Origin: Salinirubrum litoreum
Lineage (GTDB): Archaea; Halobacteriota; Halobacteria; Halobacteriales; Haloferacaceae
Direction of reading: 5' to 3'
Assembly: GCF_020567425.1 (NCBI RefSeq)
Contig: NZ_JAJCVJ010000001.1
Span: 1,116,001-1,180,000 of the forward strand
DNA length: 64,000 bases
Numbering within the stretch: the stretch's first letter is position 1; each line of letters starts with the position of its first letter. The translations under genes were made by a program, and so were the position numbers. Of the stretch, positions 1 through 64,000 are shown piece by piece. The notes under the pieces are model-generated. The model searched no databases. It had not been told where the DNA came from and saw only the letters and a program-made list of their open reading frames with translations.

Positions 1-220
1 CCAAGAGAACTACCAGGCGTTCTGTCGGGGTCTGCGGGCGGGTCGGCAGCGAGCGTTCGAACGTGACACCGAGTGCCGTCCTGACCGCGACCGTCAACAG
101 GAGTCCGAAGACGACGCGGCCCGAGAGCCACCACGCGACGAGCCCCAGCAGTCCGCCGAGTAGGACGCCCGCGAGCAACCCCGAGCCAACCGGATACCGC
201 CGGGTCGTGGGTTCGGACAC
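1..220 (-). CDS. Partial small membrane protein (3' end outside window)
   Basis: Reading leftwards from a GTG at 220, an open frame runs off the window edge after about 73 codons. After a short polar start (MSEPTTRRYP) it has two hydrophobic stretches: one rich in Gly/Leu (LLAGVLLGGLLGLVAWWL) and a second around VVFGLLLTVAVRTALGV. It is probably an integral membrane protein of unknown function. The opposite-strand frame is arginine-rich and unlike a haloarchaeal protein. No domain is recognised; the call rests on hydrophobicity, the open frame and the same strand as the next two genes. Confidence 0.5.
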   Translation of the reverse strand, partial: MSEPTTRRYPVGSGLLAGVLLGGLLGLVAWWLSGRVVFGLLLTVAVRTALGVTFERSLPTRPQTPTERLVVLL

Positions 221-279
221 GGTCTCCCTACGTCGTCACCGACCGAGAAGATGGGGCCGGACTCGTCCGGGACCGTCCG

Positions 280-1377
280 TCAGTTCTCGAAGTCGGTCAC
301 GACCTCGACACCGTCGGTCCCGTAGTCGGTCATCGCGGCGAGTCGATCTGAGACGTCCGACAGCGCGACCTCTCGGCTCACCAGTGCGCCGGGGTCGACG
401 TCCGACCGACCGACGAACCGCAGGAGATCGTCGGCCCGCGTCGGCGGCATCCCGCGCGAACCGAGGACGTCGACGGACTGCATGGCGATCCGGTCGACCG
501 GGAGCGCGATCTCCCCGCGTTCCGCGTCGGTCGTCAACCCGAGTTGGACGTGCTGGCCCCGGCGGCGGAGAGAGGCGACCGAGTTCCGGCAGGTCTCCGC
601 GACGCCCAGCGCGTCCACCGAGACGTGGGCCCCGCCGTCCGTCTCGGCGCGGACGGCGGCCGGGACACCCGCCGCTGGGTCGCCGGGCGTCGCGTCCCCG
701 GCGACCGCGCTGGCGTCGACGACCACCTCAGCGCCGAGGTCGCGGGCGCGGGCCAGTTTCCCGTCGGCGATGTCGACCGCGACGACGCGAGCGCCGAGGG
801 CGTCACCGATCTGGACCGCCGAGAGGCCGACGCCGCCACAGCCGTGGACCGCGAGCCAGTCACCCGGCCCGAGGTCGGCGCGGGCCGACAGTGCGTGGAA
901 GGCGGTCATGAACCGACAGCCCAGTGCGGCCACGTCGCGGGGCGACACGCCATCTGGCAGGCGAATTGCGTTGTAGTCGGCGCTCGGCAGGTGGACCTGT
1001 TCGGCGAAGGCCCCCTGTGCCGCCTGCTCGAAGCCGAGTGCCAACCCGTCGGAACAGACGTTGCCGTGACCGGTCCGGCACTGCGGACAGGTGCCGTCCC
1101 CGAGGTTGAACGGGACCGCCACGCGGTCGCCTGCCCGGAGCGTCTCGACCTGCTCGCCGACCGCGAGCACCTCCCCCGCCGGTTCGTGCCCGAGAATCTG
1201 CCCCGGCGACACCCGGTCGTCGGCCCACTCCCCGTGGCCCTGCCAGGCGTGCCAGTCAGACCGACAGACGCCGCAGGCGTCGACGCGGACGACTGCCCCG
1301 TCCCGAGCAGGGTCCGGTGCCGGCACGTCTTCGATCGCGAGCGGTTCGCCGTACTCGTGGAGGATAGCGGCACGCAT
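280..1377 (-). CDS. Zinc-dependent alcohol dehydrogenase (MDR family)
   Basis: Medium-chain NAD(P)-dependent alcohol dehydrogenase of 365 residues, cytosolic. An N-terminal GroES-like catalytic half carries the zinc motif CGVCRSDWHAW near residue 38 and GHEPAGEV near 67. The Rossmann half has the GCGGVG nucleotide-binding turn near 180, followed by an acidic residue (VVAVDIADGK) that favours NAD. The structural zinc lobe reads CPQCRTGHGNVC, keeping only three of the usual four cysteines. I start at MRAAILHEYGEP because upstream codons in the same frame overlap the DUF457 gene and look like its shadow. It begins two bases after the stop of that gene, so the two are likely co-transcribed. The substrate cannot be read from sequence. 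Confidence 0.9.
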   Translation of the reverse strand: MRAAILHEYGEPLAIEDVPAPDPARDGAVVRVDACGVCRSDWHAWQGHGEWADDRVSPGQILGHEPAGEVLAVGEQVETLRAGDRVAVPFNLGDGTCPQCRTGHGNVCSDGLALGFEQAAQGAFAEQVHLPSADYNAIRLPDGVSPRDVAALGCRFMTAFHALSARADLGPGDWLAVHGCGGVGLSAVQIGDALGARVVAVDIADGKLARARDLGAEVVVDASAVAGDATPGDPAAGVPAAVRAETDGGAHVSVDALGVAETCRNSVASLRRRGQHVQLGLTTDAERGEIALPVDRIAMQSVDVLGSRGMPPTRADDLLRFVGRSDVDPGALVSREVALSDVSDRLAAMTDYGTDGVEVVTDFEN

Positions 1378-1379
1378 GG

Positions 1380-1874
1380 TCACACCGGGATCCGGAACGC
1401 GACGACCGTCGCGGCCGCGACCGCGAAGACGCCCAGTCCGAACAGCGCGTAGTTCGCCACGGTGCTGTCGGCCGGCGTGACCGACAGGGTGTACTCGTAC
1501 GAGGAGAGCGGCCAGAGGTAGTTGACGCCGGCCGGCGTGAGCGTGTCGCCGACGAGGTGGGCGACCACGGTGACGAACCCGAGTAGAAACCCGAAGGTGC
1601 CGAGACCGAACGAGTAGCCGAGCGACACCTGCGACCCGACGAGCGTGCCGACCGCGCCGAAGACGAGTCCGACGAGACCGGCGAAGAGCAGCGAGTGGGT
1701 CGGCCCGCGATGCGGAACGCCGGGAATCCGGTGGTCCACGTCGGGGAGCATCGCCAGCCAGCACATCACGCCGCCGGTGAGGAAGGCGAGTTCGGTGTGA
1801 CCGGCGCGGACCAGCCAGAAGCCGATCGGTGCGAAGACGAGCAACGAGACGCCGAGGTGCCCCTTCCGATACAT
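1380..1874 (-). CDS. DUF457 (YdjM-like) membrane-bound metal-dependent hydrolase
   Basis: A 164-residue integral membrane protein of the DUF457 family, described as putative membrane-bound metal-dependent hydrolases. It starts MYRKGHLGVSLLVF and carries the histidine/aspartate motifs LPDVDHRIPG and HRGPTHSLLF near residues 45-65, then HLVGDTLTPAG near 115, with four or five transmembrane helices. Those polar motifs inside helices are the family signature. ATG 1874 is chosen because the longer frame upstream is low-complexity and overlaps the divergent promoter region. It lies directly upstream of the alcohol dehydrogenase (2-bp gap). The cellular substrate is unknown. Confidence 0.85.
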   Translation of the reverse strand: MYRKGHLGVSLLVFAPIGFWLVRAGHTELAFLTGGVMCWLAMLPDVDHRIPGVPHRGPTHSLLFAGLVGLVFGAVGTLVGSQVSLGYSFGLGTFGFLLGFVTVVAHLVGDTLTPAGVNYLWPLSSYEYTLSVTPADSTVANYALFGLGVFAVAAATVVAFRIPV

Positions 1875-2055
1875 GCACCGAGGTGTGGACGCGACCGGCA
1901 AATAGCCCCCGGCCGTCTGCTGGCGGTTCGGTCGATGGGTCCCGCCGCTCGGTGGACGACCGCCGGTGAGTGCCTCCCGCCGGAGACAGACGCCGGTGGG
2001 GACACGCGACATCGCAGGGAAACGGTTATTCCCGACGGTGGCGAGGTAGGACGGT

Positions 2056-3240
2056 ATGGCAGACGCGACGACGTTCCTCGACACCCTCCCGCCGTGGCAG
2101 GCGATCACGCTCGTCGTCGGGTTGTCACTCGCCGGCGCGGTCGTCTTCGAGTTCGTGCTCGTCCGACTCGCGAAGCGATACGTCTCGAAGACCGACACGC
2201 AGTTCGACAACATCCTCGTGCAGGAACTCCGTCTCCCGCTCGTCGTCACTATCGCGCTCGCGGGCCTGTTCTTGCTCCAGTTCTGGGCCCCGAACGTCGT
2301 CGCCGCCCTCCCGCTGACCGAGGCGCAGGTGTCGGCGTTCTTCAACCGCCCGGCGGCCACCATCGTCGTCCTCGTGTGGGCGTGGGCGCTGAACCAGATC
2401 GTCAACCGGGGCGTCGAAGCAGTGAAAGACAAGGGCCCGCGCTACGACTTCGCGCCGGTCTTCTCGAACATCTGGACGCTGGTCGTCCTCGTCGGCGCGT
2501 TCGGCATCGTCCTCACCATCTTCGACATCGAGATCACGCCACTGCTCGGGGCGGCCGGCGTGGCGGGCATCGCGGTCGGCTTCGCCGCGAAGGACACCGT
2601 CGCCAACTTCTTCGGCGGGGTCGCGCTCTACTTCGACGACACCTACAAGATCGGCGACTTCATCGAACTCGACTCCGGCGAGAAGGGGAGCGTCGTCAAG
2701 GTCGGTATCCGCTCGACGACACTACTCACGCGCGACGAGGTGCTCATCACGGTCCCGAACTCGGTGCTCAACGCCGCGAAGATCATCAACCAGTCCGCGC
2801 CACAGCGCCGGAAGCGAATCAGGGTTCCCATCGGCGTCGGCTACGGCACCGATTTGGACGAGTTCGAGGCACTGATGGGGGAGATCGCGGCCGAGGAGTC
2901 GCTCGTGCTGGACACACCCAAGCCACGGATGCGGTTCCGGAGTTTCGGCGACTCGGCGCTGGAGTACGAACTGCTCTGCTGGGTCAACAGCCCCACGCGG
3001 GAGGCGAAGGCGAAGCACGAACTGAACCGTGCGATCTACCAGCGACTGAACGGCGCCGGCATCGAGATCCCGTTCCCGAAACGGGACGTGTCGGTCTCGG
3101 GCGGCGGACTGCCGGAGAGACGCGACCGCGACGGTGCCGAGCGACCGGTGGTCCCGTCGGAGGCGACCGACGGCGGGTCGGACGCGCCGGCCGAACGCGC
3201 TGGAACCGACACCGCCGCGCGAGCGACCCGCGACGAGTGA
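2056..3240 (+). CDS. Mechanosensitive ion channel, MscS family
   Basis: 394-residue small-conductance mechanosensitive channel that releases osmolytes on hypo-osmotic shock. Several transmembrane helices occupy residues 1-185. The last of them has the Gly/Ala-rich pore pattern GVAGIAVGFAAKDTVANFFGG (residues about 162-182). The beta domain follows (FDDTYKIGDFIEL, then VPNSVLNAAKIIN), then the alpha/beta domain. The C-terminal 50 residues are a charged, disordered tail. ATG 2056 follows a TATA-like ggttattcc centred about 30 nt upstream, which fits a leaderless transcript. It is divergent from the DUF457 gene. Confidence 0.93.
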   Translation: MADATTFLDTLPPWQAITLVVGLSLAGAVVFEFVLVRLAKRYVSKTDTQFDNILVQELRLPLVVTIALAGLFLLQFWAPNVVAALPLTEAQVSAFFNRPAATIVVLVWAWALNQIVNRGVEAVKDKGPRYDFAPVFSNIWTLVVLVGAFGIVLTIFDIEITPLLGAAGVAGIAVGFAAKDTVANFFGGVALYFDDTYKIGDFIELDSGEKGSVVKVGIRSTTLLTRDEVLITVPNSVLNAAKIINQSAPQRRKRIRVPIGVGYGTDLDEFEALMGEIAAEESLVLDTPKPRMRFRSFGDSALEYELLCWVNSPTREAKAKHELNRAIYQRLNGAGIEIPFPKRDVSVSGGGLPERRDRDGAERPVVPSEATDGGSDAPAERAGTDTAARATRDE

Positions 3241-3272
3241 GTTTTACGGCGGTCGGGTGTCTCGGTCCGGTC

Positions 3273-3500
3273 GTGTTCAGTCTCGCGCCCGGTTCGGTCG
3301 TCGATCTGTTCGGGTCCGGTCCCGGTCTCTGGTCCGGTCCCTGGCTGCTCGGCGTGCCACTCGGTCTCGGCCCGATCGACGCGCTGATCGACGTGTTCGG
3401 CCCGTTCGTGATCCCGGTCCTGTTGTTCGCCGTCGGCATCGTCGGCTATCTGCTCTTGCTGGCGCTCGGCCGAGCAGGCATCATCGGGAGGGGTGACTGA
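3273..3500 (+). CDS. Small membrane protein, unknown
   Basis: GTG-initiated 75-residue frame directly after mscS (33-bp gap). The second half is a strong hydrophobic helix (FGPFVIPVLLFAVGIVGYLLLLAL), preceded by an amphipathic Gly/Pro-rich segment. It is an integral membrane micro-protein of no recognised family. The frame stays open far upstream as a shadow of mscS, so the start is inferred from the gene boundary and the downstream hydrophobic domain. It is likely in an operon with mscS; function unknown. Confidence 0.6.
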   Translation: MFSLAPGSVVDLFGSGPGLWSGPWLLGVPLGLGPIDALIDVFGPFVIPVLLFAVGIVGYLLLLALGRAGIIGRGD

Positions 3501-3548
3501 GCGACAGACGGGACGCGTGGCCGACGAATCGACGCCGTCGACGGTCGC

Positions 3549-4931
3549 TCAGGCCGAGGGCCCGCCGTCGGTCTGTGCCGGTTCGTCGGTCTGCGCCGAT
3601 CGCTCGCGCTGCGCTTCGGTCGCCTCCTCGCCCGCCGAAGTCGTCAGTCGCTCTGCTTTCGACCGGGCCTGCTCGACGACGGCGGGACTGGCCTCGAACG
3701 CCAGTGTCACGTGGTCGTCGTCGTACGTCTCGGTCTCGACGTGGCCGTGGTCGTGGATCCACGAGACCAGACTCATCGTGTCGTCGGTCATCGGGAGCAG
3801 GAGGCGTTCCTCGCGCCAGTCCGGCAGTTCCGCCTCGACGCGGTCGCGGAGTGCGTCGACGTTCTCGCCGGTCAGCCCCGAGACCGTCACCGGATTCGGG
3901 GCGAGTGCGGTCAGGGCGTCCTGCTTGCGCGCTAACTCCTCGGGGTCGACGCGGTCGATCTTGTTCAGCACCGTGACGATGGGGGCCTCGTTGCGCTGGT
4001 AGAGCGTGTCGTGACAGGTGACGAGTTTCTCACGCATCTGCTCGACCGACTCGCTGGCGTCCACGACGAGGAGGACGAGGTCGGCCCGGTACACCGAATC
4101 GAGGGTGGACTGGAACGACTCGACCAACCAGTGCGGGAGGTCGGAGACGAACCCGACCGTGTCCGTCAACAGGACGTTTCGTTTGCCGGTCTCGGCCCGG
4201 CGGGTCGTGGTGCCGAGCGTCGTGAACAGTCGATCCTCGGACTCGGCGGTCCGCTGGAGGTCCGGGTGCCGGTTCTCGTTCTCGTCGACGTCCAACTCGG
4301 CTGCGAGTTGCCGGAGGAGGGTGGACTTCCCGGCGTTCGTGTAGCCCGCCAGCGCAACGAGGTCGAAGCCCGACTCCCGGCGCTGTTCCCGGCGGGTCTC
4401 CTCCTTGTCGGCGATGGCGTCCAGTTCGTCGGTGATGTTGCTGATCTGGGCCTTGATGTCGCGTTCGCGCGACTCGTCGTACTCGCCGAGCCCCATGAAG
4501 CCGGGGCGCTCGTCGCGCTTGGCGAGCGAGGCTTTCGCCTCGGCACGCGGGAGTTCGTACCGGAGCTCCGCGAGTTCGACCTGTAGCTGTGCCTTCCGGG
4601 TCTGTGCTCGCTGGCCGAATATCTCGAGGATCAGCGTGAACCGGTCGATCACCTCGACGCCCTCCGGTAGCTTTCCGCCGATGTTGTACGTCTGGTAGGG
4701 CCCGAGGCGGTTGTCGACGATGACGACCGACGCGTCAGTCTCGGCGACCAGCGCGGCGAGTTCCTCGACTTTGCCCTCGCCGAAGTGGAAGGCGGCGTCC
4801 TCTTTCCGGCGCTGGGTGAGTTCGCCGACGACCTCGTAGCCCGCAGAGCGGGCGAGGTCGGTGATCTCGCTCGTGTCGGCTGTCGCGCCCGAGTCGACTC
4901 GTTTCGCGATGACGGCTCGCTCGTCGCTCAT
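3549..4931 (-). CDS. hflX: GTPase HflX, ribosome-associated
   Basis: 460-residue HflX-type GTPase, a ribosome-splitting or ribosome-rescue factor in bacteria and archaea. The N-terminal HflX domain (residues 1-165) includes VDNRLGPYQTYN and the helical linker EIFGQRAQTRKAQLQVELA. The G domain has G1 GYTNAGKSTL (about 200), G3 DTVGFVSDLPHWLVESF (about 265) and G4 NKID (about 335). The C-terminal domain ends in an acidic Gln/Glu/Thr-rich tail. It starts at ATG 4931 and overlaps the stop of the DUF2209 gene by four bases, so translation is coupled and HflX is the downstream gene. Confidence 0.95.
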   Translation of the reverse strand: MSDERAVIAKRVDSGATADTSEITDLARSAGYEVVGELTQRRKEDAAFHFGEGKVEELAALVAETDASVVIVDNRLGPYQTYNIGGKLPEGVEVIDRFTLILEIFGQRAQTRKAQLQVELAELRYELPRAEAKASLAKRDERPGFMGLGEYDESRERDIKAQISNITDELDAIADKEETRREQRRESGFDLVALAGYTNAGKSTLLRQLAAELDVDENENRHPDLQRTAESEDRLFTTLGTTTRRAETGKRNVLLTDTVGFVSDLPHWLVESFQSTLDSVYRADLVLLVVDASESVEQMREKLVTCHDTLYQRNEAPIVTVLNKIDRVDPEELARKQDALTALAPNPVTVSGLTGENVDALRDRVEAELPDWREERLLLPMTDDTMSLVSWIHDHGHVETETYDDDHVTLAFEASPAVVEQARSKAERLTTSAGEEATEAQRERSAQTDEPAQTDGGPSA

Positions 4932-5284
4932 AACAGTAGTTCCCTCGCGGCGTACGCGGCGTGGTGTGCGGCCTGCACTGTCTCCCGTTCGGCTATGCTC
5001 TCGATGTACTTGAACGCTGGTTCGAATTCGAGACTCACGATCTCTGCTGGCTCCTCGTAGAACTCCCCGTCCTCGGCGACGACCGGCCCCTCGGGGGGCG
5101 TCGGCAGTCGGTCGACCGCCTCGGCGGCGAGTGCGAGTGTCGCGTCCAGCGTCGGCCGGGCGCGACTCGTGGCGAATCCCATCCCCTCGACGCGACGGAT
5201 GCGCGTCGAGTCGACCGTCGCGTGGACGGCGGCGGCGACCATCAGGTACTCGCCGGCCTCCTCGTGGCGACCGCTGATGTCCAC
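4928..5284 (-). CDS. DUF2209 family protein
   Basis: About 118 residues matching the archaeal DUF2209 family, whose opening motif GVDISGRHE is present, followed by GEYLMVAAAVH and a C-terminal helix rich in Ala (AAHHAAYAARELLL). Function is unknown; the DISG-type N-terminus resembles RNase H-like folds, which is only an inference. The start is unclear: no ATG or GTG lies in frame just before the motif. GTG 5284 would trim two or three family residues, while ATG 5458 would overlap the upstream gene. Its last four bases overlap the start of hflX, so the pair is translationally coupled. Confidence 0.75.
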   Translation of the reverse strand: MDISGRHEEAGEYLMVAAAVHATVDSTRIRRVEGMGFATSRARPTLDATLALAAEAVDRLPTPPEGPVVAEDGEFYEEPAEIVSLEFEPAFKYIESIAERETVQAAHHAAYAARELLL

Positions 5285-5396
5285 GCCGACGACCTCAGGG
5301 ACGGGAACCGTCCACCTCGCGTTCGGGGAGCATACTCGCGCGTAGGTGTCCGGCGGACTTGAAGCTTCCCGGCGGGACCGCTCCTCGGTCGAGGAC

Positions 5397-5579
5397 CTAT
5401 CGGTTCTCCTCTGGCTGAGCGGGCCGGACGTTGTCCCAGACGATGGTCCCGAGGACACCGGTCACCAGTGCGAGTGCGACGGCGGTCGCGGGCGAGAACG
5501 CCATCGAGAGCGTGGCGAAGGCGATGACCGCCAGCAGGGCGAGTGCCGCGTCGAGTCGTCTGCGGAGGGCGGGGTCCAT
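5397..5579 (-). CDS. Two-helix membrane micro-protein
   Basis: 60 residues starting MDPALRRRLDAALALL, with two transmembrane helices (about 9-26 and 31-48) joined by a short turn and ending in a charged tail (RPAQPEENR). It has positive-inside topology at the N-terminus. A T-run (ggcttttttgcc on the minus strand, 5602-5611) sits at a TATA-box distance from ATG 5579, supporting a leaderless start. It lies upstream of DUF2209-hflX on the same strand. No family recognised. Confidence 0.65.
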   Translation of the reverse strand: MDPALRRRLDAALALLAVIAFATLSMAFSPATAVALALVTGVLGTIVWDNVRPAQPEENR

Positions 5580-5680
5580 ACCAGCCGCATCTAGGTGCTC
5601 GGCAAAAAAGCCGGTGGTCGGGGTGGCGGAGGAACGAAATCGGGTGCCGGCGATGGGGTAGAACGTCGGACCGCCACAAA

Positions 5681-5690
5681 GGTCTTAAGC
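5681..5690 (+). promoter_or_regulatory. TATA-like box of the FUN14 gene
   Basis: ggtcttaagc, centred about 26 nt before ATG 5712, as expected for a haloarchaeal leaderless promoter. Confidence 0.5.
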
Positions 5691-5711
5691 GTCACGCGCG
5701 CACCGGCAGGT

Positions 5712-6026
5712 ATGGAGATCGACTTCACCCAACTCGGTATCGAGGCCGGGAGCGGTGGCATCATCGGCGGCATCATCGGCTTCGCCGCCAAGAAGATCGC
5801 CAAGATTCTGGCGGTCATCGTCGGCCTCGAACTCGCCCTGTTCAAGTTCCTCGAATCGCGCGGCATCCTCACGGTCGACTGGGAGAAGCTGACGGCCGGT
5901 GTCGTGGAGTCCACACAGGAGGCGGCCGCCGGCACGCCGCCCTCGTGGGTCCAGACGGTCCTCTCGACGCTGTCCATCTCGGGCGGCTTCGCAGCCGGCT
6001 TCTTCCTCGGCTTCAAGAAGGGATAA
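5712..6026 (+). CDS. FUN14 family membrane protein
   Basis: 104 residues, FUN14-like integral membrane protein. It starts MEIDFTQLGIEAGSGGIIGG, with the family's Gly-rich first helix followed by FAAKKIAKILAVIVGLELA. A soluble loop comes next (WEKLTAGVVESTQ), then a second Gly-rich helix (SISGGFAAGFFLGFKKG) ending in lysines. Eukaryotic FUNDC1 acts in mitophagy; the archaeal role is unknown. ATG 5712 follows a TATA box at leaderless spacing. It is monocistronic, divergent from the micro-protein at 5397-5579. Confidence 0.85.
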   Translation: MEIDFTQLGIEAGSGGIIGGIIGFAAKKIAKILAVIVGLELALFKFLESRGILTVDWEKLTAGVVESTQEAAAGTPPSWVQTVLSTLSISGGFAAGFFLGFKKG

Positions 6027-6238
6027 CGCGGGCCGCGGTCGGGACGGGATCGGTCGGGGTCGCCCTCCGCTTTTAGAGGTCGTAAGTCTGTGTGCTCGGT
6101 CGCCTCGTCGAGTGTTCTCCGGCGGTACCGGCTTGACTGCGACGGTACTGCGACCGCAGACCACGGCGACGGCACTGCGACCGATCCGACCGAGGTGTCT
6201 GCGACCGAGTCGACCGCGTTTACGTCACAAACCGCGAC

Positions 6239-6472
6239 TCAGCCACGCAGATTCAGCACCGACAGACCGACGCCGACCGCACAGACGAAGTTCAGCGCGA
6301 CGATGCTCCAGAACACCGGGAAGAAGCCCAGTCCCGTGAGCGACTGGATCGCCGGGAGCGCGAACAGCGACCCGACGCCGACGACGAGGAACCCCACCAG
6401 GCCGACGACCGCGAGCGTGTTCAGCGGCGCTGGGTCGACGAAGTCCTCGCCGGGCGTGTCCGGATTAGCCAC
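6239..6472 (-). CDS. Two-helix membrane micro-protein
   Basis: 77 residues. A 16-residue acidic/Pro N-terminus (MANPDTPGEDFVDPAPLN) precedes two hydrophobic helices (about 18-40 and 48-72). It ends LNLRG. The composition is typical of haloarchaeal membrane micro-proteins; no family name is recognised. The 212 bp between it and the FUN14 gene contain no other reading frame I would accept. Confidence 0.65.
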   Translation of the reverse strand: MANPDTPGEDFVDPAPLNTLAVVGLVGFLVVGVGSLFALPAIQSLTGLGFFPVFWSIVALNFVCAVGVGLSVLNLRG

Positions 6473-6741
6473 GGCACACCTCCGGTCGCGTCGGCGGTCG
6501 GCGGTCGGCTGGCGCTACTCCCGTGGTCGCTCGGCCGTCGTCGGTGGCTCGAATCATGTCGTGGTGTCGTCCCGTCGGTGTCGGTGTCTCATCTGTTCGT
6601 CGGTCGTGTGTCGCAAGCGAGACGGTTCGGGGTCCGTCGCGGAGCGCCGACGGCACGGGTCTATCGTCCTCCGGCCGCGGCGCGGGGCGAACGCGTGCCG
6701 GCTTCGGTAGGCGTTTGTGACCTCCGGCCGTGGGTCCCGTC

Positions 6742-6912
6742 ATGGAGACACGGCAACTGGTGATCGCGGCACACGCGTTGTTCGGACTGGTTTGGGTCGG
6801 CTTCGGTGCGCTCGCTGGCGTGCAGGGGAACTACATCCCGATGTTCGCCAACGTCGCAGTCGGGTGTGGTATCGCCGTCGTCGGCGTCGTTCTCGCACGA
6901 CGCTTCGCCTGA
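6742..6912 (+). CDS. Two-helix membrane micro-protein
   Basis: 56 residues from ATG 6742 (an in-frame GTG lies at 6730). It starts METRQLVIAAHALFGLVWVG and has two Gly/Ala-rich transmembrane helices, ending in ARRFA. It is convergent with bop; the short spacer between them carries a T-run that reads as the bop terminator on the minus strand. No family recognised. Confidence 0.6.
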   Translation: METRQLVIAAHALFGLVWVGFGALAGVQGNYIPMFANVAVGCGIAVVGVVLARRFA

Positions 6913-6923
6913 TCTGGGTCGTC

Positions 6924-6936
6924 ACAAAAAAGACCG
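6924..6936 (-). terminator. Poly-T terminator downstream of bop
   Basis: On the minus strand, ggtcttttttgtg gives six consecutive T about 35 bases past the bop stop. Oligo-T tracts terminate archaeal transcription. Confidence 0.5.
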
Positions 6937-6967
6937 CCGAGTCGTTCGGTGGCTGTCGCGTCTCGCG

Positions 6968-7732
6968 TCAGTCCGCAGTGGCTTCCGCCGACGGTTCCGG
7001 TGCGGACGGTTCCTCACCGAGGATGGCACGGCTGCGGAGCAGGATGAACCCGAATCCGACCTTCGCCAGCACGTCGAGCACCATGAAGAGCAGGGTCTCG
7101 CCGAACAGGCCGACGAGTCCGAGCCCCTCGGTGCCGACGAGCCAGAGGACCGGGTAGACGCTCCACAGCACGAGGATGACGTTCCTGAGTATGTTGAACG
7201 TGGACTGGGTGTCCGCGTCCTTCTCTGCGGCCGCGCGGCCGAGGTTGACGTACAGGAAGTACAGGATGAAGATCAGCGCGATGGTGCTGATCGTCCACCA
7301 GACGTACCGGAACGTGGGCACCTTCGTCAGCGCGCCGACGAGACCGGTGATGATCATGAAGGCGTCGAGCCCGATCAGGGCACCGATGGTGTTGCGGTCA
7401 GCGCCTGCCAGCAGCGCGATGTCGAGCAGTAGCAGGGGCGTCGTGAACAGCCAGTCGGCGTAGCGCGCCCAGTAGATCTCCAGTACGGTTCCGTTGGTGA
7501 GTTCGACCCCGGTCAGCCCGAAGCCGAAGAACATCGACAGGTACGATGCGGCGGCGATCCCCGGAATGAGGATCGTGATGATGTAGTACTCCTGCTGTCT
7601 CGGATCTTCGACTCCCCATCCCTTGGCGAGGAAGTACACGGTTCCGAGTAACATCAGGACTGTACCCAAGCCGAGCCAGACACGCTCTGCCCCGACTTCG
7701 ACCGCTGTTTGCAGTGCTATGATCTCCAGCAT
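6968..7732 (-). CDS. bop: Bacteriorhodopsin, light-driven proton pump
   Basis: 254-residue seven-helix retinal protein of the cell membrane. Helix C reads [16 protein letters not shown], giving the proton acceptor D93 (D85 of H. salinarum BR), T97 (T89) and donor D104 (D96), so it is an outward proton pump rather than a chloride pump or sensor. The retinal Schiff-base lysine is K224 in [12 protein letters not shown], with D220 as second counter-ion. Release-group glutamates lie in GTEGLG and GETLLF. ATG 7732 gives the usual MLE start; TTG 7738 is a weaker alternative. A TATA box sits about 29 nt upstream. The gene is divergent from a zinc-ribbon protein; no brp/blh is adjacent. Confidence 0.96.
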
Positions 7733-7756
7733 ACACAACCAATGTGGGACTATTGC

Positions 7757-7765
7757 ATATTAAAT
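7757..7765 (-). promoter_or_regulatory. bop TATA box
   Basis: Minus-strand atttaatat, centred about 29 nt before the bop ATG, consistent with a leaderless bop mRNA. A Bat-type upstream activating sequence would be expected just beyond (7766-7790), but I cannot match one with confidence. Confidence 0.6.
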
Positions 7766-7800
7766 GTAACCCAGACAGAGAGACCCTCCACCTTCCCTCG

Positions 7801-7809
7801 TTTATAAGT
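7801..7809 (+). promoter_or_regulatory. TATA box of the zinc-ribbon gene divergent from bop
   Basis: tttataagt predicts transcription starting near 7830, giving a leader of about 20-50 nt depending on the start codon used. The bop and zinc-ribbon TATA boxes are only 35 bp apart, so any regulator bound between them could act on both. Confidence 0.5.
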
Positions 7810-7877
7810 ACGTGGATGCTGTACATCCTTCTTCTCCGACCCCGAGATTGATGTGGGTACGGCACCTGTCAACAGCT

Positions 7878-8222
7878 ATGGCAGACTCCAGTGAGACGAC
7901 GACAGAGGAACAGGAAGACGAGTTGGAAGTAGAGGCGGTCGAGTCGGAGAACGACGCCGACGAGGCGACACTCGACATGGACGCAGTCGCCGAGAGAGAA
8001 GGGGAGACCGACACGGAGGCGCTTCGGGAGCGCATCGAGGAACAACAGGCGGAGATCGACGAACTACAGGACCTCCTCCTCGACCTGTCGGTTCGCGTGG
8101 CCGACGACAAGGGGATGGGCGTCTGCCCGGACTGTCACGGGCCGGTGATGAAGCGGAAGCGACTCATCCGGCGCAGCACCATCGAGTGTGCCCGGTGTGA
8201 TCGCGTCTTCCACGAGTACTGA
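7878..8222 (+). CDS. Coiled-coil plus zinc-ribbon protein divergent from bop
   Basis: 114 residues from ATG 7878; ATG 7851 in the same frame would add nine residues and is nearer the predicted transcript start. Residues 1-45 are very acidic. About 48-75 form a coiled coil (LRERIEEQQAEIDELQDLL), and the C-terminus is a four-cysteine zinc ribbon (CPDCHGPVMKRKR, then CARCDRVF). Such proteins can be transcription cofactors or protein-interaction modules. Zinc-finger proteins are known to affect bop expression in Halobacterium (Brz), but homology is not established here; the link is location only. Confidence 0.8.
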   Translation: MADSSETTTEEQEDELEVEAVESENDADEATLDMDAVAEREGETDTEALRERIEEQQAEIDELQDLLLDLSVRVADDKGMGVCPDCHGPVMKRKRLIRRSTIECARCDRVFHEY

Positions 8223-8330
8223 CCCGGGGCGTCCGACCACGGCCGGTACTCCCCGTCACGTCCGGGAATCGTCGCCCGACGGCCGGCCGGACGGGGAACT
8301 GTTTTGCACCCTCCGTCGGAACCGACGGGT

Positions 8331-8996
8331 ATGGACGTCGTCGTCAACGCCGCCGTCAGCGCGGACGGGAAACTCTCCTCGCGCCGGCGGGAACAGATCG
8401 CCATCTCCGGGTCGGCGGACTTCGACCGGGTGGACCGCATCCGGGCCGCCGCAGACGCGGTGCTCGTCGGTATCGGCACCGTCCTCGCGGACGATCCCCA
8501 CCTCACGCTCGACGAGGAGGACCGGAGGGTCCAGCGACTCCGGGCCGGCCGCTCCGGCAACCCGGCCCGCGTCGTCGTCGACTCACGCGCGAGAACGCCG
8601 CCGGACGCTCGCATCCTCGACGACGAGGCGACGACCTACGTCCTCGTCGCCGAGACCGCAGCAGAGGACCGGCTAGCCGCCCTCCGCGAGGCGGGCGCGG
8701 CGGTGATCGTCGCCGGCGAGGAACGCGTCGACCTGTCTGCTGCACTCGCGGAACTGGCGTCGACCGGCGACGTGGATCGCCTGATGGTCGAGGGTGGCGG
8801 CGAGATCATCTTCTCGCTGTTCGCCGACGACCTCGTGGACGAACTCACCCTGTACGTCGGGTCGCTGGTGATCGGTGGCCGGGACGCGCCGACGCTGGCC
8901 GACGGCGAGGGGTTCGTCGACGACTTCCCCCGACTGGCGCTGACCGGCGTCGAGCGACTCGGCGACGGGGTGGTGCTGTCCTACGAGGTCGAGTGA
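8331..8996 (+). CDS. 2,5-diamino-6-ribosylaminopyrimidinone 5'-phosphate reductase (ArfC/RibD_C type)
   Basis: 221-residue RibD C-terminal-like NADPH-dependent reductase. It should reduce the ribosyl side chain of the early pyrimidine intermediate of riboflavin (and hence F420/FO precursor) synthesis. Motifs: NAAVSADGKLSS at the N-terminus, DFDRVDRIRAAADAVLVGIGT (about 28-48), DDPHLT, ARVVVDSRAR, and the substrate-binding VEGGGEIIFSLF (about 145-156). There is no deaminase domain, matching the archaeal stand-alone type. An ArfA-type GTP cyclohydrolase of the same pathway lies 4.5 kb downstream on the other strand. Confidence 0.9.
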   Translation: MDVVVNAAVSADGKLSSRRREQIAISGSADFDRVDRIRAAADAVLVGIGTVLADDPHLTLDEEDRRVQRLRAGRSGNPARVVVDSRARTPPDARILDDEATTYVLVAETAAEDRLAALREAGAAVIVAGEERVDLSAALAELASTGDVDRLMVEGGGEIIFSLFADDLVDELTLYVGSLVIGGRDAPTLADGEGFVDDFPRLALTGVERLGDGVVLSYEVE

Positions 8997-9084
8997 CGGA
9001 GATGGCGACCGCCGGTGTCGCCGGCCGTCGAGTCGGGGCGATCCGAATGGCAAGCCCGAAGCCGCCGGCCTCGAACCGGCGTGC

Positions 9085-9558
9085 ATGGAGACGACACGGC
9101 ACTTCGTCGCAACCTGCTACGTGGTGGTCGACGGCGCGGTCGCACTGCACGAACACGACCGACTCGGCCTGACGCTCCCGCCGGGCGGCCACGTCGACCG
9201 CGACGAACTGCCCCACGAGACCGCGATCCGGGAGACCCACGAGGAGACCGGCATCGAACCGACGCTGGTGACCGACCACGACACCGGCGTCACCTCGCCG
9301 ACCGTCGAGCCACTGCCGCGTCCGCGACATCTCCTGCTCGAAGACATCAACGTCTGTGACGGGGCGGTCGGCCACCAGCACATCGACCACGTCTACTACG
9401 GCGTCGCCGAGACACGCGACATCGACCCGGCGGGCGACGACGAGGAACCGCCGGCCGTCTGGGACTGGTACGACGCAGACGACCTCCGGCGGGCCGACCT
9501 CGACGGCGACGTGGCGCAGTTGGGACTGGAGGCCATCGAACTCGCCGAGCGGTCGTGA
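9085..9558 (+). CDS. NUDIX hydrolase
   Basis: 157-residue NUDIX pyrophosphohydrolase. The full Nudix box is present near residues 33-56: G, five residues, E, seven residues, then RETHEETGI, whose glutamates bind Mg2+. N-terminal TRHFVATCYVVVDG and PPGGHVD are typical. Residues 85-95 include a His-rich stretch (GHQHIDHVYYG). It cleaves a nucleoside-diphosphate-linked compound that cannot be identified from sequence. It follows the reductase gene by 88 bp on the same strand. Confidence 0.92.
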   Translation: METTRHFVATCYVVVDGAVALHEHDRLGLTLPPGGHVDRDELPHETAIRETHEETGIEPTLVTDHDTGVTSPTVEPLPRPRHLLLEDINVCDGAVGHQHIDHVYYGVAETRDIDPAGDDEEPPAVWDWYDADDLRRADLDGDVAQLGLEAIELAERS

Positions 9559-9600
9559 GAGCGACGAGAACGTGAGTCACCGTCGCGACGAACGCGGGCG

Positions 9601-10077
9601 TCAGCGACGCAGGAGTTCGGAGAGGCGGTTCCGGATACCGCCGGACTCGCCGAGTTTGAGGTAGTAGGCGTCGCCGCCGTCCTCGTAGTAGTTGTCGATC
9701 CGGCGTTTGATGTCGAAGCCGAGATACTGGTAGAAGCCGAGCGCCGACTCGTTCGTCGTACGCGCGTGACAGGAGACGGACCGGTGGTCGTCGGCGACCT
9801 CGGCGACGAGTCGCTGGCCGTAGCCGTCGCCACGGAACTCGGGGGCGACCGCCAGAAAGAGGATGTAGCCGTCCCGGCGGACCGAGGCGAAGGCGACCAG
9901 TCGGTCGTCGACGAACAGCAGGTGGGTCTCGGATCGGCGGTAGGCGTCCCGGAAGAAGCCGCGTCGCTGTTTCAACACACCCTCCTCGCGGCGGATGCGT
10001 TCTTTCAGGTCCCACGCGGCCTCGACGTGGTCGTCGGAGCCGGGACCGTCGATCCGTTTCTCGACGTTGACGCTCAC
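9601..10077 (-). CDS. GNAT family N-acetyltransferase
   Basis: 158-residue GCN5-related acetyltransferase. The central strand YILFLAVAPEFRGDGYGQRLV (about 92-112) holds the acetyl-CoA pyrophosphate loop RGDGYG. It is followed by the family's NESALGFYQYLGF motif. A basic N-terminal helix (KERIRREEGVLKQRRGFF) precedes the fold. The acceptor is unknown; possibilities include ribosomal-protein N-termini or a small amine. It is convergent with the NUDIX gene and divergent from the DUF502 gene. Confidence 0.88.
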   Translation of the reverse strand: MSVNVEKRIDGPGSDDHVEAAWDLKERIRREEGVLKQRRGFFRDAYRRSETHLLFVDDRLVAFASVRRDGYILFLAVAPEFRGDGYGQRLVAEVADDHRSVSCHARTTNESALGFYQYLGFDIKRRIDNYYEDGGDAYYLKLGESGGIRNRLSELLRR

Positions 10078-10205
10078 TGTCTCCCAATAGCGTGGTAGAA
10101 GAACATAACTCCACCGTCACCTCGGCGCGCCGTTCACCACGGAGTCGGACCGAATCGGACACGAACCCGAACACTTTGGATGCTTCGGTGTGAGGTGCGA
10201 AACGA

Positions 10206-11474
10206 ATGTTCGAGGCCGCGCAGGCTGAAGTCGAGCGCCGGAGACAGTCCGCCCGGACCGTCTTCCGACAGGCGCTCGTCACCGGGACCGCCATCGTCGT
10301 GCCCTTCGTCGTCACCGTCATCGTCCTCTCGATCCTCCTGGGCTACATCCGGGGAGCGCTCACGACGCTCGTGACCGCCATCGCCTACGTCTATCCGGCC
10401 GCACAGACCGACCAGACCGTCACGCTCGCCATCCAGATCATGGCCCCGATTCTGCTGTTCTGTTACATCCTGCTGGTCGGCTTGTTCGTCAACGCGACCG
10501 TCTACGGCGAGAAGGCGGTCGACCTGTTCGACGCGCTGATGTCGGCCATCCCCGGCGTCGGCTCCGTCTACGACAGCTTCCGGCAGATGGGTGACATCGT
10601 CTTGGAGAGCGACGGGCAGAACTTCCGGGAGGTGAAACTCGTCGAGTTCCCGAACGACGGCGCGTACACCCTCGGGTTCGTCACGACCGAGACGCCGAAG
10701 ACGCTCGCCGAACCCGCCGGCCACGACCGGATGTACACGATGTTCCTCCCGCTCGCGCCGAACCCCGTGATGGGTGGCCACCTCGTCCACCTGCCCGCCG
10801 ACAAGGTGATGGACGTGGACATGACCGTCGAGGAGGGGATCCAGGCAGTCGTCACCAGCGGCGTCGCGGTCGGCGGCGCGTCCGGCGGGGGAGACCCCTC
10901 CGTCGGCCTGTCCGAGGACCAACTCGCGGAACTCTCTCGGCTCGACGACGGCGAGGATCGGGTCGTCCCCGATCCGACGGAGTCGGCGATGCCGGGGACG
11001 GACGACCAGGCGGCCGCTTCGGGGCGGCACGACGCCGAGCGCGTCGACCACTACGACGAGGACGTCGATCCGGAGGCCGCCGACACCCCGGACGGAATCG
11101 CCCGCCGGGAGCGCGACGCCGGCACGGAGCGCGCACGGGCCGGTGTCGCCGACACCGACGCGGACGACTCCGTCACAGAACCGGCCGAAGCCGCCGGCCG
11201 GGACGACAGGTGGCGCGACGAGACGGAGACCCGCCCCGCCGAGGTCGCCGACCGCGACGCGGACAGCCGCGACGAGACACGGTCCCGGCCGGCAGCGCGG
11301 GCCGACCGGGAGGCCGCGCAGCGAGACGAGACCGAGACGACGCCGGCCGAAGCCGCCGACCGCGACGCCGACCGACGCGACGACACCGACGTTCGCCCGG
11401 CAGAGCTCGCAGACGGGACCGAGTCGGATCGGACCGACATCCGCAACACGTCGGACGACGAAGACGACACATGA
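10206..11474 (+). CDS. DUF502 family membrane protein with long acidic repeat tail
   Basis: 422 residues. Residues about 1-215 are a DUF502 domain: two transmembrane helices (TGTAIVVPFVVTVIVLSILL and IQIMAPILLFCYILLVGLF), then the conserved IPGVGSVYDSFRQ and FLPLAPNPVMGGHLVHLP segments. Residues about 240-422 are a disordered Asp/Glu/Arg tail with imperfect tandem repeats (RDETETRPAEVADRDAD and relatives). Family homologues usually lack so long a tail. The last four bases (atga) overlap the start of archease, so the two are co-translated. Function of DUF502 is unknown. Confidence 0.87.
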   Translation: MFEAAQAEVERRRQSARTVFRQALVTGTAIVVPFVVTVIVLSILLGYIRGALTTLVTAIAYVYPAAQTDQTVTLAIQIMAPILLFCYILLVGLFVNATVYGEKAVDLFDALMSAIPGVGSVYDSFRQMGDIVLESDGQNFREVKLVEFPNDGAYTLGFVTTETPKTLAEPAGHDRMYTMFLPLAPNPVMGGHLVHLPADKVMDVDMTVEEGIQAVVTSGVAVGGASGGGDPSVGLSEDQLAELSRLDDGEDRVVPDPTESAMPGTDDQAAASGRHDAERVDHYDEDVDPEAADTPDGIARRERDAGTERARAGVADTDADDSVTEPAEAAGRDDRWRDETETRPAEVADRDADSRDETRSRPAARADREAAQRDETETTPAEAADRDADRRDDTDVRPAELADGTESDRTDIRNTSDDEDDT

Positions 11475-11896
11475 GCTTCGAACTCCGCGATCACACTGCG
11501 GACGTGGCGGTCGCGGCGACGGCGAGCGACCTCGACGGCGTGTTCGCGGCCGTCGCGGACGGTCTGACCGCCGCGATGTGCGACGAGATACCCGACGTGG
11601 GCGACCGGTTCTCGCTGACGAAGCGGGCCGAGAGCCGCGAGGCCCTGCTGTTCGACTATCTGGACCGACTGATCTACGAGCGCGACGTTCGGGGTGTCCT
11701 CCCGGCGGACAACGCGGCACGGGTCACAGACCGGGGGCCGGACGCCGGCGACGAGCGATGGCTGGTCGAGGCGAGTGCGCGCGGAGTCCCCCTCTCGGCG
11801 GTCGAGGCCCGCGAGGTGAAGGCCGTCACCTACTCGGAGATGGACCTGTCGGAGACCGACGAGGGGTGGCGTGCCTACGTCGTCTTCGACGTGTGA
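11471..11896 (+). CDS. Archease, RtcB RNA-ligase activator
   Basis: 141-residue archease. It begins MSFELRDHTADVAV, where the HTADV motif is the family signature and D8/D12-type acidic residues coordinate metal. KAVTYSEM near 118 and the C-terminal WRAYVVFDV are also conserved. Archease accelerates guanylylation of the tRNA-splicing ligase RtcB; no rtcB lies in this window. Its ATG overlaps the DUF502 stop by four bases. Confidence 0.92.
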   Translation: MSFELRDHTADVAVAATASDLDGVFAAVADGLTAAMCDEIPDVGDRFSLTKRAESREALLFDYLDRLIYERDVRGVLPADNAARVTDRGPDAGDERWLVEASARGVPLSAVEAREVKAVTYSEMDLSETDEGWRAYVVFDV

Positions 11897-11936
11897 GTGA
11901 CGGGGCCGTCACCGCTCTCGGCGAGGGGCGCACACG

Positions 11937-12602
11937 TCAGTACTGCTCGTCGTCACCCGGCACGTCGAGCGCCCCCCGGATCAGCGACTCCATCCCCCGG
12001 CGGAGGCGTTCGGAGGCGGCCTGCGGCGAGATGCCCAACTCGTCGGCGACCCCCGCGAGGGCGGTCTCCCGCGGGATCGAGAAGTAGCCGGCCGCGACCG
12101 CCGTCAGGAGTGTCTCCCGTTGGGCCTGAGTGAGCCCGAACCGTTCCTCGGGTGGCGCGTCCTGCTGGTCGTAGATCGCCTTGATGCTCACCGACAAGCC
12201 GGTCTCGCCGACCGCGTCGCGGAAGGCGGCGAACTTCTCGCGGTCGGGAAACCGCATCCTCGTGTGGTAGCCGGTTCTGTCTTCCTTGCTCGCCAGCGAC
12301 AACACGATCCCGTCGAGTTCGATGGCCCGGTGGTAGGCCGTGACGCTCGATGCGTCCGCAGGGTGGCGTGCTCGATACAGTCGGCCGTCGCCGGTCTCGG
12401 CGAGTCGGGTCCACTGCTCGACGGTCGGGTCGTCGTCGAGAGCAGTCTCGAAGGCGTCGAAGTCACCGTCGCTCGCCCAGAACATCGACCGGAGCGGGAT
12501 CGTGTCCGTGGCGTCGAGATGTTCGATCCTGACCCGCATCCCCGGGGCCGACGCCAGCGACTGGCGGAGGGCACCCGAATCGATGTCGAACTCGACGATC
12601 AT
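11937..12602 (-). CDS. HTH_10 (Bat-type) transcriptional regulator
   Basis: 221-residue haloarchaeal regulator. Residues 1-150 form a Bat-like sensor region with no PAS or GAF domain. The C-terminal HTH_10 domain (about 160-215) starts LTQAQRETLLTAVAAGYFSIPRE and has the recognition stretch GISPQAASERLRRG. HTH_10 proteins regulate diverse targets; the first described is Bat of the bop regulon. A minus-strand catttataatcc-like box (12625-12635) lies about 27 nt before ATG 12602. It is convergent with archease. Targets are unknown. Confidence 0.88.
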   Translation of the reverse strand: MIVEFDIDSGALRQSLASAPGMRVRIEHLDATDTIPLRSMFWASDGDFDAFETALDDDPTVEQWTRLAETGDGRLYRARHPADASSVTAYHRAIELDGIVLSLASKEDRTGYHTRMRFPDREKFAAFRDAVGETGLSVSIKAIYDQQDAPPEERFGLTQAQRETLLTAVAAGYFSIPRETALAGVADELGISPQAASERLRRGMESLIRGALDVPGDDEQY

Positions 12603-12624
12603 ACGTCACTGGTCACGGTCCTGG

Positions 12625-12635
12625 ATTATAATGAT
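12625..12635 (-). promoter_or_regulatory. TATA box of the HTH_10 gene
   Basis: Minus-strand cattataatcc, centred about 27 nt before ATG 12602, which indicates a leaderless transcript. Confidence 0.55.
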
Positions 12636-13169
12636 GTGGTGCGTGAACAACATTGTGGGTGTCATCCCACAGTAGAAGACGTTCCCAGCGTTTCGATAAA
12701 CCAGGGGAGTTTCTTCTCTCTCGGAGACGGTGTCGGAGGTGCGTCGAACACCACCCCGACGATTACCGTCGTGTTTCTCACCGAGAACCGACCGATCACC
12801 ACCCAGAGAGACACGAAATCGGTAATCTCGTTCAGGTGATTTTATTAAATAGCGGCCACATCGTGCGACTGCGAAGACCTCGTCGGACGAAGAGAGACCG
12901 GGGGAATCCGGACCCCCACTCCCCATCTCCCCTCCCCCGGTGTTGCCTGTCGCACACCTCCCAGTGAGCACCGCGAGAATTCTACCGACACCCACCGACC
13001 GGGGCCTCTGAACTACGGCATCACTGATATTTGAAGGTTCGAGACATAACCGTGCAGCTTTCATATTCAGGGCCGGTGCCGAGTCGAGGCGGCGGTCCGC
13101 GGGGGCGAGATCACGGTCGAGAACGCGTCCAGCAGGTCGTCGGGGAGTGAGCGCGGGGCCGACGCCGTC
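12636..13169. other. Intergenic region without a gene
   Basis: About 530 bp with lower GC than its surroundings. I find no frame with haloarchaeal codon use; the open minus frame of 152 codons is basic and unlike any family. It contains a TATA-like ttttattaaatag (12840-12852, plus strand) and an imperfect hairpin gggggaatccggaccccc near 12900-12917. An unannotated small RNA is possible but not shown. Confidence 0.4.
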
Positions 13170-13358
13170 TCAGCCGAGAACCGGGACGTCGTCTTTGCGT
13201 CGGAGACCCTCGCCGAGTCCCGAGGCGTCACAGTCGTCTTCCGGACAGCGATAGTGCCACCCGTCGCGTGTCGCACGCGCCTCCGGGAACTCCGCGCCAC
13301 ACTTTCGACAGACGAGCATGTCTCGGACCGACCGCTGTTGCAGATTCGCCCCAGTCAT
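13170..13358 (-). CDS. CPxCG-type zinc-ribbon micro-protein
   Basis: 62 residues with two Cys pairs: LVCRKCGAEF (about 16-25) and YRCPEDDCDASG (about 36-47), forming a small zinc ribbon, then GLGEGLRRKDDVPVLG. Such one-domain zinc proteins are abundant in haloarchaea and often regulatory. The start at ATG 13358 is supported by a minus-strand gatatttctaag box centred about 30 nt upstream; ATG 13319 would give a 49-residue protein. No specific partner is suggested by neighbours. Confidence 0.75.
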   Translation of the reverse strand: MTGANLQQRSVRDMLVCRKCGAEFPEARATRDGWHYRCPEDDCDASGLGEGLRRKDDVPVLG

Positions 13359-13454
13359 ACCTGTTCGGTCACCGCCATCCGGCTTAGAAATATCGCTTCC
13401 TCCCCAGTACGTGACTAGTTGCCGTGGCTCACGCCGCCGGGACAGACGGGTGGC

Positions 13455-14216
13455 TCACTCCTCGACGACGACGCGGAGTCCGTCTTCGCGGCAGTCTTCG
13501 AGTGCGTGTTTGGCGATCATACCAGCCTCGTGGGCAGTCCGCCCGTGGCCGACGCCGACCTTCAGTTCCACGTCGGCGGTGTCCGCGACGTGGTCGATGG
13601 AGCGCTCGTAGTCGGCGGCGGTCATCGACGGGAGGACGGCGATGATGTTGTCGCCGCCGACGAAGAAGGCGAGACCGCCGTGCTCCTCGCGGAGGTAGCG
13701 CATCAGGACCGCGTAGCCCTGTTCGATGCGGATGAACGAGTCGAACTCGTTGAGCGTGTCGGTGTACTTCTCGGTCGCGCCGTTCACGTCGAAGTGGGCG
13801 ATCTGGAGGTCCACGTCGGTTCGCTCGCCCGCTGCGAGTGTCTCGCCCGCCAGCACCTCACGACGGTCGCCGTCCTGTGCGCTCCCGGCACGCTGGAGAC
13901 CGGCGGTCGCCGATTCGAGGGCGTCGATCGGTCGCTCGGCGACGCCGACGCCGAGACTGATCGTCACCGGGTAGCGGTTGCGGATCGTCTCTTGCATCAG
14001 TTCGTGGTCGGCGCGGTCGAGGCCGTTCGTCACCGCCACCATGTTGTCGAAGCGCGTGAAGAAGACGTAGCCGCCGCGACTACCGACGAACTGCGCGAGT
14101 TCCGCGAACAGGCGCGACTGGAGCGTCTGGAGGTCCATCTCCCGGCGTGGCTCCGGCGTCACCGTCCACGGGCCGTAGTTGTCGATCTGGACGAGAGTCA
14201 ACTGAACGTTCGTCAC
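13455..14216 (-). CDS. GTP cyclohydrolase III (IIa), ArfA type
   Basis: 253-residue archaeal GTP cyclohydrolase III. It converts GTP to the formylamino-pyrimidine nucleotide that feeds riboflavin and F420 synthesis. Start MTNVQLTLVQIDNYGPWT is characteristic. Two related halves carry FFTRFDNMVAVTNGL (about 52-66) and FFVGGDNIIAVLPSM (about 182-196), the duplicated nucleotide-cyclase-like metal sites. GTG 14216 is chosen because the family begins at TNVQLTL and a minus-strand acttatcacga box sits about 26 nt upstream. It shares a pathway with the reductase at 8331-8996. Confidence 0.94.
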   Translation of the reverse strand: MTNVQLTLVQIDNYGPWTVTPEPRREMDLQTLQSRLFAELAQFVGSRGGYVFFTRFDNMVAVTNGLDRADHELMQETIRNRYPVTISLGVGVAERPIDALESATAGLQRAGSAQDGDRREVLAGETLAAGERTDVDLQIAHFDVNGATEKYTDTLNEFDSFIRIEQGYAVLMRYLREEHGGLAFFVGGDNIIAVLPSMTAADYERSIDHVADTADVELKVGVGHGRTAHEAGMIAKHALEDCREDGLRVVVEE

Positions 14217-14362
14217 GATACTGGGGTGCGTCTCTATCGTGATAAGTTGTCCCTTCCGTCGGCCGATTGAGAGTCGGTGACACACACGGTAGACGAGGTC
14301 TCGCCGCACGAGAGGCGGGTCGAAAGGGTACATTCAAACCGCTTCCCGCGAGAGGGTCGGGT

Positions 14363-15064
14363 ATGACCATCCCGTCGTTCGTGATCGGGATCGCCGGGGG
14401 GACGGGCGCGGGCAAGACGACGGTCGCACGCCTCATCACCGAGAACGTCGGCGAGTCCGTCACGCGCATCCCACTCGACAACTACTACAAGGATCTGAGC
14501 CACCTCGCACTCGACGAGCGTGCCGACGTGAACTACGACCACCCGTCGGCGTTCGAGTGGGACCTGCTCCGCGAGCAGTTGGGCGAGCTACTCGAGGGCC
14601 AGGCCATCGAGATGCCCAAGTACGACTTCGAGATCCACAACCGCAAGGAGGAGTCGGTGACGGTACCCCCGACGGACGTGATCATCCTCGAGGGCATCCT
14701 CGCGCTGTACGACGAGGAGATCAACGACATGCTCGATCTCCGCCTGTACGTCGAGACTGACGCCGACGTGCGCATCCTCCGGCGCATCGAACGCGACGTG
14801 ATCGACCGTGGCCGGGAGTTGGAGGGCGTGATGGACCAGTACCTCTCGACGGTGAAACCGATGCACGAGCAGTTCATCGAACCGACGAAGAAACACGCCG
14901 ACCTCATCATCCCCGAGGGCGCAAACAGCGTGGCCGTCAGCCTGTTAGAGGAGAAGGTCGCCGCCGAGGTGGCGGGCGACGCGGTCCGCGACTGGGAGCG
15001 GAGCGAGACGGAGTTCGACGGGGAGGTCGCCGGGACCGTGTCGGTCGAAGAACGGGACGACTGA
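14363..15064 (+). CDS. udk: Uridine kinase
   Basis: 233-residue P-loop kinase that phosphorylates uridine/cytidine for pyrimidine salvage. Walker A is GGTGAGKTT (residues 12-20). The nucleoside-binding part includes IPLDNYYKDLSHL (36-48), NYDHPSAFEWDLL (57-69) and MPKYDFEIHNR (83-93). VIILEGILALYDEEIND (about 105-121) and the lid RRIERDVIDRGR follow. The C-terminal 30 residues are an acidic tail. ATG 14363 begins MTIPSFVIGIAGG. It is divergent from the GTP cyclohydrolase. Confidence 0.93.
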   Translation: MTIPSFVIGIAGGTGAGKTTVARLITENVGESVTRIPLDNYYKDLSHLALDERADVNYDHPSAFEWDLLREQLGELLEGQAIEMPKYDFEIHNRKEESVTVPPTDVIILEGILALYDEEINDMLDLRLYVETDADVRILRRIERDVIDRGRELEGVMDQYLSTVKPMHEQFIEPTKKHADLIIPEGANSVAVSLLEEKVAAEVAGDAVRDWERSETEFDGEVAGTVSVEERDD

Positions 15065-15092
15065 GAACGCGAGCGACCGGAGAGGCGACGAC

Positions 15093-15413
15093 TTACCGTT
15101 TCTTCGAGGCGACGAACTGCTCTGCGCCCTCGTAGAACCAGTAGCCGTGTTTCCGCATCGCGCGACCGAGCGCCTGGTGGAACTCGACGAAGTCGTCGAA
15201 CGACTCCTCCTCGACGCCCTCGAAGATCTCCCGCAGCGAGACGACCGTCTCGTAGTCGATGCGCACCGGGTCGTCGCCGTACTCCGCGACGAACTCGTCG
15301 CGGGAGAGCGGGAAGTCCTCCTCCTCGTCGATCTTCTTGGCGATGACCGCGTGGCCGTACTTCCGTTTGCCTTCGCTCCCCTGCTCGCCGTCGGGGTCGT
15401 GTGGCCAGTCCAT
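15093..15413 (-). CDS. DUF5785 family protein
   Basis: 106 residues matching the haloarchaeal DUF5785 family. It starts MDWPHDPDGEQGSEGKRKYG, contains FPLSRDEFVAEYGDDPVRIDY, and has the C-terminal GYWFYEGAEQFVASKKR. It is soluble, acidic in the middle and basic at both ends. Function unknown. It is convergent with udk and sits just upstream of the tRNA-Ser gene. Confidence 0.82.
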   Translation of the reverse strand: MDWPHDPDGEQGSEGKRKYGHAVIAKKIDEEEDFPLSRDEFVAEYGDDPVRIDYETVVSLREIFEGVEEESFDDFVEFHQALGRAMRKHGYWFYEGAEQFVASKKR

Positions 15414-15511
15414 ACCGGGCGGTCGGGCGGGCGTCGCAAGAGCGTTACGCTCCGGGGGAGCCGGGTTCCGCGGCGACTCGACGGCTCGGTGTCGTCGGTG
15501 TCGTGAGAAGT

Positions 15512-15594
15512 CGGTGGGACTGGGATTCGAACCCAGGAGGCCGAAGGCCACCTGCTTTCAAGGCAGGCGCAATAGTCCACTCTGCCATCCCACC
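15512..15594 (-). tRNA. tRNA-Ser (anticodon UGA)
   Basis: Minus strand, 83 nt. Acceptor GGTGGGA pairs with TCCCACC. The anticodon stem CCTGC/GCAGG encloses CTTGAAA with anticodon TGA. A long variable arm (tggccttcggcc) and T-arm CTGGGTTCGAATCCCAG follow, with discriminator G73. The long variable arm and G73 identify tRNA-Ser, decoding UCA and probably UCG. CCA is not encoded and there is no intron. Confidence 0.95.
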
Positions 15595-15668
15595 GCAGGC
15601 CGAAGTATCGCCGCGCCGGTCTAAGGTCTGTCGGTCTCCGGGGAAGACTGCGAGTCGTCGAGGCGTGA

Positions 15669-16424
15669 TCAGCGCCGCGTCACGCGCGACTCGCCGTCCT
15701 CGTGGACGACCGCGAGTCCCGTCTCGCCGAGGAACTGCGAGACGTGATCGGGGACGAGTCGACCGGCACGCTTCCGGGCCGTCAGCGCCGGCAGGGCGGT
15801 CAACAGGTCCTCGCCGGTCTCGACCGTCGGGTGCATCGCCACGAAGTCCACCTCGTGGCCGGCGTCCAGCGCACGCTCGGTCAGCGTCTCGACCTCGGGG
15901 TCGGTGAACGCCTCGTCGAAGTCCAGCGTGTCGGCGAAGGCGGCGTAGTACACCCGGCCCTCGGTCGAGGGGCCGAGGATGGTCGGCGTCGAGCGCAGTT
16001 TCATCGCGGCGGAGTCGACGACGGTCCGGGGGAGGAAGGGGACGTTCCCGCGCACGACCGCGACCGACTGGACGCCCTCCTCGCGCAGGAGATGCGAGAC
16101 GGTGTTGCCCGCCCGCGCCGAGAGGGTCGACCCGACCTGCGGTTCGTATCTGGCCTCGCTCGGGTCTTGCAGGGCCTCGGCGACGAGCGCCCGGACTTCG
16201 GCTTCGCTCGCGGTGTCGGTCACGTGTTCGTCGGGCAGCAGGTCGTCCGGGCGGTAGTTGACCAGCAACTCCCCGCCGGAGCGTTCGACCGCACGGGCGG
16301 CGTCTTTCAGCATCGCCGAGTAGAAGTCGGCACACTCGGCCTCGGTCAGCGGACTCGTCTCCGCGAGGGCGGGGAGCACGAGTCCCGGCCTCGGTGGGTC
16401 GGCGAGTAGGGCGACGGTGGTCAC
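15669..16424 (-). CDS. DUF2064-like nucleotide-diphospho-sugar transferase family protein
   Basis: 251-residue protein of the GT-A-like superfamily. It starts MTTVALLADPPRPGLVLP, followed by LTEAECADFYSAML and an Arg-containing region. A strand SVAVVRGNVPFLPRTVVDSA (about 118-137) replaces the usual DxD-containing segment, and VYYAAFADTLDFDEAF follows. The C-terminal domain covers ALPALTARKRAGRLVPDHV. DUF2064 members are related to TIGR04282 glycosyltransferases, but the acidic metal-binding motif looks changed, so catalysis is uncertain. It lies downstream of the tRNA on the opposite coding layout. Confidence 0.65.
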   Translation of the reverse strand: MTTVALLADPPRPGLVLPALAETSPLTEAECADFYSAMLKDAARAVERSGGELLVNYRPDDLLPDEHVTDTASEAEVRALVAEALQDPSEARYEPQVGSTLSARAGNTVSHLLREEGVQSVAVVRGNVPFLPRTVVDSAAMKLRSTPTILGPSTEGRVYYAAFADTLDFDEAFTDPEVETLTERALDAGHEVDFVAMHPTVETGEDLLTALPALTARKRAGRLVPDHVSQFLGETGLAVVHEDGESRVTRR

Positions 16425-16574
16425 GGCAGGTGGTCGGCGCGGGCGAATCTTGAAGGCGGTGGTTCGGTGGCGGCGTGGTGACGTGTGTGGGTAGCGGTCT
16501 CGGTCTCGGTGTGATCGCGTCGAGTCGAGGGTCCGAACGCGAGGAGTTACGTGGCCAGCGGTCGGCAGTGAGGT

Positions 16575-16787
16575 ATGGACGAACTCGGACTCTCGGCGCG
16601 ACTGGCAGTGGTGGTGGTCGCACTCACGGCCGTCGGTGGACTGGTGACGCTCGGTGGGAGCGTGGTGAGTGATCTCGGTGGCTCGCTTGCGACGATTCTC
16701 GTGGTCGGGATGACCGTGATCGCGGTCGTGGTGGCTGGGGTGGCGGGGATTCGCGGGGCGGGGCGAACCGAGACGCGATACTGGTGA
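16575..16787 (+). CDS. Two-helix membrane micro-protein
   Basis: 70 residues: MDELGLSARLAVVVVALTAV begins the first helix (about 8-28) and TILVVGMTVIAVVVAGVAGI the second (about 40-60). It ends in a short Arg-containing tail (GAGRTETRYW). No family recognised. The gene precedes one of the five dispersed structured elements. Confidence 0.65.
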   Translation: MDELGLSARLAVVVVALTAVGGLVTLGGSVVSDLGGSLATILVVGMTVIAVVVAGVAGIRGAGRTETRYW

Positions 16788-16879
16788 GACACGTCCGAGA
16801 GTGTGGTTTGGTAGTCGAGGTGACTGTGAGAGAGGCGGTGTCGGAGGAAGCCGGCTGTTCGTTCGGAGATACGAAGTAG

Positions 16880-17440
16880 AGCCGCGACTGTGACAGCACC
16901 GCGAACCGCTCCCGCGACCGCACCAGCACCGCTACTCAGTCTAGCGCACCGACCAGCGGAACCGCGACAACACTGCACCTCGAACCTCCCCAGCCTCGGT
17001 CGGCGCTCTCCGCACCATCCGCGCCGACCTCCCTCGCGCGCTCCTCGCGCACGCCGACAGCACAGCACCACGGTTACTACCGTTCCACCACGGCTCACGA
17101 CACGCTTTCCAGTCAGACGGGCTGGCGCGAGTTCAGCTCGCGCCGACGGTTTCAGGTAGGCGCACACGCTGAAACCGACTGGTCCACCGAGTGTTGCGTG
17201 AGTCTCCGCGAAATCGCTGGGTGGGACTGGAAGGGGCCGGGCTCTCGATCCTGCCCCGACGCCGGTAGCCGGGCGGGACCGTCGGTCCCGCTGGAAACCG
17301 GCGTGGAGCGCCGGTGACAGAGCGAAGCCGGAAATATCGCCAGCAACCGGCGTGGAGCGCCGGTGACGAAGGTTCGTCAGAGCGTGCCGCTGACGGTGGT
17401 CGAGACGCCGGGGGCTTTCACCGCTCGTCGTCTGCAACTC
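16880..17440 (+). repeat. Dispersed structured element, copy 1
   Basis: Non-coding. Modules in order: CAGCACCGC-rich segment (16880-16985); CCTCCCCAGCC hairpin block (16985-17040) with stem GGTCGGCGC/GCGCCGACC; domain closed by CCAGTC and CGACTGGT (17108-17184) containing the hairpin GGCGCGAG/CTCGCGCC; box GTGGGACTGGAAGGGGCC (17221-17238); hairpin run including GCGGGACC/GGTCCCGC and two ACCGGCG/CGCCGGT hairpins; box GGGGGCTTTCACC (17410-17422) with a CGCTCGTCGTC tail. It fills the gap between 16787 and 17612. No protein frame with normal codon use is present. Confidence 0.75.
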
Positions 17441-17611
17441 GTCCGACAGGGTTGACTGTAGGCGCTGTCCACCTTCCGTCGTCGTCCCGAGCGACGATCC
17501 GATGCACGAATTTACGAACGTGATATTCACATATTCTCATACCGCCCAAAACACTCCGTAAACGCAGAACGTCACGGCACTTTAACACCCAGCACGACGA
17601 AGTTCGAGGCC

Positions 17612-18901
17612 GTGTACTCTTTCGTCTTCCAGACGGACCCCATCGCCGCCTCCGTGGACGAACCGGTGGTCCGCCTCGCGCTCGCCGCCGCACTCGGTCT
17701 CTTTCTCGGGTTGGAGCGCGAGTGGTCCGAGAAACCCGCCGGCATCCGGACCTTCTCGCTGACCACCCTGCTCGGCGCGCTGTTCACACAGATCGCCAGC
17801 GAACCGGCGGTCGGCAACGTTCTCCTCGTCGTCGGCGGCGTGCTGGTGGTCGCACAGGGGGTGCTGCTCGCGGTGCAGGGCCTCCAGCGCGAGGGAAGTG
17901 ACGCGCTGTCGCTGACGACCTCCGTCTCGCTGCTCGTCGCCTACGGGGTCGGCGTCCTCGTCGGCGAGGGGTTCGTCCTCTCGGCCGTCGCGGTCGCGGT
18001 CATCTCCACGACTCTGCTCGTCCTGAAGCGGGAACTCCACGGCTTCGCGGGGGGACTCCGCCGGCAGGAACTGCGCTCGACCGCCGAGTTCGCCATCCTC
18101 GCGTTCGTCGTCTTTCCGCTGCTCCCGGCCGGCACCTACGACCTCCCGATGCTGGGCGTCGCCGTCGAACCCCGGATCATCTGGCTGATGGTCGTCACCG
18201 TCGCCGGTATCGGCATCGTCAACTACGCCATCGTCCAGACCTACGGCGGCCGAGGCATCGCCGTCACCGGCTTCTTCGGCGGATTGGCCTCCTCGACCGC
18301 CGTGGTCGGGTCGATGCTGACCTACGTCCGGCGCGGCGAGGACGCGATTCCGTACGGCGTCGCGGCGGTACTCCTGGCCGACGCCGCGATGGCGCTTCGA
18401 AATCTGGTCATCGCACTCGCCTTCACCGTCTCCGGGGAGGTGCTTGTCGGCGCGGTCGTCCCCCTCGGGGTGCTGATCCTCGGGAGTGTCGCAGTCGCGG
18501 GCTACACCGCCGACTGGAACGAGACCGTGGACGTGGACCTGGAGAGTCCGTTCTCGCTCCGGAACGCACTGAGCTTCGGTGCGATCTTTCTGGCGGTCGT
18601 CGTCGCCGGGAAGATAGCACAGTCGGCCTTCGGCACGGCCGGCCTGTACGTCACCTCGCTCCTCTCCGGCCTGGTCTCCAGTGCCGGCGCGACCGCGAGT
18701 GCCGTCCTCCTGTACAGCAGAGGCGACATCGCCAGCAACGAGGCGGTCGTGGCGGTCCTGCTGGCGACCGCCGCCTCGGTCGCGGTGAAAGCCGGGCTTG
18801 CGACCGCCGGTCCCTCGGCGTTCGTCCGCCGCGTGGCGGGGTGGAGCGCCGTCCTGCTGTTCACCTCCGGACTCGTCACGGCGGGGGTGGCGCTGCTCTG
18901 A
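17612..18901 (+). CDS. MgtC/SapB-DUF4010 family membrane protein
   Basis: 429-residue polytopic membrane protein. The N-terminal MgtC-like region (residues 20-165) contains LALAAALGLFLGLEREW and GIRTFSLTTLLGALF. The C-terminal DUF4010 region (about 190-425) contains GGLASSTAVVGSM and GLVSSAGATASAVLL, a pair of repeated Ser/Thr-rich helices. MgtC proteins are linked to magnesium limitation and membrane-potential control; DUF4010 fusions are uncharacterised. The start is GTG 17612. It follows element copy 1 in the same direction by about 170 bp. Confidence 0.9.
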   Translation: MYSFVFQTDPIAASVDEPVVRLALAAALGLFLGLEREWSEKPAGIRTFSLTTLLGALFTQIASEPAVGNVLLVVGGVLVVAQGVLLAVQGLQREGSDALSLTTSVSLLVAYGVGVLVGEGFVLSAVAVAVISTTLLVLKRELHGFAGGLRRQELRSTAEFAILAFVVFPLLPAGTYDLPMLGVAVEPRIIWLMVVTVAGIGIVNYAIVQTYGGRGIAVTGFFGGLASSTAVVGSMLTYVRRGEDAIPYGVAAVLLADAAMALRNLVIALAFTVSGEVLVGAVVPLGVLILGSVAVAGYTADWNETVDVDLESPFSLRNALSFGAIFLAVVVAGKIAQSAFGTAGLYVTSLLSGLVSSAGATASAVLLYSRGDIASNEAVVAVLLATAASVAVKAGLATAGPSAFVRRVAGWSAVLLFTSGLVTAGVALL

Positions 18902-18963
18902 ACCGGCCGCCGCCTCCCGGCGTGCGCCACGCAAGAATTGTCTCCATCCAAACGAATCCCCCA

Positions 18964-18973
18964 CCGTTAACTC
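18964..18973 (+). promoter_or_regulatory. TATA-like box of the aminotransferase gene
   Basis: ccgttaactc, centred about 27 nt before ATG 18995. Confidence 0.45.
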
Positions 18974-18994
18974 GGGGACACGCAAACGCACAGT

Positions 18995-20338
18995 ATGGAC
19001 CGCGATACGGCAGTCCCGCAGGTGGACGCGATGCCGGGGGAGAAGGCGCGTGAGTGGGTGGAGTACCACCACGACACCGCCGCCACGAGTACTTACGTCT
19101 ACGACTTCGTCTGGGACCTCTCCGAGAACGCGGAGGGACCGTTCTGTACCGACCTCGACGGCAACGTCCTCCTCGACTTCACCTCCCACGTCGCCGCCGC
19201 ACCGCTGGGCTACAACAACCCGAAGATCATGGACCGCCTCCGGGAGTTCGACCTCGTCGACCCCCTGAAGATCGCCGGGCAGGACTTCTACGTCTCCAGC
19301 GGTCAGCACCCCGAGGAAGACGACCTCCCCGGTGCGGCGGGGCTGATGGACCGTCTGACCGAGATCACGAGCCACTACGACATGGACACCGTCTTCCTGT
19401 CGAACTCCGGCGCGGAGGCGGTCGAGAACGCCCTCAAGATCAGCTACGACGCCAGCGGCGGCGGCAAGTACGGCATCACCTTCCAGGGAGCCTTCCACGG
19501 CCGGACGCTCGGCACGCTCTCGCTGAACCGATCCAAGGAGGTCTACCGCCGGAAGTTCCCGGAGATTCCCAGCATCCACGACGTCCCGTTCTGTGACGAC
19601 CGGGACTGTTCGCCCGAGACGTGTTCGTGTGGCTTCTTCGCGGGCGACAGCTCTCAGCTCCGGCGAAAGCTCGACCCGAAGCGCGGCTACGTCAACCCCG
19701 AGGAGGTGTCGTACCTCATCATGGAACCGATCCAGGGCGAGGGCGGCTACCGGTTCCCGTCTGACGACTTCATGCAGGAGGTCGCGGCTGTCGTGGACGA
19801 ACACGACATCACGCTCATCGCCGACGAGATCCAGTCGGGCGTCGGTCGGACGGGCGAGATGTGGGGCTCGGACCACTACCCGATCGAACCGGATATCATC
19901 ACCTGCGCGAAGGCGCTCCGGGTGGGAGCGACCATCTCCCGGTCTGACGTGTTCCCCGAGGAACGGGCACGACTCTCCTCGACGTGGGGTGCGGGCGACA
20001 TCATCGCCTCGCTTCAGGGCGCGCTGACGCTCGACGCCATCGAGGAGTACGACCTGCTGGACAACGCGGTCGTGCGTGGCCGGCAGTTCCTCGAGACGAT
20101 GCGGGACGCCGATCCGGACGGCGTGGCGGACCTACGCGGGAAGGGGCTGATGCTCGCGGTCGAGTTCGACTCGAAAGAACGGCGGGACGCGGTGCAGGAG
20201 GCGGCGCTACAGCGTGGACTGTTGACGCTCGCCTGTGGCTACAGCGTCTTGCGGATTCTGCCGCCACTGGACGTGACCGAACGCGAGATCAGCCTGGGGT
20301 GTGATCTGCTGTTGTCGGCGATCGCGGACACTGCGTAG
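18995..20338 (+). CDS. Class III PLP-dependent aminotransferase
   Basis: 447-residue fold-type I aminotransferase. Motifs: SNSGAEAVENALKIS (about 130-144), FQGAFHGRTLGTLSLNRSK (about 160-178), MEPIQGEGGYRFP, LIADEIQSGVGRTGEMWGSDH, and the PLP lysine in ITCAKALRVG (near 305). An unusual Cys cluster (FCDDRDCSPETCSCGFF, about 200-216) could bind metal or form disulfides and is a lineage-specific insert. Omega-amino acid, ornithine and lysine-epsilon transaminases belong here; substrate is undetermined. There is a TATA box at leaderless distance. It ends just before element copy 2. Confidence 0.9.
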   Translation: MDRDTAVPQVDAMPGEKAREWVEYHHDTAATSTYVYDFVWDLSENAEGPFCTDLDGNVLLDFTSHVAAAPLGYNNPKIMDRLREFDLVDPLKIAGQDFYVSSGQHPEEDDLPGAAGLMDRLTEITSHYDMDTVFLSNSGAEAVENALKISYDASGGGKYGITFQGAFHGRTLGTLSLNRSKEVYRRKFPEIPSIHDVPFCDDRDCSPETCSCGFFAGDSSQLRRKLDPKRGYVNPEEVSYLIMEPIQGEGGYRFPSDDFMQEVAAVVDEHDITLIADEIQSGVGRTGEMWGSDHYPIEPDIITCAKALRVGATISRSDVFPEERARLSSTWGAGDIIASLQGALTLDAIEEYDLLDNAVVRGRQFLETMRDADPDGVADLRGKGLMLAVEFDSKERRDAVQEAALQRGLLTLACGYSVLRILPPLDVTEREISLGCDLLLSAIADTA

Positions 20339-20344
20339 GACGAT

Positions 20345-21120
20345 TCTGTCGTGTCGGTCGAATCTGGCGTAGATAGCTCGGTCGAATCTGGCGTGAACGA
20401 CGAGAGATGAAAGCCCCCGCGCTCTCGACCATCCGCGACTTCCTGCGCGCCTCAGTCGGTCGAGCGAGCAAGCTCCTCTCCCTCCTTGCGGTGCTTAGTG
20501 CGTCGGGGATGGATCGAGAGCGCGGCCCCTTTCAGTCCCACCCGAATTTGTCTCTCATCGTGTCGTCACCGGTCGTCACCCGGCGTGCTGTCCGTAGGTC
20601 TGGAATCCGGCAGTCGCAGTCGTCCCCGAACCTCCCCGACTGCTGACGACGCGAACTGCGAGTCGGTTCTCGCTGTCGCTCGAACACGACTCGGTTTCGG
20701 TCGCCAGCAGATCGCGTCCTGTCGGACTCCGGGCTGTCGATGCGTGGGCCAGAGACGAGTGTGGCGTACGCTTTCACTCTGATCTCGGCGCGCGAGAAAC
20801 GCGCGAGGGAGGCGGGCGCTCTCGTGCGCCCGCCGAGGCTGGGGAGGACCGAGGTGCGGTTGCTGTCGCGGTGCTGTGCTGTGGCGGTCGCTGTCTGCGG
20901 TGCCGGTGCTGTCGCGGTTCCTCGCGCTACGACGAGTAGCGGTGCTGGTGCTGTGGCGGTATGCGGTTCGCGATGCTGCCACGCTTTCAGTTCCAGCCAC
21001 GCTTTCAGTTCCAGCCACGCTTTCAGTTCCAGCCACGCTTTCAGTTCCAGCCACGCTTTCAGTTCCAGCCACGCTTTCAGTTCCAGCCACGCTTTCAGTT
21101 CCAGTCACAGCCAATCACAC
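20345..21120 (-). repeat. Dispersed structured element, copy 2
   Basis: Reads right to left: seven 18-bp repeats (20978-21103), a CAGCACCGC-rich segment, CCTCCCCAGCC hairpin block (20805-20847) with perfect stem GGCGGGCGC/GCGCCCGCC, box GTGGGACTGAAAGGGGCC (20524-20541), and the terminal box GGGGGCTTTCA (20407-20418). The A-B stem CGCGCTCTCGATCCATCC pairs with GGATGGTCGAGAGCGCG. The ACCAGTCG-closed domain is missing. It is convergent with the aminotransferase gene and divergent from gyrB. The tail holds a 24-bp direct repeat (tcggtcgaatctggcgt twice, 20358-20395). Confidence 0.72.
20978..21103. repeat. Seven perfect 18-bp tandem repeats
   Basis: Unit gccacgctttcagttcca repeated seven times without a mismatch, 175 bp upstream of the gyrB promoter. 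On the minus strand each unit carries ACTGAAAG, also part of the conserved GTGGGACTGAAAGGGG box of the dispersed elements. The frames through it encode only Phe-Gln-Pro-Arg or Thr-Glu-Ser-Val-Ala-Gly repeats and are not taken as proteins. Confidence 0.97.
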
Positions 21121-21277
21121 AACTGACAGAATTTCGTCGTCTCACAGCCGAGACGACAGCGTTAAGCCCTCGTTTCAGCCGACCGTCACAGCCTCCAGTG
21201 AACCCGCCATCGTCTCCCGATTCCAGACCGAGCCCTCCTCGGTCGCTCGCGCGCGCACATCGCAGGCGCGTGCGACG

Positions 21278-21286
21278 CTTTTAAGG
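21278..21286 (+). promoter_or_regulatory. gyrB-gyrA promoter TATA box
   Basis: cttttaagg, centred about 33 nt before the gyrB ATG, predicting a leader of only about 7 nt. Confidence 0.55.
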
Positions 21287-21306
21287 ACCGGGCAAGCTTA
21301 GCGTAG

Positions 21307-23232
<1,926 letters not shown>

Positions 23233-23293
23233 TGGTCCGGATTCGACGGCGCACACGAGTATCGACGGGAGACCGCACGACCAACGGAGAACG

Positions 23294-25840
<2,547 letters not shown>

Positions 25841-25866
25841 CCAGCGACTACAGAATCTGCCGGTCG

Positions 25867-25940
25867 GGCGACTCGGGAATCGCTGATCGGGCGACTATAG
25901 AATGGCGACTCGGGAATCGCTGATCGGGCGACTATAGAAT
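25867..25940. repeat. 37-bp direct duplication at the arginase 3' end
   Basis: gcgactcgggaatcgctgatcgggcgactatagaatg occurs twice head to tail; the second copy includes the terminal Ile-Leu codons and stop of the arginase gene. A shorter degenerate copy (gcgactacagaatctg) precedes them near 25846. It reads as a local tandem duplication at the 3' boundary between gyrA and arginase. Confidence 0.85.
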
Positions 25941-26840
25941 GCGCTGACCGAGCGCACTCGCGGCCAGTTCGACCGCGAGGTTCGCCGTCTCGTTGTGTTC
26001 GTCCAGAATCGGGTTCACTTCGACCATCTCCAGCGACCGGAGTGCCTCGGATTCGGCGACGATCTCCAGTGCGGAGTGCGCTTCACGGTACGTCACGCCG
26101 CCACGGACCGGCGTCCCGACGCCCGGCGCTTCTTTCGGGTCGAGCCAGTCTAAGTCGAGACTGACGTGGAACCCCTCGGTGCCGGCGGAGGCGACCGAGA
26201 CGGCGTCCTCGACGATCTCGGTGATCCCCTCGTCGTCGATGTCCGACATCGTGAACGCGGTCACGTCGCTGTCTCTGATCGCGCGCGCCTCGGCGTCGTC
26301 CACCGAGCGCAGACCGACGATGGCGACGTTCCCCTCCCGGAGGTTCGGGGCGTTACACCACTCGACGCCATCGAACTCGCCGATCCCGAGGGCGGCCGCG
26401 AGTGGCATCCCGTGGACGTTGCCGGAGGGTGAGGTCGTCGGCGTGTTGAAGTCGCCGTGAGCGTCGAACCAGATCGCGCCGATCTCGGCGTCGCGCGCCG
26501 AACCGGACAGCGACCCGATGGCGATCGAGTGGTCGCCGCCGAGTGCGACGGGCGTCTCCTCTTGGGTGAGAGCGTCGGCTACCTCGTCGGCGAGTTGGCC
26601 GGTCACGTCCTCGGTCTCGCGGAGGAACTTCGCGGTCCCGACGCTCGGTTCGCGGGCGTCCGGGTCGCGTTCCTCGGCACGCGGGGCGAGAACGTCACCC
26701 GCGTCGGTCACGCGCAGACCGATCTCCTCCAGTTCGTCTGCCAGTCCGGCGTACCGGATGGCGGAGGGGCCCATGTCCACGCCACGTCGGTTCGCGCCGT
26801 AGTCGGTCGGTGCCCCGATGATGCGGACGGCTTGGTTCAT
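25932..26840 (-). CDS. rocF: Arginase/agmatinase family (arginase-like)
   Basis: 302-residue ureohydrolase. Dimanganese-site motifs: GGDHSIAIGS (101-110), WFDAHGDFNTP (124-134) and SLDLDWLDPKEAPGVGTP (about 222). N-terminal GAPTDYGANRRGVDMGPSAIRY and NVHGMPLAAALG are typical of arginase rather than agmatinase. It hydrolyses arginine to ornithine and urea, for nitrogen recycling. It is convergent with gyrA. The stop codon sits in a 37-bp duplicated segment. Confidence 0.92.
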   Translation of the reverse strand: MNQAVRIIGAPTDYGANRRGVDMGPSAIRYAGLADELEEIGLRVTDAGDVLAPRAEERDPDAREPSVGTAKFLRETEDVTGQLADEVADALTQEETPVALGGDHSIAIGSLSGSARDAEIGAIWFDAHGDFNTPTTSPSGNVHGMPLAAALGIGEFDGVEWCNAPNLREGNVAIVGLRSVDDAEARAIRDSDVTAFTMSDIDDEGITEIVEDAVSVASAGTEGFHVSLDLDWLDPKEAPGVGTPVRGGVTYREAHSALEIVAESEALRSLEMVEVNPILDEHNETANLAVELAASALGQRIL

Positions 26841-26915
26841 ACCCGCAGCGACGAGTCCCGGTGTGAAAATCGTGATGATCGTCGCCCGTCGTCCCGCGAG
26901 CGTCGTCCCGGGGAG

Positions 26916-27830
26916 TCAGTCCACGTACGCCGCACAGACCTGTTTCACGCCCTCCTCGAACGTCACCTCGGGTTCCCAGCCAGTCGCGTCCCGGAGCTTC
27001 GAGATGTCTGCACACTGCTCGAAATTGTAGTTCGACAACTGGACCGGTTCGTACTCGGGGTCGATGTCGGTCCCGAGCGCGTCGTTCAGCATCGCCACCG
27101 TCTCGTTGAACGAGAAGTTCCGGCCGGTGCCGACGTTGTAGACGCCCGCGAGTCGTTCGTCGGCGATGACCTCCAGTGCGCGCACCACGTCCGAGACGTG
27201 GACGTAGTCGCGGGTCTGCTCGCCGTCACCCCACAGCACCGGTGTCTCGCCGCGTGCCATCTTCTCGGCCCACTGCGAGACCGTGTTGGCGTACTCGCCC
27301 TTGTGGCCCTCCGCGCCGCCGTAGCCCTGATACACCGAGAAGAAGCGCGTCCCGGCGACCGAGAGGTCGTCGTAGAAGTTGTTGTAGTACTCGGCGTACC
27401 GCTCCCGCGAGAGCATCGACGCCTCGTAGCCCGTGTCGGCCGTCAGGTCGTCGGTCTCTCGACCCGGCGGGTCGTTGTCGTAGATGGACGAGGTGGAGGC
27501 GTAGACCACCGTGTCACAGCCGTCGTCGAGTGCCTGTTCGACGACGTTGACGAACCCCTCGACGTTGACCCGTGCGCCCTCGCGGGGGTTCTCCTCCAAC
27601 ATCGTCCGCGAGGAGAGTGCCGCGAGGTGGAAGACGGCGTCGACGTCGGTCGGTAGGTCGTCGTCCAGTACGGAGCCGTCGACGAACTCCACGCCGTCGT
27701 CGAGGTTCGCGGGCGTCCCGAGATAGAGGTCGTCCAGCGCCACGACCTCGTTGTCCTCGGCGAGGGCGTTGGCGAGATTCGACCCGATGAAGCCCGCCCC
27801 GCCGGTCACGAGGACACGGTTTCCGTGCAT
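26916..27830 (-). CDS. NAD-dependent epimerase/dehydratase (extended SDR)
   Basis: 304-residue extended short-chain dehydrogenase acting on a nucleotide sugar. Residues 4-20 hold the NAD motif LVTGGAGFIGSNLANAL and VVALDDLYLG. AALSSRTMLEENP and YASTSSIYDN lie mid-protein. The catalytic YxxxK position reads YEASM, so the usual lysine is Met. The C-terminal half has GDGEQTRDYVHVSDVVRA and GVYNVGTGRNFSFNE, as in UDP-glucose 4-epimerase-like enzymes. ATG 27830 begins MHGNRVLVTGG. Possibly involved in surface glycan synthesis; activity uncertain because of the Met. Confidence 0.88.
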   Translation of the reverse strand: MHGNRVLVTGGAGFIGSNLANALAEDNEVVALDDLYLGTPANLDDGVEFVDGSVLDDDLPTDVDAVFHLAALSSRTMLEENPREGARVNVEGFVNVVEQALDDGCDTVVYASTSSIYDNDPPGRETDDLTADTGYEASMLSRERYAEYYNNFYDDLSVAGTRFFSVYQGYGGAEGHKGEYANTVSQWAEKMARGETPVLWGDGEQTRDYVHVSDVVRALEVIADERLAGVYNVGTGRNFSFNETVAMLNDALGTDIDPEYEPVQLSNYNFEQCADISKLRDATGWEPEVTFEEGVKQVCAAYVD

Positions 27831-27999
27831 GTCTCGACTGCCTCGGGACAGCACTAAATCGGTGTCGCTTCGTCGGTCGGTGACCGACGAACGCAATTTT
27901 CGCCCGATGGCGGGCGACAGAAAGGCGGTTCGCGGACGAGTGGCCGGAAAGCCGGTGTAAGACTGGTGAAACTACCAGCAGGATTCGTCTATCCATCGC

Positions 28000-28007
28000 A
28001 TTTAAGG
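28000..28007 (+). promoter_or_regulatory. TATA box of the winged-helix regulator gene
   Basis: atttaagg, centred about 27 nt before ATG 28031. Confidence 0.55.
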
Positions 28008-28030
28008 ACATCTGTTGCGAAGGTTCGGGT

Positions 28031-28564
28031 ATGTCATCAATCGAACTCACGCCCAGTCAGAAAACTATTCTGACGGCACTCATCAACCTCCACCGCGAGA
28101 GCGAGAGCGCGGTGAAGGGCGAAGACATCGCAGAGGAGGTCGACCGCAACCCCGGCACGATCCGGAACCAGATGCAGAGTCTGAAGGCGCTCCAGTTGGT
28201 CGAAGGCGTCCCCGGTCCGAAGGGTGGTTACAAGCCGACGGCGAACGCCTACGAGGCGCTCGACGTCCAGCAGATGGACGAACCGGCGACCGTCCCGCTG
28301 TTTCTCAAAGGTGAGCGCGTCGAGAACGCCAACGTCGAGGAGATCGACCTCTCCAGCGTCCACCACCCGGAACTCTGCCGTGCCGAGATCCACCTGCAGG
28401 GATCGGTCCGTGACTTCCACGAGGGCGACGAGGTGCGCGTCGGCCCGACGCCCCTCTCGAAACTCGTCATCGACGGCATCGTCGACGGGAAAGACGACAC
28501 GAACAACATCCTGATCCTCCGGCTGGAAGGGATGAAAGCCCCGGCCGAAGAGCCGGCACACTGA
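28031..28564 (+). CDS. Winged-helix transcriptional regulator with C-terminal sensing domain
   Basis: 177-residue archaeal regulator. Residues 1-75 are a winged helix-turn-helix: TPSQKTILTALINL, then KGEDIAEEVDRNPGTIRNQM as the helix-turn-helix, then VEGVPGPKGGYKPT as the wing, as in Rrf2-like proteins. Residues 85-170 form a beta-rich domain (VPLFLKGERV, HLQGSVRDFHEGDEVRVGP) that probably senses a ligand or mediates dimerisation. Regulated gene and ligand unknown. It has a leaderless-type promoter and is divergent from the epimerase. Confidence 0.8.
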   Translation: MSSIELTPSQKTILTALINLHRESESAVKGEDIAEEVDRNPGTIRNQMQSLKALQLVEGVPGPKGGYKPTANAYEALDVQQMDEPATVPLFLKGERVENANVEEIDLSSVHHPELCRAEIHLQGSVRDFHEGDEVRVGPTPLSKLVIDGIVDGKDDTNNILILRLEGMKAPAEEPAH

Positions 28565-28665
28565 GCCGAGACCGGAGCCGAGGCAGACGGCTCCGAACGG
28601 TGCAATCACTACCCGCGCCGCCCGAGAGCCGACAGGTCCAACACGACGCGCTGCTTCCTTCGTCC

Positions 28666-28992
28666 GTGATCAAACTCGTCGAACTGCTGGTGCGGAAGGA
28701 GGGGCTGACACACGCCGAGTTCGCGGACTACTGGCTGGACGAGCACAGCCCCGTCGCGGCGGAGATGCCGGGCGTCGAGAAGTACGTCACCTCGCTCCCG
28801 ACCGATCCGGAGAAGGCGGAGTACGACGGTGTGCTGGAACTCTACTTCGCCGACATGGACGCGCTCCGGGCCGCCTTCGACTCCGAGGCGGGCGCGGAGA
28901 CGCTGGCCGACGCCGAAGAGTTCCTAGAGGTCGGTGCCGGCCCTCGGATGATCGTCGAGGAGACGGTACAGGTGGATACGAGCGAGGAGTGA
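28666..28992 (+). CDS. EthD-like stress-responsive barrel protein
   Basis: 108 residues from GTG 28666. N-terminal MIKLVELLVRKEGLTHAEFADYW and EHSPVAAEMPGVEKYVT are the EthD signature (ferredoxin-like alpha+beta dimeric barrel). YDGVLELYFADMDALRAAF follows. In bacteria EthD accompanies cytochrome P450 ether degradation, but stand-alone copies are common and their role is unknown. It begins 102 bp after the regulator and may be cotranscribed with it. It ends next to element copy 3. Confidence 0.75.
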   Translation: MIKLVELLVRKEGLTHAEFADYWLDEHSPVAAEMPGVEKYVTSLPTDPEKAEYDGVLELYFADMDALRAAFDSEAGAETLADAEEFLEVGAGPRMIVEETVQVDTSEE

Positions 28993-29024
28993 GAATCGAA
29001 GGGTGGTTCTGGTGGTGAGAACGA

Positions 29025-29500
29025 GAAGTGAAAGCCCCCGTGAGATATGACAGCTGTCGAGCCGGGTGGCGACAACGAGGGGTGAAAGCCCCCGGCGTCT
29101 CGATGATCCGCGACTTGGTGCGCCCTTCCCTCAGGCTGGCGAGCAAGCTCGCCAGTCTTCAGTCCAGTGCTACCGGCGTCGGGGACCAGTCGAGACGCCG
29201 GCCCCTTTCAGTCCCACCCGGTGATTTCGCGGAGGCTCATGCAACGCCCGGTGGACCAGTCGCGTTCAGCGTGAGTGCCTCCCTGCGACCGTCGGCGTGC
29301 CTGAGGCGGCCTCACGCCGCCGAAGTGCGCGAGATGAACTCGCGCCAGCCCACTCGACTGGTGAGTGTGACGTGAGACGAGATTCTGTTGTGCTGTCGCT
29401 GTCGTAGTCTGCGGTGCTATCGCGGTCTGCGGTCGGGCTACCGGTGTCGTCTCCGAGGTCGTAGCCATCACAGTTCGCGGGAGCGAGACAGGCACCGTCA
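29025..29500 (-). repeat. Dispersed structured element, copy 3
   Basis: Reads right to left: a CTGCGGTGC-type low-complexity segment (29390-29470 on plus), domain closed by ACCAGTCG and CGACTGGT (29255-29362), box GTGGGACTGAAAGGGGCC (29200-29218), and terminal box GGGGGCTTTCACC twice, at 29081-29093 and 29027-29039, exactly 54 bp apart. The A-B stem GGCGTCTCGA pairs with TCGAGACGCC. The ACCAGTCG domain contains two hairpins (GGCGCGAG-type and GGCGGC/GCCGCC). The CCTCCCCAGCC block is absent. It is convergent with the EthD gene. Confidence 0.72.
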
Positions 29501-29583
29501 CACCCGACTCGACTCTCAGCGACCCAGCACCACGAGTAGTCCGAGAGAGGTAGCGTTACCACCCCGGACACCGAACCCGAGGT

Positions 29584-30141
29584 ATGGGATTCCACACGTT
29601 CGACGTGGACCGCGCCGACGCACTGGAGGACGCGAGTCGCTATCGCTACTGCTCACGCGAGGAACTCCTCTCGCTGCTCGCCCCCGGCGAGAACGCAGTG
29701 GTCGCGGACCTCGGCAGTGGCACCGGCTTCTACACCGACGACGTGGCACCACACGTCGGCACCTGCTACGCCGTGGACGTGCAGTCCGAGATGCACGACA
29801 TCTACCGCGAGAAGGGCCTGCCCGCGTCGGTCGAGACTGTGACGGCCGAAGTCGGCGACCTCCCCTTCGCGGACGACGCACTCGATGCCGCCTTCTCCAC
29901 GATGACCTACCACGAGTTCGCCACCCCCGAGTCGCTCGCGGAACTGGCTCGCGTGATCCGACCGGGCGGGCGCGTCGTGACGGTCGACTGGACCGCCGAC
30001 GGCGACGGCGAGAGCGGCCCACCGCGCGAGGAACGCTACGCACTGCAGGACGCGGTCGCCGGCTTCTCCGAGGCCGGCTTCCGGGTCGCGCGCGCCGAGG
30101 GTCGACGCGAGACGTTCGTCTGTGTCGCGGTCGTCGAGTAG
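29584..30141 (+). CDS. Class I SAM-dependent methyltransferase
   Basis: 185-residue methyltransferase with a Rossmann fold. Motif I is VADLGSGTGFYTDDV (about 40-54), motif II YAVDVQSEM (about 63), motif III GDLPFADDALDAAF, and ELARVIRPGGRVVTVDW. N-terminal FHTFDVDRADALEDASRYRYCSREEL is common in haloarchaeal members. Substrate unknown (small molecule likely). A single C-terminal strand pair ends in VCVAVVE. Confidence 0.88.
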   Translation: MGFHTFDVDRADALEDASRYRYCSREELLSLLAPGENAVVADLGSGTGFYTDDVAPHVGTCYAVDVQSEMHDIYREKGLPASVETVTAEVGDLPFADDALDAAFSTMTYHEFATPESLAELARVIRPGGRVVTVDWTADGDGESGPPREERYALQDAVAGFSEAGFRVARAEGRRETFVCVAVVE

Positions 30142-30319
30142 CCGAGTAGGCTCGCCGGAGCGCGTGGAAGGAAGGCCGCACGGTCGACGTTCCGACAGTC
30201 CGAGCGAGCGACCACCGACGATTTCTGGACGAACGTCCGACCGTAGCGATTAAAGACATAATACTCTCCAGAGAACCTTCAGGGGAAGCCTTACTTCGAG
30301 GAGCCTGTGAGCCACTCAC

Positions 30320-30475
30320 ATGGTTATCAACAACGCGACCGTCGACCCGTACACCCCCGAACGCGGCTACTACGAGTGTCTGAGTTGCGGCGACCGGACG
30401 ACCAGCACAGACCGACTGACCGAGTGTCCCGACTGTGGCGGCGCGGTCCAGAACATCGCCGTCGCGCGCGAGTAG
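30320..30475 (+). CDS. Rubrerythrin-like zinc-ribbon micro-protein
   Basis: 51 residues: MVINNATVDPYTPERGYYEC begins a rubredoxin/rubrerythrin-like ribbon with YECLSCGDRT and ECPDCGGAVQN, four cysteines as two CxxC knuckles. It belongs to the small haloarchaeal family annotated as rubrerythrin-like domain proteins (DUF7129 type); there is no diiron domain. A ccttacttc box lies about 27 nt upstream of ATG 30320, matching a leaderless mRNA. Probably binds zinc or iron; function unknown. Confidence 0.8.
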   Translation: MVINNATVDPYTPERGYYECLSCGDRTTSTDRLTECPDCGGAVQNIAVARE

Positions 30476-30574
30476 GAGCGCTCGCGGTCTCGATTCTCGG
30501 GAGAGGACGTCTCCCCAGTCACGGCTTCGTCGTCCCAGCGAGCAGAGCCTCGGCCCACGACGTGATAGGGACCC

Positions 30575-30583
30575 TCTTTAAGT
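30575..30583 (+). promoter_or_regulatory. TATA box of the DUF1611-dipeptide epimerase operon
   Basis: ctctttaag, centred about 28 nt before ATG 30607. Confidence 0.55.
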
Positions 30584-30606
30584 CGCGTGTCCACATCCCG
30601 CAGGGT

Positions 30607-31638
30607 ATGACGAACGATCCACGGCGCGTGGTCGTCCTCGCCCACGGGAAGTTCCCGGACCGGGCGAAGACGGCCACGGGCGTCATGAAGTACGGCACCG
30701 ACGAGATCGTCGCCGTCCTCGACCGCGACCGGGCCGGCCAGCGCGTGGCCGACTGCCGGGCCGACCTCCCCGACGCACCCATCGTCGGGTCGATGGCCGA
30801 GGCACCCGAGGCCGACGTCCTGTTGATCGGCATCGCCCCGATCGGCGGCGGCTTCGACGAGTCGTGGCGCGACGACGTCGAGACCGCCATCGACCGGGGT
30901 TGTGACGTGGTCGCGGGGCTCCACTACTTCCTCTCTGAGGACGACGAGTTCGCCGCGATGGCCGCCGAGGCCGGCGTCGAACTCCGCGACGTGCGCAAAC
31001 CCGATCCGGACCTCACGGTCGCACAGGGGATCGCCGACGAGGTCGACGCGAAGATCGCGCTGACGGTCGGCACCGACTGCTCGGTCGGGAAGATGACCGC
31101 CTCGCTGGAGATCGTCGAGGCCGCACAGGAGCGAGGCATCGACGCCGCGTTCGTCCCGACCGGCCAGACCGGCATCATGATCGCCGGGTGGGGCAACCCC
31201 ATCGACCGCGTCGTCTCGGACTTCACCGCCGGCGCGGTCGAGGAGATGATCTTGGAGATCGGCGACGACCACGACCTCCTCGTCGTCGAGGGACAGGGGT
31301 CGATCACGCATCCGGCCTACTCCGCCGTCACCTGCGGCATCCTCCACGGCGCGATGGCCGACGCCCTCGTCCTCTGCCACGTCGCCGGCCGGGAGGCGAT
31401 CCACGGCTACGAGTCCTTCCCCATCCGGCCGGTCCCCGAGTACGTCGACCTCTACGAGTCGCTCGCCGATCCGGTCCACGAGACCGAGGTCGTCGCCGGC
31501 TGTCTCAACACCGCCGACCTGCCGGACGACGAGACCGCGCGGGCGGCACTGGACGACTACAGCGACGCGCTGGGTGGGCCGGCGACCGACCCAGTCAGAT
31601 TCGACGCCGGGGAGGTCGTGGACGCGCTATGGCCCTGA
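30607..31638 (+). CDS. dgcN: DUF1611 protein, DgcN-type D-glutamate N-acetyltransferase
   Basis: 343 residues of the DUF1611 family. The N-terminal domain has VVLAHGKFPDRAKTATGVMKYG. The C-terminal P-loop-like domain has VGTDCSVGKMTASLEI (about 155-170), PTGQTGIMIAGWG, and VVEGQGSITHPAYSAVT. DUF1611 members were characterised as DgcN, acetylating D-glutamate so that DgcA can racemise it. The next gene is a DgcA-like enolase-superfamily epimerase and overlaps this one by 10 bp, which supports the assignment. It has a leaderless-type promoter. Confidence 0.82.
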   Translation: MTNDPRRVVVLAHGKFPDRAKTATGVMKYGTDEIVAVLDRDRAGQRVADCRADLPDAPIVGSMAEAPEADVLLIGIAPIGGGFDESWRDDVETAIDRGCDVVAGLHYFLSEDDEFAAMAAEAGVELRDVRKPDPDLTVAQGIADEVDAKIALTVGTDCSVGKMTASLEIVEAAQERGIDAAFVPTGQTGIMIAGWGNPIDRVVSDFTAGAVEEMILEIGDDHDLLVVEGQGSITHPAYSAVTCGILHGAMADALVLCHVAGREAIHGYESFPIRPVPEYVDLYESLADPVHETEVVAGCLNTADLPDDETARAALDDYSDALGGPATDPVRFDAGEVVDALWP

Positions 31639-32669
31639 CCGCCGACTTCGAGCGACTCGAACTCCCGCTCGAACACGAGTTCACCATCTCGCGTGGGTCG
31701 GCGTCGACCGCTCGGAACGTCGCCGTCGAGATCACCGACGAGGCGGGAACGACCGGCGTCGGCGCGGCCGCCCCCTCGCGGCACTACGGCGAGACCGTCG
31801 AGACGGTCGAGGCCGTCCTGCCGGCCCTGCTCGACGTGGTTCGAGACGTGGGCGATCCACTCGCGCTCGACCGGATCGAGCGGGAGATGCGCGGGCGGGT
31901 GAACGACAATCCCGCCGCACACGCCGCCGTCTCCATCGCGCTCCACGACCTCGTCGCGAAGCGACTCGACCAGCCACTCTATCGGCTGTGGGGACTCGAC
32001 CCCGCAGGCGCGCCCGACACGTCGTTCACCATCGGGATCGACGACACCGAGACGATGCGGCGGAAGACCGAGCAGGCGGTCGAACGCGGCTACTCGACGC
32101 TGAAGGTGAAGGTCGGCACCGACCGCGACGAGGCGATCGTCTCGACGGTCAGAGAGACCGCACCGGACGCGACGATCCGGGTGGACGCGAACGAGGCGTG
32201 GACGCCCCGCGAGGCGGTCCGGGCGACCGAGACGCTCGCAGACTACGACGTCGAGTTCGTCGAGCAACCGGTCCCGGCGGACGACCCCGAGGGCCTCGAG
32301 TTCGTCTACGACCACGGGGCACTGCCGATCGCGGCCGACGAGTCGTGCGTCACCCTCGCAGACGTGCCCCGAGTGGCGGACAGCGTGGACATCGTGAACC
32401 TGAAACTGATGAAGTGCGGCGGCCTGCGCGAGGCGAAACGGATGATCCACACCGCCCGCGCCCACGGACTGGAGGTGATGCTCGGCTGTATGGTGGAGTC
32501 GAACGCCGCCATCGCGGGCGCCTGTCACCTCGCGCCACTGCTGGACTACGCCGATCTGGACGGGGCGCTCCTGCTGACCGAGGACGCCTACGACGGGGTC
32601 GACCTGTCCGGCGGGCAGATTCGGCTCGGCGGACTGGATCGGTCGGGGACCGGCGCGCGAGAACGGTAG
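31629..32669 (+). CDS. dgcA: Dipeptide/N-acetylglutamate epimerase, DgcA-type (enolase superfamily)
   Basis: 346 residues, muconate-lactonising-enzyme subgroup. Catalytic bases: TLKVKVGTDR (KxK, about 158-167) and the second lysine in IVNLKLMKCGG (about 258). Metal ligands: VDANEAW (about 188), EQPVP (about 215) and AADESC (about 240). The N-terminal capping domain includes TTGVGAAAPSRHYGETVE. It resembles L-Ala-D/L-Glu epimerases; next to DUF1611 it is best read as N-acetyl-D-glutamate racemase DgcA, completing conversion of D-Glu to L-Glu. The start overlaps dgcN. Confidence 0.85.
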   Translation: MALTADFERLELPLEHEFTISRGSASTARNVAVEITDEAGTTGVGAAAPSRHYGETVETVEAVLPALLDVVRDVGDPLALDRIEREMRGRVNDNPAAHAAVSIALHDLVAKRLDQPLYRLWGLDPAGAPDTSFTIGIDDTETMRRKTEQAVERGYSTLKVKVGTDRDEAIVSTVRETAPDATIRVDANEAWTPREAVRATETLADYDVEFVEQPVPADDPEGLEFVYDHGALPIAADESCVTLADVPRVADSVDIVNLKLMKCGGLREAKRMIHTARAHGLEVMLGCMVESNAAIAGACHLAPLLDYADLDGALLLTEDAYDGVDLSGGQIRLGGLDRSGTGARER

Positions 32670-32677
32670 CGACGTCC

Positions 32678-34291
32678 TCAGAGCCAGTCGACGAACGAAT
32701 CGACGCGCCCGGCGCGTTCGAGGTAGTCGCGCTGCATCCGGCAGATCGCCTCGGGGAGCGTCGCGCCGTCGTCGACAACCTCGTGAACCCGCTCGCGTTT
32801 CCAGTCGCTCGGGGTCGTCCCCACGCGCCGCCGGGCGTCGATTGGCGCGAGGTAGGCGTCGGCCTTCGCCTCGTGGAGTCCCTGTTCGGTCAGCCCTCGG
32901 CGAGCGTACTCGAACACCTCTCGGAGGACGGTGTCGCTGTCGGTCGTCTCCTCGCCCTCGGCCGTGATCCAGGCGAGGTCGGCGTCCAGGCCGTTCGCGG
33001 CCACGTCGTAGAACGACTCGCGGGCGTCGGCCCAGTCGAGGCCGACGACTGGGTGGTCTGCGGCGACCAGCCCCCTGATCAGCCCGACGGTGAGACACTG
33101 CAGGCCGACGACGTCGGTCGCGGTCGGCTGAGTCGGGAGTGGACGATACTCCAACCTGACGGAGGCGGTCGTGTTGTCGTCGCCCGCCGTGTCGCCGTGC
33201 CGGTCGCGGGTCCCGCGCGGCACCTGGCCGCCGACGACCGTCCGGAGCCAGCGCCAGTAGGTACCGCGTTTGTGGTCGAGTTCGGGGAACCGCTCGGTGT
33301 AGTCGTCGGGCACCTCGGCGTGGGGTTCGGTCAGGAACGGGGCGTAGGTCTCGTCGGCGACGAGGCGGTCGGCCACGTCGGTCGCGGCCGTCAGGTCGCG
33401 CGGGAATCGCACCTTCTCTCGGCCGGGCTCACAGCCGGCGTTGATCCCCTGTTCGAACACGGCGATCCGGAGTTCGTGGTGGCTCGCCGTGACGATCTCG
33501 TGTGCCTCCTCGCCACGCACCTCGGGGTAGAACTCGGCCGGGAGGAACGGCGAGTTCGTCGCCAGCGCGAGTACGGGTGCCATCGTCCGGAGCGCCACGT
33601 CGAAGTAGGTCGGCAGGTCGTCGGTGGCTGGAATCTGGAGGTGTGGCTGGATCGAGGTGGCGAGCGACTCGACGAGGATCGTCGGGAAGGCGCGTTCGAC
33701 GCCCGGCACGTCGAGGGTGACCGAGCCACCGGCACGCCGCAGGATCTCGTTGTCTAAGGCGACGTATCGGGCGTTCCGACGCATGTTCTCGGCGATCACG
33801 ACGCCGTCCTGCTCGGTGTGTGCGTCGAGGTACGCGCCGGCCCCCTCCGACGGCCCGACGGTCCACATCGCGTCCAGCGGGAGGCGGATCGAGTCGTCGG
33901 CGTCCGCGTCGGCCGGGCGGTCCGTGTCTGCCGACAGGTCGGCGACCGCCTGCCGTGCCTCCCGAACCGCGGTGCGGATCGACGCCGCCTGTCGTTCGAG
34001 ACCGGGCGCGTCGAACACGTCCGGCTTGGTGTTCAGTTCGACGTTGTGGACGCCGAGTTCCTTCCCGCAGACGCCACTGTCGAACAGCGCGTCGGGCAAC
34101 CTGACCAGTCGTCCCGTGGCGTCGGTGGCGTACGTCTCCAGTTCGAGTCCGACCGCGAAATCGTCGTTGTCCAGTGCGCCCGACCGAACGTCGTGACCGA
34201 CGGTCGCGGCCTGTCGTTCGACGCGGGCGTCGAACTCCTCGCGGGTCTCCGGCGACAGCGACTCCTCGACGGCGGCGACGATCTCGTCCAT
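32678..34291 (-). CDS. Glutamate-cysteine ligase (GCS2)-like protein
   Basis: 537 residues. Motifs of the glutamine-synthetase-fold GCS2 family: FAVGLELETYATD (near 45), GVHNVELNTKP (near 80), LATSIQPHLQIP (near 205) and LATNSPFLP. VRLEYRPLPTQPT and DWKRERVHEVVDDG are near the C-terminus. Haloarchaea use gamma-glutamylcysteine rather than glutathione as redox thiol; this is a divergent relative of such ligases and might use another substrate. It is convergent with dgcA and just downstream of pspA (6-bp gap), so probably co-transcribed with it. Confidence 0.75.
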   Translation of the reverse strand: MDEIVAAVEESLSPETREEFDARVERQAATVGHDVRSGALDNDDFAVGLELETYATDATGRLVRLPDALFDSGVCGKELGVHNVELNTKPDVFDAPGLERQAASIRTAVREARQAVADLSADTDRPADADADDSIRLPLDAMWTVGPSEGAGAYLDAHTEQDGVVIAENMRRNARYVALDNEILRRAGGSVTLDVPGVERAFPTILVESLATSIQPHLQIPATDDLPTYFDVALRTMAPVLALATNSPFLPAEFYPEVRGEEAHEIVTASHHELRIAVFEQGINAGCEPGREKVRFPRDLTAATDVADRLVADETYAPFLTEPHAEVPDDYTERFPELDHKRGTYWRWLRTVVGGQVPRGTRDRHGDTAGDDNTTASVRLEYRPLPTQPTATDVVGLQCLTVGLIRGLVAADHPVVGLDWADARESFYDVAANGLDADLAWITAEGEETTDSDTVLREVFEYARRGLTEQGLHEAKADAYLAPIDARRRVGTTPSDWKRERVHEVVDDGATLPEAICRMQRDYLERAGRVDSFVDWL

Positions 34292-34297
34292 CCGGAC

Positions 34298-35131
34298 TCA
34301 GGCGTCCTCTTCGTTCTTCAACTCTTCCAGTTCGGCTTCGACCTCTTCGTCGGCCACGTCCGCGTCGGCCTCGAGGTCGTCGAGTTCGGCGTCGGCGTCT
34401 GCGTCCGCCGTCGTCGACTCGCTCGGTGCGCTCCCCTTGCCCATCTCGGCTTTCAGCGTCTCCAGTTCGGTGTCGACCTCGCGGCTGGAGCGGCCGGCTT
34501 CGAGTTCGCGGTCGATCTGGTCTTTGTCAGAGAGGGCGTCGTCGAACGCGCCGGTGTCGGCGAGTTCGTCCATCGCCATCGACCGGGCTTCCATCTCCTC
34601 GGTGCGCTCCTCGGCACGCTCGATGGCGCGGGCGGTGTCTTCCATCTCGTCGCCGACGCCCGACAGCGCCTCGGAGACGCGACTGGAGGCTTCTGCGGCC
34701 TCGTATCGGGCCTTCATCGTCTCCTTCTTCGTGCGGAACTCCTCGATGCGGCTCTGGAGCGTGTTCTTCTTCTCGACCAGATCGTCCTGCGTGTTCTGGA
34801 GCTGTTCGATCTGCCCGTCCAGTTGTTCGATCTGGTTCAGCTTCGCGTTCTTCTTCTCCAACGCCTTCCGAGCGAGGTCCTCACGATCCTGGTTGATCGC
34901 CTCGCGGGCCTGCTCGTTGTGCTTCTCGACGTTGTCTTCGAGTCGGCGCTTCTGAATCTCCAGTCGCTTCTTCTGGGTCGTCAGGTCGGCGATCCCCTGT
35001 TTGACCTGCTGGAGTTCGTCCCGCATCTTCTCGTAGGAGTAGTCGAGCGTCTCGTTGGGGTCCTCGGCACGATTGAGGAGGGCGTTGATCTTCGACCGAA
35101 CGACGTAGGACGCGCGCGAGAGTATTCCCAT
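34298..35131 (-). CDS. pspA: PspA/IM30 (ESCRT-III-like) membrane-remodelling protein
   Basis: 277 residues. Starts MGILSRASYVVRSKINALLN, the amphipathic helix that binds membrane, followed by EDPNETLDYSYEKM. A long coiled coil spans residues about 30-160 (DLTTQKKRLEIQKRRLEDN). A shorter helical region of 175-215 precedes a strongly acidic Asp/Glu/Ala tail (220-277). Family members form helical rods that protect membranes under stress. A TATA box in a palindrome lies upstream. The GCS2-like gene follows on the same strand. Confidence 0.92.
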   Translation of the reverse strand: MGILSRASYVVRSKINALLNRAEDPNETLDYSYEKMRDELQQVKQGIADLTTQKKRLEIQKRRLEDNVEKHNEQAREAINQDREDLARKALEKKNAKLNQIEQLDGQIEQLQNTQDDLVEKKNTLQSRIEEFRTKKETMKARYEAAEASSRVSEALSGVGDEMEDTARAIERAEERTEEMEARSMAMDELADTGAFDDALSDKDQIDRELEAGRSSREVDTELETLKAEMGKGSAPSESTTADADADAELDDLEADADVADEEVEAELEELKNEEDA

Positions 35132-35149
35132 ACCTGTCTCTTGGGCACC

Positions 35150-35166
35150 TGAGGCTTAAAACCTCA
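35150..35166 (-). promoter_or_regulatory. pspA promoter with inverted repeat
   Basis: Minus-strand tgaggttttaagcctca: a TATA-like tttaag core flanked by TGAGG/CCTCA arms, centred about 26 nt before ATG 35131. A palindrome over the TATA box would let a dimeric repressor block transcription. Confidence 0.45.
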
Positions 35167-35248
35167 TGCGCCCGACCGCTGGCCGGTTCTCGGCTGTGAG
35201 ACGGAGACGTAGCTCACGGTCGACGGAACCGTGGTTCGGGCACACCGC

Positions 35249-35899
35249 ATGGTAACCGGCTTGTCGCTCCGGCGACTCGGGACGACCGTGAGCGAGACCG
35301 TCTTGATTCCGGGTGGTCGTGACGTGCGCGGGTCGCTAGACACCGCGAGTGTGTCGGACACTGCCGAGTCGGTCGTCGTCGCCTGTCCGCCGCATCCCCA
35401 GCACCGGGGGCATCGCGGCGACGAGCGACTGGTCGCGGTGAGCGAAGCGCTCACCGCGGCAGGCGTGGACTGTCTCCGGTTCGACTACGGCGACTGGGAC
35501 GAAGGTCGCGGGGAGTCGGCGGACACCCGGCAGGCGCTGCGGTGGGCCGACTCGCGCTACGACCGTGTCGGCCTGTTCGGCTTCAGTTTCGGTGCGTCGC
35601 TGGCACTGTTGGCGGCCGGCGGGTCCGAGGTGGCGGTCGGCCTGTCGGCGGTGAGTGCCCTCGCGCCGACCGCGCGTCTCGGCCCGGAGTTGGACGTGGT
35701 TCGGGCACTGGACGGTGTGGACTGCCCGGCGCAGGTGGTCGTCGGCGAGCGAGATACGACCGTGGACTGGGAGCCGGTGGCAGAGCGTGCGAGAGAGGTC
35801 GGATTCGAGGTGCGGGAGTTGAGCGGCGATCACTTCTTCGTCGGCCAGTCGGGGACGGTTGGCGAAGTGGTTTCGGGGTTTTTGTTGGACTACGTGTGA
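35249..35899 (+). CDS. Alpha/beta hydrolase
   Basis: 216 residues from ATG 35249; GTG 35288 would give 203 residues beginning at SETVLIPGGRDVRG and may be the true start. The nucleophile elbow GFSFGASLALLA (about 117-128) supplies the catalytic Ser. The acid is in VVGERDTTVDW and the histidine in ELSGDHFFVG. PPHPQHRGHRGDERL and LRFDYGDWDEGRGES resemble the dienelactone-hydrolase/CocE-like group acting on short esters. Element copy 4 starts right at its stop. Confidence 0.85.
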   Translation: MVTGLSLRRLGTTVSETVLIPGGRDVRGSLDTASVSDTAESVVVACPPHPQHRGHRGDERLVAVSEALTAAGVDCLRFDYGDWDEGRGESADTRQALRWADSRYDRVGLFGFSFGASLALLAAGGSEVAVGLSAVSALAPTARLGPELDVVRALDGVDCPAQVVVGERDTTVDWEPVAERAREVGFEVRELSGDHFFVGQSGTVGEVVSGFLLDYV

Positions 35900-37074
35900 G
35901 ACTGTTACTGCGACACCACCGCTACTCGATACAGCGCACCTCCCAGCGGAACCGCGACCGCGACCCGAACCGCGAACCGCACCAGCACCAGCACCGCTAC
36001 TCGATCCGGGACAACCGGACTATTCGACCGCGACAGCACCGCAGACCGCATCCGCAACAGCGCCGCTACTCGTGCGAGCGCGAGGAACCGCACCGCAGAC
36101 AGCACCGCACCTCACACCTCCCCAGCCTCGGCCGGCGCTCTCCGCACCGCCCGCGCCGACCTCCCTCGCACGTCTGGCGAGAGCGACGCTCTCGCTGACC
36201 CTTGTCACCGGCGCGGAGCGCCGGTTGCTGGCGGGACCGAAGGTCCCGCTCTGTCGTCGGCGCGCCGCGCCGACTGCCAGCGAGACCCTCGGTCTCGCCC
36301 TGTTCGCAAGCTCACGAGGACGACTCCTCGCGCGCGCCGACCGCAAGGGCGCTACGTAGGCTCACGATTTAGAAATACACGAATATAGTTTTTCTACATT
36401 CGTAGGCTCGTATCACACGCACCAGTCGAGCGGGCTGGCGCGACCTCCGTGTCGCGCACTTCGGCGGCGTGCAGCCGCCTCAGACGAGCCGACGGTCACA
36501 GGGAGGCGCTCGCGCTGAACCCGACTGGTCTACCGCGAGTTGCGCGATGGGTCGCAGATTCCACCGGGTGGGACTGAAAGGGGCCGCGCTCTCGACCCTG
36601 CCCCGACGCCGGTAGCCGGGCGGGACCGTCGGTCCCGCTGGAAACCGGCGCGCCGCGCCGGTGACAGAGCGAGACCGGAGGTCTCGCCAGCAGACGGGCG
36701 AGGCGTGGCTCGCCCGTCAGCACCGCAGGGAGGGAGAGCCGGCTTGCCGGCTCGACCGACTGAGGAGCGTGGTTCGAGAGACGCCGTGGCGTCTCTCGTC
36801 ATCACGAGAGAGCTTCGCTCTCTCGAACGACACCAAGTCACGGCAGGTCGAGAGCGCGGGGGCTTTCACCTCTCGTCGTCCGCGACCCACCCGAAAACGA
36901 TTCTAGCGTCTTGGGGCTTTCACCTCTCGTCGTCCGCGACCCACCCGAAAACGATTCTAGCGTCTTGGGGCTTTCACCTCTCGCCGTCCACGACTCGGGC
37001 GACACCGATCACTTCGACTAGGGGCTTTCACCCATCGCCGTCCACAACTCACTCGACAGAATTCTCGTCTCGGG
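35900..37074 (+). repeat. Dispersed structured element, copy 4 (largest)
   Basis: 1.17 kb with no gene. Contents: CAGCACCGC-rich segment (35910-36110); CCTCCCCAGCC hairpin block (36117-36168); five or six small hairpins (36175-36350); an AT-rich 37-bp segment between direct repeats (36355-36409); domain closed by ACCAGTCG and CGACTGGT (36421-36529); box GTGGGACTGAAAGGGGCC (36568-36585); at least seven tandem hairpins; terminal box (36858-36870), then four exact 54-bp units (36859-37074). It ends two bases before the stop of the convergent phzF gene. Confidence 0.78.
36859..37074. repeat. Four 54-bp repeat units (CRISPR-like period, not CRISPR)
   Basis: Units start at 36859, 36913, 36967 and 37021, exactly 54 bp apart. 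Each begins GGGGCTTTCACC then a CTCGTCGTCC-like constant part of about 28 bp, followed by about 26 bp that are identical in units 1 and 2 and different in units 3 and 4. No cas gene is in the window and the repeat half drifts, so I do not call CRISPR. Confidence 0.85.
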
Positions 37075-37075
37075 A

Positions 37076-37975
37076 TTACGCCTCGATGATCTCGTCGTCG
37101 TCGAACTCGGGGATCACCATCGACCCCTCCAGCGTCGTCACGGCCCGGCCACCCACGCGCACCTCGTCACCCACGCGAACCGACACTACACCCGGGCGGT
37201 CCACGAAGTGGCCCTGTTCGAAGGTCATCTCGTCGGGCAGGTCGTCGAACGCGCCGACGTGCCGGAGGTACGCGCCGCAGGCACCACTGGCCGTCCCGGT
37301 CACCGGGTCCTCCGGGACGCCCGCGCCGGGGACGAAACACCGCCCGTGGAGCGTCGAGTCCGCTCCCAGCGCGTCGAACGTGAAGGCGTAGACGCCGACT
37401 GCGTCGTGCGCCTCGGCGAGCGCCTCGATCGCGGCGAAGTCCGGGTCGGCGTTGCCGAGGTGTTCGAGGAAGTTCACCGGCACCAGCAGAAACGCCATCC
37501 CCGTCGAGGCGACGGCCGGCGGCACGTCGGCCGCCACGTCCCGGAACGCGGCGGGGTCGATCCCCAGGGCGTCCCCGACCTCGGCCCAGTCGAGGTCGAC
37601 CTGCCGAACCGTCGGCTGATCCTGTGTCATCCACACTCTGTCGTCCTCGCCGATCTCGATCTCCAACACGCCGACGTTCGTCTCCAAGGTGTGCGTCCCG
37701 CGCTCGATCACCCCGTCCTCGTGGAGGTGCGCGTGGCTGGCGATCGTCGCGTGTCCACAGAGCGCGACCTCCTGTGTCGGCGTGAAGTACCGAACCCGTC
37801 GGTCTGCCGACCCACTCGACTGGAGGAAGGCCGTCTCGCTGACCGCGAGTTCCCGCGCGATGGCTTGCATCTGCTCGGCCGACAGGCCGTCGGCGTCCGG
37901 GACGACCCCGGCCGCGTTGCCGGCCGTCGGCTCTGTGGTGAACGCATCGACGAGGAGCGTGCGCCGCGTGTCCAT
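37076..37975 (-). CDS. PhzF family isomerase
   Basis: 299-residue diaminopimelate-epimerase-fold protein. The catalytic Glu is in ELAVSETAFL (about 44), with ARYFTP-like VRYFTPTQEVALCGHAT (about 60-76) as the family hallmark. The second half has PGAGVPEDPVTGTASGACGAY (about 215-235). The N-terminus is LVDAFTTEPTAGNAAGV. PhzF-like isomerases act on varied cyclic dienes or amino acids; the substrate is unknown here. It is convergent with element copy 4. Confidence 0.9.
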   Translation of the reverse strand: MDTRRTLLVDAFTTEPTAGNAAGVVPDADGLSAEQMQAIARELAVSETAFLQSSGSADRRVRYFTPTQEVALCGHATIASHAHLHEDGVIERGTHTLETNVGVLEIEIGEDDRVWMTQDQPTVRQVDLDWAEVGDALGIDPAAFRDVAADVPPAVASTGMAFLLVPVNFLEHLGNADPDFAAIEALAEAHDAVGVYAFTFDALGADSTLHGRCFVPGAGVPEDPVTGTASGACGAYLRHVGAFDDLPDEMTFEQGHFVDRPGVVSVRVGDEVRVGGRAVTTLEGSMVIPEFDDDEIIEA

Positions 37976-38106
37976 GCAGGCCGTTCAGCGGGGCGTGGGT
38001 TCAATCCTGCGCTCCGGCGGCCCCGCAGATCCCCGCCGGGCCGCCCGGTGACGGGCGACGTTACTCGGTTTCGACTCAATTTCTTGCAGAGGAAACCTGC
38101 CGGAAG

Positions 38107-38116
38107 CTTCTTTAGG
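38107..38116 (+). promoter_or_regulatory. ppsA TATA box
   Basis: cttctttagg, centred about 28 nt before ATG 38141. Confidence 0.5.
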
Positions 38117-38140
38117 TCGCTTCCAGCAGAGACAGACGTA

Positions 38141-40507
38141 ATGGCTGTACGCTGGCTGGAAGACATACGGTCCGGCGATCTGGACGCCGTCGGCGGGAAG
38201 GCGGCCTCGCTCGGGGAACTGACCGGCGCGGGTCTGCCGGTGCCGCCCGGGTTCGTCGTCACGGCCGACACCTACCGGTCGTTCATTCAGGAAGCGGGTA
38301 TCGACGACGAACTGTTCGCGGCGATGGACATCGACCCCGAAGACTCCGGTGCACTCGCCGAGGCGCAGCGCCGCGCCGAGGAACTCATCACCGGGACCGA
38401 GTTCCCCGACGACGTGAGAGCGGAGATTCTCGACGCCTACGAGTCGCTCGGTGACGGTGAGGAGTTCGTGGCGGTCCGGTCGTCCGCGACCGCCGAGGAC
38501 CTCCCGGACGCCTCCTTCGCCGGCCAACAGGAGACGTTCCTCAACATCACCGAAGACGACCTGCTGGATCGCGTCCGCGACTGCTGGGCCTCGCTGTTCT
38601 CACAGCGGGCGATCTACTACCGCACCCGACAGGGGTTCCCGCACGACCAGGTCGACATCGCGGTCGTCGTCCAGCAGATGGTCGACGCCGACCAGTCGGG
38701 CGTGATGTTCACCTCCCACCCCTCCACCGGCGAACCGCGCGTGATCATCGAGGCCGCGTGGGGACTCGGCGAGGCGGTCGTCTCCGGCGCTGTCTCTCCG
38801 GACAACTACGTCGTCTCCCGCGAGCACCGCACCGTCGACGAGGTGACGGTCGCCGACAAGAAACTGATGCACGTGAAAGATCCCGAGACCGGCGCGACCA
38901 GCGAGGTGCCGGTGCCGGAGGACCGCAGAGAGAAGCGAGTCCTCTCGGACGAGGACCTCCGGCGACTCGTCGATCTGGGCGAACGCGTCGAGGAGCACTA
39001 CGGCACCCCGCAGGACGTGGAGTGGGCGATGGTGGACGACGAGATACTCATGCTCCAGTCCCGGCCGATCACGACGATCTCCGAGTCGAACCCCGCCGGA
39101 AAGGCCGAGGACTCCAGTGCCTTCGCCAACGGGGGCGTGGACGTCTCGGGCGAGAACGGGGAGTCGACCGCGAACGCCGACACGACCGCGGGCGAGAACG
39201 GCGACGCGTCGGCTTCGGCCGACGCCGACAGCGGCGACACCCTGCTGAAAGGGCTCGGCGCGAGTCCCGGCATCGTCTCGGGACCGGTCAGAATCGTCGA
39301 GAAACTCGACCAACTCGACAAGGTCGAGGAGGGCGACATCATCGTCACCGAGATGACGATGCCGGACATGGTGCCGGCGATGAAGCGCGCGGTCGGCATC
39401 GTCACCGACGAGGGCGGGATGACCAGCCACGCCGCCATCGTCTCCCGCGAACTCGGCGTCCCGGCGGTCGTCGGCACCGGGAGCGCGACCCGGCAACTGC
39501 GGGACGGCCAGCGGATCACGATGGACGGCGACAAGGGGACCATCCGGGCCGGCGAGGTCACAGAACCCGAGGTCGAACACGATCCGGTCGAGGAGGTCAG
39601 GCCGCAGTCGCCCGTCAAGCCGATGACCGCGACCGAGGTGAAGGTCAACGTCTCGATCCCGGAGGCCGCAGAGCGCGCGGCCGCGACCGGCGCGGACGGC
39701 GTCGGCCTCCTCCGGATCGAACACATGGTGCTGTCGCTGGGCCAGACACCGGACCGGTACGTCGCGGAACACGGCGAGAAGGCGTTCGTGGACGAGATCG
39801 TGCGTGGCGTCCGGGCCGTGGCGGACGAGTTCTACCCCCGGCCGGTTCGCGTGCGGACGCTGGACGCCCCGACCGACGAGTTCCGGCAACTGGAGGGTGG
39901 CGACGACGAACCACACGAACACAACCCGATGCTCGGCTACCGGGGCATCCGCCGGAGTCTCGACCAACCGGAGACCTTCGCCTACGAGTTACAGGCGTTC
40001 CGCCGCCTCTACGACATGGGCTACGACAACGTCGAGATCATGTTCCCGCTGGTCAACGACGCCGAGGACGTCCACCGAGCGGTGCAACTCCTGCGCGAGC
40101 AGGGCATCGACCCCGACCGCCGGACGTGGGGCGTGATGGTCGAGACGCCCGCCAGCGCGCTCGGGATCGAGTCACTGGCCGAGGCCGGCATCGACTTCGC
40201 CTCCTTCGGGACGAACGACCTGACGCAGTACACCCTCGCGGTCGACCGGAACAACGAGCACGTCGCCGACCGGTTCGACGAACTCCACCCCGCCGTGCTG
40301 GAGTTGATCGGGTCGACCATCGAGACCTGCCGCGAGTTGGGCGTCGACACCAGTATCTGCGGGCAGGCCGGGTCGAAGCCCGAGATGGTACGGTTCCTCG
40401 TCGAGCAGGGGGTCAGTTCGATCTCGGCGAACATCGACGCGGTGCGTGACGTCCAACACGAGGTCAAGCGCGTCGAACAGAAACTGTTGCTCGACTCGGT
40501 GCGGTAG
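38141..40507 (+). CDS. ppsA: Phosphoenolpyruvate synthase
   Basis: 788 residues. It converts pyruvate + ATP to PEP, the first committed step of gluconeogenesis. An ATP-grasp domain (1-315) has VGGKAASLGELTGAGLPVPPG, RSSATAEDLPDASFAGQQET and GVMFTSHPSTGEPR. The phosphohistidine swivel has GGMTSHAAIVSRELGVPAVVGTG-type sequence (catalytic His near 428). The PEP-binding domain has GYRGIRRSL, IMFPLV, GVMVETPASAL, FGTNDLTQYTLAVDR and SICGQAG. A low-complexity Ala/Asp/Glu/Gly linker (about 320-368) separates ATP-grasp and swivel. It is preceded by a TATA box at leaderless distance. Confidence 0.96.
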   Translation: MAVRWLEDIRSGDLDAVGGKAASLGELTGAGLPVPPGFVVTADTYRSFIQEAGIDDELFAAMDIDPEDSGALAEAQRRAEELITGTEFPDDVRAEILDAYESLGDGEEFVAVRSSATAEDLPDASFAGQQETFLNITEDDLLDRVRDCWASLFSQRAIYYRTRQGFPHDQVDIAVVVQQMVDADQSGVMFTSHPSTGEPRVIIEAAWGLGEAVVSGAVSPDNYVVSREHRTVDEVTVADKKLMHVKDPETGATSEVPVPEDRREKRVLSDEDLRRLVDLGERVEEHYGTPQDVEWAMVDDEILMLQSRPITTISESNPAGKAEDSSAFANGGVDVSGENGESTANADTTAGENGDASASADADSGDTLLKGLGASPGIVSGPVRIVEKLDQLDKVEEGDIIVTEMTMPDMVPAMKRAVGIVTDEGGMTSHAAIVSRELGVPAVVGTGSATRQLRDGQRITMDGDKGTIRAGEVTEPEVEHDPVEEVRPQSPVKPMTATEVKVNVSIPEAAERAAATGADGVGLLRIEHMVLSLGQTPDRYVAEHGEKAFVDEIVRGVRAVADEFYPRPVRVRTLDAPTDEFRQLEGGDDEPHEHNPMLGYRGIRRSLDQPETFAYELQAFRRLYDMGYDNVEIMFPLVNDAEDVHRAVQLLREQGIDPDRRTWGVMVETPASALGIESLAEAGIDFASFGTNDLTQYTLAVDRNNEHVADRFDELHPAVLELIGSTIETCRELGVDTSICGQAGSKPEMVRFLVEQGVSSISANIDAVRDVQHEVKRVEQKLLLDSVR

Positions 40508-40581
40508 GCGTCGGCGTCCCGTCGCCGACGCCGCTCCGCTCGGGAGAAAGCACTTACCGCGCTCCGCCGACCCACTACGTG

Positions 40582-41352
40582 ATGGTCCCCGCCGCCCTCC
40601 CCCGGTACCGGCCGGTCTCCCTCCCCGCCGCGCCGGCACTCACGGCTCGCCTCGCACAGGTCGCACTCGCAGTGACGATTCTCGCCGGCCCGACGCGCGC
40701 CGACGGGATTCTCCTGCCGCACTACGGACTCGCGGTGCTGCTCCTGCCGGATGCCCTCGACCGAGTCACCGGAGTCTCACTGCCGCCGGCACACCGCCTG
40801 TGGATCGCGGGCGGCATCGCACTCCACCCGTTCGGCGCGTTGTACGGCTACTACGACACGGTCTGGTGGTGGGACCACCTCGCACACGCGGCCTCGGCGT
40901 CGTTGCTCGCCGCCGGACTGTACGCCTGTTGGCTCGCGGTCGGACGACTGCGAACCGGCGGGGATACCCTCCCAAAGATCGGCGTCGCCGGTCACCTCGC
41001 GGTGTTCGCGCTGGTCCTGAGCGGGGGCGTCGGCTGGGAGGTGTTCGAGGCCCACACGACCGCGCTGGTCGTCTACGGCCCGACCGACACTCGACTCGAT
41101 CTGGTGTTCGACGTGGTCGGCTGGGCACTCCTCGCCCCGGTCGCCCGTCGGGTGGTCGGCGACGTGCCCGCGGGACTCGCACGACGGTTCGGCGGCGGGA
41201 CCGACGACCGGCAGGAGAACGACACTCGCAGTGCCCGGGGACGAGGCGACCGGCCACGTGATGACCGAGGACGAGGCGACCGGCCACGTGATGACCGAGG
41301 ACGAGACGACAACCCGCGTGACGACGCGTCGAAAGTCGATCCGGCCGACTGA
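40582..41352 (+). CDS. Polytopic membrane protein (DUF2238-like) with repeat tail
   Basis: 256 residues from ATG 40582 (GTG 40579 also possible). Six or so transmembrane helices in residues 18-205, with GALYGYYDTVWWWDHLAHA (about 94-112), FALVLSGGVGWEVFEAH and DTRLDLVFDVVGWALLAP, matching YjdF/DUF2238-type proteins. The C-terminal 50 residues are a hydrophilic Arg/Asp tail coded by 30-bp tandem repeats (GRGDRPRDDR repeated). Function unknown. Confidence 0.78.
   Translation: MVPAALPRYRPVSLPAAPALTARLAQVALAVTILAGPTRADGILLPHYGLAVLLLPDALDRVTGVSLPPAHRLWIAGGIALHPFGALYGYYDTVWWWDHLAHAASASLLAAGLYACWLAVGRLRTGGDTLPKIGVAGHLAVFALVLSGGVGWEVFEAHTTALVVYGPTDTRLDLVFDVVGWALLAPVARRVVGDVPAGLARRFGGGTDDRQENDTRSARGRGDRPRDDRGRGDRPRDDRGRDDNPRDDASKVDPAD
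41239..41328 (+). repeat. 30-bp tandem repeat inside the DUF2238-like gene
   Basis: Two identical 30-bp units (41239-41268 and 41269-41298) and a third degenerate one (41299-41328). Each encodes ten residues, so copy-number change keeps the frame. Confidence 0.9.
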
Positions 41353-41481
41353 GGCTCACACGTCTCTGCTGCCGACTCCCACCAGTCGCTTCGCACGGCT
41401 CTCGCCGATCCCGAAATCCGCACGCCTCTTGCCGACTCGTTCATCCACACGCCTTTTGCCGAACCCTGCGAAGGCCCGCGT

Positions 41482-42402
41482 ATGCCGACAATCGAGGAGA
41501 AGCGAGTCTACACCGAGTCGGCCGGCACGGTCGAACTCGCGGTCGCTACCGACCTCGGACTGGTGGTCGTCGACGTCTCCGACGACTTCGTGGGGGAGTT
41601 CGGCATCGCACTGCGAGAACCCTGCCGTGACGTGACGAGCGTCGACGGCGCACTCGCGGTGGCGACCGACGAGGACGTATTGGTCGCCCCGCCCGAGTCG
41701 GAGACGTTCGCGCCGACCGCCTTCGGCCCGGCGGCGAGCGTCGCGGCCGACGACGGCGACCTGCTCGCGCTCTCGCCCGACGGGACGGTCGGTCGACTCG
41801 CCGACTTGCACGAGGTGCTGGCGACCGGTGAGGAGACCGGCGGGGACACAGAGGACGCCGAAGACGGCGAGGAGGCGAGCCTCGGCGCGCCGGACCACGA
41901 GGGCTGGCGCGAACTCGGACAGGTCGACGGCGGCCGCCGACTCGACGGGAACCTTCTGGCCGCAGAGGGCGGCGTCTACCGCGTCGGCGACGACCTCGTC
42001 CACGCCGGACTGGACGACGTGCGGGACGTGGCGAGCGCGGGCGTCCCGCGCTGTGCGACCGGTGCGGGTCTCTACCGCCTCGGAAACGGCTGGCTGGACG
42101 ACCTGTCGGGCGACTTCCGCCTGGTCGCCGGGAGCGTCGACGGCCGGGCGAACGCGGTCGGCGTCGTGGACGACGGCGGCAGTACCGAGGCGACCGCCGG
42201 CGAGGAGCGACTGTTCGCGGTCGACGACGGAGAGTGGCGGGCAGTCGAGTCCCCGGTTCCGGAGGCGGTCGCGGCCGTGGCTCACGGCGAGGCCGCGACC
42301 TACGTCGTGAGCGAGAGCGGGACGCTGGCGGTCGACGCGGGCGACGGCTGGCGGACGCAGACGCTGGGCGTCCGAGGTGTCGCCGCGCTGACGGTCAGGT
42401 GA
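41482..42402 (+). CDS. HVO_0234-family beta-propeller protein
   Basis: 306 residues. Opens MPTIEEKRVYTESAGTVELAVATDLGLVVVD, then a run of short beta repeats with recurring G-x-x-x-A/V-V patterns. A charged insert (TGEETGGDTEDAEDGEE, about 115-131) loops out. It matches the haloarchaeal HVO_0234-type propeller family, typically adjacent to PRPP synthetase as here (42-bp gap). Role unknown; conserved pairing suggests a link to nucleotide metabolism. An in-frame cttttgcc box precedes the ATG. Confidence 0.78.
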   Translation: MPTIEEKRVYTESAGTVELAVATDLGLVVVDVSDDFVGEFGIALREPCRDVTSVDGALAVATDEDVLVAPPESETFAPTAFGPAASVAADDGDLLALSPDGTVGRLADLHEVLATGEETGGDTEDAEDGEEASLGAPDHEGWRELGQVDGGRRLDGNLLAAEGGVYRVGDDLVHAGLDDVRDVASAGVPRCATGAGLYRLGNGWLDDLSGDFRLVAGSVDGRANAVGVVDDGGSTEATAGEERLFAVDDGEWRAVESPVPEAVAAVAHGEAATYVVSESGTLAVDAGDGWRTQTLGVRGVAALTVR

Positions 42403-42444
42403 CGAACGAAAAGCGGTTTAGCCCCGCACGGAGTGGTCCCGCAC

Positions 42445-43305
42445 ATGATCGTAGCCGGCTCCGACTCACAGGCGCTCGCCGGGGCACTCGCCCGCGAGAC
42501 CGGCGACACGCTGGCGGTCGCGGAGTATGACCGCTTCCCAGACGGCGAACTGCTCGTCGAGATACCGGACCTCACAGACACGACGCCCGACCGCGCGGTG
42601 ATCGTCGCGGGGACGCTCAGCGCCGAGGCGCACGTCGAACTGCTCCAGTTGCAGGACGCTGTCCGGGAAGCCGGCGCGAGCGAGGTCGTCACGGTCCTGC
42701 CGTACATGGGGTACTCCCGACAGGACGCCGCGTTCAAAGCCGGGCAGCCCATCTCTGCACGGGCGGTCGCGCGGGCCGTCTCGACCGGCACCGACCGGGT
42801 GGTGCTGGTCACGCCCCACGAACCGGCCATCGCGGACTTCTTCGACGTTCCGGTCGACATCGTCGACGCCGCGCCGCGACTCGCCGCACCACTGCCCGGT
42901 GACCTCGCCGACCCGCTGTTCCTCGCGCCTGACGAGGGGGCCATCGACCTCGCTGAGACGGTCAAGAGAGCCTACGGCGCGGGGACGACCGACTACTTCG
43001 AGAAGGAGCGGGACTACGACACCGGCGAGGTGACGGTGACGCCGAGCGCCGCGCCGGTCGAGGACCGGGACGTGGTGTTGGTGGACGACATCGTCGCCAC
43101 CGGGTCGACGATGTCGGAGTCCATCGCGGTGTTGAACGACCGGGGTGCGGGTCGGGTGATCGTCACCTGCGTCCACGCGCTGCTGGCTCGGAACGCTCGG
43201 TCGAAGTTGTCGGCGGCAGGAGTCGCGGGCATCTACGCGACCGACACGGTGGAGCGTGACGTGAGTGCCGTGAGTGCGGCACCCTCGGTCGCGGCGGTGC
43301 TGTGA
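42445..43305 (+). CDS. prs: Ribose-phosphate pyrophosphokinase
   Basis: 286-residue archaeal PRPP synthetase producing the ribose donor for purines, pyrimidines, His and Trp. ATP-site motif YMGYSRQDAAFKAGQPIS (about 90-107). Flexible catalytic loop DYFEKERDYDTGEV (about 182-195). PRPP-binding loop DVVLVDDIVATGSTM (about 211-225). N-terminal FPDGELLVEIPD is typical. Length fits archaeal homologues (about 280-290). It follows the HVO_0234-type gene. Confidence 0.96.
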   Translation: MIVAGSDSQALAGALARETGDTLAVAEYDRFPDGELLVEIPDLTDTTPDRAVIVAGTLSAEAHVELLQLQDAVREAGASEVVTVLPYMGYSRQDAAFKAGQPISARAVARAVSTGTDRVVLVTPHEPAIADFFDVPVDIVDAAPRLAAPLPGDLADPLFLAPDEGAIDLAETVKRAYGAGTTDYFEKERDYDTGEVTVTPSAAPVEDRDVVLVDDIVATGSTMSESIAVLNDRGAGRVIVTCVHALLARNARSKLSAAGVAGIYATDTVERDVSAVSAAPSVAAVL

Positions 43306-43314
43306 GCAGTTGCC

Positions 43315-43581
43315 TCAGGCGTCGGTGTCGCTCTCCGCGTTCGCACGGTACGCGCGGAGTCGGGGCCGGAACTCGTGGTAGCCGACGACGTAGATGCCGG
43401 CGTACAGCGCGACGATACCCATGAAGATGAACCACACACCGAGCGTCGTCTCACCGGCACCGAGTGACTGGAGGCCGAGTCGTTCGAGTTCGATACCGAC
43501 GAGCGACAGCACCCCGGAACCGACCGCGAAGAACAACAGGGGTGCCATCTCCACGGCGGTCTCGATCAGGAGTTCGAGCAT
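43315..43581 (-). CDS. Two-helix membrane protein
   Basis: 88 residues from ATG 43581; the longer frame to 43611 adds only basic residues. Helix 1 (about 1-30, LLIETAVEMAPLLFFAVGSGVL) and helix 2 (about 45-68, GVWFIFMGIVALYAGIYVVGY) are separated by a short loop. A basic/acidic cytosolic tail ends the protein. No family recognised. Convergent with prs. Confidence 0.65.
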   Translation of the reverse strand: MLELLIETAVEMAPLLFFAVGSGVLSLVGIELERLGLQSLGAGETTLGVWFIFMGIVALYAGIYVVGYHEFRPRLRAYRANAESDTDA

Positions 43582-43702
43582 ACCCGACGGGAGCCGACGC
43601 CGGTAAGTCACTCTTTCGCTGTCGGCAGATTCCCGCTGGGACCGACTCGTCCGATCCGTGAGGGCCGAAAGCGACTTGATGAACTCCCGAGTACCGGCGC
43701 GT

Positions 43703-43930
43703 ATGCCACGCTACGGCAGACTGGACTACCCGACACTGACGAAACGCGGCTTCGGACTCGGCATCGGGCTGTTTCTGCTCGGCGCACTCGGCGAGGTCGT
43801 CGGCCACTCGCTGTACGGGACGCTCCCGGCGTGGGAGGCCACGCTGTTCTTCGATCTGGAGGTCGTCGGCGTCCTGCTCGCGCTGTTCGCGCCGCTATTG
43901 TTCGGCGTCGTCATGCCACTGACCGAGTAG
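43703..43930 (+). CDS. Two-helix membrane protein
   Basis: 75 residues. MPRYGRLDYPTLTKRGFGLG is an N-terminal basic segment before helix 1 (LGIGLFLLGALGEVVGHSL). Helix 2 is FFDLEVVGVLLALFAPLLFGVVMPL. It resembles small haloarchaeal membrane proteins located before uracil-DNA glycosylase genes, which starts here 5 bp after its stop, so they are likely one transcript. Confidence 0.65.
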   Translation: MPRYGRLDYPTLTKRGFGLGIGLFLLGALGEVVGHSLYGTLPAWEATLFFDLEVVGVLLALFAPLLFGVVMPLTE

Positions 43931-43935
43931 CCGCG

Positions 43936-44577
43936 ATGGCGACGTTCCCCGACCCCGACGAGCGCCTGGTGATCGAGGCTGGCTGTGCGCGCTGTCCGGC
44001 GCTCGCCGAGTCGCGCGAGTGCATCTCGTGGGGGGTCGGCCCGCAGGACGCCGACGTGGTTGTCGTCGGCGAGGCACCGGGTGCGGGCGACCCAGACGCC
44101 GACCAGTGGCGCGGCGGGAACTGGACCGGGATGGCCTACACGACCCGGCACTCCGGTCGTCGGATCCGGGAGACGATGGCAGAGGTGGGCTACGCGGAGC
44201 GGACCGTCTACACGAACGCGGTGAAGTGTTTCCCGAGCGACGGCGCGGGGTCGAACCGCGAGCCGACCGCCGCAGAGCGCGAGACGTGTCGGTCACACCT
44301 GCTGGCGGAGGTGGAGGCCGTGGAGCCTGCCGTGGTGGTGACGACCGGGAAACACGCCACGCAGTCCGTGTTGTCTGCCGAGGGGCACGAGGTGTCGGGG
44401 TTCGTGGACTCGGTGTTGAAACCGGTGGACTGTGACTCGCTGGGTGTGACAGTGGTTCCGTTGCTGCATCCCTCGTATCGGGACGTGTGGCTCGGGCGGC
44501 TGGATACCTCGTTGTCGGCGTATCGTGGCGAGTTGCGGGACGTACTGGATGGTCTCGTCGATGGGGCGGGCGATTGA
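43936..44577 (+). CDS. Uracil-DNA glycosylase, [4Fe-4S] type (family 4/5-like)
   Basis: 213-residue base-excision repair enzyme removing uracil from DNA. Active-site motif GEAPGAGDPDADQW (about 44-57). Second motif HPSYRDVW (about 178-185). Four cysteines ligating the Fe-S cluster are candidates at CARCPAL (17, 20), CFPS (near 99) and ETCRSHL (near 117). Starts MATFPDPDERLVIEAGCARC. Located 5 bp after a membrane protein gene. Confidence 0.88.
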   Translation: MATFPDPDERLVIEAGCARCPALAESRECISWGVGPQDADVVVVGEAPGAGDPDADQWRGGNWTGMAYTTRHSGRRIRETMAEVGYAERTVYTNAVKCFPSDGAGSNREPTAAERETCRSHLLAEVEAVEPAVVVTTGKHATQSVLSAEGHEVSGFVDSVLKPVDCDSLGVTVVPLLHPSYRDVWLGRLDTSLSAYRGELRDVLDGLVDGAGD

Positions 44578-44589
44578 TCGGGAGTGAGT

Positions 44590-45260
44590 CTCGGCCGCGA
44601 CAACACCAGCACTCCGACTACGACTACGACGAGTACCGCACCGCGAACCGCGACAGCACCGGCACCGCAGCCGCGACCACGACCGCACCAGCACCACAAC
44701 CGCGACCACGACAGCACCTGCAACGCTACTCGATCCGGTACAAACGGACTATTCGACCGCGACAGCACCCGCATCCGCCACCGCACCGCGAACAGCACCG
44801 CACCTCGGCCCTCCCCAGCCTCGGCAGACGCTCTCCGCACCGCCCGCGTCTGCCTCCCTCGCGCGTTTCTCGCGCGCCGGCCGCGACCACAACAGCATCG
44901 CCGCCTTTCCACCGAGACTCACGACACGATACCAGTCGAGAGGGCTGTCGCGCCGACGGTCGCAGGTAGGCCACCGCTGATCCGACTGGTCCACCGGGGG
45001 TTGCACGCGCCTCCGCAGATTCCACCGGGTGGGACTGAAAGGGGCCGGCGGTCTCGTGAACGAAGTGAACGAGACGTTGGAGAGCTTCGCTCTCCAGAAT
45101 CTCGACCCCTCCCGGACGCCCCAAGCACTGGACTGAACGAGAGCCGGCGTGCCGGCTCTCGTGAGGGAAGCGCGCAGGAAGTCCCGGAGGGGTCGAGACG
45201 CCGGGGGCTTTCACCCCACGTCGTCCGCGACCGACTTGACTAAATTCGCACTGACCCACT
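44590..45260 (+). repeat. Dispersed structured element, copy 5
   Basis: Contents: CAGCACCGC-rich segment (44590-44805); CCTCCCCAGCC hairpin block (44810-44862) with perfect stem GGCAGACGC/GCGTCTGCC; domain closed by ACCAGTCG and CGACTGGT (44931-44990), here without internal hairpins; box GTGGGACTGAAAGGGGCC (45029-45046); hairpins TGGAGAGC/GCTCTCCA and CGAGAGCCGGC/GCCGGCTCTCG; stem CTCGACCCCTCC/GGAGGGGTCGAG; terminal box GGGGGCTTTCACC (45203-45215) with a CACGTCGTCCGCGAC tail. It starts 13 bp after the UDG stop and points at the 3' end of the convergent reductase gene. Confidence 0.75.
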
Positions 45261-45366
45261 CGACCGAGTTTTCACCAACCGACTCACCCACGTACCCTGA
45301 TCTGTCGAAACCAAACGGAGCGAAATCCACCCACACAACCGCAAACCAGTACCCTCAGTATCCAGT

Positions 45367-46254
45367 TCAGTTAACACCCAAGTACGCCGACAACGTCTGC
45401 AGATCCGACTCCGTCACCCCGAACGCACCCACGTCGTTGTTCGCGGTCGTGTTGTCGAACTTCAGCGACCGGTACTGGTCCGCGCCCATCGGGAAGCCCG
45501 GAATCTTCCCGGCGACCGACAGCCCCACACCCGCGAGTCCCATCGGGACCGGGATGACGTTGACCGGCCGACCGTCGGCCGAGTGCGCCAGTTTCGCCAC
45601 CTCCGCGAGCGTCAGCACCTCCGGCCCGCCGACGTCGTAGGCCTCGCCGACGTGCGCGTCCTCTTCGACCCCATCGGCCAGCATCGGAGCCAGATCGCCG
45701 ATCCAGATGGGCTGGAAACGCGTCTTCCCGCCACCCGGCAGGGCCGTGACGTAGGGTGGCGCGAGTTTCTTCGTGAAGGGGACGAACTCCCCGCCGTCGC
45801 CGAAGACGACCGAGGGCCGGTAGATCACCCAGTCGAGGTCGGAGTCGCGGACGATCTCCTCCGCCTTCCCCTTCGCCCGGATGTAGGCCGTCTCGCCGGT
45901 CGGGTCCGCACCGAGCGCCGACATCTGGACGAATCGCGACACATCGTGTGCCTCGGCCGCGCGGACGGAGTTCTCGGTACCGCCCCGGTGGATCGTGTCG
46001 TGCATCTCGTCGCCACCGGAGGGTTTGAACAGCGGCGAGAGCGCGACGAGGTTCACCACCGCGTCCTGTCCCTCGAAGTGCGACTCGATGGAGTCGTAGG
46101 CCGTCACGTCGCCCATCGCCGTCGTCACGTCCGCCGGGAGGGCGGCGTCCTCGGGACTGCGAGACAGCGCCGTCACGTCGTGACCGCGCTCCGACAACTC
46201 CCGACACAGGGCCGTTCCGACGAACCCACTGCCACCGACGACTAGCACGTGCAT
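45367..46254 (-). CDS. NDUFA9-like NAD(P)-binding protein
   Basis: 295-residue atypical SDR of the complex-I NDUFA9 subgroup. Starts MHVLVVGGSGFVGTALCREL with the nucleotide-binding GGSGFVG turn. TAMGDVTAYDSIE and VNLVALSPLF follow. SALGADPTGETAYIRAKGKAEE replaces YxxxK with YIRAK, retaining tyrosine and lysine. WVIYRPSVVFGDGGEFV and GGPEVLTLAEVAKL complete the fold. NDUFA9 homologues support respiratory complex I assembly or act as quinone-linked reductases. Promoter in 46255-46402. Confidence 0.88.
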   Translation of the reverse strand: MHVLVVGGSGFVGTALCRELSERGHDVTALSRSPEDAALPADVTTAMGDVTAYDSIESHFEGQDAVVNLVALSPLFKPSGGDEMHDTIHRGGTENSVRAAEAHDVSRFVQMSALGADPTGETAYIRAKGKAEEIVRDSDLDWVIYRPSVVFGDGGEFVPFTKKLAPPYVTALPGGGKTRFQPIWIGDLAPMLADGVEEDAHVGEAYDVGGPEVLTLAEVAKLAHSADGRPVNVIPVPMGLAGVGLSVAGKIPGFPMGADQYRSLKFDNTTANNDVGAFGVTESDLQTLSAYLGVN

Positions 46255-46402
46255 GACTGGAATCTCTCGCGGAACGGACGTAAAACTACCGTGCTACTGC
46301 GGTGCAGTTGGTCGGTTTCGGTCGGCGAACCGACAGCCAGGTTCGTCGAGGCGACCCGACTGCGGACCCGCCGGGGAGATTTGACTGCGGAACGTTCGCT
46401 CC

Positions 46403-46873
46403 TCAAGACCGGCGCTCCACCTGTCGCTCGAAGGCCGACACGCCGACTTCTGCGAGATCAGCCGCCTCCGCAGTGGTGGCGTCGAATCGCTCCACGGCCA
46501 ACAGCGCGCCCTCCAGTAACAGCCGACGTCGCCGGTCGCCGTCCACCGATCCTGCGCCCGCCGACTCAGCGACGACACTCGGTGATGGCAGGCGTGCCGG
46601 ACCACCGGCACCGAGTCCGTGCCGAACCGCGAACGTGGCAGTCAGCGTCGCGGTCAACAGCGACCCGGCGATCCGGTCGGCGTCGATCTCGGCATCCGTG
46701 TCGTCGCCCGACAGCACGCTCGATACCGTCGATTCCGCTTCCGCGTCGTCGGGTCGGGCGCGTTCGAGTGCGCCGGCCAGCAGAACGTACTCGCTGCTGT
46801 CGGTCTCCGCGAGGAGTGCCCGTTCCAACGCGGCGTTCTGGATCGCCACCAGTGGGTCGCCGTCGGTCGCCAC
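46403..46873 (-). CDS. Helical acidic protein, unknown
   Basis: 156 residues starting MATDGDPLVAIQNAALERAL. It consists of amphipathic helices with an acidic middle (RPDDAEAESTVSS) and a Gly/Pro break (GLGAGGPARLPSPS), then RRRLLLEGALLAVERFDATTAEAA. No Cys or catalytic motif. Composition fits a haloarchaeal soluble protein; no family recognised. It shares strand and spacing with the zinc-ribbon gene upstream. Confidence 0.6.
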   Translation of the reverse strand: MATDGDPLVAIQNAALERALLAETDSSEYVLLAGALERARPDDAEAESTVSSVLSGDDTDAEIDADRIAGSLLTATLTATFAVRHGLGAGGPARLPSPSVVAESAGAGSVDGDRRRRLLLEGALLAVERFDATTAEAADLAEVGVSAFERQVERRS

Positions 46874-46924
46874 GGTCGGATCGAACTCGGGTGTCCGGCC
46901 GCCTAAGTCTGGCGAGTCGTCGCC

Positions 46925-47191
46925 TCAGAGATACCACCGCTGGCCGCAGCCGTCACAGACCAGTTGCTTCCACGTCACGCCGCTCTCGCGTCGAAGCGGC
47001 GTGTGCTCACACTCGGGACAGGATGCCTCCACTGGATCGAGGTCGGCGTCCCCGGCGAGAAACTGGATCGTCCGGTCCTGCGCCTGTACCGTCTCCCGGA
47101 GGTCGGCGACCTCCGACTCCAGTCGGTCCACCTGCGCAGCGAGCGTCTCCTCGGTCGCTGACTCACCGTCACTGCTGTCGGTCGGAGCCAT
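46925..47191 (-). CDS. Coiled-coil zinc-ribbon protein
   Basis: 88 residues. Residues 15-45 form a coiled coil (LAAQVDRLESEVADLRETVQ). The C-terminus holds two CxxC pairs: ASCPECEHTPLRR and LVCDGCGQRWYL, a zinc ribbon ending at the C-terminal leucine. Same architecture as the bop-divergent protein at 7878-8222. Likely DNA- or protein-binding; no family name. Confidence 0.72.
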   Translation of the reverse strand: MAPTDSSDGESATEETLAAQVDRLESEVADLRETVQAQDRTIQFLAGDADLDPVEASCPECEHTPLRRESGVTWKQLVCDGCGQRWYL

Positions 47192-47510
47192 ACGGTCACC
47201 AGGGGCCGAAGGACCGTCAGTCCTCTGCCGTGCTACGGTGGGACCCGGCCCTTCGTCTGCACCGACGAGCGACGAGTCGAAACAGCAGAATCGGACGTCG
47301 GTTCAGTCGATTCGGTCACGTTCACCGCGCGGCCGTGGCTCGCGGGGGTGATCGATGGCTTCCTGCCTCCGGACGGACTACGCCGTCGAGTCGGTGTCAC
47401 CCGGGCCGCCGCGTTCGGCGCGACCGTTGGACCGTAGCGTCTCGAACGGCGGTGGCGTAGCTGGGTCGCGTCAGAATCGGACAAAAGGAGTCGTCAGCGA
47501 GCCGACCGCG
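47192..47510. other. Intergenic region without a gene
   Basis: 319 bp between the zinc-ribbon gene start and the end of the DUF gene at 47511. The plus-strand frame 47355-47594 has poor codon bias and would overlap the gene at 47511-47777 antisense. Nothing else supportable. Confidence 0.5.
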
Positions 47511-47777
47511 TCACTTCTCGCCGCCGTCGGTCAGCGGGCGACCGTCGAGGACGTGGCGCGTGTGTCGCTCGACTTCCTCGGGACCGGGGCGTGAACCGGC
47601 GGTCACGTCCGCACGGAGGCGTGCGATGAGGTCTGTCATCTGCTCGGACGATCCTTCCTCGGCGAGCGTGTCGAAGGCGTCACCGTACAGTTGTTCGTCC
47701 CAGTGACCCCACTCGCCGCTGTCGAGTTCTGCTGCGATGACGTACTCCATCTGCCGAACCGCTGCGTCGGGGCGCAT
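47511..47777 (-). CDS. Small acidic helical protein, unknown
   Basis: 88 residues beginning MRPDAAVRQMEYVIAAELDS, with WGHWDEQLYGDAFDTLAEEG and an acidic helix-rich C-terminus. The minus-strand taaactta box (about 47803-47811) is about 30 nt upstream of ATG 47777, so the leaderless start is preferred over ATG 47804. No family recognised; composition is that of a soluble haloarchaeal protein. Divergent from moaB. Confidence 0.7.
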   Translation of the reverse strand: MRPDAAVRQMEYVIAAELDSGEWGHWDEQLYGDAFDTLAEEGSSEQMTDLIARLRADVTAGSRPGPEEVERHTRHVLDGRPLTDGGEK

Positions 47778-47965
47778 ACCCGATGCCTGTACCCGGAGCC
47801 ACATAAGTTTACTCTCTTTCGGAATCGAGTTAATTCGTCCGCGTCGTCCGGTTTCGCGGCGTGGTACCGAGCCACAGCCTGCGGCCGGGGAGCACCCGAC
47901 AGACCGGCAGTGTCGGTCGATCCGTGGTCGGCGGGAGTTTTGTGGCGGGCGGCCGAAGCCGAGGT

Positions 47966-48691
<726 letters not shown>

Positions 48692-48751
48692 ACTGGCCGG
48701 AGGCGTCTCGACTCTCGCCCGCCGATAGTCAGAAGAATGCCACGACGCGCG

Positions 48752-49171
48752 TCAGCGGAACGCCACGTCGACGAGGTCCGCGTCCGGGGCCGACCGCCGA
48801 GCGTAGCGCGGGCCGTCTCCCTCGCGCCGAACCGTGAACACCCCGAAGGTCACGACCAGTCGCCGGTCCGCGAGTGTCGCCCGGAGCACCGGTCCGACGC
48901 TCGTGACGACCACGTAGGGCGGCCCCGCGACCGGCCGCGCCTGTAACTGGCCGCCGATCGCCGACACCGCACCGGCCAGCACCGCCGGGAGTCTGTCGGT
49001 GACGCCCGACCGGCGAAGTGCCGCTTCCAGGGGCGGGACGACCGCCGACCGGTCGCTCGTGGTCTCGCCTCCCCACCCCGCCGCGACCGCGTCGGCACAC
49101 TGCTCGACGGTCGCCAGCAGGTCGGCGTGGTCGCGGTGGAGGTAGTCCCGGACGAGTTCGGTATCGGACAC
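48752..49171 (-). CDS. Haloarchaeal hypothetical protein
   Basis: 139 residues from GTG 49171. Starts MSDTELVRDYLHRDHADLLATVEQCADA. It has a helical half, then a beta half ending PYVVVTSVGPVLRATLADRRLVVTFGVF and VDVAFR. No cysteines or known motif. Composition and the compact GTG start support a real gene, but no family is recognised. Convergent with moaB. Confidence 0.65.
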   Translation of the reverse strand: MSDTELVRDYLHRDHADLLATVEQCADAVAAGWGGETTSDRSAVVPPLEAALRRSGVTDRLPAVLAGAVSAIGGQLQARPVAGPPYVVVTSVGPVLRATLADRRLVVTFGVFTVRREGDGPRYARRSAPDADLVDVAFR

Positions 49172-49342
49172 GGACTCGCGTGGGTGCGGGACCGGCAAAG
49201 CTCCGACGGTCGACAGAGCGGCAAGGGTGCAGTCGGAGGCCGCGTCGTCGGAGGCGGTACAGTCGAACACGGTGTGATCGCGGCGACAGCGCGTGTGGCC
49301 GACTCCGACCACTTTTTGCTCGTGGGCCACGCTCCTGTCGGT

Positions 49343-49618
49343 ATGGACCCTACCGAGATCGAGCGACTCGTCGAGGAGTCGATTCCGGACGCCGAGGCGA
49401 CGCTGTCCCGGCCGCGTAGTCCGGATCAAGACCACGAAGACGCCCACTTCGCGGCGGTCGTCGTCTCGCCGGCCTTCGAGGGGAAGTCGCTCGTCCAGCA
49501 ACACCAGATGGTGTACGACGCGCTGGACGACCACATGACGACCGACATCCACGCACTGGAGATCAAGACGTACACCCCCGAGGAGTACGCCGAGTACGCA
49601 GACAGCGACGCGACCTGA
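49343..49618 (+). CDS. BolA family protein
   Basis: 91 residues. MDPTEIERLVEESIPDAEAT starts the BolA/IbaG fold. DAHFAAVVVSPAFEGKSLVQQHQMVYDAL holds the conserved FxGxSLVxQHxMVY segment. BolA proteins work with monothiol glutaredoxins in Fe-S trafficking; no Grx is adjacent. The gene is preceded by a small region with an acttttt box. Reliable by signature. Confidence 0.9.
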   Translation: MDPTEIERLVEESIPDAEATLSRPRSPDQDHEDAHFAAVVVSPAFEGKSLVQQHQMVYDALDDHMTTDIHALEIKTYTPEEYAEYADSDAT

Positions 49619-49735
49619 GCCGAGACGACCGAGCGCGACGGGTGGGCCAGAAACGGCGACACAGCGCGCGGGATGACTCAAACGGCTCTTTGACTCTTGC
49701 CAATTCCTTTACCTGTCTCCGTCGAAGCGACGGCT

Positions 49736-50653
49736 ATGCGACTCTCACGGAAACACCTCGGCGTCCTCGCGCTGGCTCTCCTGCTCGTCACTGCCGGCTG
49801 TTCCGGTGCCGGCGGCGGCAGTGACAGCGCACGGCAGGCCAGTGGCGGCGGGAGTAATCTCGAAGCGACCGCCGCGAGCGACGACGCGAACTACGACCAA
49901 TCGACTGCGGGTGACTCTGCGGCAGAACGCGACACCGGCGACGGCAGCGTCACGAACGTCGACTCGCTGGCGTCGAACCGCATCCTCATCCGGACCGGCA
50001 CGGTCACGCTCCGCGTCGACGACTACGCGAGCGCCCGGCGAAATCTGACGCGGTCGGTCCGCGCGCAGGGTGGCTTCGTCAGCGACGCCACACAGCAGGT
50101 CAACGGCGAGGAGAACCGGACGTGGACGACCGGTCGTGTCGTCCTCCGGGTGCCCTCCGAGAACTTCTCCGCGATGTTCTCCGACGCCGAGACCGAGGGC
50201 GACGTGCTGGACTCGACCCAGTCCACGCAGGACGTGACCGAGCAGGTCGTCGACCTGCGTGCGCGACTGGAGAACCTGAAAGCCGAGCGCGACCGCCTCC
50301 GGACGCTGTACGACCGCGCCAACGGAACCGAGGAGGTGCTGGCGGTCGGCGAACGCCTCTCGGACGTGCAGGGTGAGATCGAACGCACCGAGGCGAAGCT
50401 CCGAAGTCTCGAAGAACGCGTCGCCTACTCGACGATCACGGTCGAACTCCGGGAACCGCGTCCCGACTACGAACCGCCCGAGCAGACGCAGTGGTACGAC
50501 ACCGGCGTCGTCGCCGCGTTCCTCGAGTCCGTGGCCGGCGTCGGCGTCGTGCTCCGGGCGCTGGTCGTCGGGGTCGCCTACGCGCTCCCGTACGTGCTGG
50601 TGGCCTCGGTTCCGCTCGTCGGGATCGGACTCGTGGTCAGACGTATCAGGTGA
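49736..50653 (+). CDS. DUF4349 domain lipoprotein
   Basis: 305 residues. Signal peptide MRLSRKHLGVLALALLLVTA with lipobox TAGC (Cys near 22). A Ser/Gly/Asp-rich linker runs to about 80. The DUF4349 domain (80-250) contains ILIRTGTVTLRVDDYASAR and SDATQQVNGEE. Coiled coil DLRARLENLKAERDRLRTLYDRA and ERTEAKLRSLEERVAYSTI follow. A C-terminal transmembrane region ends in VVRRIR. Such proteins are membrane-anchored with unknown function. ATG 49736 is preferred over 49697, which precedes the signal peptide. Confidence 0.88.
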   Translation: MRLSRKHLGVLALALLLVTAGCSGAGGGSDSARQASGGGSNLEATAASDDANYDQSTAGDSAAERDTGDGSVTNVDSLASNRILIRTGTVTLRVDDYASARRNLTRSVRAQGGFVSDATQQVNGEENRTWTTGRVVLRVPSENFSAMFSDAETEGDVLDSTQSTQDVTEQVVDLRARLENLKAERDRLRTLYDRANGTEEVLAVGERLSDVQGEIERTEAKLRSLEERVAYSTITVELREPRPDYEPPEQTQWYDTGVVAAFLESVAGVGVVLRALVVGVAYALPYVLVASVPLVGIGLVVRRIR

Positions 50654-51038
50654 CCGGCCGGCCGACCCGGCGAGGCGCTCAGCGCTCCCCCCGCCGCAGA
50701 CGTGACGAAGTTCCGGCAGGAACCATAACCAGCAGAAAACATATAACCCACCTTCACTTTCCTAGGGACGGGGACGAGAGGCCGAGTGCCACAGCCGCGA
50801 CGGCCTGCCATACCCAGCATACAGTCGTCGCGGTCTGTCCCCGCCAGCGGTCACACGACCGCACCCCATCCCTTGGGCCGTGCAGTGCCGTGATCTCCAC
50901 GGCCACCTTTCCACGACTCGGTCCTCGCCGTTTCTACCCGTGTCCCGAGCGTGTGGCCAGCGACGCCACCGACCGTGAGCCGTCACTCACCACCGAACAG
51001 TGCGAGCAGTTAACACGATTCACCGCGACGTGACGGCC
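50654..51038. other. Intergenic region without a gene
   Basis: 385 bp between the DUF4349 and beta-helix genes. A TATA-like aaaacatataacc (50737-50749) could initiate transcription of a leader for the next gene, whose ATG is 290 bp away, or of a small RNA. No coding frame of normal composition. Confidence 0.45.
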
Positions 51039-53054
51039 ATGAGGTCCGACCCCGACGCGCCGAGCGGACTCTCCAGACGAGCGTATCTGAAACTCGCGGG
51101 TGCGAGTGCCGCGACCGCCGGACTCGCTGGCTGTGAGGCGGCCCGACAGGACCCGCCGGACGCACTCGCGGAACCGGTGATCGCCGACACCTACGGCGTC
51201 GGTCCCGCCGCCGCCAGACCCGAGTCGGAGTCGGTCGGCTTCCGGTACTTCGCGGTCGACACCGGCGGCGAGTTCGTCTACGACGGCGAGCGCTGGCGCG
51301 CGCAGGGATTCAGGGGACCCTTCCTCGACGCCGGGCGGATTCGAGGCATCGCGGACCGAGTCGTCCGGACCACGGCCGAACTCGAACGGGCGTTCCGGAA
51401 CCTCGAACGCGGCGACACGATCCGGATCGCCTCGGGCGTCTACCGGCCCTCGCGGTGGCTGACAGTCGACGCGAGCGACGTGACCGTGATCGGCGAGTCC
51501 CGGAGGGACACACTGATCCGGCCGGCCGACGGCGCGAACGTCGGCGGCTTTCACGTCGGGCCGAATCCCCAGAACCGGGTCGAGAACGTGCTGATCGAGG
51601 GCGTCGGCTTCGACGGCAACGAGCGGACGATGGACGATACCGTGAAGCGCTGTCACGCGTTCCTCGTCGAACACGCCTCGCAGGTGACGATCCGGGACTG
51701 TTTCGCCACGCGCACGCACCCCTACCACGAACACGACTCCGGCGGCTCTGGGTTCACCGTCCGGCGACAGGCGACCGACGTGAGTCTCGTCGGCAACTAC
51801 ACGGACGACATCGGCGACCGGTCGATCCAGGTCGCCGGTTCCGCGATCCGCGTTGCCGGCAACCGCCTGACGAACGGCTTCGACCGCGCCATCTCGCTCG
51901 ACGTGCGCCACCCGGACGGGCCGAAGTACTACGCCCGGAACGTCGGCGTCGTCAACAACGTCGGCCGGGACAACTCCACGGGATCGATCATCGGCGCGTC
52001 ACAGGGTGCACCCCAGCGACCGGGCGCGGGCAACTACGCGATCGTCGGCAACGTCGCCGCGGGCACCCACCGCCGGACGGTCTACCTCGGCATCGAAGAG
52101 GCAGTCCGAAACGTCGCTATCGTCGGTAACAGCGGGCGACAGGCCGACTTCGGCGAACCGCGGTCGGGCATCTACGTCTCGGGCAACGTCTCGGCGTTCA
52201 CCGTCGCGGGCAACACTCTCGCGGACTACTCGCTCCACGGTATCGAACTGGAGGGGACCGGATCGGACTTCACCGTCACCGGGAATACGATTCTCTCGCC
52301 CCGGCGGGACGGGATTCGCGCGGAGACGGACTGGGGGACGATCACCGGCAACGTCGTCGAGTCGCCGGGCCGCGTCGGCATCGAGGCCGCAGTCGGCAAC
52401 GCGGTCGTCGGCAACAACGCGGTCCGGGACGCCGGCGGCGACGGCATCCACCTCGGCGCGGCCGGGGACGCGGTGGTGGCGACGAACCGGGTGGCGGGGT
52501 CGGGTCGTGCCTCGCGGGGCACCGCCGAGATTCGGATCGACGGCTCCGACTGCGTGGTCGCCGGCAACGTCGTCAGCCAGAACGCGGCGTTCGGGATCAG
52601 CGAGGCGGGGGACGCCGACGGGAACGTCTTCCTCGGCAACCGTGTTCGGCGAGGGAGCGCTGGTGGGTCTGCGTCCGGCCCCTCGGGGGGGTCCGGGGCC
52701 GGCGGGTCCGGTGGTTCGGGCGACCGCGACCCGCCGCCCGAGTCGGGAGAGAGCGACCGACGGGCGTGGGACCTGCGCGGACCGACGAGTCGACTGCTGG
52801 GCAACAGTCCGGCACCCGACCCAGTCCGAGAAATCGACGTACTGGAGTCCGACGGCACCGCGACGATCAGGTTCGACCGGCCCTACGCGCGGAAACCGAT
52901 CCTCGACGTGCAGACCGAGACACCGGCCGACTGGACGATCGACTGGCGGCGCGACGCCGCCGGGAACCTCGTCGGTGCCGACCTCGCCTTCACCGACCGG
53001 GCCGGCGACCCCGCGACACCGACCGCGCAGGTCGGCGTCCGCCGACCGGAGTGA
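51039..53054 (+). CDS. Tat-exported lipobox beta-helix protein (NosD/pectate-lyase-like)
   Basis: 671 residues. The signal region LSRRAYLKLAGASAATAGLAGC combines a twin-arginine RRAYLK motif with lipobox LAGC (Cys near 36). Residues about 100-560 form a right-handed parallel beta-helix with repeating G-N-x-V turns (FTVAGNTL, FTVTGNTI, AVVGNNAV). A Gly/Ser-rich linker (560-595) precedes a C-terminal beta domain. The fold suits a surface polysaccharide lyase, glycosidase or binding protein; target unknown. ATG 51039 is the start nearest a normal Tat signal. Confidence 0.88.
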   Translation: MRSDPDAPSGLSRRAYLKLAGASAATAGLAGCEAARQDPPDALAEPVIADTYGVGPAAARPESESVGFRYFAVDTGGEFVYDGERWRAQGFRGPFLDAGRIRGIADRVVRTTAELERAFRNLERGDTIRIASGVYRPSRWLTVDASDVTVIGESRRDTLIRPADGANVGGFHVGPNPQNRVENVLIEGVGFDGNERTMDDTVKRCHAFLVEHASQVTIRDCFATRTHPYHEHDSGGSGFTVRRQATDVSLVGNYTDDIGDRSIQVAGSAIRVAGNRLTNGFDRAISLDVRHPDGPKYYARNVGVVNNVGRDNSTGSIIGASQGAPQRPGAGNYAIVGNVAAGTHRRTVYLGIEEAVRNVAIVGNSGRQADFGEPRSGIYVSGNVSAFTVAGNTLADYSLHGIELEGTGSDFTVTGNTILSPRRDGIRAETDWGTITGNVVESPGRVGIEAAVGNAVVGNNAVRDAGGDGIHLGAAGDAVVATNRVAGSGRASRGTAEIRIDGSDCVVAGNVVSQNAAFGISEAGDADGNVFLGNRVRRGSAGGSASGPSGGSGAGGSGGSGDRDPPPESGESDRRAWDLRGPTSRLLGNSPAPDPVREIDVLESDGTATIRFDRPYARKPILDVQTETPADWTIDWRRDAAGNLVGADLAFTDRAGDPATPTAQVGVRRPE

Positions 53055-53296
53055 GGTCGCGGCGACACGACGGACTCGGCCCGACAGCCTTTCGGTTCCT
53101 CCAGTTTCTGTGACAGTTCTTGCGACCGAGTAGCACGATTCGGCTGGGAAGCGTTAGACGGCTTTCTAAACGTTCTCGGGGTTTCTCGTCGCGTCGTAAA
53201 ACGACCTTTACCCGTCTCGCCGGGGGTGTGAAGCGTCCGAATCGAACCTAACGCTCGCCCCCCTTGATAACCCTCCCTGTCGTAGGCAGAAGCAAG

Positions 53297-53554
53297 ATGT
53301 CTGGTGCATCGTCGACCCCCGCTGACTACCTCCCCTCGTTCGACGCCCCCGTCGAATCGATCAGAGCGACCGCCCTCCGAACTGCCGCCGCCCCCATCCG
53401 CTTCGTCGGCTTCTGGGCCGCCGTCGCGTTGCCGTTCCTCTACCTGCCCCTGCTGTGGCAGGGACTGGAGGCGAACGAACTGACCGTGTTCGTCGGTCTC
53501 CTCGGTCTCCACCTGCTCGCGCTGGTGGTCGGCCACAACCACAGGAGCGACTGA
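53297..53554 (+). CDS. Small membrane protein
   Basis: 85 residues from ATG 53297. N-terminal MSGASSTPADYLPSFDAPVES is soluble. Two hydrophobic stretches (IRFVGFWAAVALPFLYLPLL and LTVFVGLLGLHLLALVVGH) are probably transmembrane. It ends NHRSD. No family recognised. The 242 bp before it contain a tttacc box near 53206. Confidence 0.62.
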   Translation: MSGASSTPADYLPSFDAPVESIRATALRTAAAPIRFVGFWAAVALPFLYLPLLWQGLEANELTVFVGLLGLHLLALVVGHNHRSD

Positions 53555-53798
53555 TCGCCCGAGGGAGTCGTCCCGCCCGTCACGTCGCGTGACCACACCA
53601 CGGTCGCGCGTCGACCGTGACCGAACTACCACCGGCCCTCCACCGTGGCACTCTACGTCACCGCTGGTCGTCACCCCGAGAGCGACCGTATTCGTCGCCG
53701 TCCGCGGTCGAGAGCGACAATGCTCGAAGCGACAGCATCCGACAGACAGCCCGTGACGACCGCGGTTCGACGCAACGGTCAGAAGTCGATCCCGCGCC

Positions 53799-54443
53799 TC
53801 AGAAGCCGATCCCGAAGACGAAGACGACGAGGACGGCGAGACCGACCGAGACGACGAACGTCACCGCGAACACCGGCTTGCTCCACGACAGCACCGTCTT
53901 CCCGTCGAGCGGGCCGAACGGGATCATGTTGAACCCCGCGAGGAAGAGGTTGATCGCCAGTCCGCGTCCGCCGATCAGCGTCAACAGGTCGAGACCGGCG
54001 ACGATGCCGACGATCCAGAGCGGGAAGAAGATCACGGAGAGAACGAGGTTCACGACCGGGCCGGCCAGCGCGATCAGTCCGTGCTGACGCTCGGTCAATC
54101 TGCCCTGGTGGTGGACCGCGCCGGGGGCGGCGAAGAGGAACCCGATCGTCGCCGAGACGACGGCGAGAAACAGCATCCCGTAGTCGGCCCGGAACTCCGC
54201 GATCTGGCCGTACCGCACCGCCGTCACCTTGTGACCGAGTTCGTGGAGCAGGAAGCCCACACCCGCGGTGAGGAGACTGACGACGATCAGGACGACTGCG
54301 GTGCCGCCCGAGAGGGCCGCGACGAACCGCGTCCCGCCACCCTCGAAGAAGATGGCGAAGGCGAGGCCGAGGGCGGCCCACGCGACCAGTAGATCCCGGA
54401 TCTCGTCGCTGCTGAACTGGAGGCGACCGCTGCCGAGGCTCAC
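53799..54443 (-). CDS. M50 family site-2-type membrane metalloprotease
   Basis: 214 residues, polytopic. Zinc motif HELGH (about 68-72) in VGFLLHELGHKVTAVRYG. The second motif NMIPFGPLDGKTVLSWSK (about 178-195) supplies the third zinc ligand (Asp in LDG). GPVVNLVLSVIFF is the conserved NxP-type region. Family members cleave transmembrane substrates. The start GTG 54443 overlaps the traB stop (GTGA), so translation is coupled to the TraB protein. Confidence 0.9.
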   Translation of the reverse strand: MSLGSGRLQFSSDEIRDLLVAWAALGLAFAIFFEGGGTRFVAALSGGTAVVLIVVSLLTAGVGFLLHELGHKVTAVRYGQIAEFRADYGMLFLAVVSATIGFLFAAPGAVHHQGRLTERQHGLIALAGPVVNLVLSVIFFPLWIVGIVAGLDLLTLIGGRGLAINLFLAGFNMIPFGPLDGKTVLSWSKPVFAVTFVVSVGLAVLVVFVFGIGF

Positions 54444-56134
54444 GTCAGGGCCCCCCAGATGAGGTCGGCGCTGTTGCGCGCCCCGTCTATCATCAGCCGA
54501 CTCACGCCGTCTAACCCGCCCAGTTCCTGTCCGAACAGCGGGAGGACGTAGGTGACGAACAGCAGACTGGCGACGATGCTCCCGATGTTCGTCGCCGCGA
54601 CGATCATGATGAGACGGAACAGCGGGACGTCGAACATCTCGCCGACGAGGTCGGTCAGTGGCTTCTCCTCGTCGGACAGCAGTCTGTTCAGCGTCGAGAT
54701 GTCGGAGACGTTGACCGGCGTGTGGCGGAGTTCGACGTAGCCCGTGAACCAACCCGGCGCGAGCAAGGGGTTCACCGACGTCATCCACGCCACGAGACCG
54801 CCGACGAGCGAGGACGACCAGCGCGCGCCCGCCAGTTTCGCCAGGCCGAACGCGAAGACCCCGTTGACGACGAACCACGCCGCAAAGAGTCGAAGGAGGA
54901 AGTCGTTCCGCACCCCGGCCATCGCCAGCAGGACGAAGAAGGCGACGAAGCCGACCGAGATGGCTCCGGCGAGCAGCTTCCCCCACGGGAAGCCGGTCGA
55001 CTCGGCCGTACCGGTCAGCGACTCCATCGGCGGGAGTGTCTCTGGCTCGGCGAGGTAGCGTTCGATCCCCTCGCGGTGACCCGCACCGACGATGGCGACG
55101 ACGTGCTTCCCCTGTGCTCGCAGGTCGACGAGGTTGTGCGCGATGTAGGCGTCACGCTCGTCGATCAGCGCCTCCGCGCCGCCGGGGCTGAACTGCCGGA
55201 ACTCCTCCATCATCATCGAGACGACGTCGGTGTCGGTCAACTCTGCCATGTCGAACTCCTCGTACTCCTCCTCGGCACCGGCGTCGAGTCCCAGTACGTC
55301 GATTGCGATGCCGGCGACCGCGCCGACCAAGACGCCCAGCGAGACGCCCAGCGTCATGCTCCCGACGATGCGCACCGCGAAGTCGCCCAACACGGCGGAG
55401 ACGAGTGGGTCGGCCAGTCCGAGACCGACGCCGCCGACGATGCCGACCGCGAGACCGCCGCCGATGCCGTACAGCAGGCTCCGGTCGGCGTCGACGAACT
55501 GCTGGGCGACGGCGTCGAGGACGTAGCTCCCGACGACCGCGAGCAGCAGCCCACCGGTGAGACGGGTCATGATCGGTAGCCCGATGCCGAAGACGGACTC
55601 GCCGAGCAGGCCGATGATCGGGCCGGCGATCAGGCCGACGATCAGGCCGGCCGTGAGACCGACGACCCGCGAGTCGGTGACGCCGAAGGCGAGGCCACCG
55701 ACCATGTGGAGTTTCTCGCGGAGCGACATCCGCGCCCAGAAGCGCTGGATCGTGTTCTGGATGTCCCGATCGACCAAGGCCACGTCGATGCCGAACTCCT
55801 CGGCGGTCTCGCAGGCGGCGAGCATGTCGGCACCCGGCTGGATGTCGAACTTCTCGCCCATCTGCGTCTGGACGTACGAGAGCATCCAGTAGGCGATGAA
55901 CTGGAAGACGGTGTTGCCGCGCAGGAGGTCGCCCGGTTCGATGTCGTCCGGGGTCTCGCCCTGCATCTGGCGGTAGCGCCCCTCGTCCAACTCGACTGCG
56001 ACCACGTCCGGTCGCTCCTCGTCGATGACACGCTCTACCTCCTCGACGGAGTCGGCAGAGACGTGTGCGGTGCCGACGACGCGGACGCTCCCCTCGCCGG
56101 GGTCGTCGCCAGCGGTCGCCACCTGTTCACTCAT
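54440..56134 (-). CDS. TraB/GumN family membrane protein
   Basis: 564 residues. The N-terminal TraB domain starts near residue 17 with VRVVGTAHVSADSVEEVE and VVAVELDEGRYRQM. A pAD1-TraB-like domain continues to about 370 with HVVAIVGAGHREGIERYL. Multiple transmembrane segments lie at 150-280 and 395-550. TraB domains are putative metalloproteases related to Tiki/EreA, and often occur with multi-helix extensions in archaea. The stop overlaps the M50 start, suggesting a two-protein membrane proteolysis unit. Confidence 0.88.
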   Translation of the reverse strand: MSEQVATAGDDPGEGSVRVVGTAHVSADSVEEVERVIDEERPDVVAVELDEGRYRQMQGETPDDIEPGDLLRGNTVFQFIAYWMLSYVQTQMGEKFDIQPGADMLAACETAEEFGIDVALVDRDIQNTIQRFWARMSLREKLHMVGGLAFGVTDSRVVGLTAGLIVGLIAGPIIGLLGESVFGIGLPIMTRLTGGLLLAVVGSYVLDAVAQQFVDADRSLLYGIGGGLAVGIVGGVGLGLADPLVSAVLGDFAVRIVGSMTLGVSLGVLVGAVAGIAIDVLGLDAGAEEEYEEFDMAELTDTDVVSMMMEEFRQFSPGGAEALIDERDAYIAHNLVDLRAQGKHVVAIVGAGHREGIERYLAEPETLPPMESLTGTAESTGFPWGKLLAGAISVGFVAFFVLLAMAGVRNDFLLRLFAAWFVVNGVFAFGLAKLAGARWSSSLVGGLVAWMTSVNPLLAPGWFTGYVELRHTPVNVSDISTLNRLLSDEEKPLTDLVGEMFDVPLFRLIMIVAATNIGSIVASLLFVTYVLPLFGQELGGLDGVSRLMIDGARNSADLIWGALT

Positions 56135-56259
56135 TGGCCCCTGCTACTGGGCGGGCGCTGTTATCGTTGTCGGAAGCACGACACGGGCCGATCACCGGCC
56201 GTCACTCGGGAGCGACCGCTCGCCGACCCCGGCACAGTCTTTTGTCGCCGCCCGTCGTC

Positions 56260-57762
56260 GTGGCGGACGTGCAGACAGACGAGACCGACTCGGTCGCCGC
56301 CGCCGATCTCTCGACAGTCGCGGGTGTCCGTGACCTGACCCGCCGGTGTCTCGACGCCGGTATCGCGGCAGCCGACCCCCGACGGGCCGCCGCCGAGCGA
56401 CTCACGCTCGACGGCGACGACCTCCTCGTGCCGACCGGCGGCGAGGGTGGAGCGCCGACGACTACCGGTGAGTCGACCGCCGGGTACGACCTGTCCGCGT
56501 TCGACCGCGTGCTGGTCGGCGGCGGCGGGAAGGCGGTCGGCGGACTGGCGCACGGACTGCTCGATCGACTCGGCGACCGGATCGACGAGGGGGTGGTGGT
56601 GACGACAGACGCCGGGTCTGCCGAGAAGGGGGAGAGCCGAGGCGGAGCGGACGCCGCCGCGATCGGCCCCGTCCGCGTCCTGCCGGGCGACCACCCGACA
56701 CCGAGCGAGCGCGGCGTCCGGTCGACCGAGGCGGTCCTCGAACTGGCCGACGAGGCGACCGCCGACGACCTGTTCGTCGTCCTGCTGACCGGCGGCGGGA
56801 GTGCCCTCCTCACGGCCCCGGCACCGGGACTCACACTCGCCGACCTCCGGCAGACGACCGACGCACTGCTCGCCTCCGGTGCCGACATCCGGGAGATCAA
56901 CGCGGTCCGGAAACACTGCTCGGCGATCAAGGGTGGACACCTGGCTCGGCGGGCCAGTCCCGCGACGGTGCTCGGACTGGCGATCAGCGACGTCGTCGGC
57001 GACGATCTCGCGACCATCGCCAGCGGGCCGACCGCGCCCGATCCGTCGACGTTCCGGGACGCACACGACGTGCTCGATCGCTACGGGATCGACGCACCGG
57101 CGGCGGTTCGTGACCGACTCCGGCGGGGTGCAGACGGCGGGGGCGAGGAGACACCGAAGCCGGGCGATCCGGTCTTCGACGACGTTCGAACGGTCGTACT
57201 GGCGAACGGCCACACCGCGCTGTCGGCGGCACGGGAGGCCGCCGAAGCCACCGGACCGGGTTCGGGGGTGGAGACGTGTCTCCTGACGGGTCGGCTACGC
57301 GGCGAGGCCAGCGTCGTCGGGCAGACCCTCACCGGCATCGCGGAGGAGGTCGCCGCCACTGGAAACCCGGTGTCGCCGCCTGCGGTGCTGGTGGCCGGCG
57401 GCGAGACGACCGTCACCGTCACCGGGTCGGGCGTTGGCGGCCCGAACGGGGAACTCGCGCTGTCGGCCGCAGTCGAGTTCGTCGACTGGCCGGCCGTCGG
57501 CGGCGAGACGCCGGTGGCACTCGGGAGCGTGGACACCGACGGCAGAGACGGGAGTACCGACGCCGCCGGCGCGCTCGTCGATCAGACGACGGTCGGCGGC
57601 GACGAGAGCGACAGGCCGGGCCTCGGACACGCACGCGATGCGCTGGCCGACGACGACAGCCACGGCTACCTCGGTGCGCGTGGCGCACTCGTCCACACCG
57701 GGCCGACCGGGACGAACGTCAACGACCTCGTGGTGCTCGTCGTCGGGACGCCCGAGGAGTAG
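56260..57762 (+). CDS. Glycerate 2-kinase (DUF4147/MOFRL type)
   Basis: 500 residues from GTG 56260. The N-terminal DUF4147 half has VLVGGGGKAVGGLAHGLLDRL (about 85-105), LPGDHPTPSERGVRSTEAVLEL and LLTGGGSALLTAPAPGLTL. The C-terminal MOFRL half has VLVAGGETTVTVTGSGVGG and SVDTDGRDGSTDAAGALVD. It phosphorylates glycerate using ATP. Upstream ttttgtcgcc sits at leaderless distance from 56260. Divergent from traB. Confidence 0.88.
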   Translation: MADVQTDETDSVAAADLSTVAGVRDLTRRCLDAGIAAADPRRAAAERLTLDGDDLLVPTGGEGGAPTTTGESTAGYDLSAFDRVLVGGGGKAVGGLAHGLLDRLGDRIDEGVVVTTDAGSAEKGESRGGADAAAIGPVRVLPGDHPTPSERGVRSTEAVLELADEATADDLFVVLLTGGGSALLTAPAPGLTLADLRQTTDALLASGADIREINAVRKHCSAIKGGHLARRASPATVLGLAISDVVGDDLATIASGPTAPDPSTFRDAHDVLDRYGIDAPAAVRDRLRRGADGGGEETPKPGDPVFDDVRTVVLANGHTALSAAREAAEATGPGSGVETCLLTGRLRGEASVVGQTLTGIAEEVAATGNPVSPPAVLVAGGETTVTVTGSGVGGPNGELALSAAVEFVDWPAVGGETPVALGSVDTDGRDGSTDAAGALVDQTTVGGDESDRPGLGHARDALADDDSHGYLGARGALVHTGPTGTNVNDLVVLVVGTPEE

Positions 57763-57843
57763 TGCGTCTCCGAGCGCCACACCACCTGTCACCCGGGCGA
57801 CTGGAAGCAACAAGTTTGTGTCCTCGCCAGCGATAGGAGGGGT

Positions 57844-58464
57844 ATGGCCGACCTGTTGCCCTCCCAGCCCGACACCTCGGCTGCCGACGAGGCCGAACCT
57901 CGGGTGATCGGCGTCGACAGCGACGACGCGGACGACCTGCTGTCGGCGCTCTCCTCGAACACCGCCCGGAAACTCCTCAGTGCGCTCCACGAGGACCCCG
58001 ACACACCCTCCTCGCTCGCGGAGCGACTCGACACCTCGCTCCAGAACGTCCAGTACCACCTCGGAAAACTGGAGTCCGCGAACGTGGTCCGCGTCATCGA
58101 CACGGTCTACTCGGAGAAGGGCCGCGAGATGAAGGTGTACGCGCCGACGGACCGACCGCTGGTCGTGTTCGCCGGGCGCGAGGAGGAGTCGACCGGACTG
58201 AAGACCGCGCTCAGCCGACTGATCGGCGGCTTCGGTATCCTCGCCGGGGTCAGTCTGCTCGTCCAGTACCTGCTGGCCGACGGCCCGTGGTTCGGCGCAC
58301 AGACCGGCAGCGCCGGCACCGCCGACGTGCAGACGACCACCGAATCGACACGCATCGCGGCCGAGACGGCCGCCACGCTCCCACCGGGACTGGTCTTCTT
58401 CCTCGGCGGGACGCTGATGCTGCTTGCCGTCTTCGGCGTCTGGTACGTCCGGTCGCGGGCGTAG
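57844..58464 (+). CDS. Membrane-anchored winged-helix regulator
   Basis: 206 residues. Residues 28-105 are an ArsR-like winged helix: DLLSALSSNTARKLLSALHE, TPSSLAERLDTSLQNVQYHL (helix-turn-helix) and VVRVIDTVYSEKGREMKVYA. Two transmembrane helices (about 125-147 and 178-200) flank a Thr/Ser/Gly/Asp loop that would sit outside the cell. This architecture, DNA-binding domain in the cytosol tethered to the membrane, suggests a one-component signalling protein. Target unknown. Confidence 0.85.
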   Translation: MADLLPSQPDTSAADEAEPRVIGVDSDDADDLLSALSSNTARKLLSALHEDPDTPSSLAERLDTSLQNVQYHLGKLESANVVRVIDTVYSEKGREMKVYAPTDRPLVVFAGREEESTGLKTALSRLIGGFGILAGVSLLVQYLLADGPWFGAQTGSAGTADVQTTTESTRIAAETAATLPPGLVFFLGGTLMLLAVFGVWYVRSRA

Positions 58465-58621
58465 TCTGCGTTCGAGAGAATCGGTCGCAAACCTGCTCGG
58501 CGCTGTTGGGGCTACCGACCGCTGTGAGGTGAACAGTTCGTCAGGTCACGGCGAGGGTGGTCCCGGCTTCGTACTTCAACGGTCGGTCCCGGGTGGCTGA
58601 TCGTCAGACCGGCCGTGAGAA

Positions 58622-59206
58622 TCAGTTCTCCGCTCGGACGCCGGCAGGCACCGCCTGGACGCCGAGTGTCCCGGAGAGGTCGTCGCCCGGCCGAGCGCCG
58701 TTCCCGGTCGTGTCGATGCGGAGACTGGCGTACGCCGTCGCACCCGGCCCGAGCGTGAACTGCGTCGCCGGGTCGTCGGTCCCCGGAACCCGGAGCGTCC
58801 CGAGTCGGTCACCCGTCGACGAGACGACGTGCAGGGCGAGTCGGGAACCGGCGTCGACGCTGCCGATCCAACTGCGGTCTGCGAGTCGGTAGCCGACCCG
58901 GACCGTCTTCGACTCGTCGGTCGTGTTCGTGAGCGTCACCGCAGACGGGTCGGGTCGCGTACCGGACGAGTCGTCGACGGGGGCACCCAACCACACGACC
59001 GCGCCGACGGGGACGGCACCGTCGGTACCGGGTTCGATCAACGTGGCGTCGTCGCCCGGCGTCACGCCGGCGTCGAGGTCCGTCCCGACCCGGATCGCCC
59101 CGGCAGCGTCGAGTCCGTCGAGGTCCGAACCGAGTGCCGCCACGGCACCCCCGCCGACGCCGAGGACGGCCCCGACACTCGCCAGTATCCCTCGGCGAGT
59201 CGTCAC
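58622..59206 (-). CDS. Twin-arginine secreted protein, unknown
   Basis: 194 residues from GTG 59206. Start MTTRRGILASVGAVLGVGGG resembles a Tat signal (RRGIL) without a clear lipobox. The mature part is Thr/Asp/Gly-rich beta sequence (VGYRLADRSWIGSVDAGSRL, VTLTNTTDESKTVRV) resembling an immunoglobulin-like extracellular domain. No family recognised. Convergent with the membrane-anchored regulator. Confidence 0.7.
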   Translation of the reverse strand: MTTRRGILASVGAVLGVGGGAVAALGSDLDGLDAAGAIRVGTDLDAGVTPGDDATLIEPGTDGAVPVGAVVWLGAPVDDSSGTRPDPSAVTLTNTTDESKTVRVGYRLADRSWIGSVDAGSRLALHVVSSTGDRLGTLRVPGTDDPATQFTLGPGATAYASLRIDTTGNGARPGDDLSGTLGVQAVPAGVRAEN

Positions 59207-59413
59207 GCCGACCACCCCGCCGACGGCGGCCACGCAGACCACACGTGGTGAGAGATCGGCGGAGACGGCACGGGACCGGACGCCGACGCTCGCGCTCCTC
59301 GGCAGTCGTTCGGTCGGACTCGATACACATCGCCGTCTACGAAAGTGTCGTACAGAAGCCGTCTGCCTATACGAAGTGGGTCGGCGGTTCGGTCACCCGA
59401 TACACAAAGGCCG

Positions 59414-61642
59414 TCAGTCGTCGTCGCCGAACAGTGCCGTGAACAGCCGTCGTTCGGCAGTTCTGAGGTGTTCGCTGAACGTCGGTTGGCTGATACCGAG
59501 GTGACCGGCGACCGTCTCCGCGTCGGTCTCGCGCGGTGACGCGAAGTAGCCGTGCGCGACTGCCGTCTCCAGCACCTCGCGCTGGCGGTCGGTGAGCAGA
59601 TCGGCGAGTCCGTCGCTCCACTCGCCTCGTTCGTCGCTGAGTTGGCGCTGGAGTTCGACCGTCCCGTACCGTCCGTCGAGTGCGTCCACGACGGTGCTCG
59701 GGTCGACGCCCGACGGGACGGTCGCCTCGACGCGTGCGGCCTCCGGTGTCGCGGTGAGTGCCTCCAGTCGGCCGCCGTGATCGGCGAGCATCGTCCCGAG
59801 CCACGCGCCGTCCTGTCGGAGTCGGACCGCCGTCGTGTAGTCGCCCCCGTCGGCGTCGACGGTCTCGGCGGCTCGGATCGTCGCGGTTCGCTCTGCGAGC
59901 GCGAGTGCGTCCTCGGCGACCGACGTCGGGAGTCGCAGGGTGAGGTCGGCGGTGTCGCCGTCCGTGGTCCAGCCGTCGACCAGTTCGACGCGACAGTCGA
60001 GGCGTGTCGCCACGCGCAACGCGAAGTCGGGTGCGCCGGTGAGGCGGAGCGTGAGTTCGGTTCGCCGGTCCCCCGTGAGCGCTCGGCGTCTGATCCCCGC
60101 ACTCCGGGCGAACGCGACCAGCGAACCGAGGAGGGACAGCGACTCCTCGATGGCTTCGAAGGCACCCGGCGTCGTGGCGTACAGTTTCAACACGCCGTAG
60201 CTGGCGTTTCGGTAGCAGAGCGGGATGGCACAGGTGGACTGATAGCCGCGAGCGAGCGCTCGCCGCGCCCAGTCCTCGTCGTCACAGTCCTCGACGAGAC
60301 TGCCGACGTGCTGAATCTCGCCAGTCTCGACGGCTGCACGCGCCGGATGAACGCCACTGGGGCTGTGGTCCGGTTCGTCGTCGAGCCAGTCTGCACCCTC
60401 GGCGTCGCCGTCTGTGCAGCGTCGCGGGACGACAGTTCGGTCCCTGTCCGTCTCGCCGATCCACGCGAACGCGACCGGTTCGACGGTCGTCACGTCGTCG
60501 CAGACGGCCTGTTCCATCCGTGCCACGGTCGGCGTCGAGACCACCGCGTCGACCACCACACCGAGCAGTTCGACCGCGTGGCCGAGCGCGTCCAATCTCT
60601 CGTCTCTGCGTGCGAGTCGTCGCTCGCGTTCCGCGAGTGCGCGCTCCTGGACCGCCCGGTCCAGTGTGACCTCGGCGAGCAACGCGAGGAGGCTGGCGAA
60701 CTCGACACCGCGCTCGCTCTCTGGTTCGACCCGAGCGACCCGTGGGGTACCTGTGCCGTTTCGACCGTCGGCAGAGGTCGTCCCGGTCGCGTCGGTCGCG
60801 TCGGTTGCACCGGTCGCGTCGGTCGCCGGCGCTCCTCGACCGTCCGTGTCGCTCGCCGTCTCGGTGGCCGCGGGTCGGCGACCGAACTCGAGCAACAGGA
60901 CCCCGTGGCTGCCGACCGGGAGGAGCAGTGTCTCGTCGACGGCGGGGTCGTCAGGCCCGACGCTCCGTTCCGGCCCGAGGGCCGCCGCCCGGTGGCGGGG
61001 GAGCCCCTCGGCGAAGGAGCGCCAGACGACACTGTCGGTGTCCGTGATCGGCGGGAGGTCCTCGGGGTCGTCGTCGCCCGGTGCCAGCGCGGTCGGGGAG
61101 AGTTCACCGGAGGCGCGGTCGTATCGGTAGCAGACGACACACGTCGCCCCGAACGCCTCGACCGCCGCACCTGCGACGAGCGAGTAGATTTCGGCGACGG
61201 ACGAGGCACCCGTCAGCGCGGCCGCCGCGCTCTGTAGCTCCCGGAACAGTCGCTCGTGACGCTTGTGGGTCGTCACGTCTCTGACGACCGCGACGACGAC
61301 GTCGACACCGTCGACCGTCGCGGGACGCAGTGTGACGTTCACCCAGCGGCGCTCCCCGTCGGGTCGTTCGATCCGCCAGTCGAACCGCTGTGGGTCGCCG
61401 CCGGCGGCGGCCTCGATCAGTGTACGAGCGCGGGCGTCGTCGTACGTCGGGTCGGGGGCCGACAGTTCCGCGACCCGCATCCCGCACAGGTCCGGAACCG
61501 GGTAGCCGTAGATGTCGACGGCGGCGCGGTTGGCGTCCACGATGTACCCCGTCTCCGGGTCGTGGAGCAACACGCCGTCGTCGATCTGCTCGACGACCGC
61601 ACCCTCGTCTACCTCGGGCCGGTCGGCTCCCGTGTCCATCAC
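59414..61642 (-). CDS. PAS-GAF-Bat HTH_10 sensor regulator
   Basis: 742 residues. A PAS domain (about 15-130) contains GVLLHDPETGYIVDANRAAVD and ERRWVNVTLRPATVDG. A first GAF region (about 135-345) contains a low-complexity Thr/Ala insert (TDATGATDATDATGTTS). A second GAF (about 360-515) contains YQSTCAIPLCYRNASYGVLKLYA. A bacterio-opsin-activator domain (520-675) and HTH_10 (680-735, LTDRQREVLETAVAHGYFAS with GISQPTFSEHLRTA) complete it. The same architecture as Bat, activator of the bop regulon in Halobacterium; orthology is not proven. It is divergent from a 39-residue C2H2 zinc finger. Confidence 0.92.
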   Translation of the reverse strand: MMDTGADRPEVDEGAVVEQIDDGVLLHDPETGYIVDANRAAVDIYGYPVPDLCGMRVAELSAPDPTYDDARARTLIEAAAGGDPQRFDWRIERPDGERRWVNVTLRPATVDGVDVVVAVVRDVTTHKRHERLFRELQSAAAALTGASSVAEIYSLVAGAAVEAFGATCVVCYRYDRASGELSPTALAPGDDDPEDLPPITDTDSVVWRSFAEGLPRHRAAALGPERSVGPDDPAVDETLLLPVGSHGVLLLEFGRRPAATETASDTDGRGAPATDATGATDATDATGTTSADGRNGTGTPRVARVEPESERGVEFASLLALLAEVTLDRAVQERALAERERRLARRDERLDALGHAVELLGVVVDAVVSTPTVARMEQAVCDDVTTVEPVAFAWIGETDRDRTVVPRRCTDGDAEGADWLDDEPDHSPSGVHPARAAVETGEIQHVGSLVEDCDDEDWARRALARGYQSTCAIPLCYRNASYGVLKLYATTPGAFEAIEESLSLLGSLVAFARSAGIRRRALTGDRRTELTLRLTGAPDFALRVATRLDCRVELVDGWTTDGDTADLTLRLPTSVAEDALALAERTATIRAAETVDADGGDYTTAVRLRQDGAWLGTMLADHGGRLEALTATPEAARVEATVPSGVDPSTVVDALDGRYGTVELQRQLSDERGEWSDGLADLLTDRQREVLETAVAHGYFASPRETDAETVAGHLGISQPTFSEHLRTAERRLFTALFGDDD

Positions 61643-61824
61643 ATCGTTCCAGACGAATCAGGTGCGTAAAAGTATCGCACCTGCCGTGACCACAACAGGC
61701 TTGTACTCACGACGCCAGTGAACGTTCCGATTGTCAGACACGACACCGAAGCTACGAGAACGACGTGCGTCCACCGACGCCCCTCTCGCATCCACGAATG
61801 TCACGCGATAACACGTGTGCAAAA

Positions 61825-61834
61825 CCGTTAAGAA
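61825..61834 (+). promoter_or_regulatory. TATA box of the C2H2 micro-protein gene
   Basis: ccgttaagaa, centred about 27 nt before ATG 61857. Confidence 0.55.
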
Positions 61835-61856
61835 CTCGCACTCGAACAGAACGAGT

Positions 61857-61976
61857 ATGGCGACACGCCAGCAACCGACACCGGCGTACCATCGGTGTGA
61901 GTGCGGAGCGACGTTCGAGAGTACCGAACAGCTGCTGGCACACGCACGAGACGACCACGGACTCTCCGTACACTAA
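61857..61976 (+). CDS. 39-residue C2H2 zinc-finger micro-protein
   Basis: Starts MATRQQPTPAYHRCECGATF and ends HARDDHGLSVH. One C2H2-like finger: RCECGATFESTEQLLAHARD, then DHG, giving C-x-C and H-x4-H ligands. A TATA box at exactly leaderless distance and a stop before the next gene support it as real, though it is short. It is divergent from the Bat-like regulator gene. Zinc micro-proteins that modulate bop transcription exist in Halobacterium, so a regulatory pairing is possible but unproven. Confidence 0.72.
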   Translation: MATRQQPTPAYHRCECGATFESTEQLLAHARDDHGLSVH

Positions 61977-62021
61977 CCTCCGCTCCGCATTTTCGACGCT
62001 CCGGAGCCGTCACCCGGCGCG

Positions 62022-62456
62022 TCAGACGTCCCGTCCCGAGAACTTCACCGTCAGGACCGAGACCGGCGACTCCTGGACGACACTGGACGAGACGCTCCCG
62101 AGCATGTTGCGTTCGTAGTCCGCGTGGCTCCCCATCACGATCAGGTCCACGGCTGCCTCGTCGGCGTAGGCGACGATCTCGTCGCTCGGACTCCCCTCGC
62201 GGATCGAGACCGTCGCGTCGAGACCGGCCGCAGTCGCGGCGTCGGTGATCGCGGCGAGTGCGCGTTCGCCCTCGTCTCGGAGTCGGGCCGTCGTCTCGGC
62301 CTGGAGATCCGACTCCAGCGTGAGGAACGCGCGGGTGTCGACGACGAACAGACCGTGGACCGCCGCGTCGTGGCGCTTCGCCACGTCGATCCCCTGGTCG
62401 ACGACGATCTCGCTTCCCTCGCTCCCGTCTGTCGGAATCAGTACGGTGTCGAACAT
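62022..62456 (-). CDS. Universal stress protein, UspA family
   Basis: 144 residues from ATG 62456. MFDTVLIPTDGSEGSEIVVD starts the Usp fold. VSIREGSPSDEIVAYADE leads to VDLIVMGSHADYERNMLGS (about 107-125), the ATP-binding stretch, which has Ala where many members have Gly (G-x2-G-x9-G partly kept). SPVSVLTVKF ends the domain. Probably nucleotide-binding stress protein; upregulation conditions unknown. Confidence 0.9.
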   Translation of the reverse strand: MFDTVLIPTDGSEGSEIVVDQGIDVAKRHDAAVHGLFVVDTRAFLTLESDLQAETTARLRDEGERALAAITDAATAAGLDATVSIREGSPSDEIVAYADEAAVDLIVMGSHADYERNMLGSVSSSVVQESPVSVLTVKFSGRDV

Positions 62457-62590
62457 CTGGTAGTCGGGTGTTGGTCCCCGGTAGTGAAATAGCGGGCGGT
62501 CGGCGGTCGTCACGTCACGGAACGTCGACGACCGTCACGGTACGGAGCGTCGACGGCCGCCACGCGGGGGTCGCTGGCGACCGGAGTGAG

Positions 62591-62794
62591 TCACTCCTCG
62601 ACGGGGTAGCCGGCCTCGGTGATCGCCCGGACCGCGCGTTCGTGAGTCGCTGTCTCGCCGGTCACGGTGACGGTACCGGTCTCGGCGTCGGCGTCGACGC
62701 AGGCGACACCCGGCAGTCGGGTGGCCGCCTCGCGGACCATCGTCTCGCAACTGGCACAGGACATCGCCGGGACGTGGAGGGTGTACTCCGACAT
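62591..62794 (-). CDS. HMA-type heavy-metal chaperone
   Basis: 67 residues. MSEYTLHVPAMSCASCETMV gives the MxCxxC copper-binding motif near residue 11, within the ferredoxin-like HMA fold (VTVTGETATHERAVRAITEAGY). Stand-alone copper chaperones deliver copper to P-type ATPases; none is in this window. Starts at ATG 62794 after a short leader; divergent from a membrane-protein gene. Confidence 0.9.
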   Translation of the reverse strand: MSEYTLHVPAMSCASCETMVREAATRLPGVACVDADAETGTVTVTGETATHERAVRAITEAGYPVEE

Positions 62795-62908
62795 GGCACT
62801 CGGAGAGAGGGCCGAAACGTACATAATTCCGGGTGATGTGCTACGAAAACAGAACGTCTGCCCGCCCGGTTCCGACACTGCAAAGTCGGCGCGTCCCCTA
62901 CGACTGGT

Positions 62909-63226
62909 ATGGTCTCGGCCGTGAGTCTCGTCCTGCTGGGCGTCGTGATCGTACTCCACACCGTCTTCGCGGCGGTGGCGACGCGGTTCTTCAGACTACG
63001 GCTGAAGACGCGCTTCGGGTGGGTGCTCTACTCGCTCCTGTTGATCCCGGTCGCGCTCTTTGCCACGACGCTCGTCTTCTCCGGACCGCTCGGCATCGGC
63101 ACCGACCTCGGGAGTCCCGTCGCGGCTCTGGGTGTCATGATCGGGCTTCCCCTCGCACTGGGCTTTACACTCGACGTACTCTACATCCCGCCGCCGGAGG
63201 AGTACGACCTCCCGGACAGGCAGTGA
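62909..63226 (+). CDS. Three-helix membrane protein
   Basis: 105 residues. MVSAVSLVLLGVVIVLHTVF and a second helix (GWVLYSLLLIPVALFATTLVF), then an amphipathic segment and a third helix (VAALGVMIGLPLALGFTLD), before a proline-rich tail (LYIPPPEEYDLPDRQ). No family recognised; expressed from its own ATG after the divergent chaperone. Confidence 0.7.
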   Translation: MVSAVSLVLLGVVIVLHTVFAAVATRFFRLRLKTRFGWVLYSLLLIPVALFATTLVFSGPLGIGTDLGSPVAALGVMIGLPLALGFTLDVLYIPPPEEYDLPDRQ

Positions 63227-63267
63227 CTGACGCGAGGCGCAGAAAATCGTTGGGCGGGCGTCGCAGA

Positions 63268-63858
63268 TCAGTCGTCGGCCAGCAGTCGGTCGAACACGTC
63301 CTCCACGCTGTCTAACACCGCCTCGGGCGACTGCGTGGCGTCGACACGGACGAACCGGTTCGGGTCGGCGTCGATCAGTCGTTCGTAGTTCGCGCGGACC
63401 TCCGCGAGGTAGCCGGCCTGCTCGAACTTGTTGGTCGCGCCGCTTCGGGCGGCGGCGGTCTCGGGGTCCACGTCGAGGTAGATGGTCTTGTCCGGTGGGC
63501 GCGTGAACGCAGCGTGGATGCCCCGGATGTACTCCAGCGGGCGCTGAATCTCGGCGTCGGCGAGACTCGCGGCCTGGTAGGCGTACCGGGAGTCGGCGTA
63601 CCGGTCCGAGACGACGAGGTTCCCCTCGGCGAGTGCGGGGCGGACGACACGCGAGAGGTGGTCGGCGTGGTCGGCGGTGAACAGAAAGAGTGTGGCCAGT
63701 GGGTCGGCGTCGTCGTCGTCGATGGCCCGGTTCACCGCGTCGCCGTACCACGAGTCGGTGGGTTCGTGGGTGAACACCGCCTCGGGGTAGCGGTCGGAGA
63801 GCGCCTCCCAGACGGTGGTCTTCCCGGAGCCGTCGAGTCCTTCGAGCGTGACGAGCAT
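63268..63858 (-). CDS. tmk: Thymidylate kinase
   Basis: 196-residue dTMP kinase, feeding DNA synthesis. P-loop [11 protein letters not shown] (5-15). LID-type and substrate motifs: [17 protein letters not shown] and [12 protein letters not shown] (about 84-95, containing the DR motif), then [14 protein letters not shown]. Length fits archaeal TMK. Starts ATG 63858. It is the last clear gene; 63859-64000 holds nothing I can support. Confidence 0.94.
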
Positions 63859-64000
63859 ACCGGAGGGAGTCGTGGCGCGGGGTTAAACGTCGTGGATTCT
63901 GGACTGGGACGTGTGGGTGGGTGGTCGTACTGGGTGACGGTCTGTGTCGAGACCCCACGATACCGGCGATAACGACCTCGGCAGTGACCGCGACCGTGAC

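Follow-up and report, generated by a model that had tools for sequence, protein, structure and literature searches.

A haloarchaea-wide, transposase-free extragenic repeat with near-invariant boxes around a conserved one-strand hairpin

Bacterial genomes carry extragenic, high-copy, transposase-free hairpin repeats known as REP, REPIN and BIME sequences (PMC3116915). Haloarchaea contain numerous PATEs, which lack a transposase, terminal inverted repeats and target duplications, and which have near-terminal palindromes and core deletions (PMC3119063). Here, we describe a haloarchaea-wide, transposase-free, extragenic repeat in which two near-invariant boxes, A and B, surround an imperfect hairpin that keeps its pairing on one strand, the one running from A to B. 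One member, copy 4, lies with four sister copies in the window, a 64,000-nt stretch of 67.6% GC haloarchaeal DNA (G000:C1:1116001-1180000, G000 being the window's genome). Of the haloarchaeal genomes sampled, more than half contain the repeat, the richest with 132 copies, yet it stands outside Rfam and the literature searched. We found no published description of it in that literature, where PATEs are the nearest relatives, and it is apparently undescribed so far. The repeat is likely a non-autonomous mobile or conversion-driven extragenic DNA element, as we infer from the evidence below.

Copy 4 and its sister copies are laid out in the window as follows.

36423..36566, plus strand: upstream domain of copy 4, of type I (CCAGTCG .. 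CGACTGG), with the linker leading to box A
36567..36584, plus strand: box A of copy 4, GGTGGGACTGAAAGGGGC, its columns invariant in the class I alignment
36584..36597, plus strand: closing stem of copy 4, 5' arm, CCGCGCTCTCGACC
36598..36845, plus strand: core of copy 4, nested hairpin modules within the conserved inner frame CCCCGAC..GTCACGG
36846..36859, plus strand: closing stem of copy 4, 3' arm, GGTCGAGAGCGCGG
36858..36870, plus strand: box B of copy 4, GGGGGCTTTCACC
36913..37032, plus strand: extra box B modules of copy 4 at 54-nt spacing (36913-36924, 36967-36978 and 37021-37032)
17220..17422, plus strand: copy 1, decayed; box A 17220-17237, box B 17410-17422
20406..20542, minus strand: copy 2; box A 20525-20542, box B 20406-20418
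29081..29218, minus strand: copy 3; box A 29201-29218, box B 29081-29093, second box B 29027-29038
45028..45215, plus strand: copy 5; box A 45028-45045, box B 45203-45215

From the outside inward, the element consists of a GAAAG/CTTTC pairing, a GGG/GGG internal loop, a stem of 12-14 bp and the conserved inner frame. In copy 4, the outermost pairing joins GAAAG at 36576-36580 in box A to CTTTC at 36863-36867 in box B, and the closing stem runs unbroken for 14 bp (36584-36597 with 36846-36859). A 12-bp stem is free of mismatches in copies 2, 3 and 4. The arm pairs that a first-pass annotation had quoted for the five copies were all located in the window, with two corrections. Copy 1 is decayed, with a mutated box A and an outer stem carrying two mismatches (chimeric arms), and in copy 5 a hairpin module of ~50 nt is inserted in the 5' arm, so that the stem is split. 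Box B recurs at steps of exactly 54 nt, occurring four times in copy 4 (window 36858-37032), and the same step is seen in other genome copies with diverged spacers; in a second genome, G322, the second B modules include the 3' stem arm as well. Periodicity around the element allows no firm reading, as values of 54, 24 and 27 are high in the tails and other multiples of 3 equally so. Upstream of most copies lies a second conserved haloarchaeal repeat (CCTCCCCAGCCTCG..CTCCCTCGCGCG, reverse GGTTGGGGAGG), found in the window at 36105-36340 and inverted and adjoining box A at loci L093, L096 and L116. Between this second repeat and the stop of the upstream gene is a T-poor, A/C-rich low-complexity tract, accgcgacagcaccgc (window 35900-36110), and similar tracts precede most genomic copies.

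Box A occurs five times in the window against 0 expected in window shuffles, and the 4.06-Mb genome G000 holds 90 matches at two mismatches or fewer against 1 control hit, which together exclude a chance origin. Inspection of 89 places in G000 yielded about 87 convincing copies. Their A-to-B distance ranges from 19 nt, where A is fused to B and the core is deleted, to 373 nt, and values cluster at 125-133. In more than 12 copies in G000, box B is present two to four times, spaced 54 nt apart. Similarity between copies extends 450-650 nt upstream of A and ~100 nt past B; the upstream domains are of two types, I and II, and the type I domain of copy 4 is common to about half of the copies. Head-to-head element pairs, joined box A to box A by a linker of ~26 nt, are frequent and BIME-like, and a tail-to-tail pair was seen once; paired elements lie at L153, L154, L158, L167, L172, L183, L186, L200, L213 and L224, and at L116. 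Beyond G000, box A (GGTGGGACTGAAAGGGGCC, at most one mismatch) is found in 217 of 392 genomes of the order and 68 of 95 genera, and holders among the matches listed include Halobaculum, Halorussus, Halonotius, Haloarcula, Halosimplex, Halomarina, Halohasta and Natronococcus. Copy number across the 392 genomes varies from 0 to 132, and within one genus from 1 to 73. No match was found in phage or IMG/VR collections, and spread by viruses was rejected; twelve haloarchaeal plasmids have one. The smaller G000 contigs (C3-C5, 0.87 of 4.06 Mb) hold just 2 of the 89 places (p about 1e-7, an optimistic value given that copies are related). TnpB-type IS genes are common on these contigs, where the repeat is nearly absent.

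The first-pass annotation had read the differing stems as compensatory change and hence as the mark of base pairing under selection, whether in RNA or in a DNA hairpin. The five copies alone are weak evidence for this because they carry only two stem alleles, CGCGCTCTCGA and CGGCGTCTCGA, and proof needs a wider set. Our class I alignment comprises 48 elements from many genera, with a structure of 30 pairs assigned by the analyst. In this alignment, 96.1% of stem cells pair, and 19 of the 30 pairs show double changes. Double-change cells number 216, compared with 58.0 +/- 8.3 after shuffling (0/500) and no more than 32 with the structure slid, although they are not independent events because core replacement and genome-wide homogenisation occur. 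Where the annotation had proposed R-scape on a wider alignment, we ran an R-scape-like, tree-aware test of our own, a G-test with average-product correction and 100 simulations along the maximum-likelihood tree. Eight pairs exceed the 95% maximum of the null, all of them within the structure and none outside. Class II elements keep the outer frame around a different core (GTCGTCT..CTATC..GATAT..AGCGACCGCGAGC), and have 86 double-change cells against 29.1 in shuffles (0/500). In addition, box A of G322 reads GGGGCA instead of GGGGCC in 65 of 67 matches, and the opposite side of the stem has changed to match in the copies read (AGCCGGCTCGA with TCGAGCCGGCT), so that a pair invariant in the alignment has turned from C-G to A-U on both sides, genome-wide.

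Significant covariation in a wide alignment, by class I, class II and the tree-aware test alike, supports the annotation's claim of a selected pairing. The single palindromic ancestor that it had weighed as an alternative fails, as the GGG/GGG loop, a C.C mismatch and asymmetric loops are conserved and there is no perfect palindrome; the occurrence of several pair types at the same stem positions across genera counts against it as well. Some of the differences in which both sides changed reflect replacement of the whole core between A and B or genome-wide homogenisation, and part of the signal between copies is therefore block replacement. Taken together, it is very likely that the structure is under selection on one strand.

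Comparison of related genomes indicates that copy number and positions are lineage-specific. Copy 4 adjoins a PhzF-like gene, near which no box A occurs in 29 relatives. Within one genus, eight genomes have an empty site (0-60 nt) at the abutting convergent gene junction L101, and three others have filled it by independent gains: G097 carries a class I element, G124 a class II element and G102 a class II element in reverse orientation. Along with the element, the inserted DNA brings 60-130 nt of sequence outside box A and 60-80 nt outside box B. At L098, in which four genomes share the element and G186 lacks it (30 nt), G041 and G074 have near-identical class I cores, G102 has another class I stem, and G136 has a class II core between homologous flanks. 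Cores are thus replaced between boxes A and B, from class I to class II, at a site where the element itself has been retained vertically. Both sites show presence and absence of the element at orthologous positions in one genus, as mobile elements do. Filled and empty sites were compared for the terminal inverted repeats and target duplication typical of a MITE; they reveal no clean duplication, and the element's boundaries are inexact. L109 offered no clean empty-site comparison. Homologous recombination between copies in polyploid haloarchaea could perform the core swapping.

The folding strand is identified by its wobble pairs. On the A-to-B strand, G.T exceeds A.C by 27:5 in the outer stem and by 56:11 in the whole class I structure, with p-values that are optimistic because the copies are related. 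This polarity, the ncRNA-family grade of the covariation and a lower RNA folding energy for the A-to-B strand in 52 of 73 copies would all suit a multicopy structured ncRNA family, acting in trans or as an RNP scaffold, transcribed in the A-to-B direction and spreading as a mobile or useful RNA. Of 24 intact type II copies, 8 also have a BRE/TATA-like site at a fixed place, ~240-260 nt before box A. In some type II copies, at L017, L018, L036 and L053, a canonical-looking haloarchaeal promoter, CGAAnnTTTTTATA, occupies a fixed place ~240 nt before box A and precedes a structured domain. However, among 45 intact type I copies, copy 4 (TTTAGA at -199) is the only one with any TATA-like word, so a promoter of its own is not a feature of most copies. 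Read-through mRNA also fails to explain the polarity, because copies in tandem contexts are 12 sense and 15 antisense. Apical loops on the A-to-B strand are mostly triloops; in class I elements from genomes other than G000, C(GNA)G accounts for 37 of 72 (RNA parameters), and GNRA or UUCG loops are absent among 310 loops (RNA parameters). GNA loops with closing G-C pairs form extraordinarily stable DNA mini-hairpins (PMC4686876), but the C(GNA)G loops are a hint and not proof of DNA, because under DNA parameters they make up just 15 of 96 loops. Rfam likewise gave no support to an RNA family: at the gathering score, the sole match in the whole window was a tRNA gene (15512-15594, minus strand), and seven loci searched at E<=1 returned nothing credible. 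Finally, the reverse transcriptase domain RVT_1 was found in 0 of 12 high-copy genomes, with 3 controls positive, leaving no obvious route for RNA-mediated spread. We accordingly consider the ncRNA explanation unlikely and an ordinary RNA gene less likely than folded DNA; we lean towards single-stranded DNA over RNA, perhaps 60:40. Retrotransposition was rejected on the same RVT_1 result.

The genomic context raises the possibility of a cis-acting gene-end device, such as a terminator, a 3'-UTR stabiliser or an insulator parting convergent transcripts. Nearly all of the ~87 copies lie between genes, with box B mostly 30-190 nt from the stop codon of the converging gene and box A mostly 400-700 nt from the next gene. 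Among the 68 copies with genes called on both sides by a simple composition-based caller, the neighbouring genes are convergent for 40, tandem for 27 and divergent for 1, and the independent gains at a single abutting convergent junction point the same way. Nevertheless, we find this explanation quite improbable. The 27 tandem copies have no orientation preference despite the strand polarity of the structure, most relatives do without the element at the same junction, and promoter avoidance is expected for any inserted repeat. Orientation relative to the replication strand shows no bias.

A relic or non-autonomous IS605/IS200-type transposon, that is, a PATE, is a natural candidate, since PATEs are likewise transposase-free, palindromic, core-deleted and numerous in haloarchaea (PMC3119063). 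Yet boxes A and B are missing from all 60 TnpB or Y1 loci examined, and no Y1 transposase (Y1_Tnp) is present in G104 (82 copies) or G041 (55 copies), both 99% complete, which makes such an origin very improbable. No gene recurs beside the elements in other genomes, and no linked integrase was seen beside them. A guide-RNA or TnpB omega-RNA was considered and rejected, as TnpB 3' ends in relatives look different and are without box A or B. Scarcely credible is a neutral palindrome kept perfect through arm-to-arm correction by template switching with no selection on structure, since, for all that homogenisation and core replacement do take place and nested hairpin modules are common, correction would erase the mismatches and asymmetric loops that persist across genera, and would predict no G.T over A.C bias. 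The near-invariant boxes also count against it.

Our best explanation, to which we assign a probability of about 0.5, is a mobile or conversion-driven hairpin element that folds single-stranded and whose structure is selected for its own propagation. The A-to-B strand would fold when single-stranded, during replication, repair or transcription, and a putative protein would recognise the boxes and the GGG/GGG loop. Copies would insert at gene-end junctions, recombination among dispersed copies would swap cores, and the folded hairpin would be selected for propagation of the element and not as a service to adjacent genes. This explanation is favoured because of the patchy high copy number, lineage-specific positions, empty and filled junctions, core exchange and G322 sweep, together with the G.T:A.C polarity, C(GNA)G triloops, lack of a general promoter or tandem sense bias, and A-B fusions. 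Weighing against it are the failure to find a mobiliser, the lack of a clean target duplication, exact boundary or replication-strand bias, the scarcity on small replicons (unlike a typical IS), vertical retention at some sites, and the C(GNA)G share under DNA parameters. The repeat probably represents a small mobile element, non-coding and obliged to fold as a single strand, and the chances that its mechanism proceeds via a folded DNA strand are about even. It is possible, if doubtful, that these repeats are haloarchaea-wide mobile ssDNA hairpin cassettes, with near-invariant boxes, interchangeable cores and a putative strand-specific recombination system unrelated to IS605/RAYT. Our results suggest that covariation of RNA-family strength may sit in apparent mobile DNA, a point that matters for the interpretation of conserved structure. 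With core exchange at a fixed site, empty sites and a compensatory sweep, the repeat also offers a tractable case for the transposase-less spread of archaeal extragenic hairpins.

The repeat shares strong covariation, conserved unpaired motifs and strand polarity with Rfam structured ncRNA families, and differs from them in having no Rfam match and no general promoter, and in its mobile-element-like copy-number variation and core exchange. In integron attC sites, too, conserved boxes frame the base of a hairpin formed by one strand, and its terminal part is variable. The likeness is in manner of working only, as the repeat forms scattered single elements instead of cassette arrays and no linked integrase was seen. 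With REP, REPIN and BIME sequences, it has in common extragenic, high-copy, transposase-free hairpins preferred at gene ends, deletion derivatives, tandem arrays, alternating-orientation pairs and a hairpin predicted in ssDNA or mRNA. It is thus an extragenic high-copy palindromic repeat as REP/REPIN sequences are, but without a linked RAYT (Y1-type transposase) or other Y1 enzyme, and it differs further in its longer core (~65-340 nt), conserved internal loops, exchangeable class I and class II cores, boxes unrelated in sequence and haloarchaeal host. Like the PATEs of Haloquadratum, it is haloarchaeal and transposase-free, with palindromes, heterogeneous copies, core deletions and no clear TIRs or target duplications; the ends of PATEs, compared here by their description, are IS605-like (PMC3119063), whereas boxes A and B occur at 0 of 60 IS605-type loci. 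By analogy, the repeat appears to work like REPIN or PATE elements, yet it departs from both in the features tested, namely the linked Y1 enzyme of the former and the IS605-like ends of the latter.
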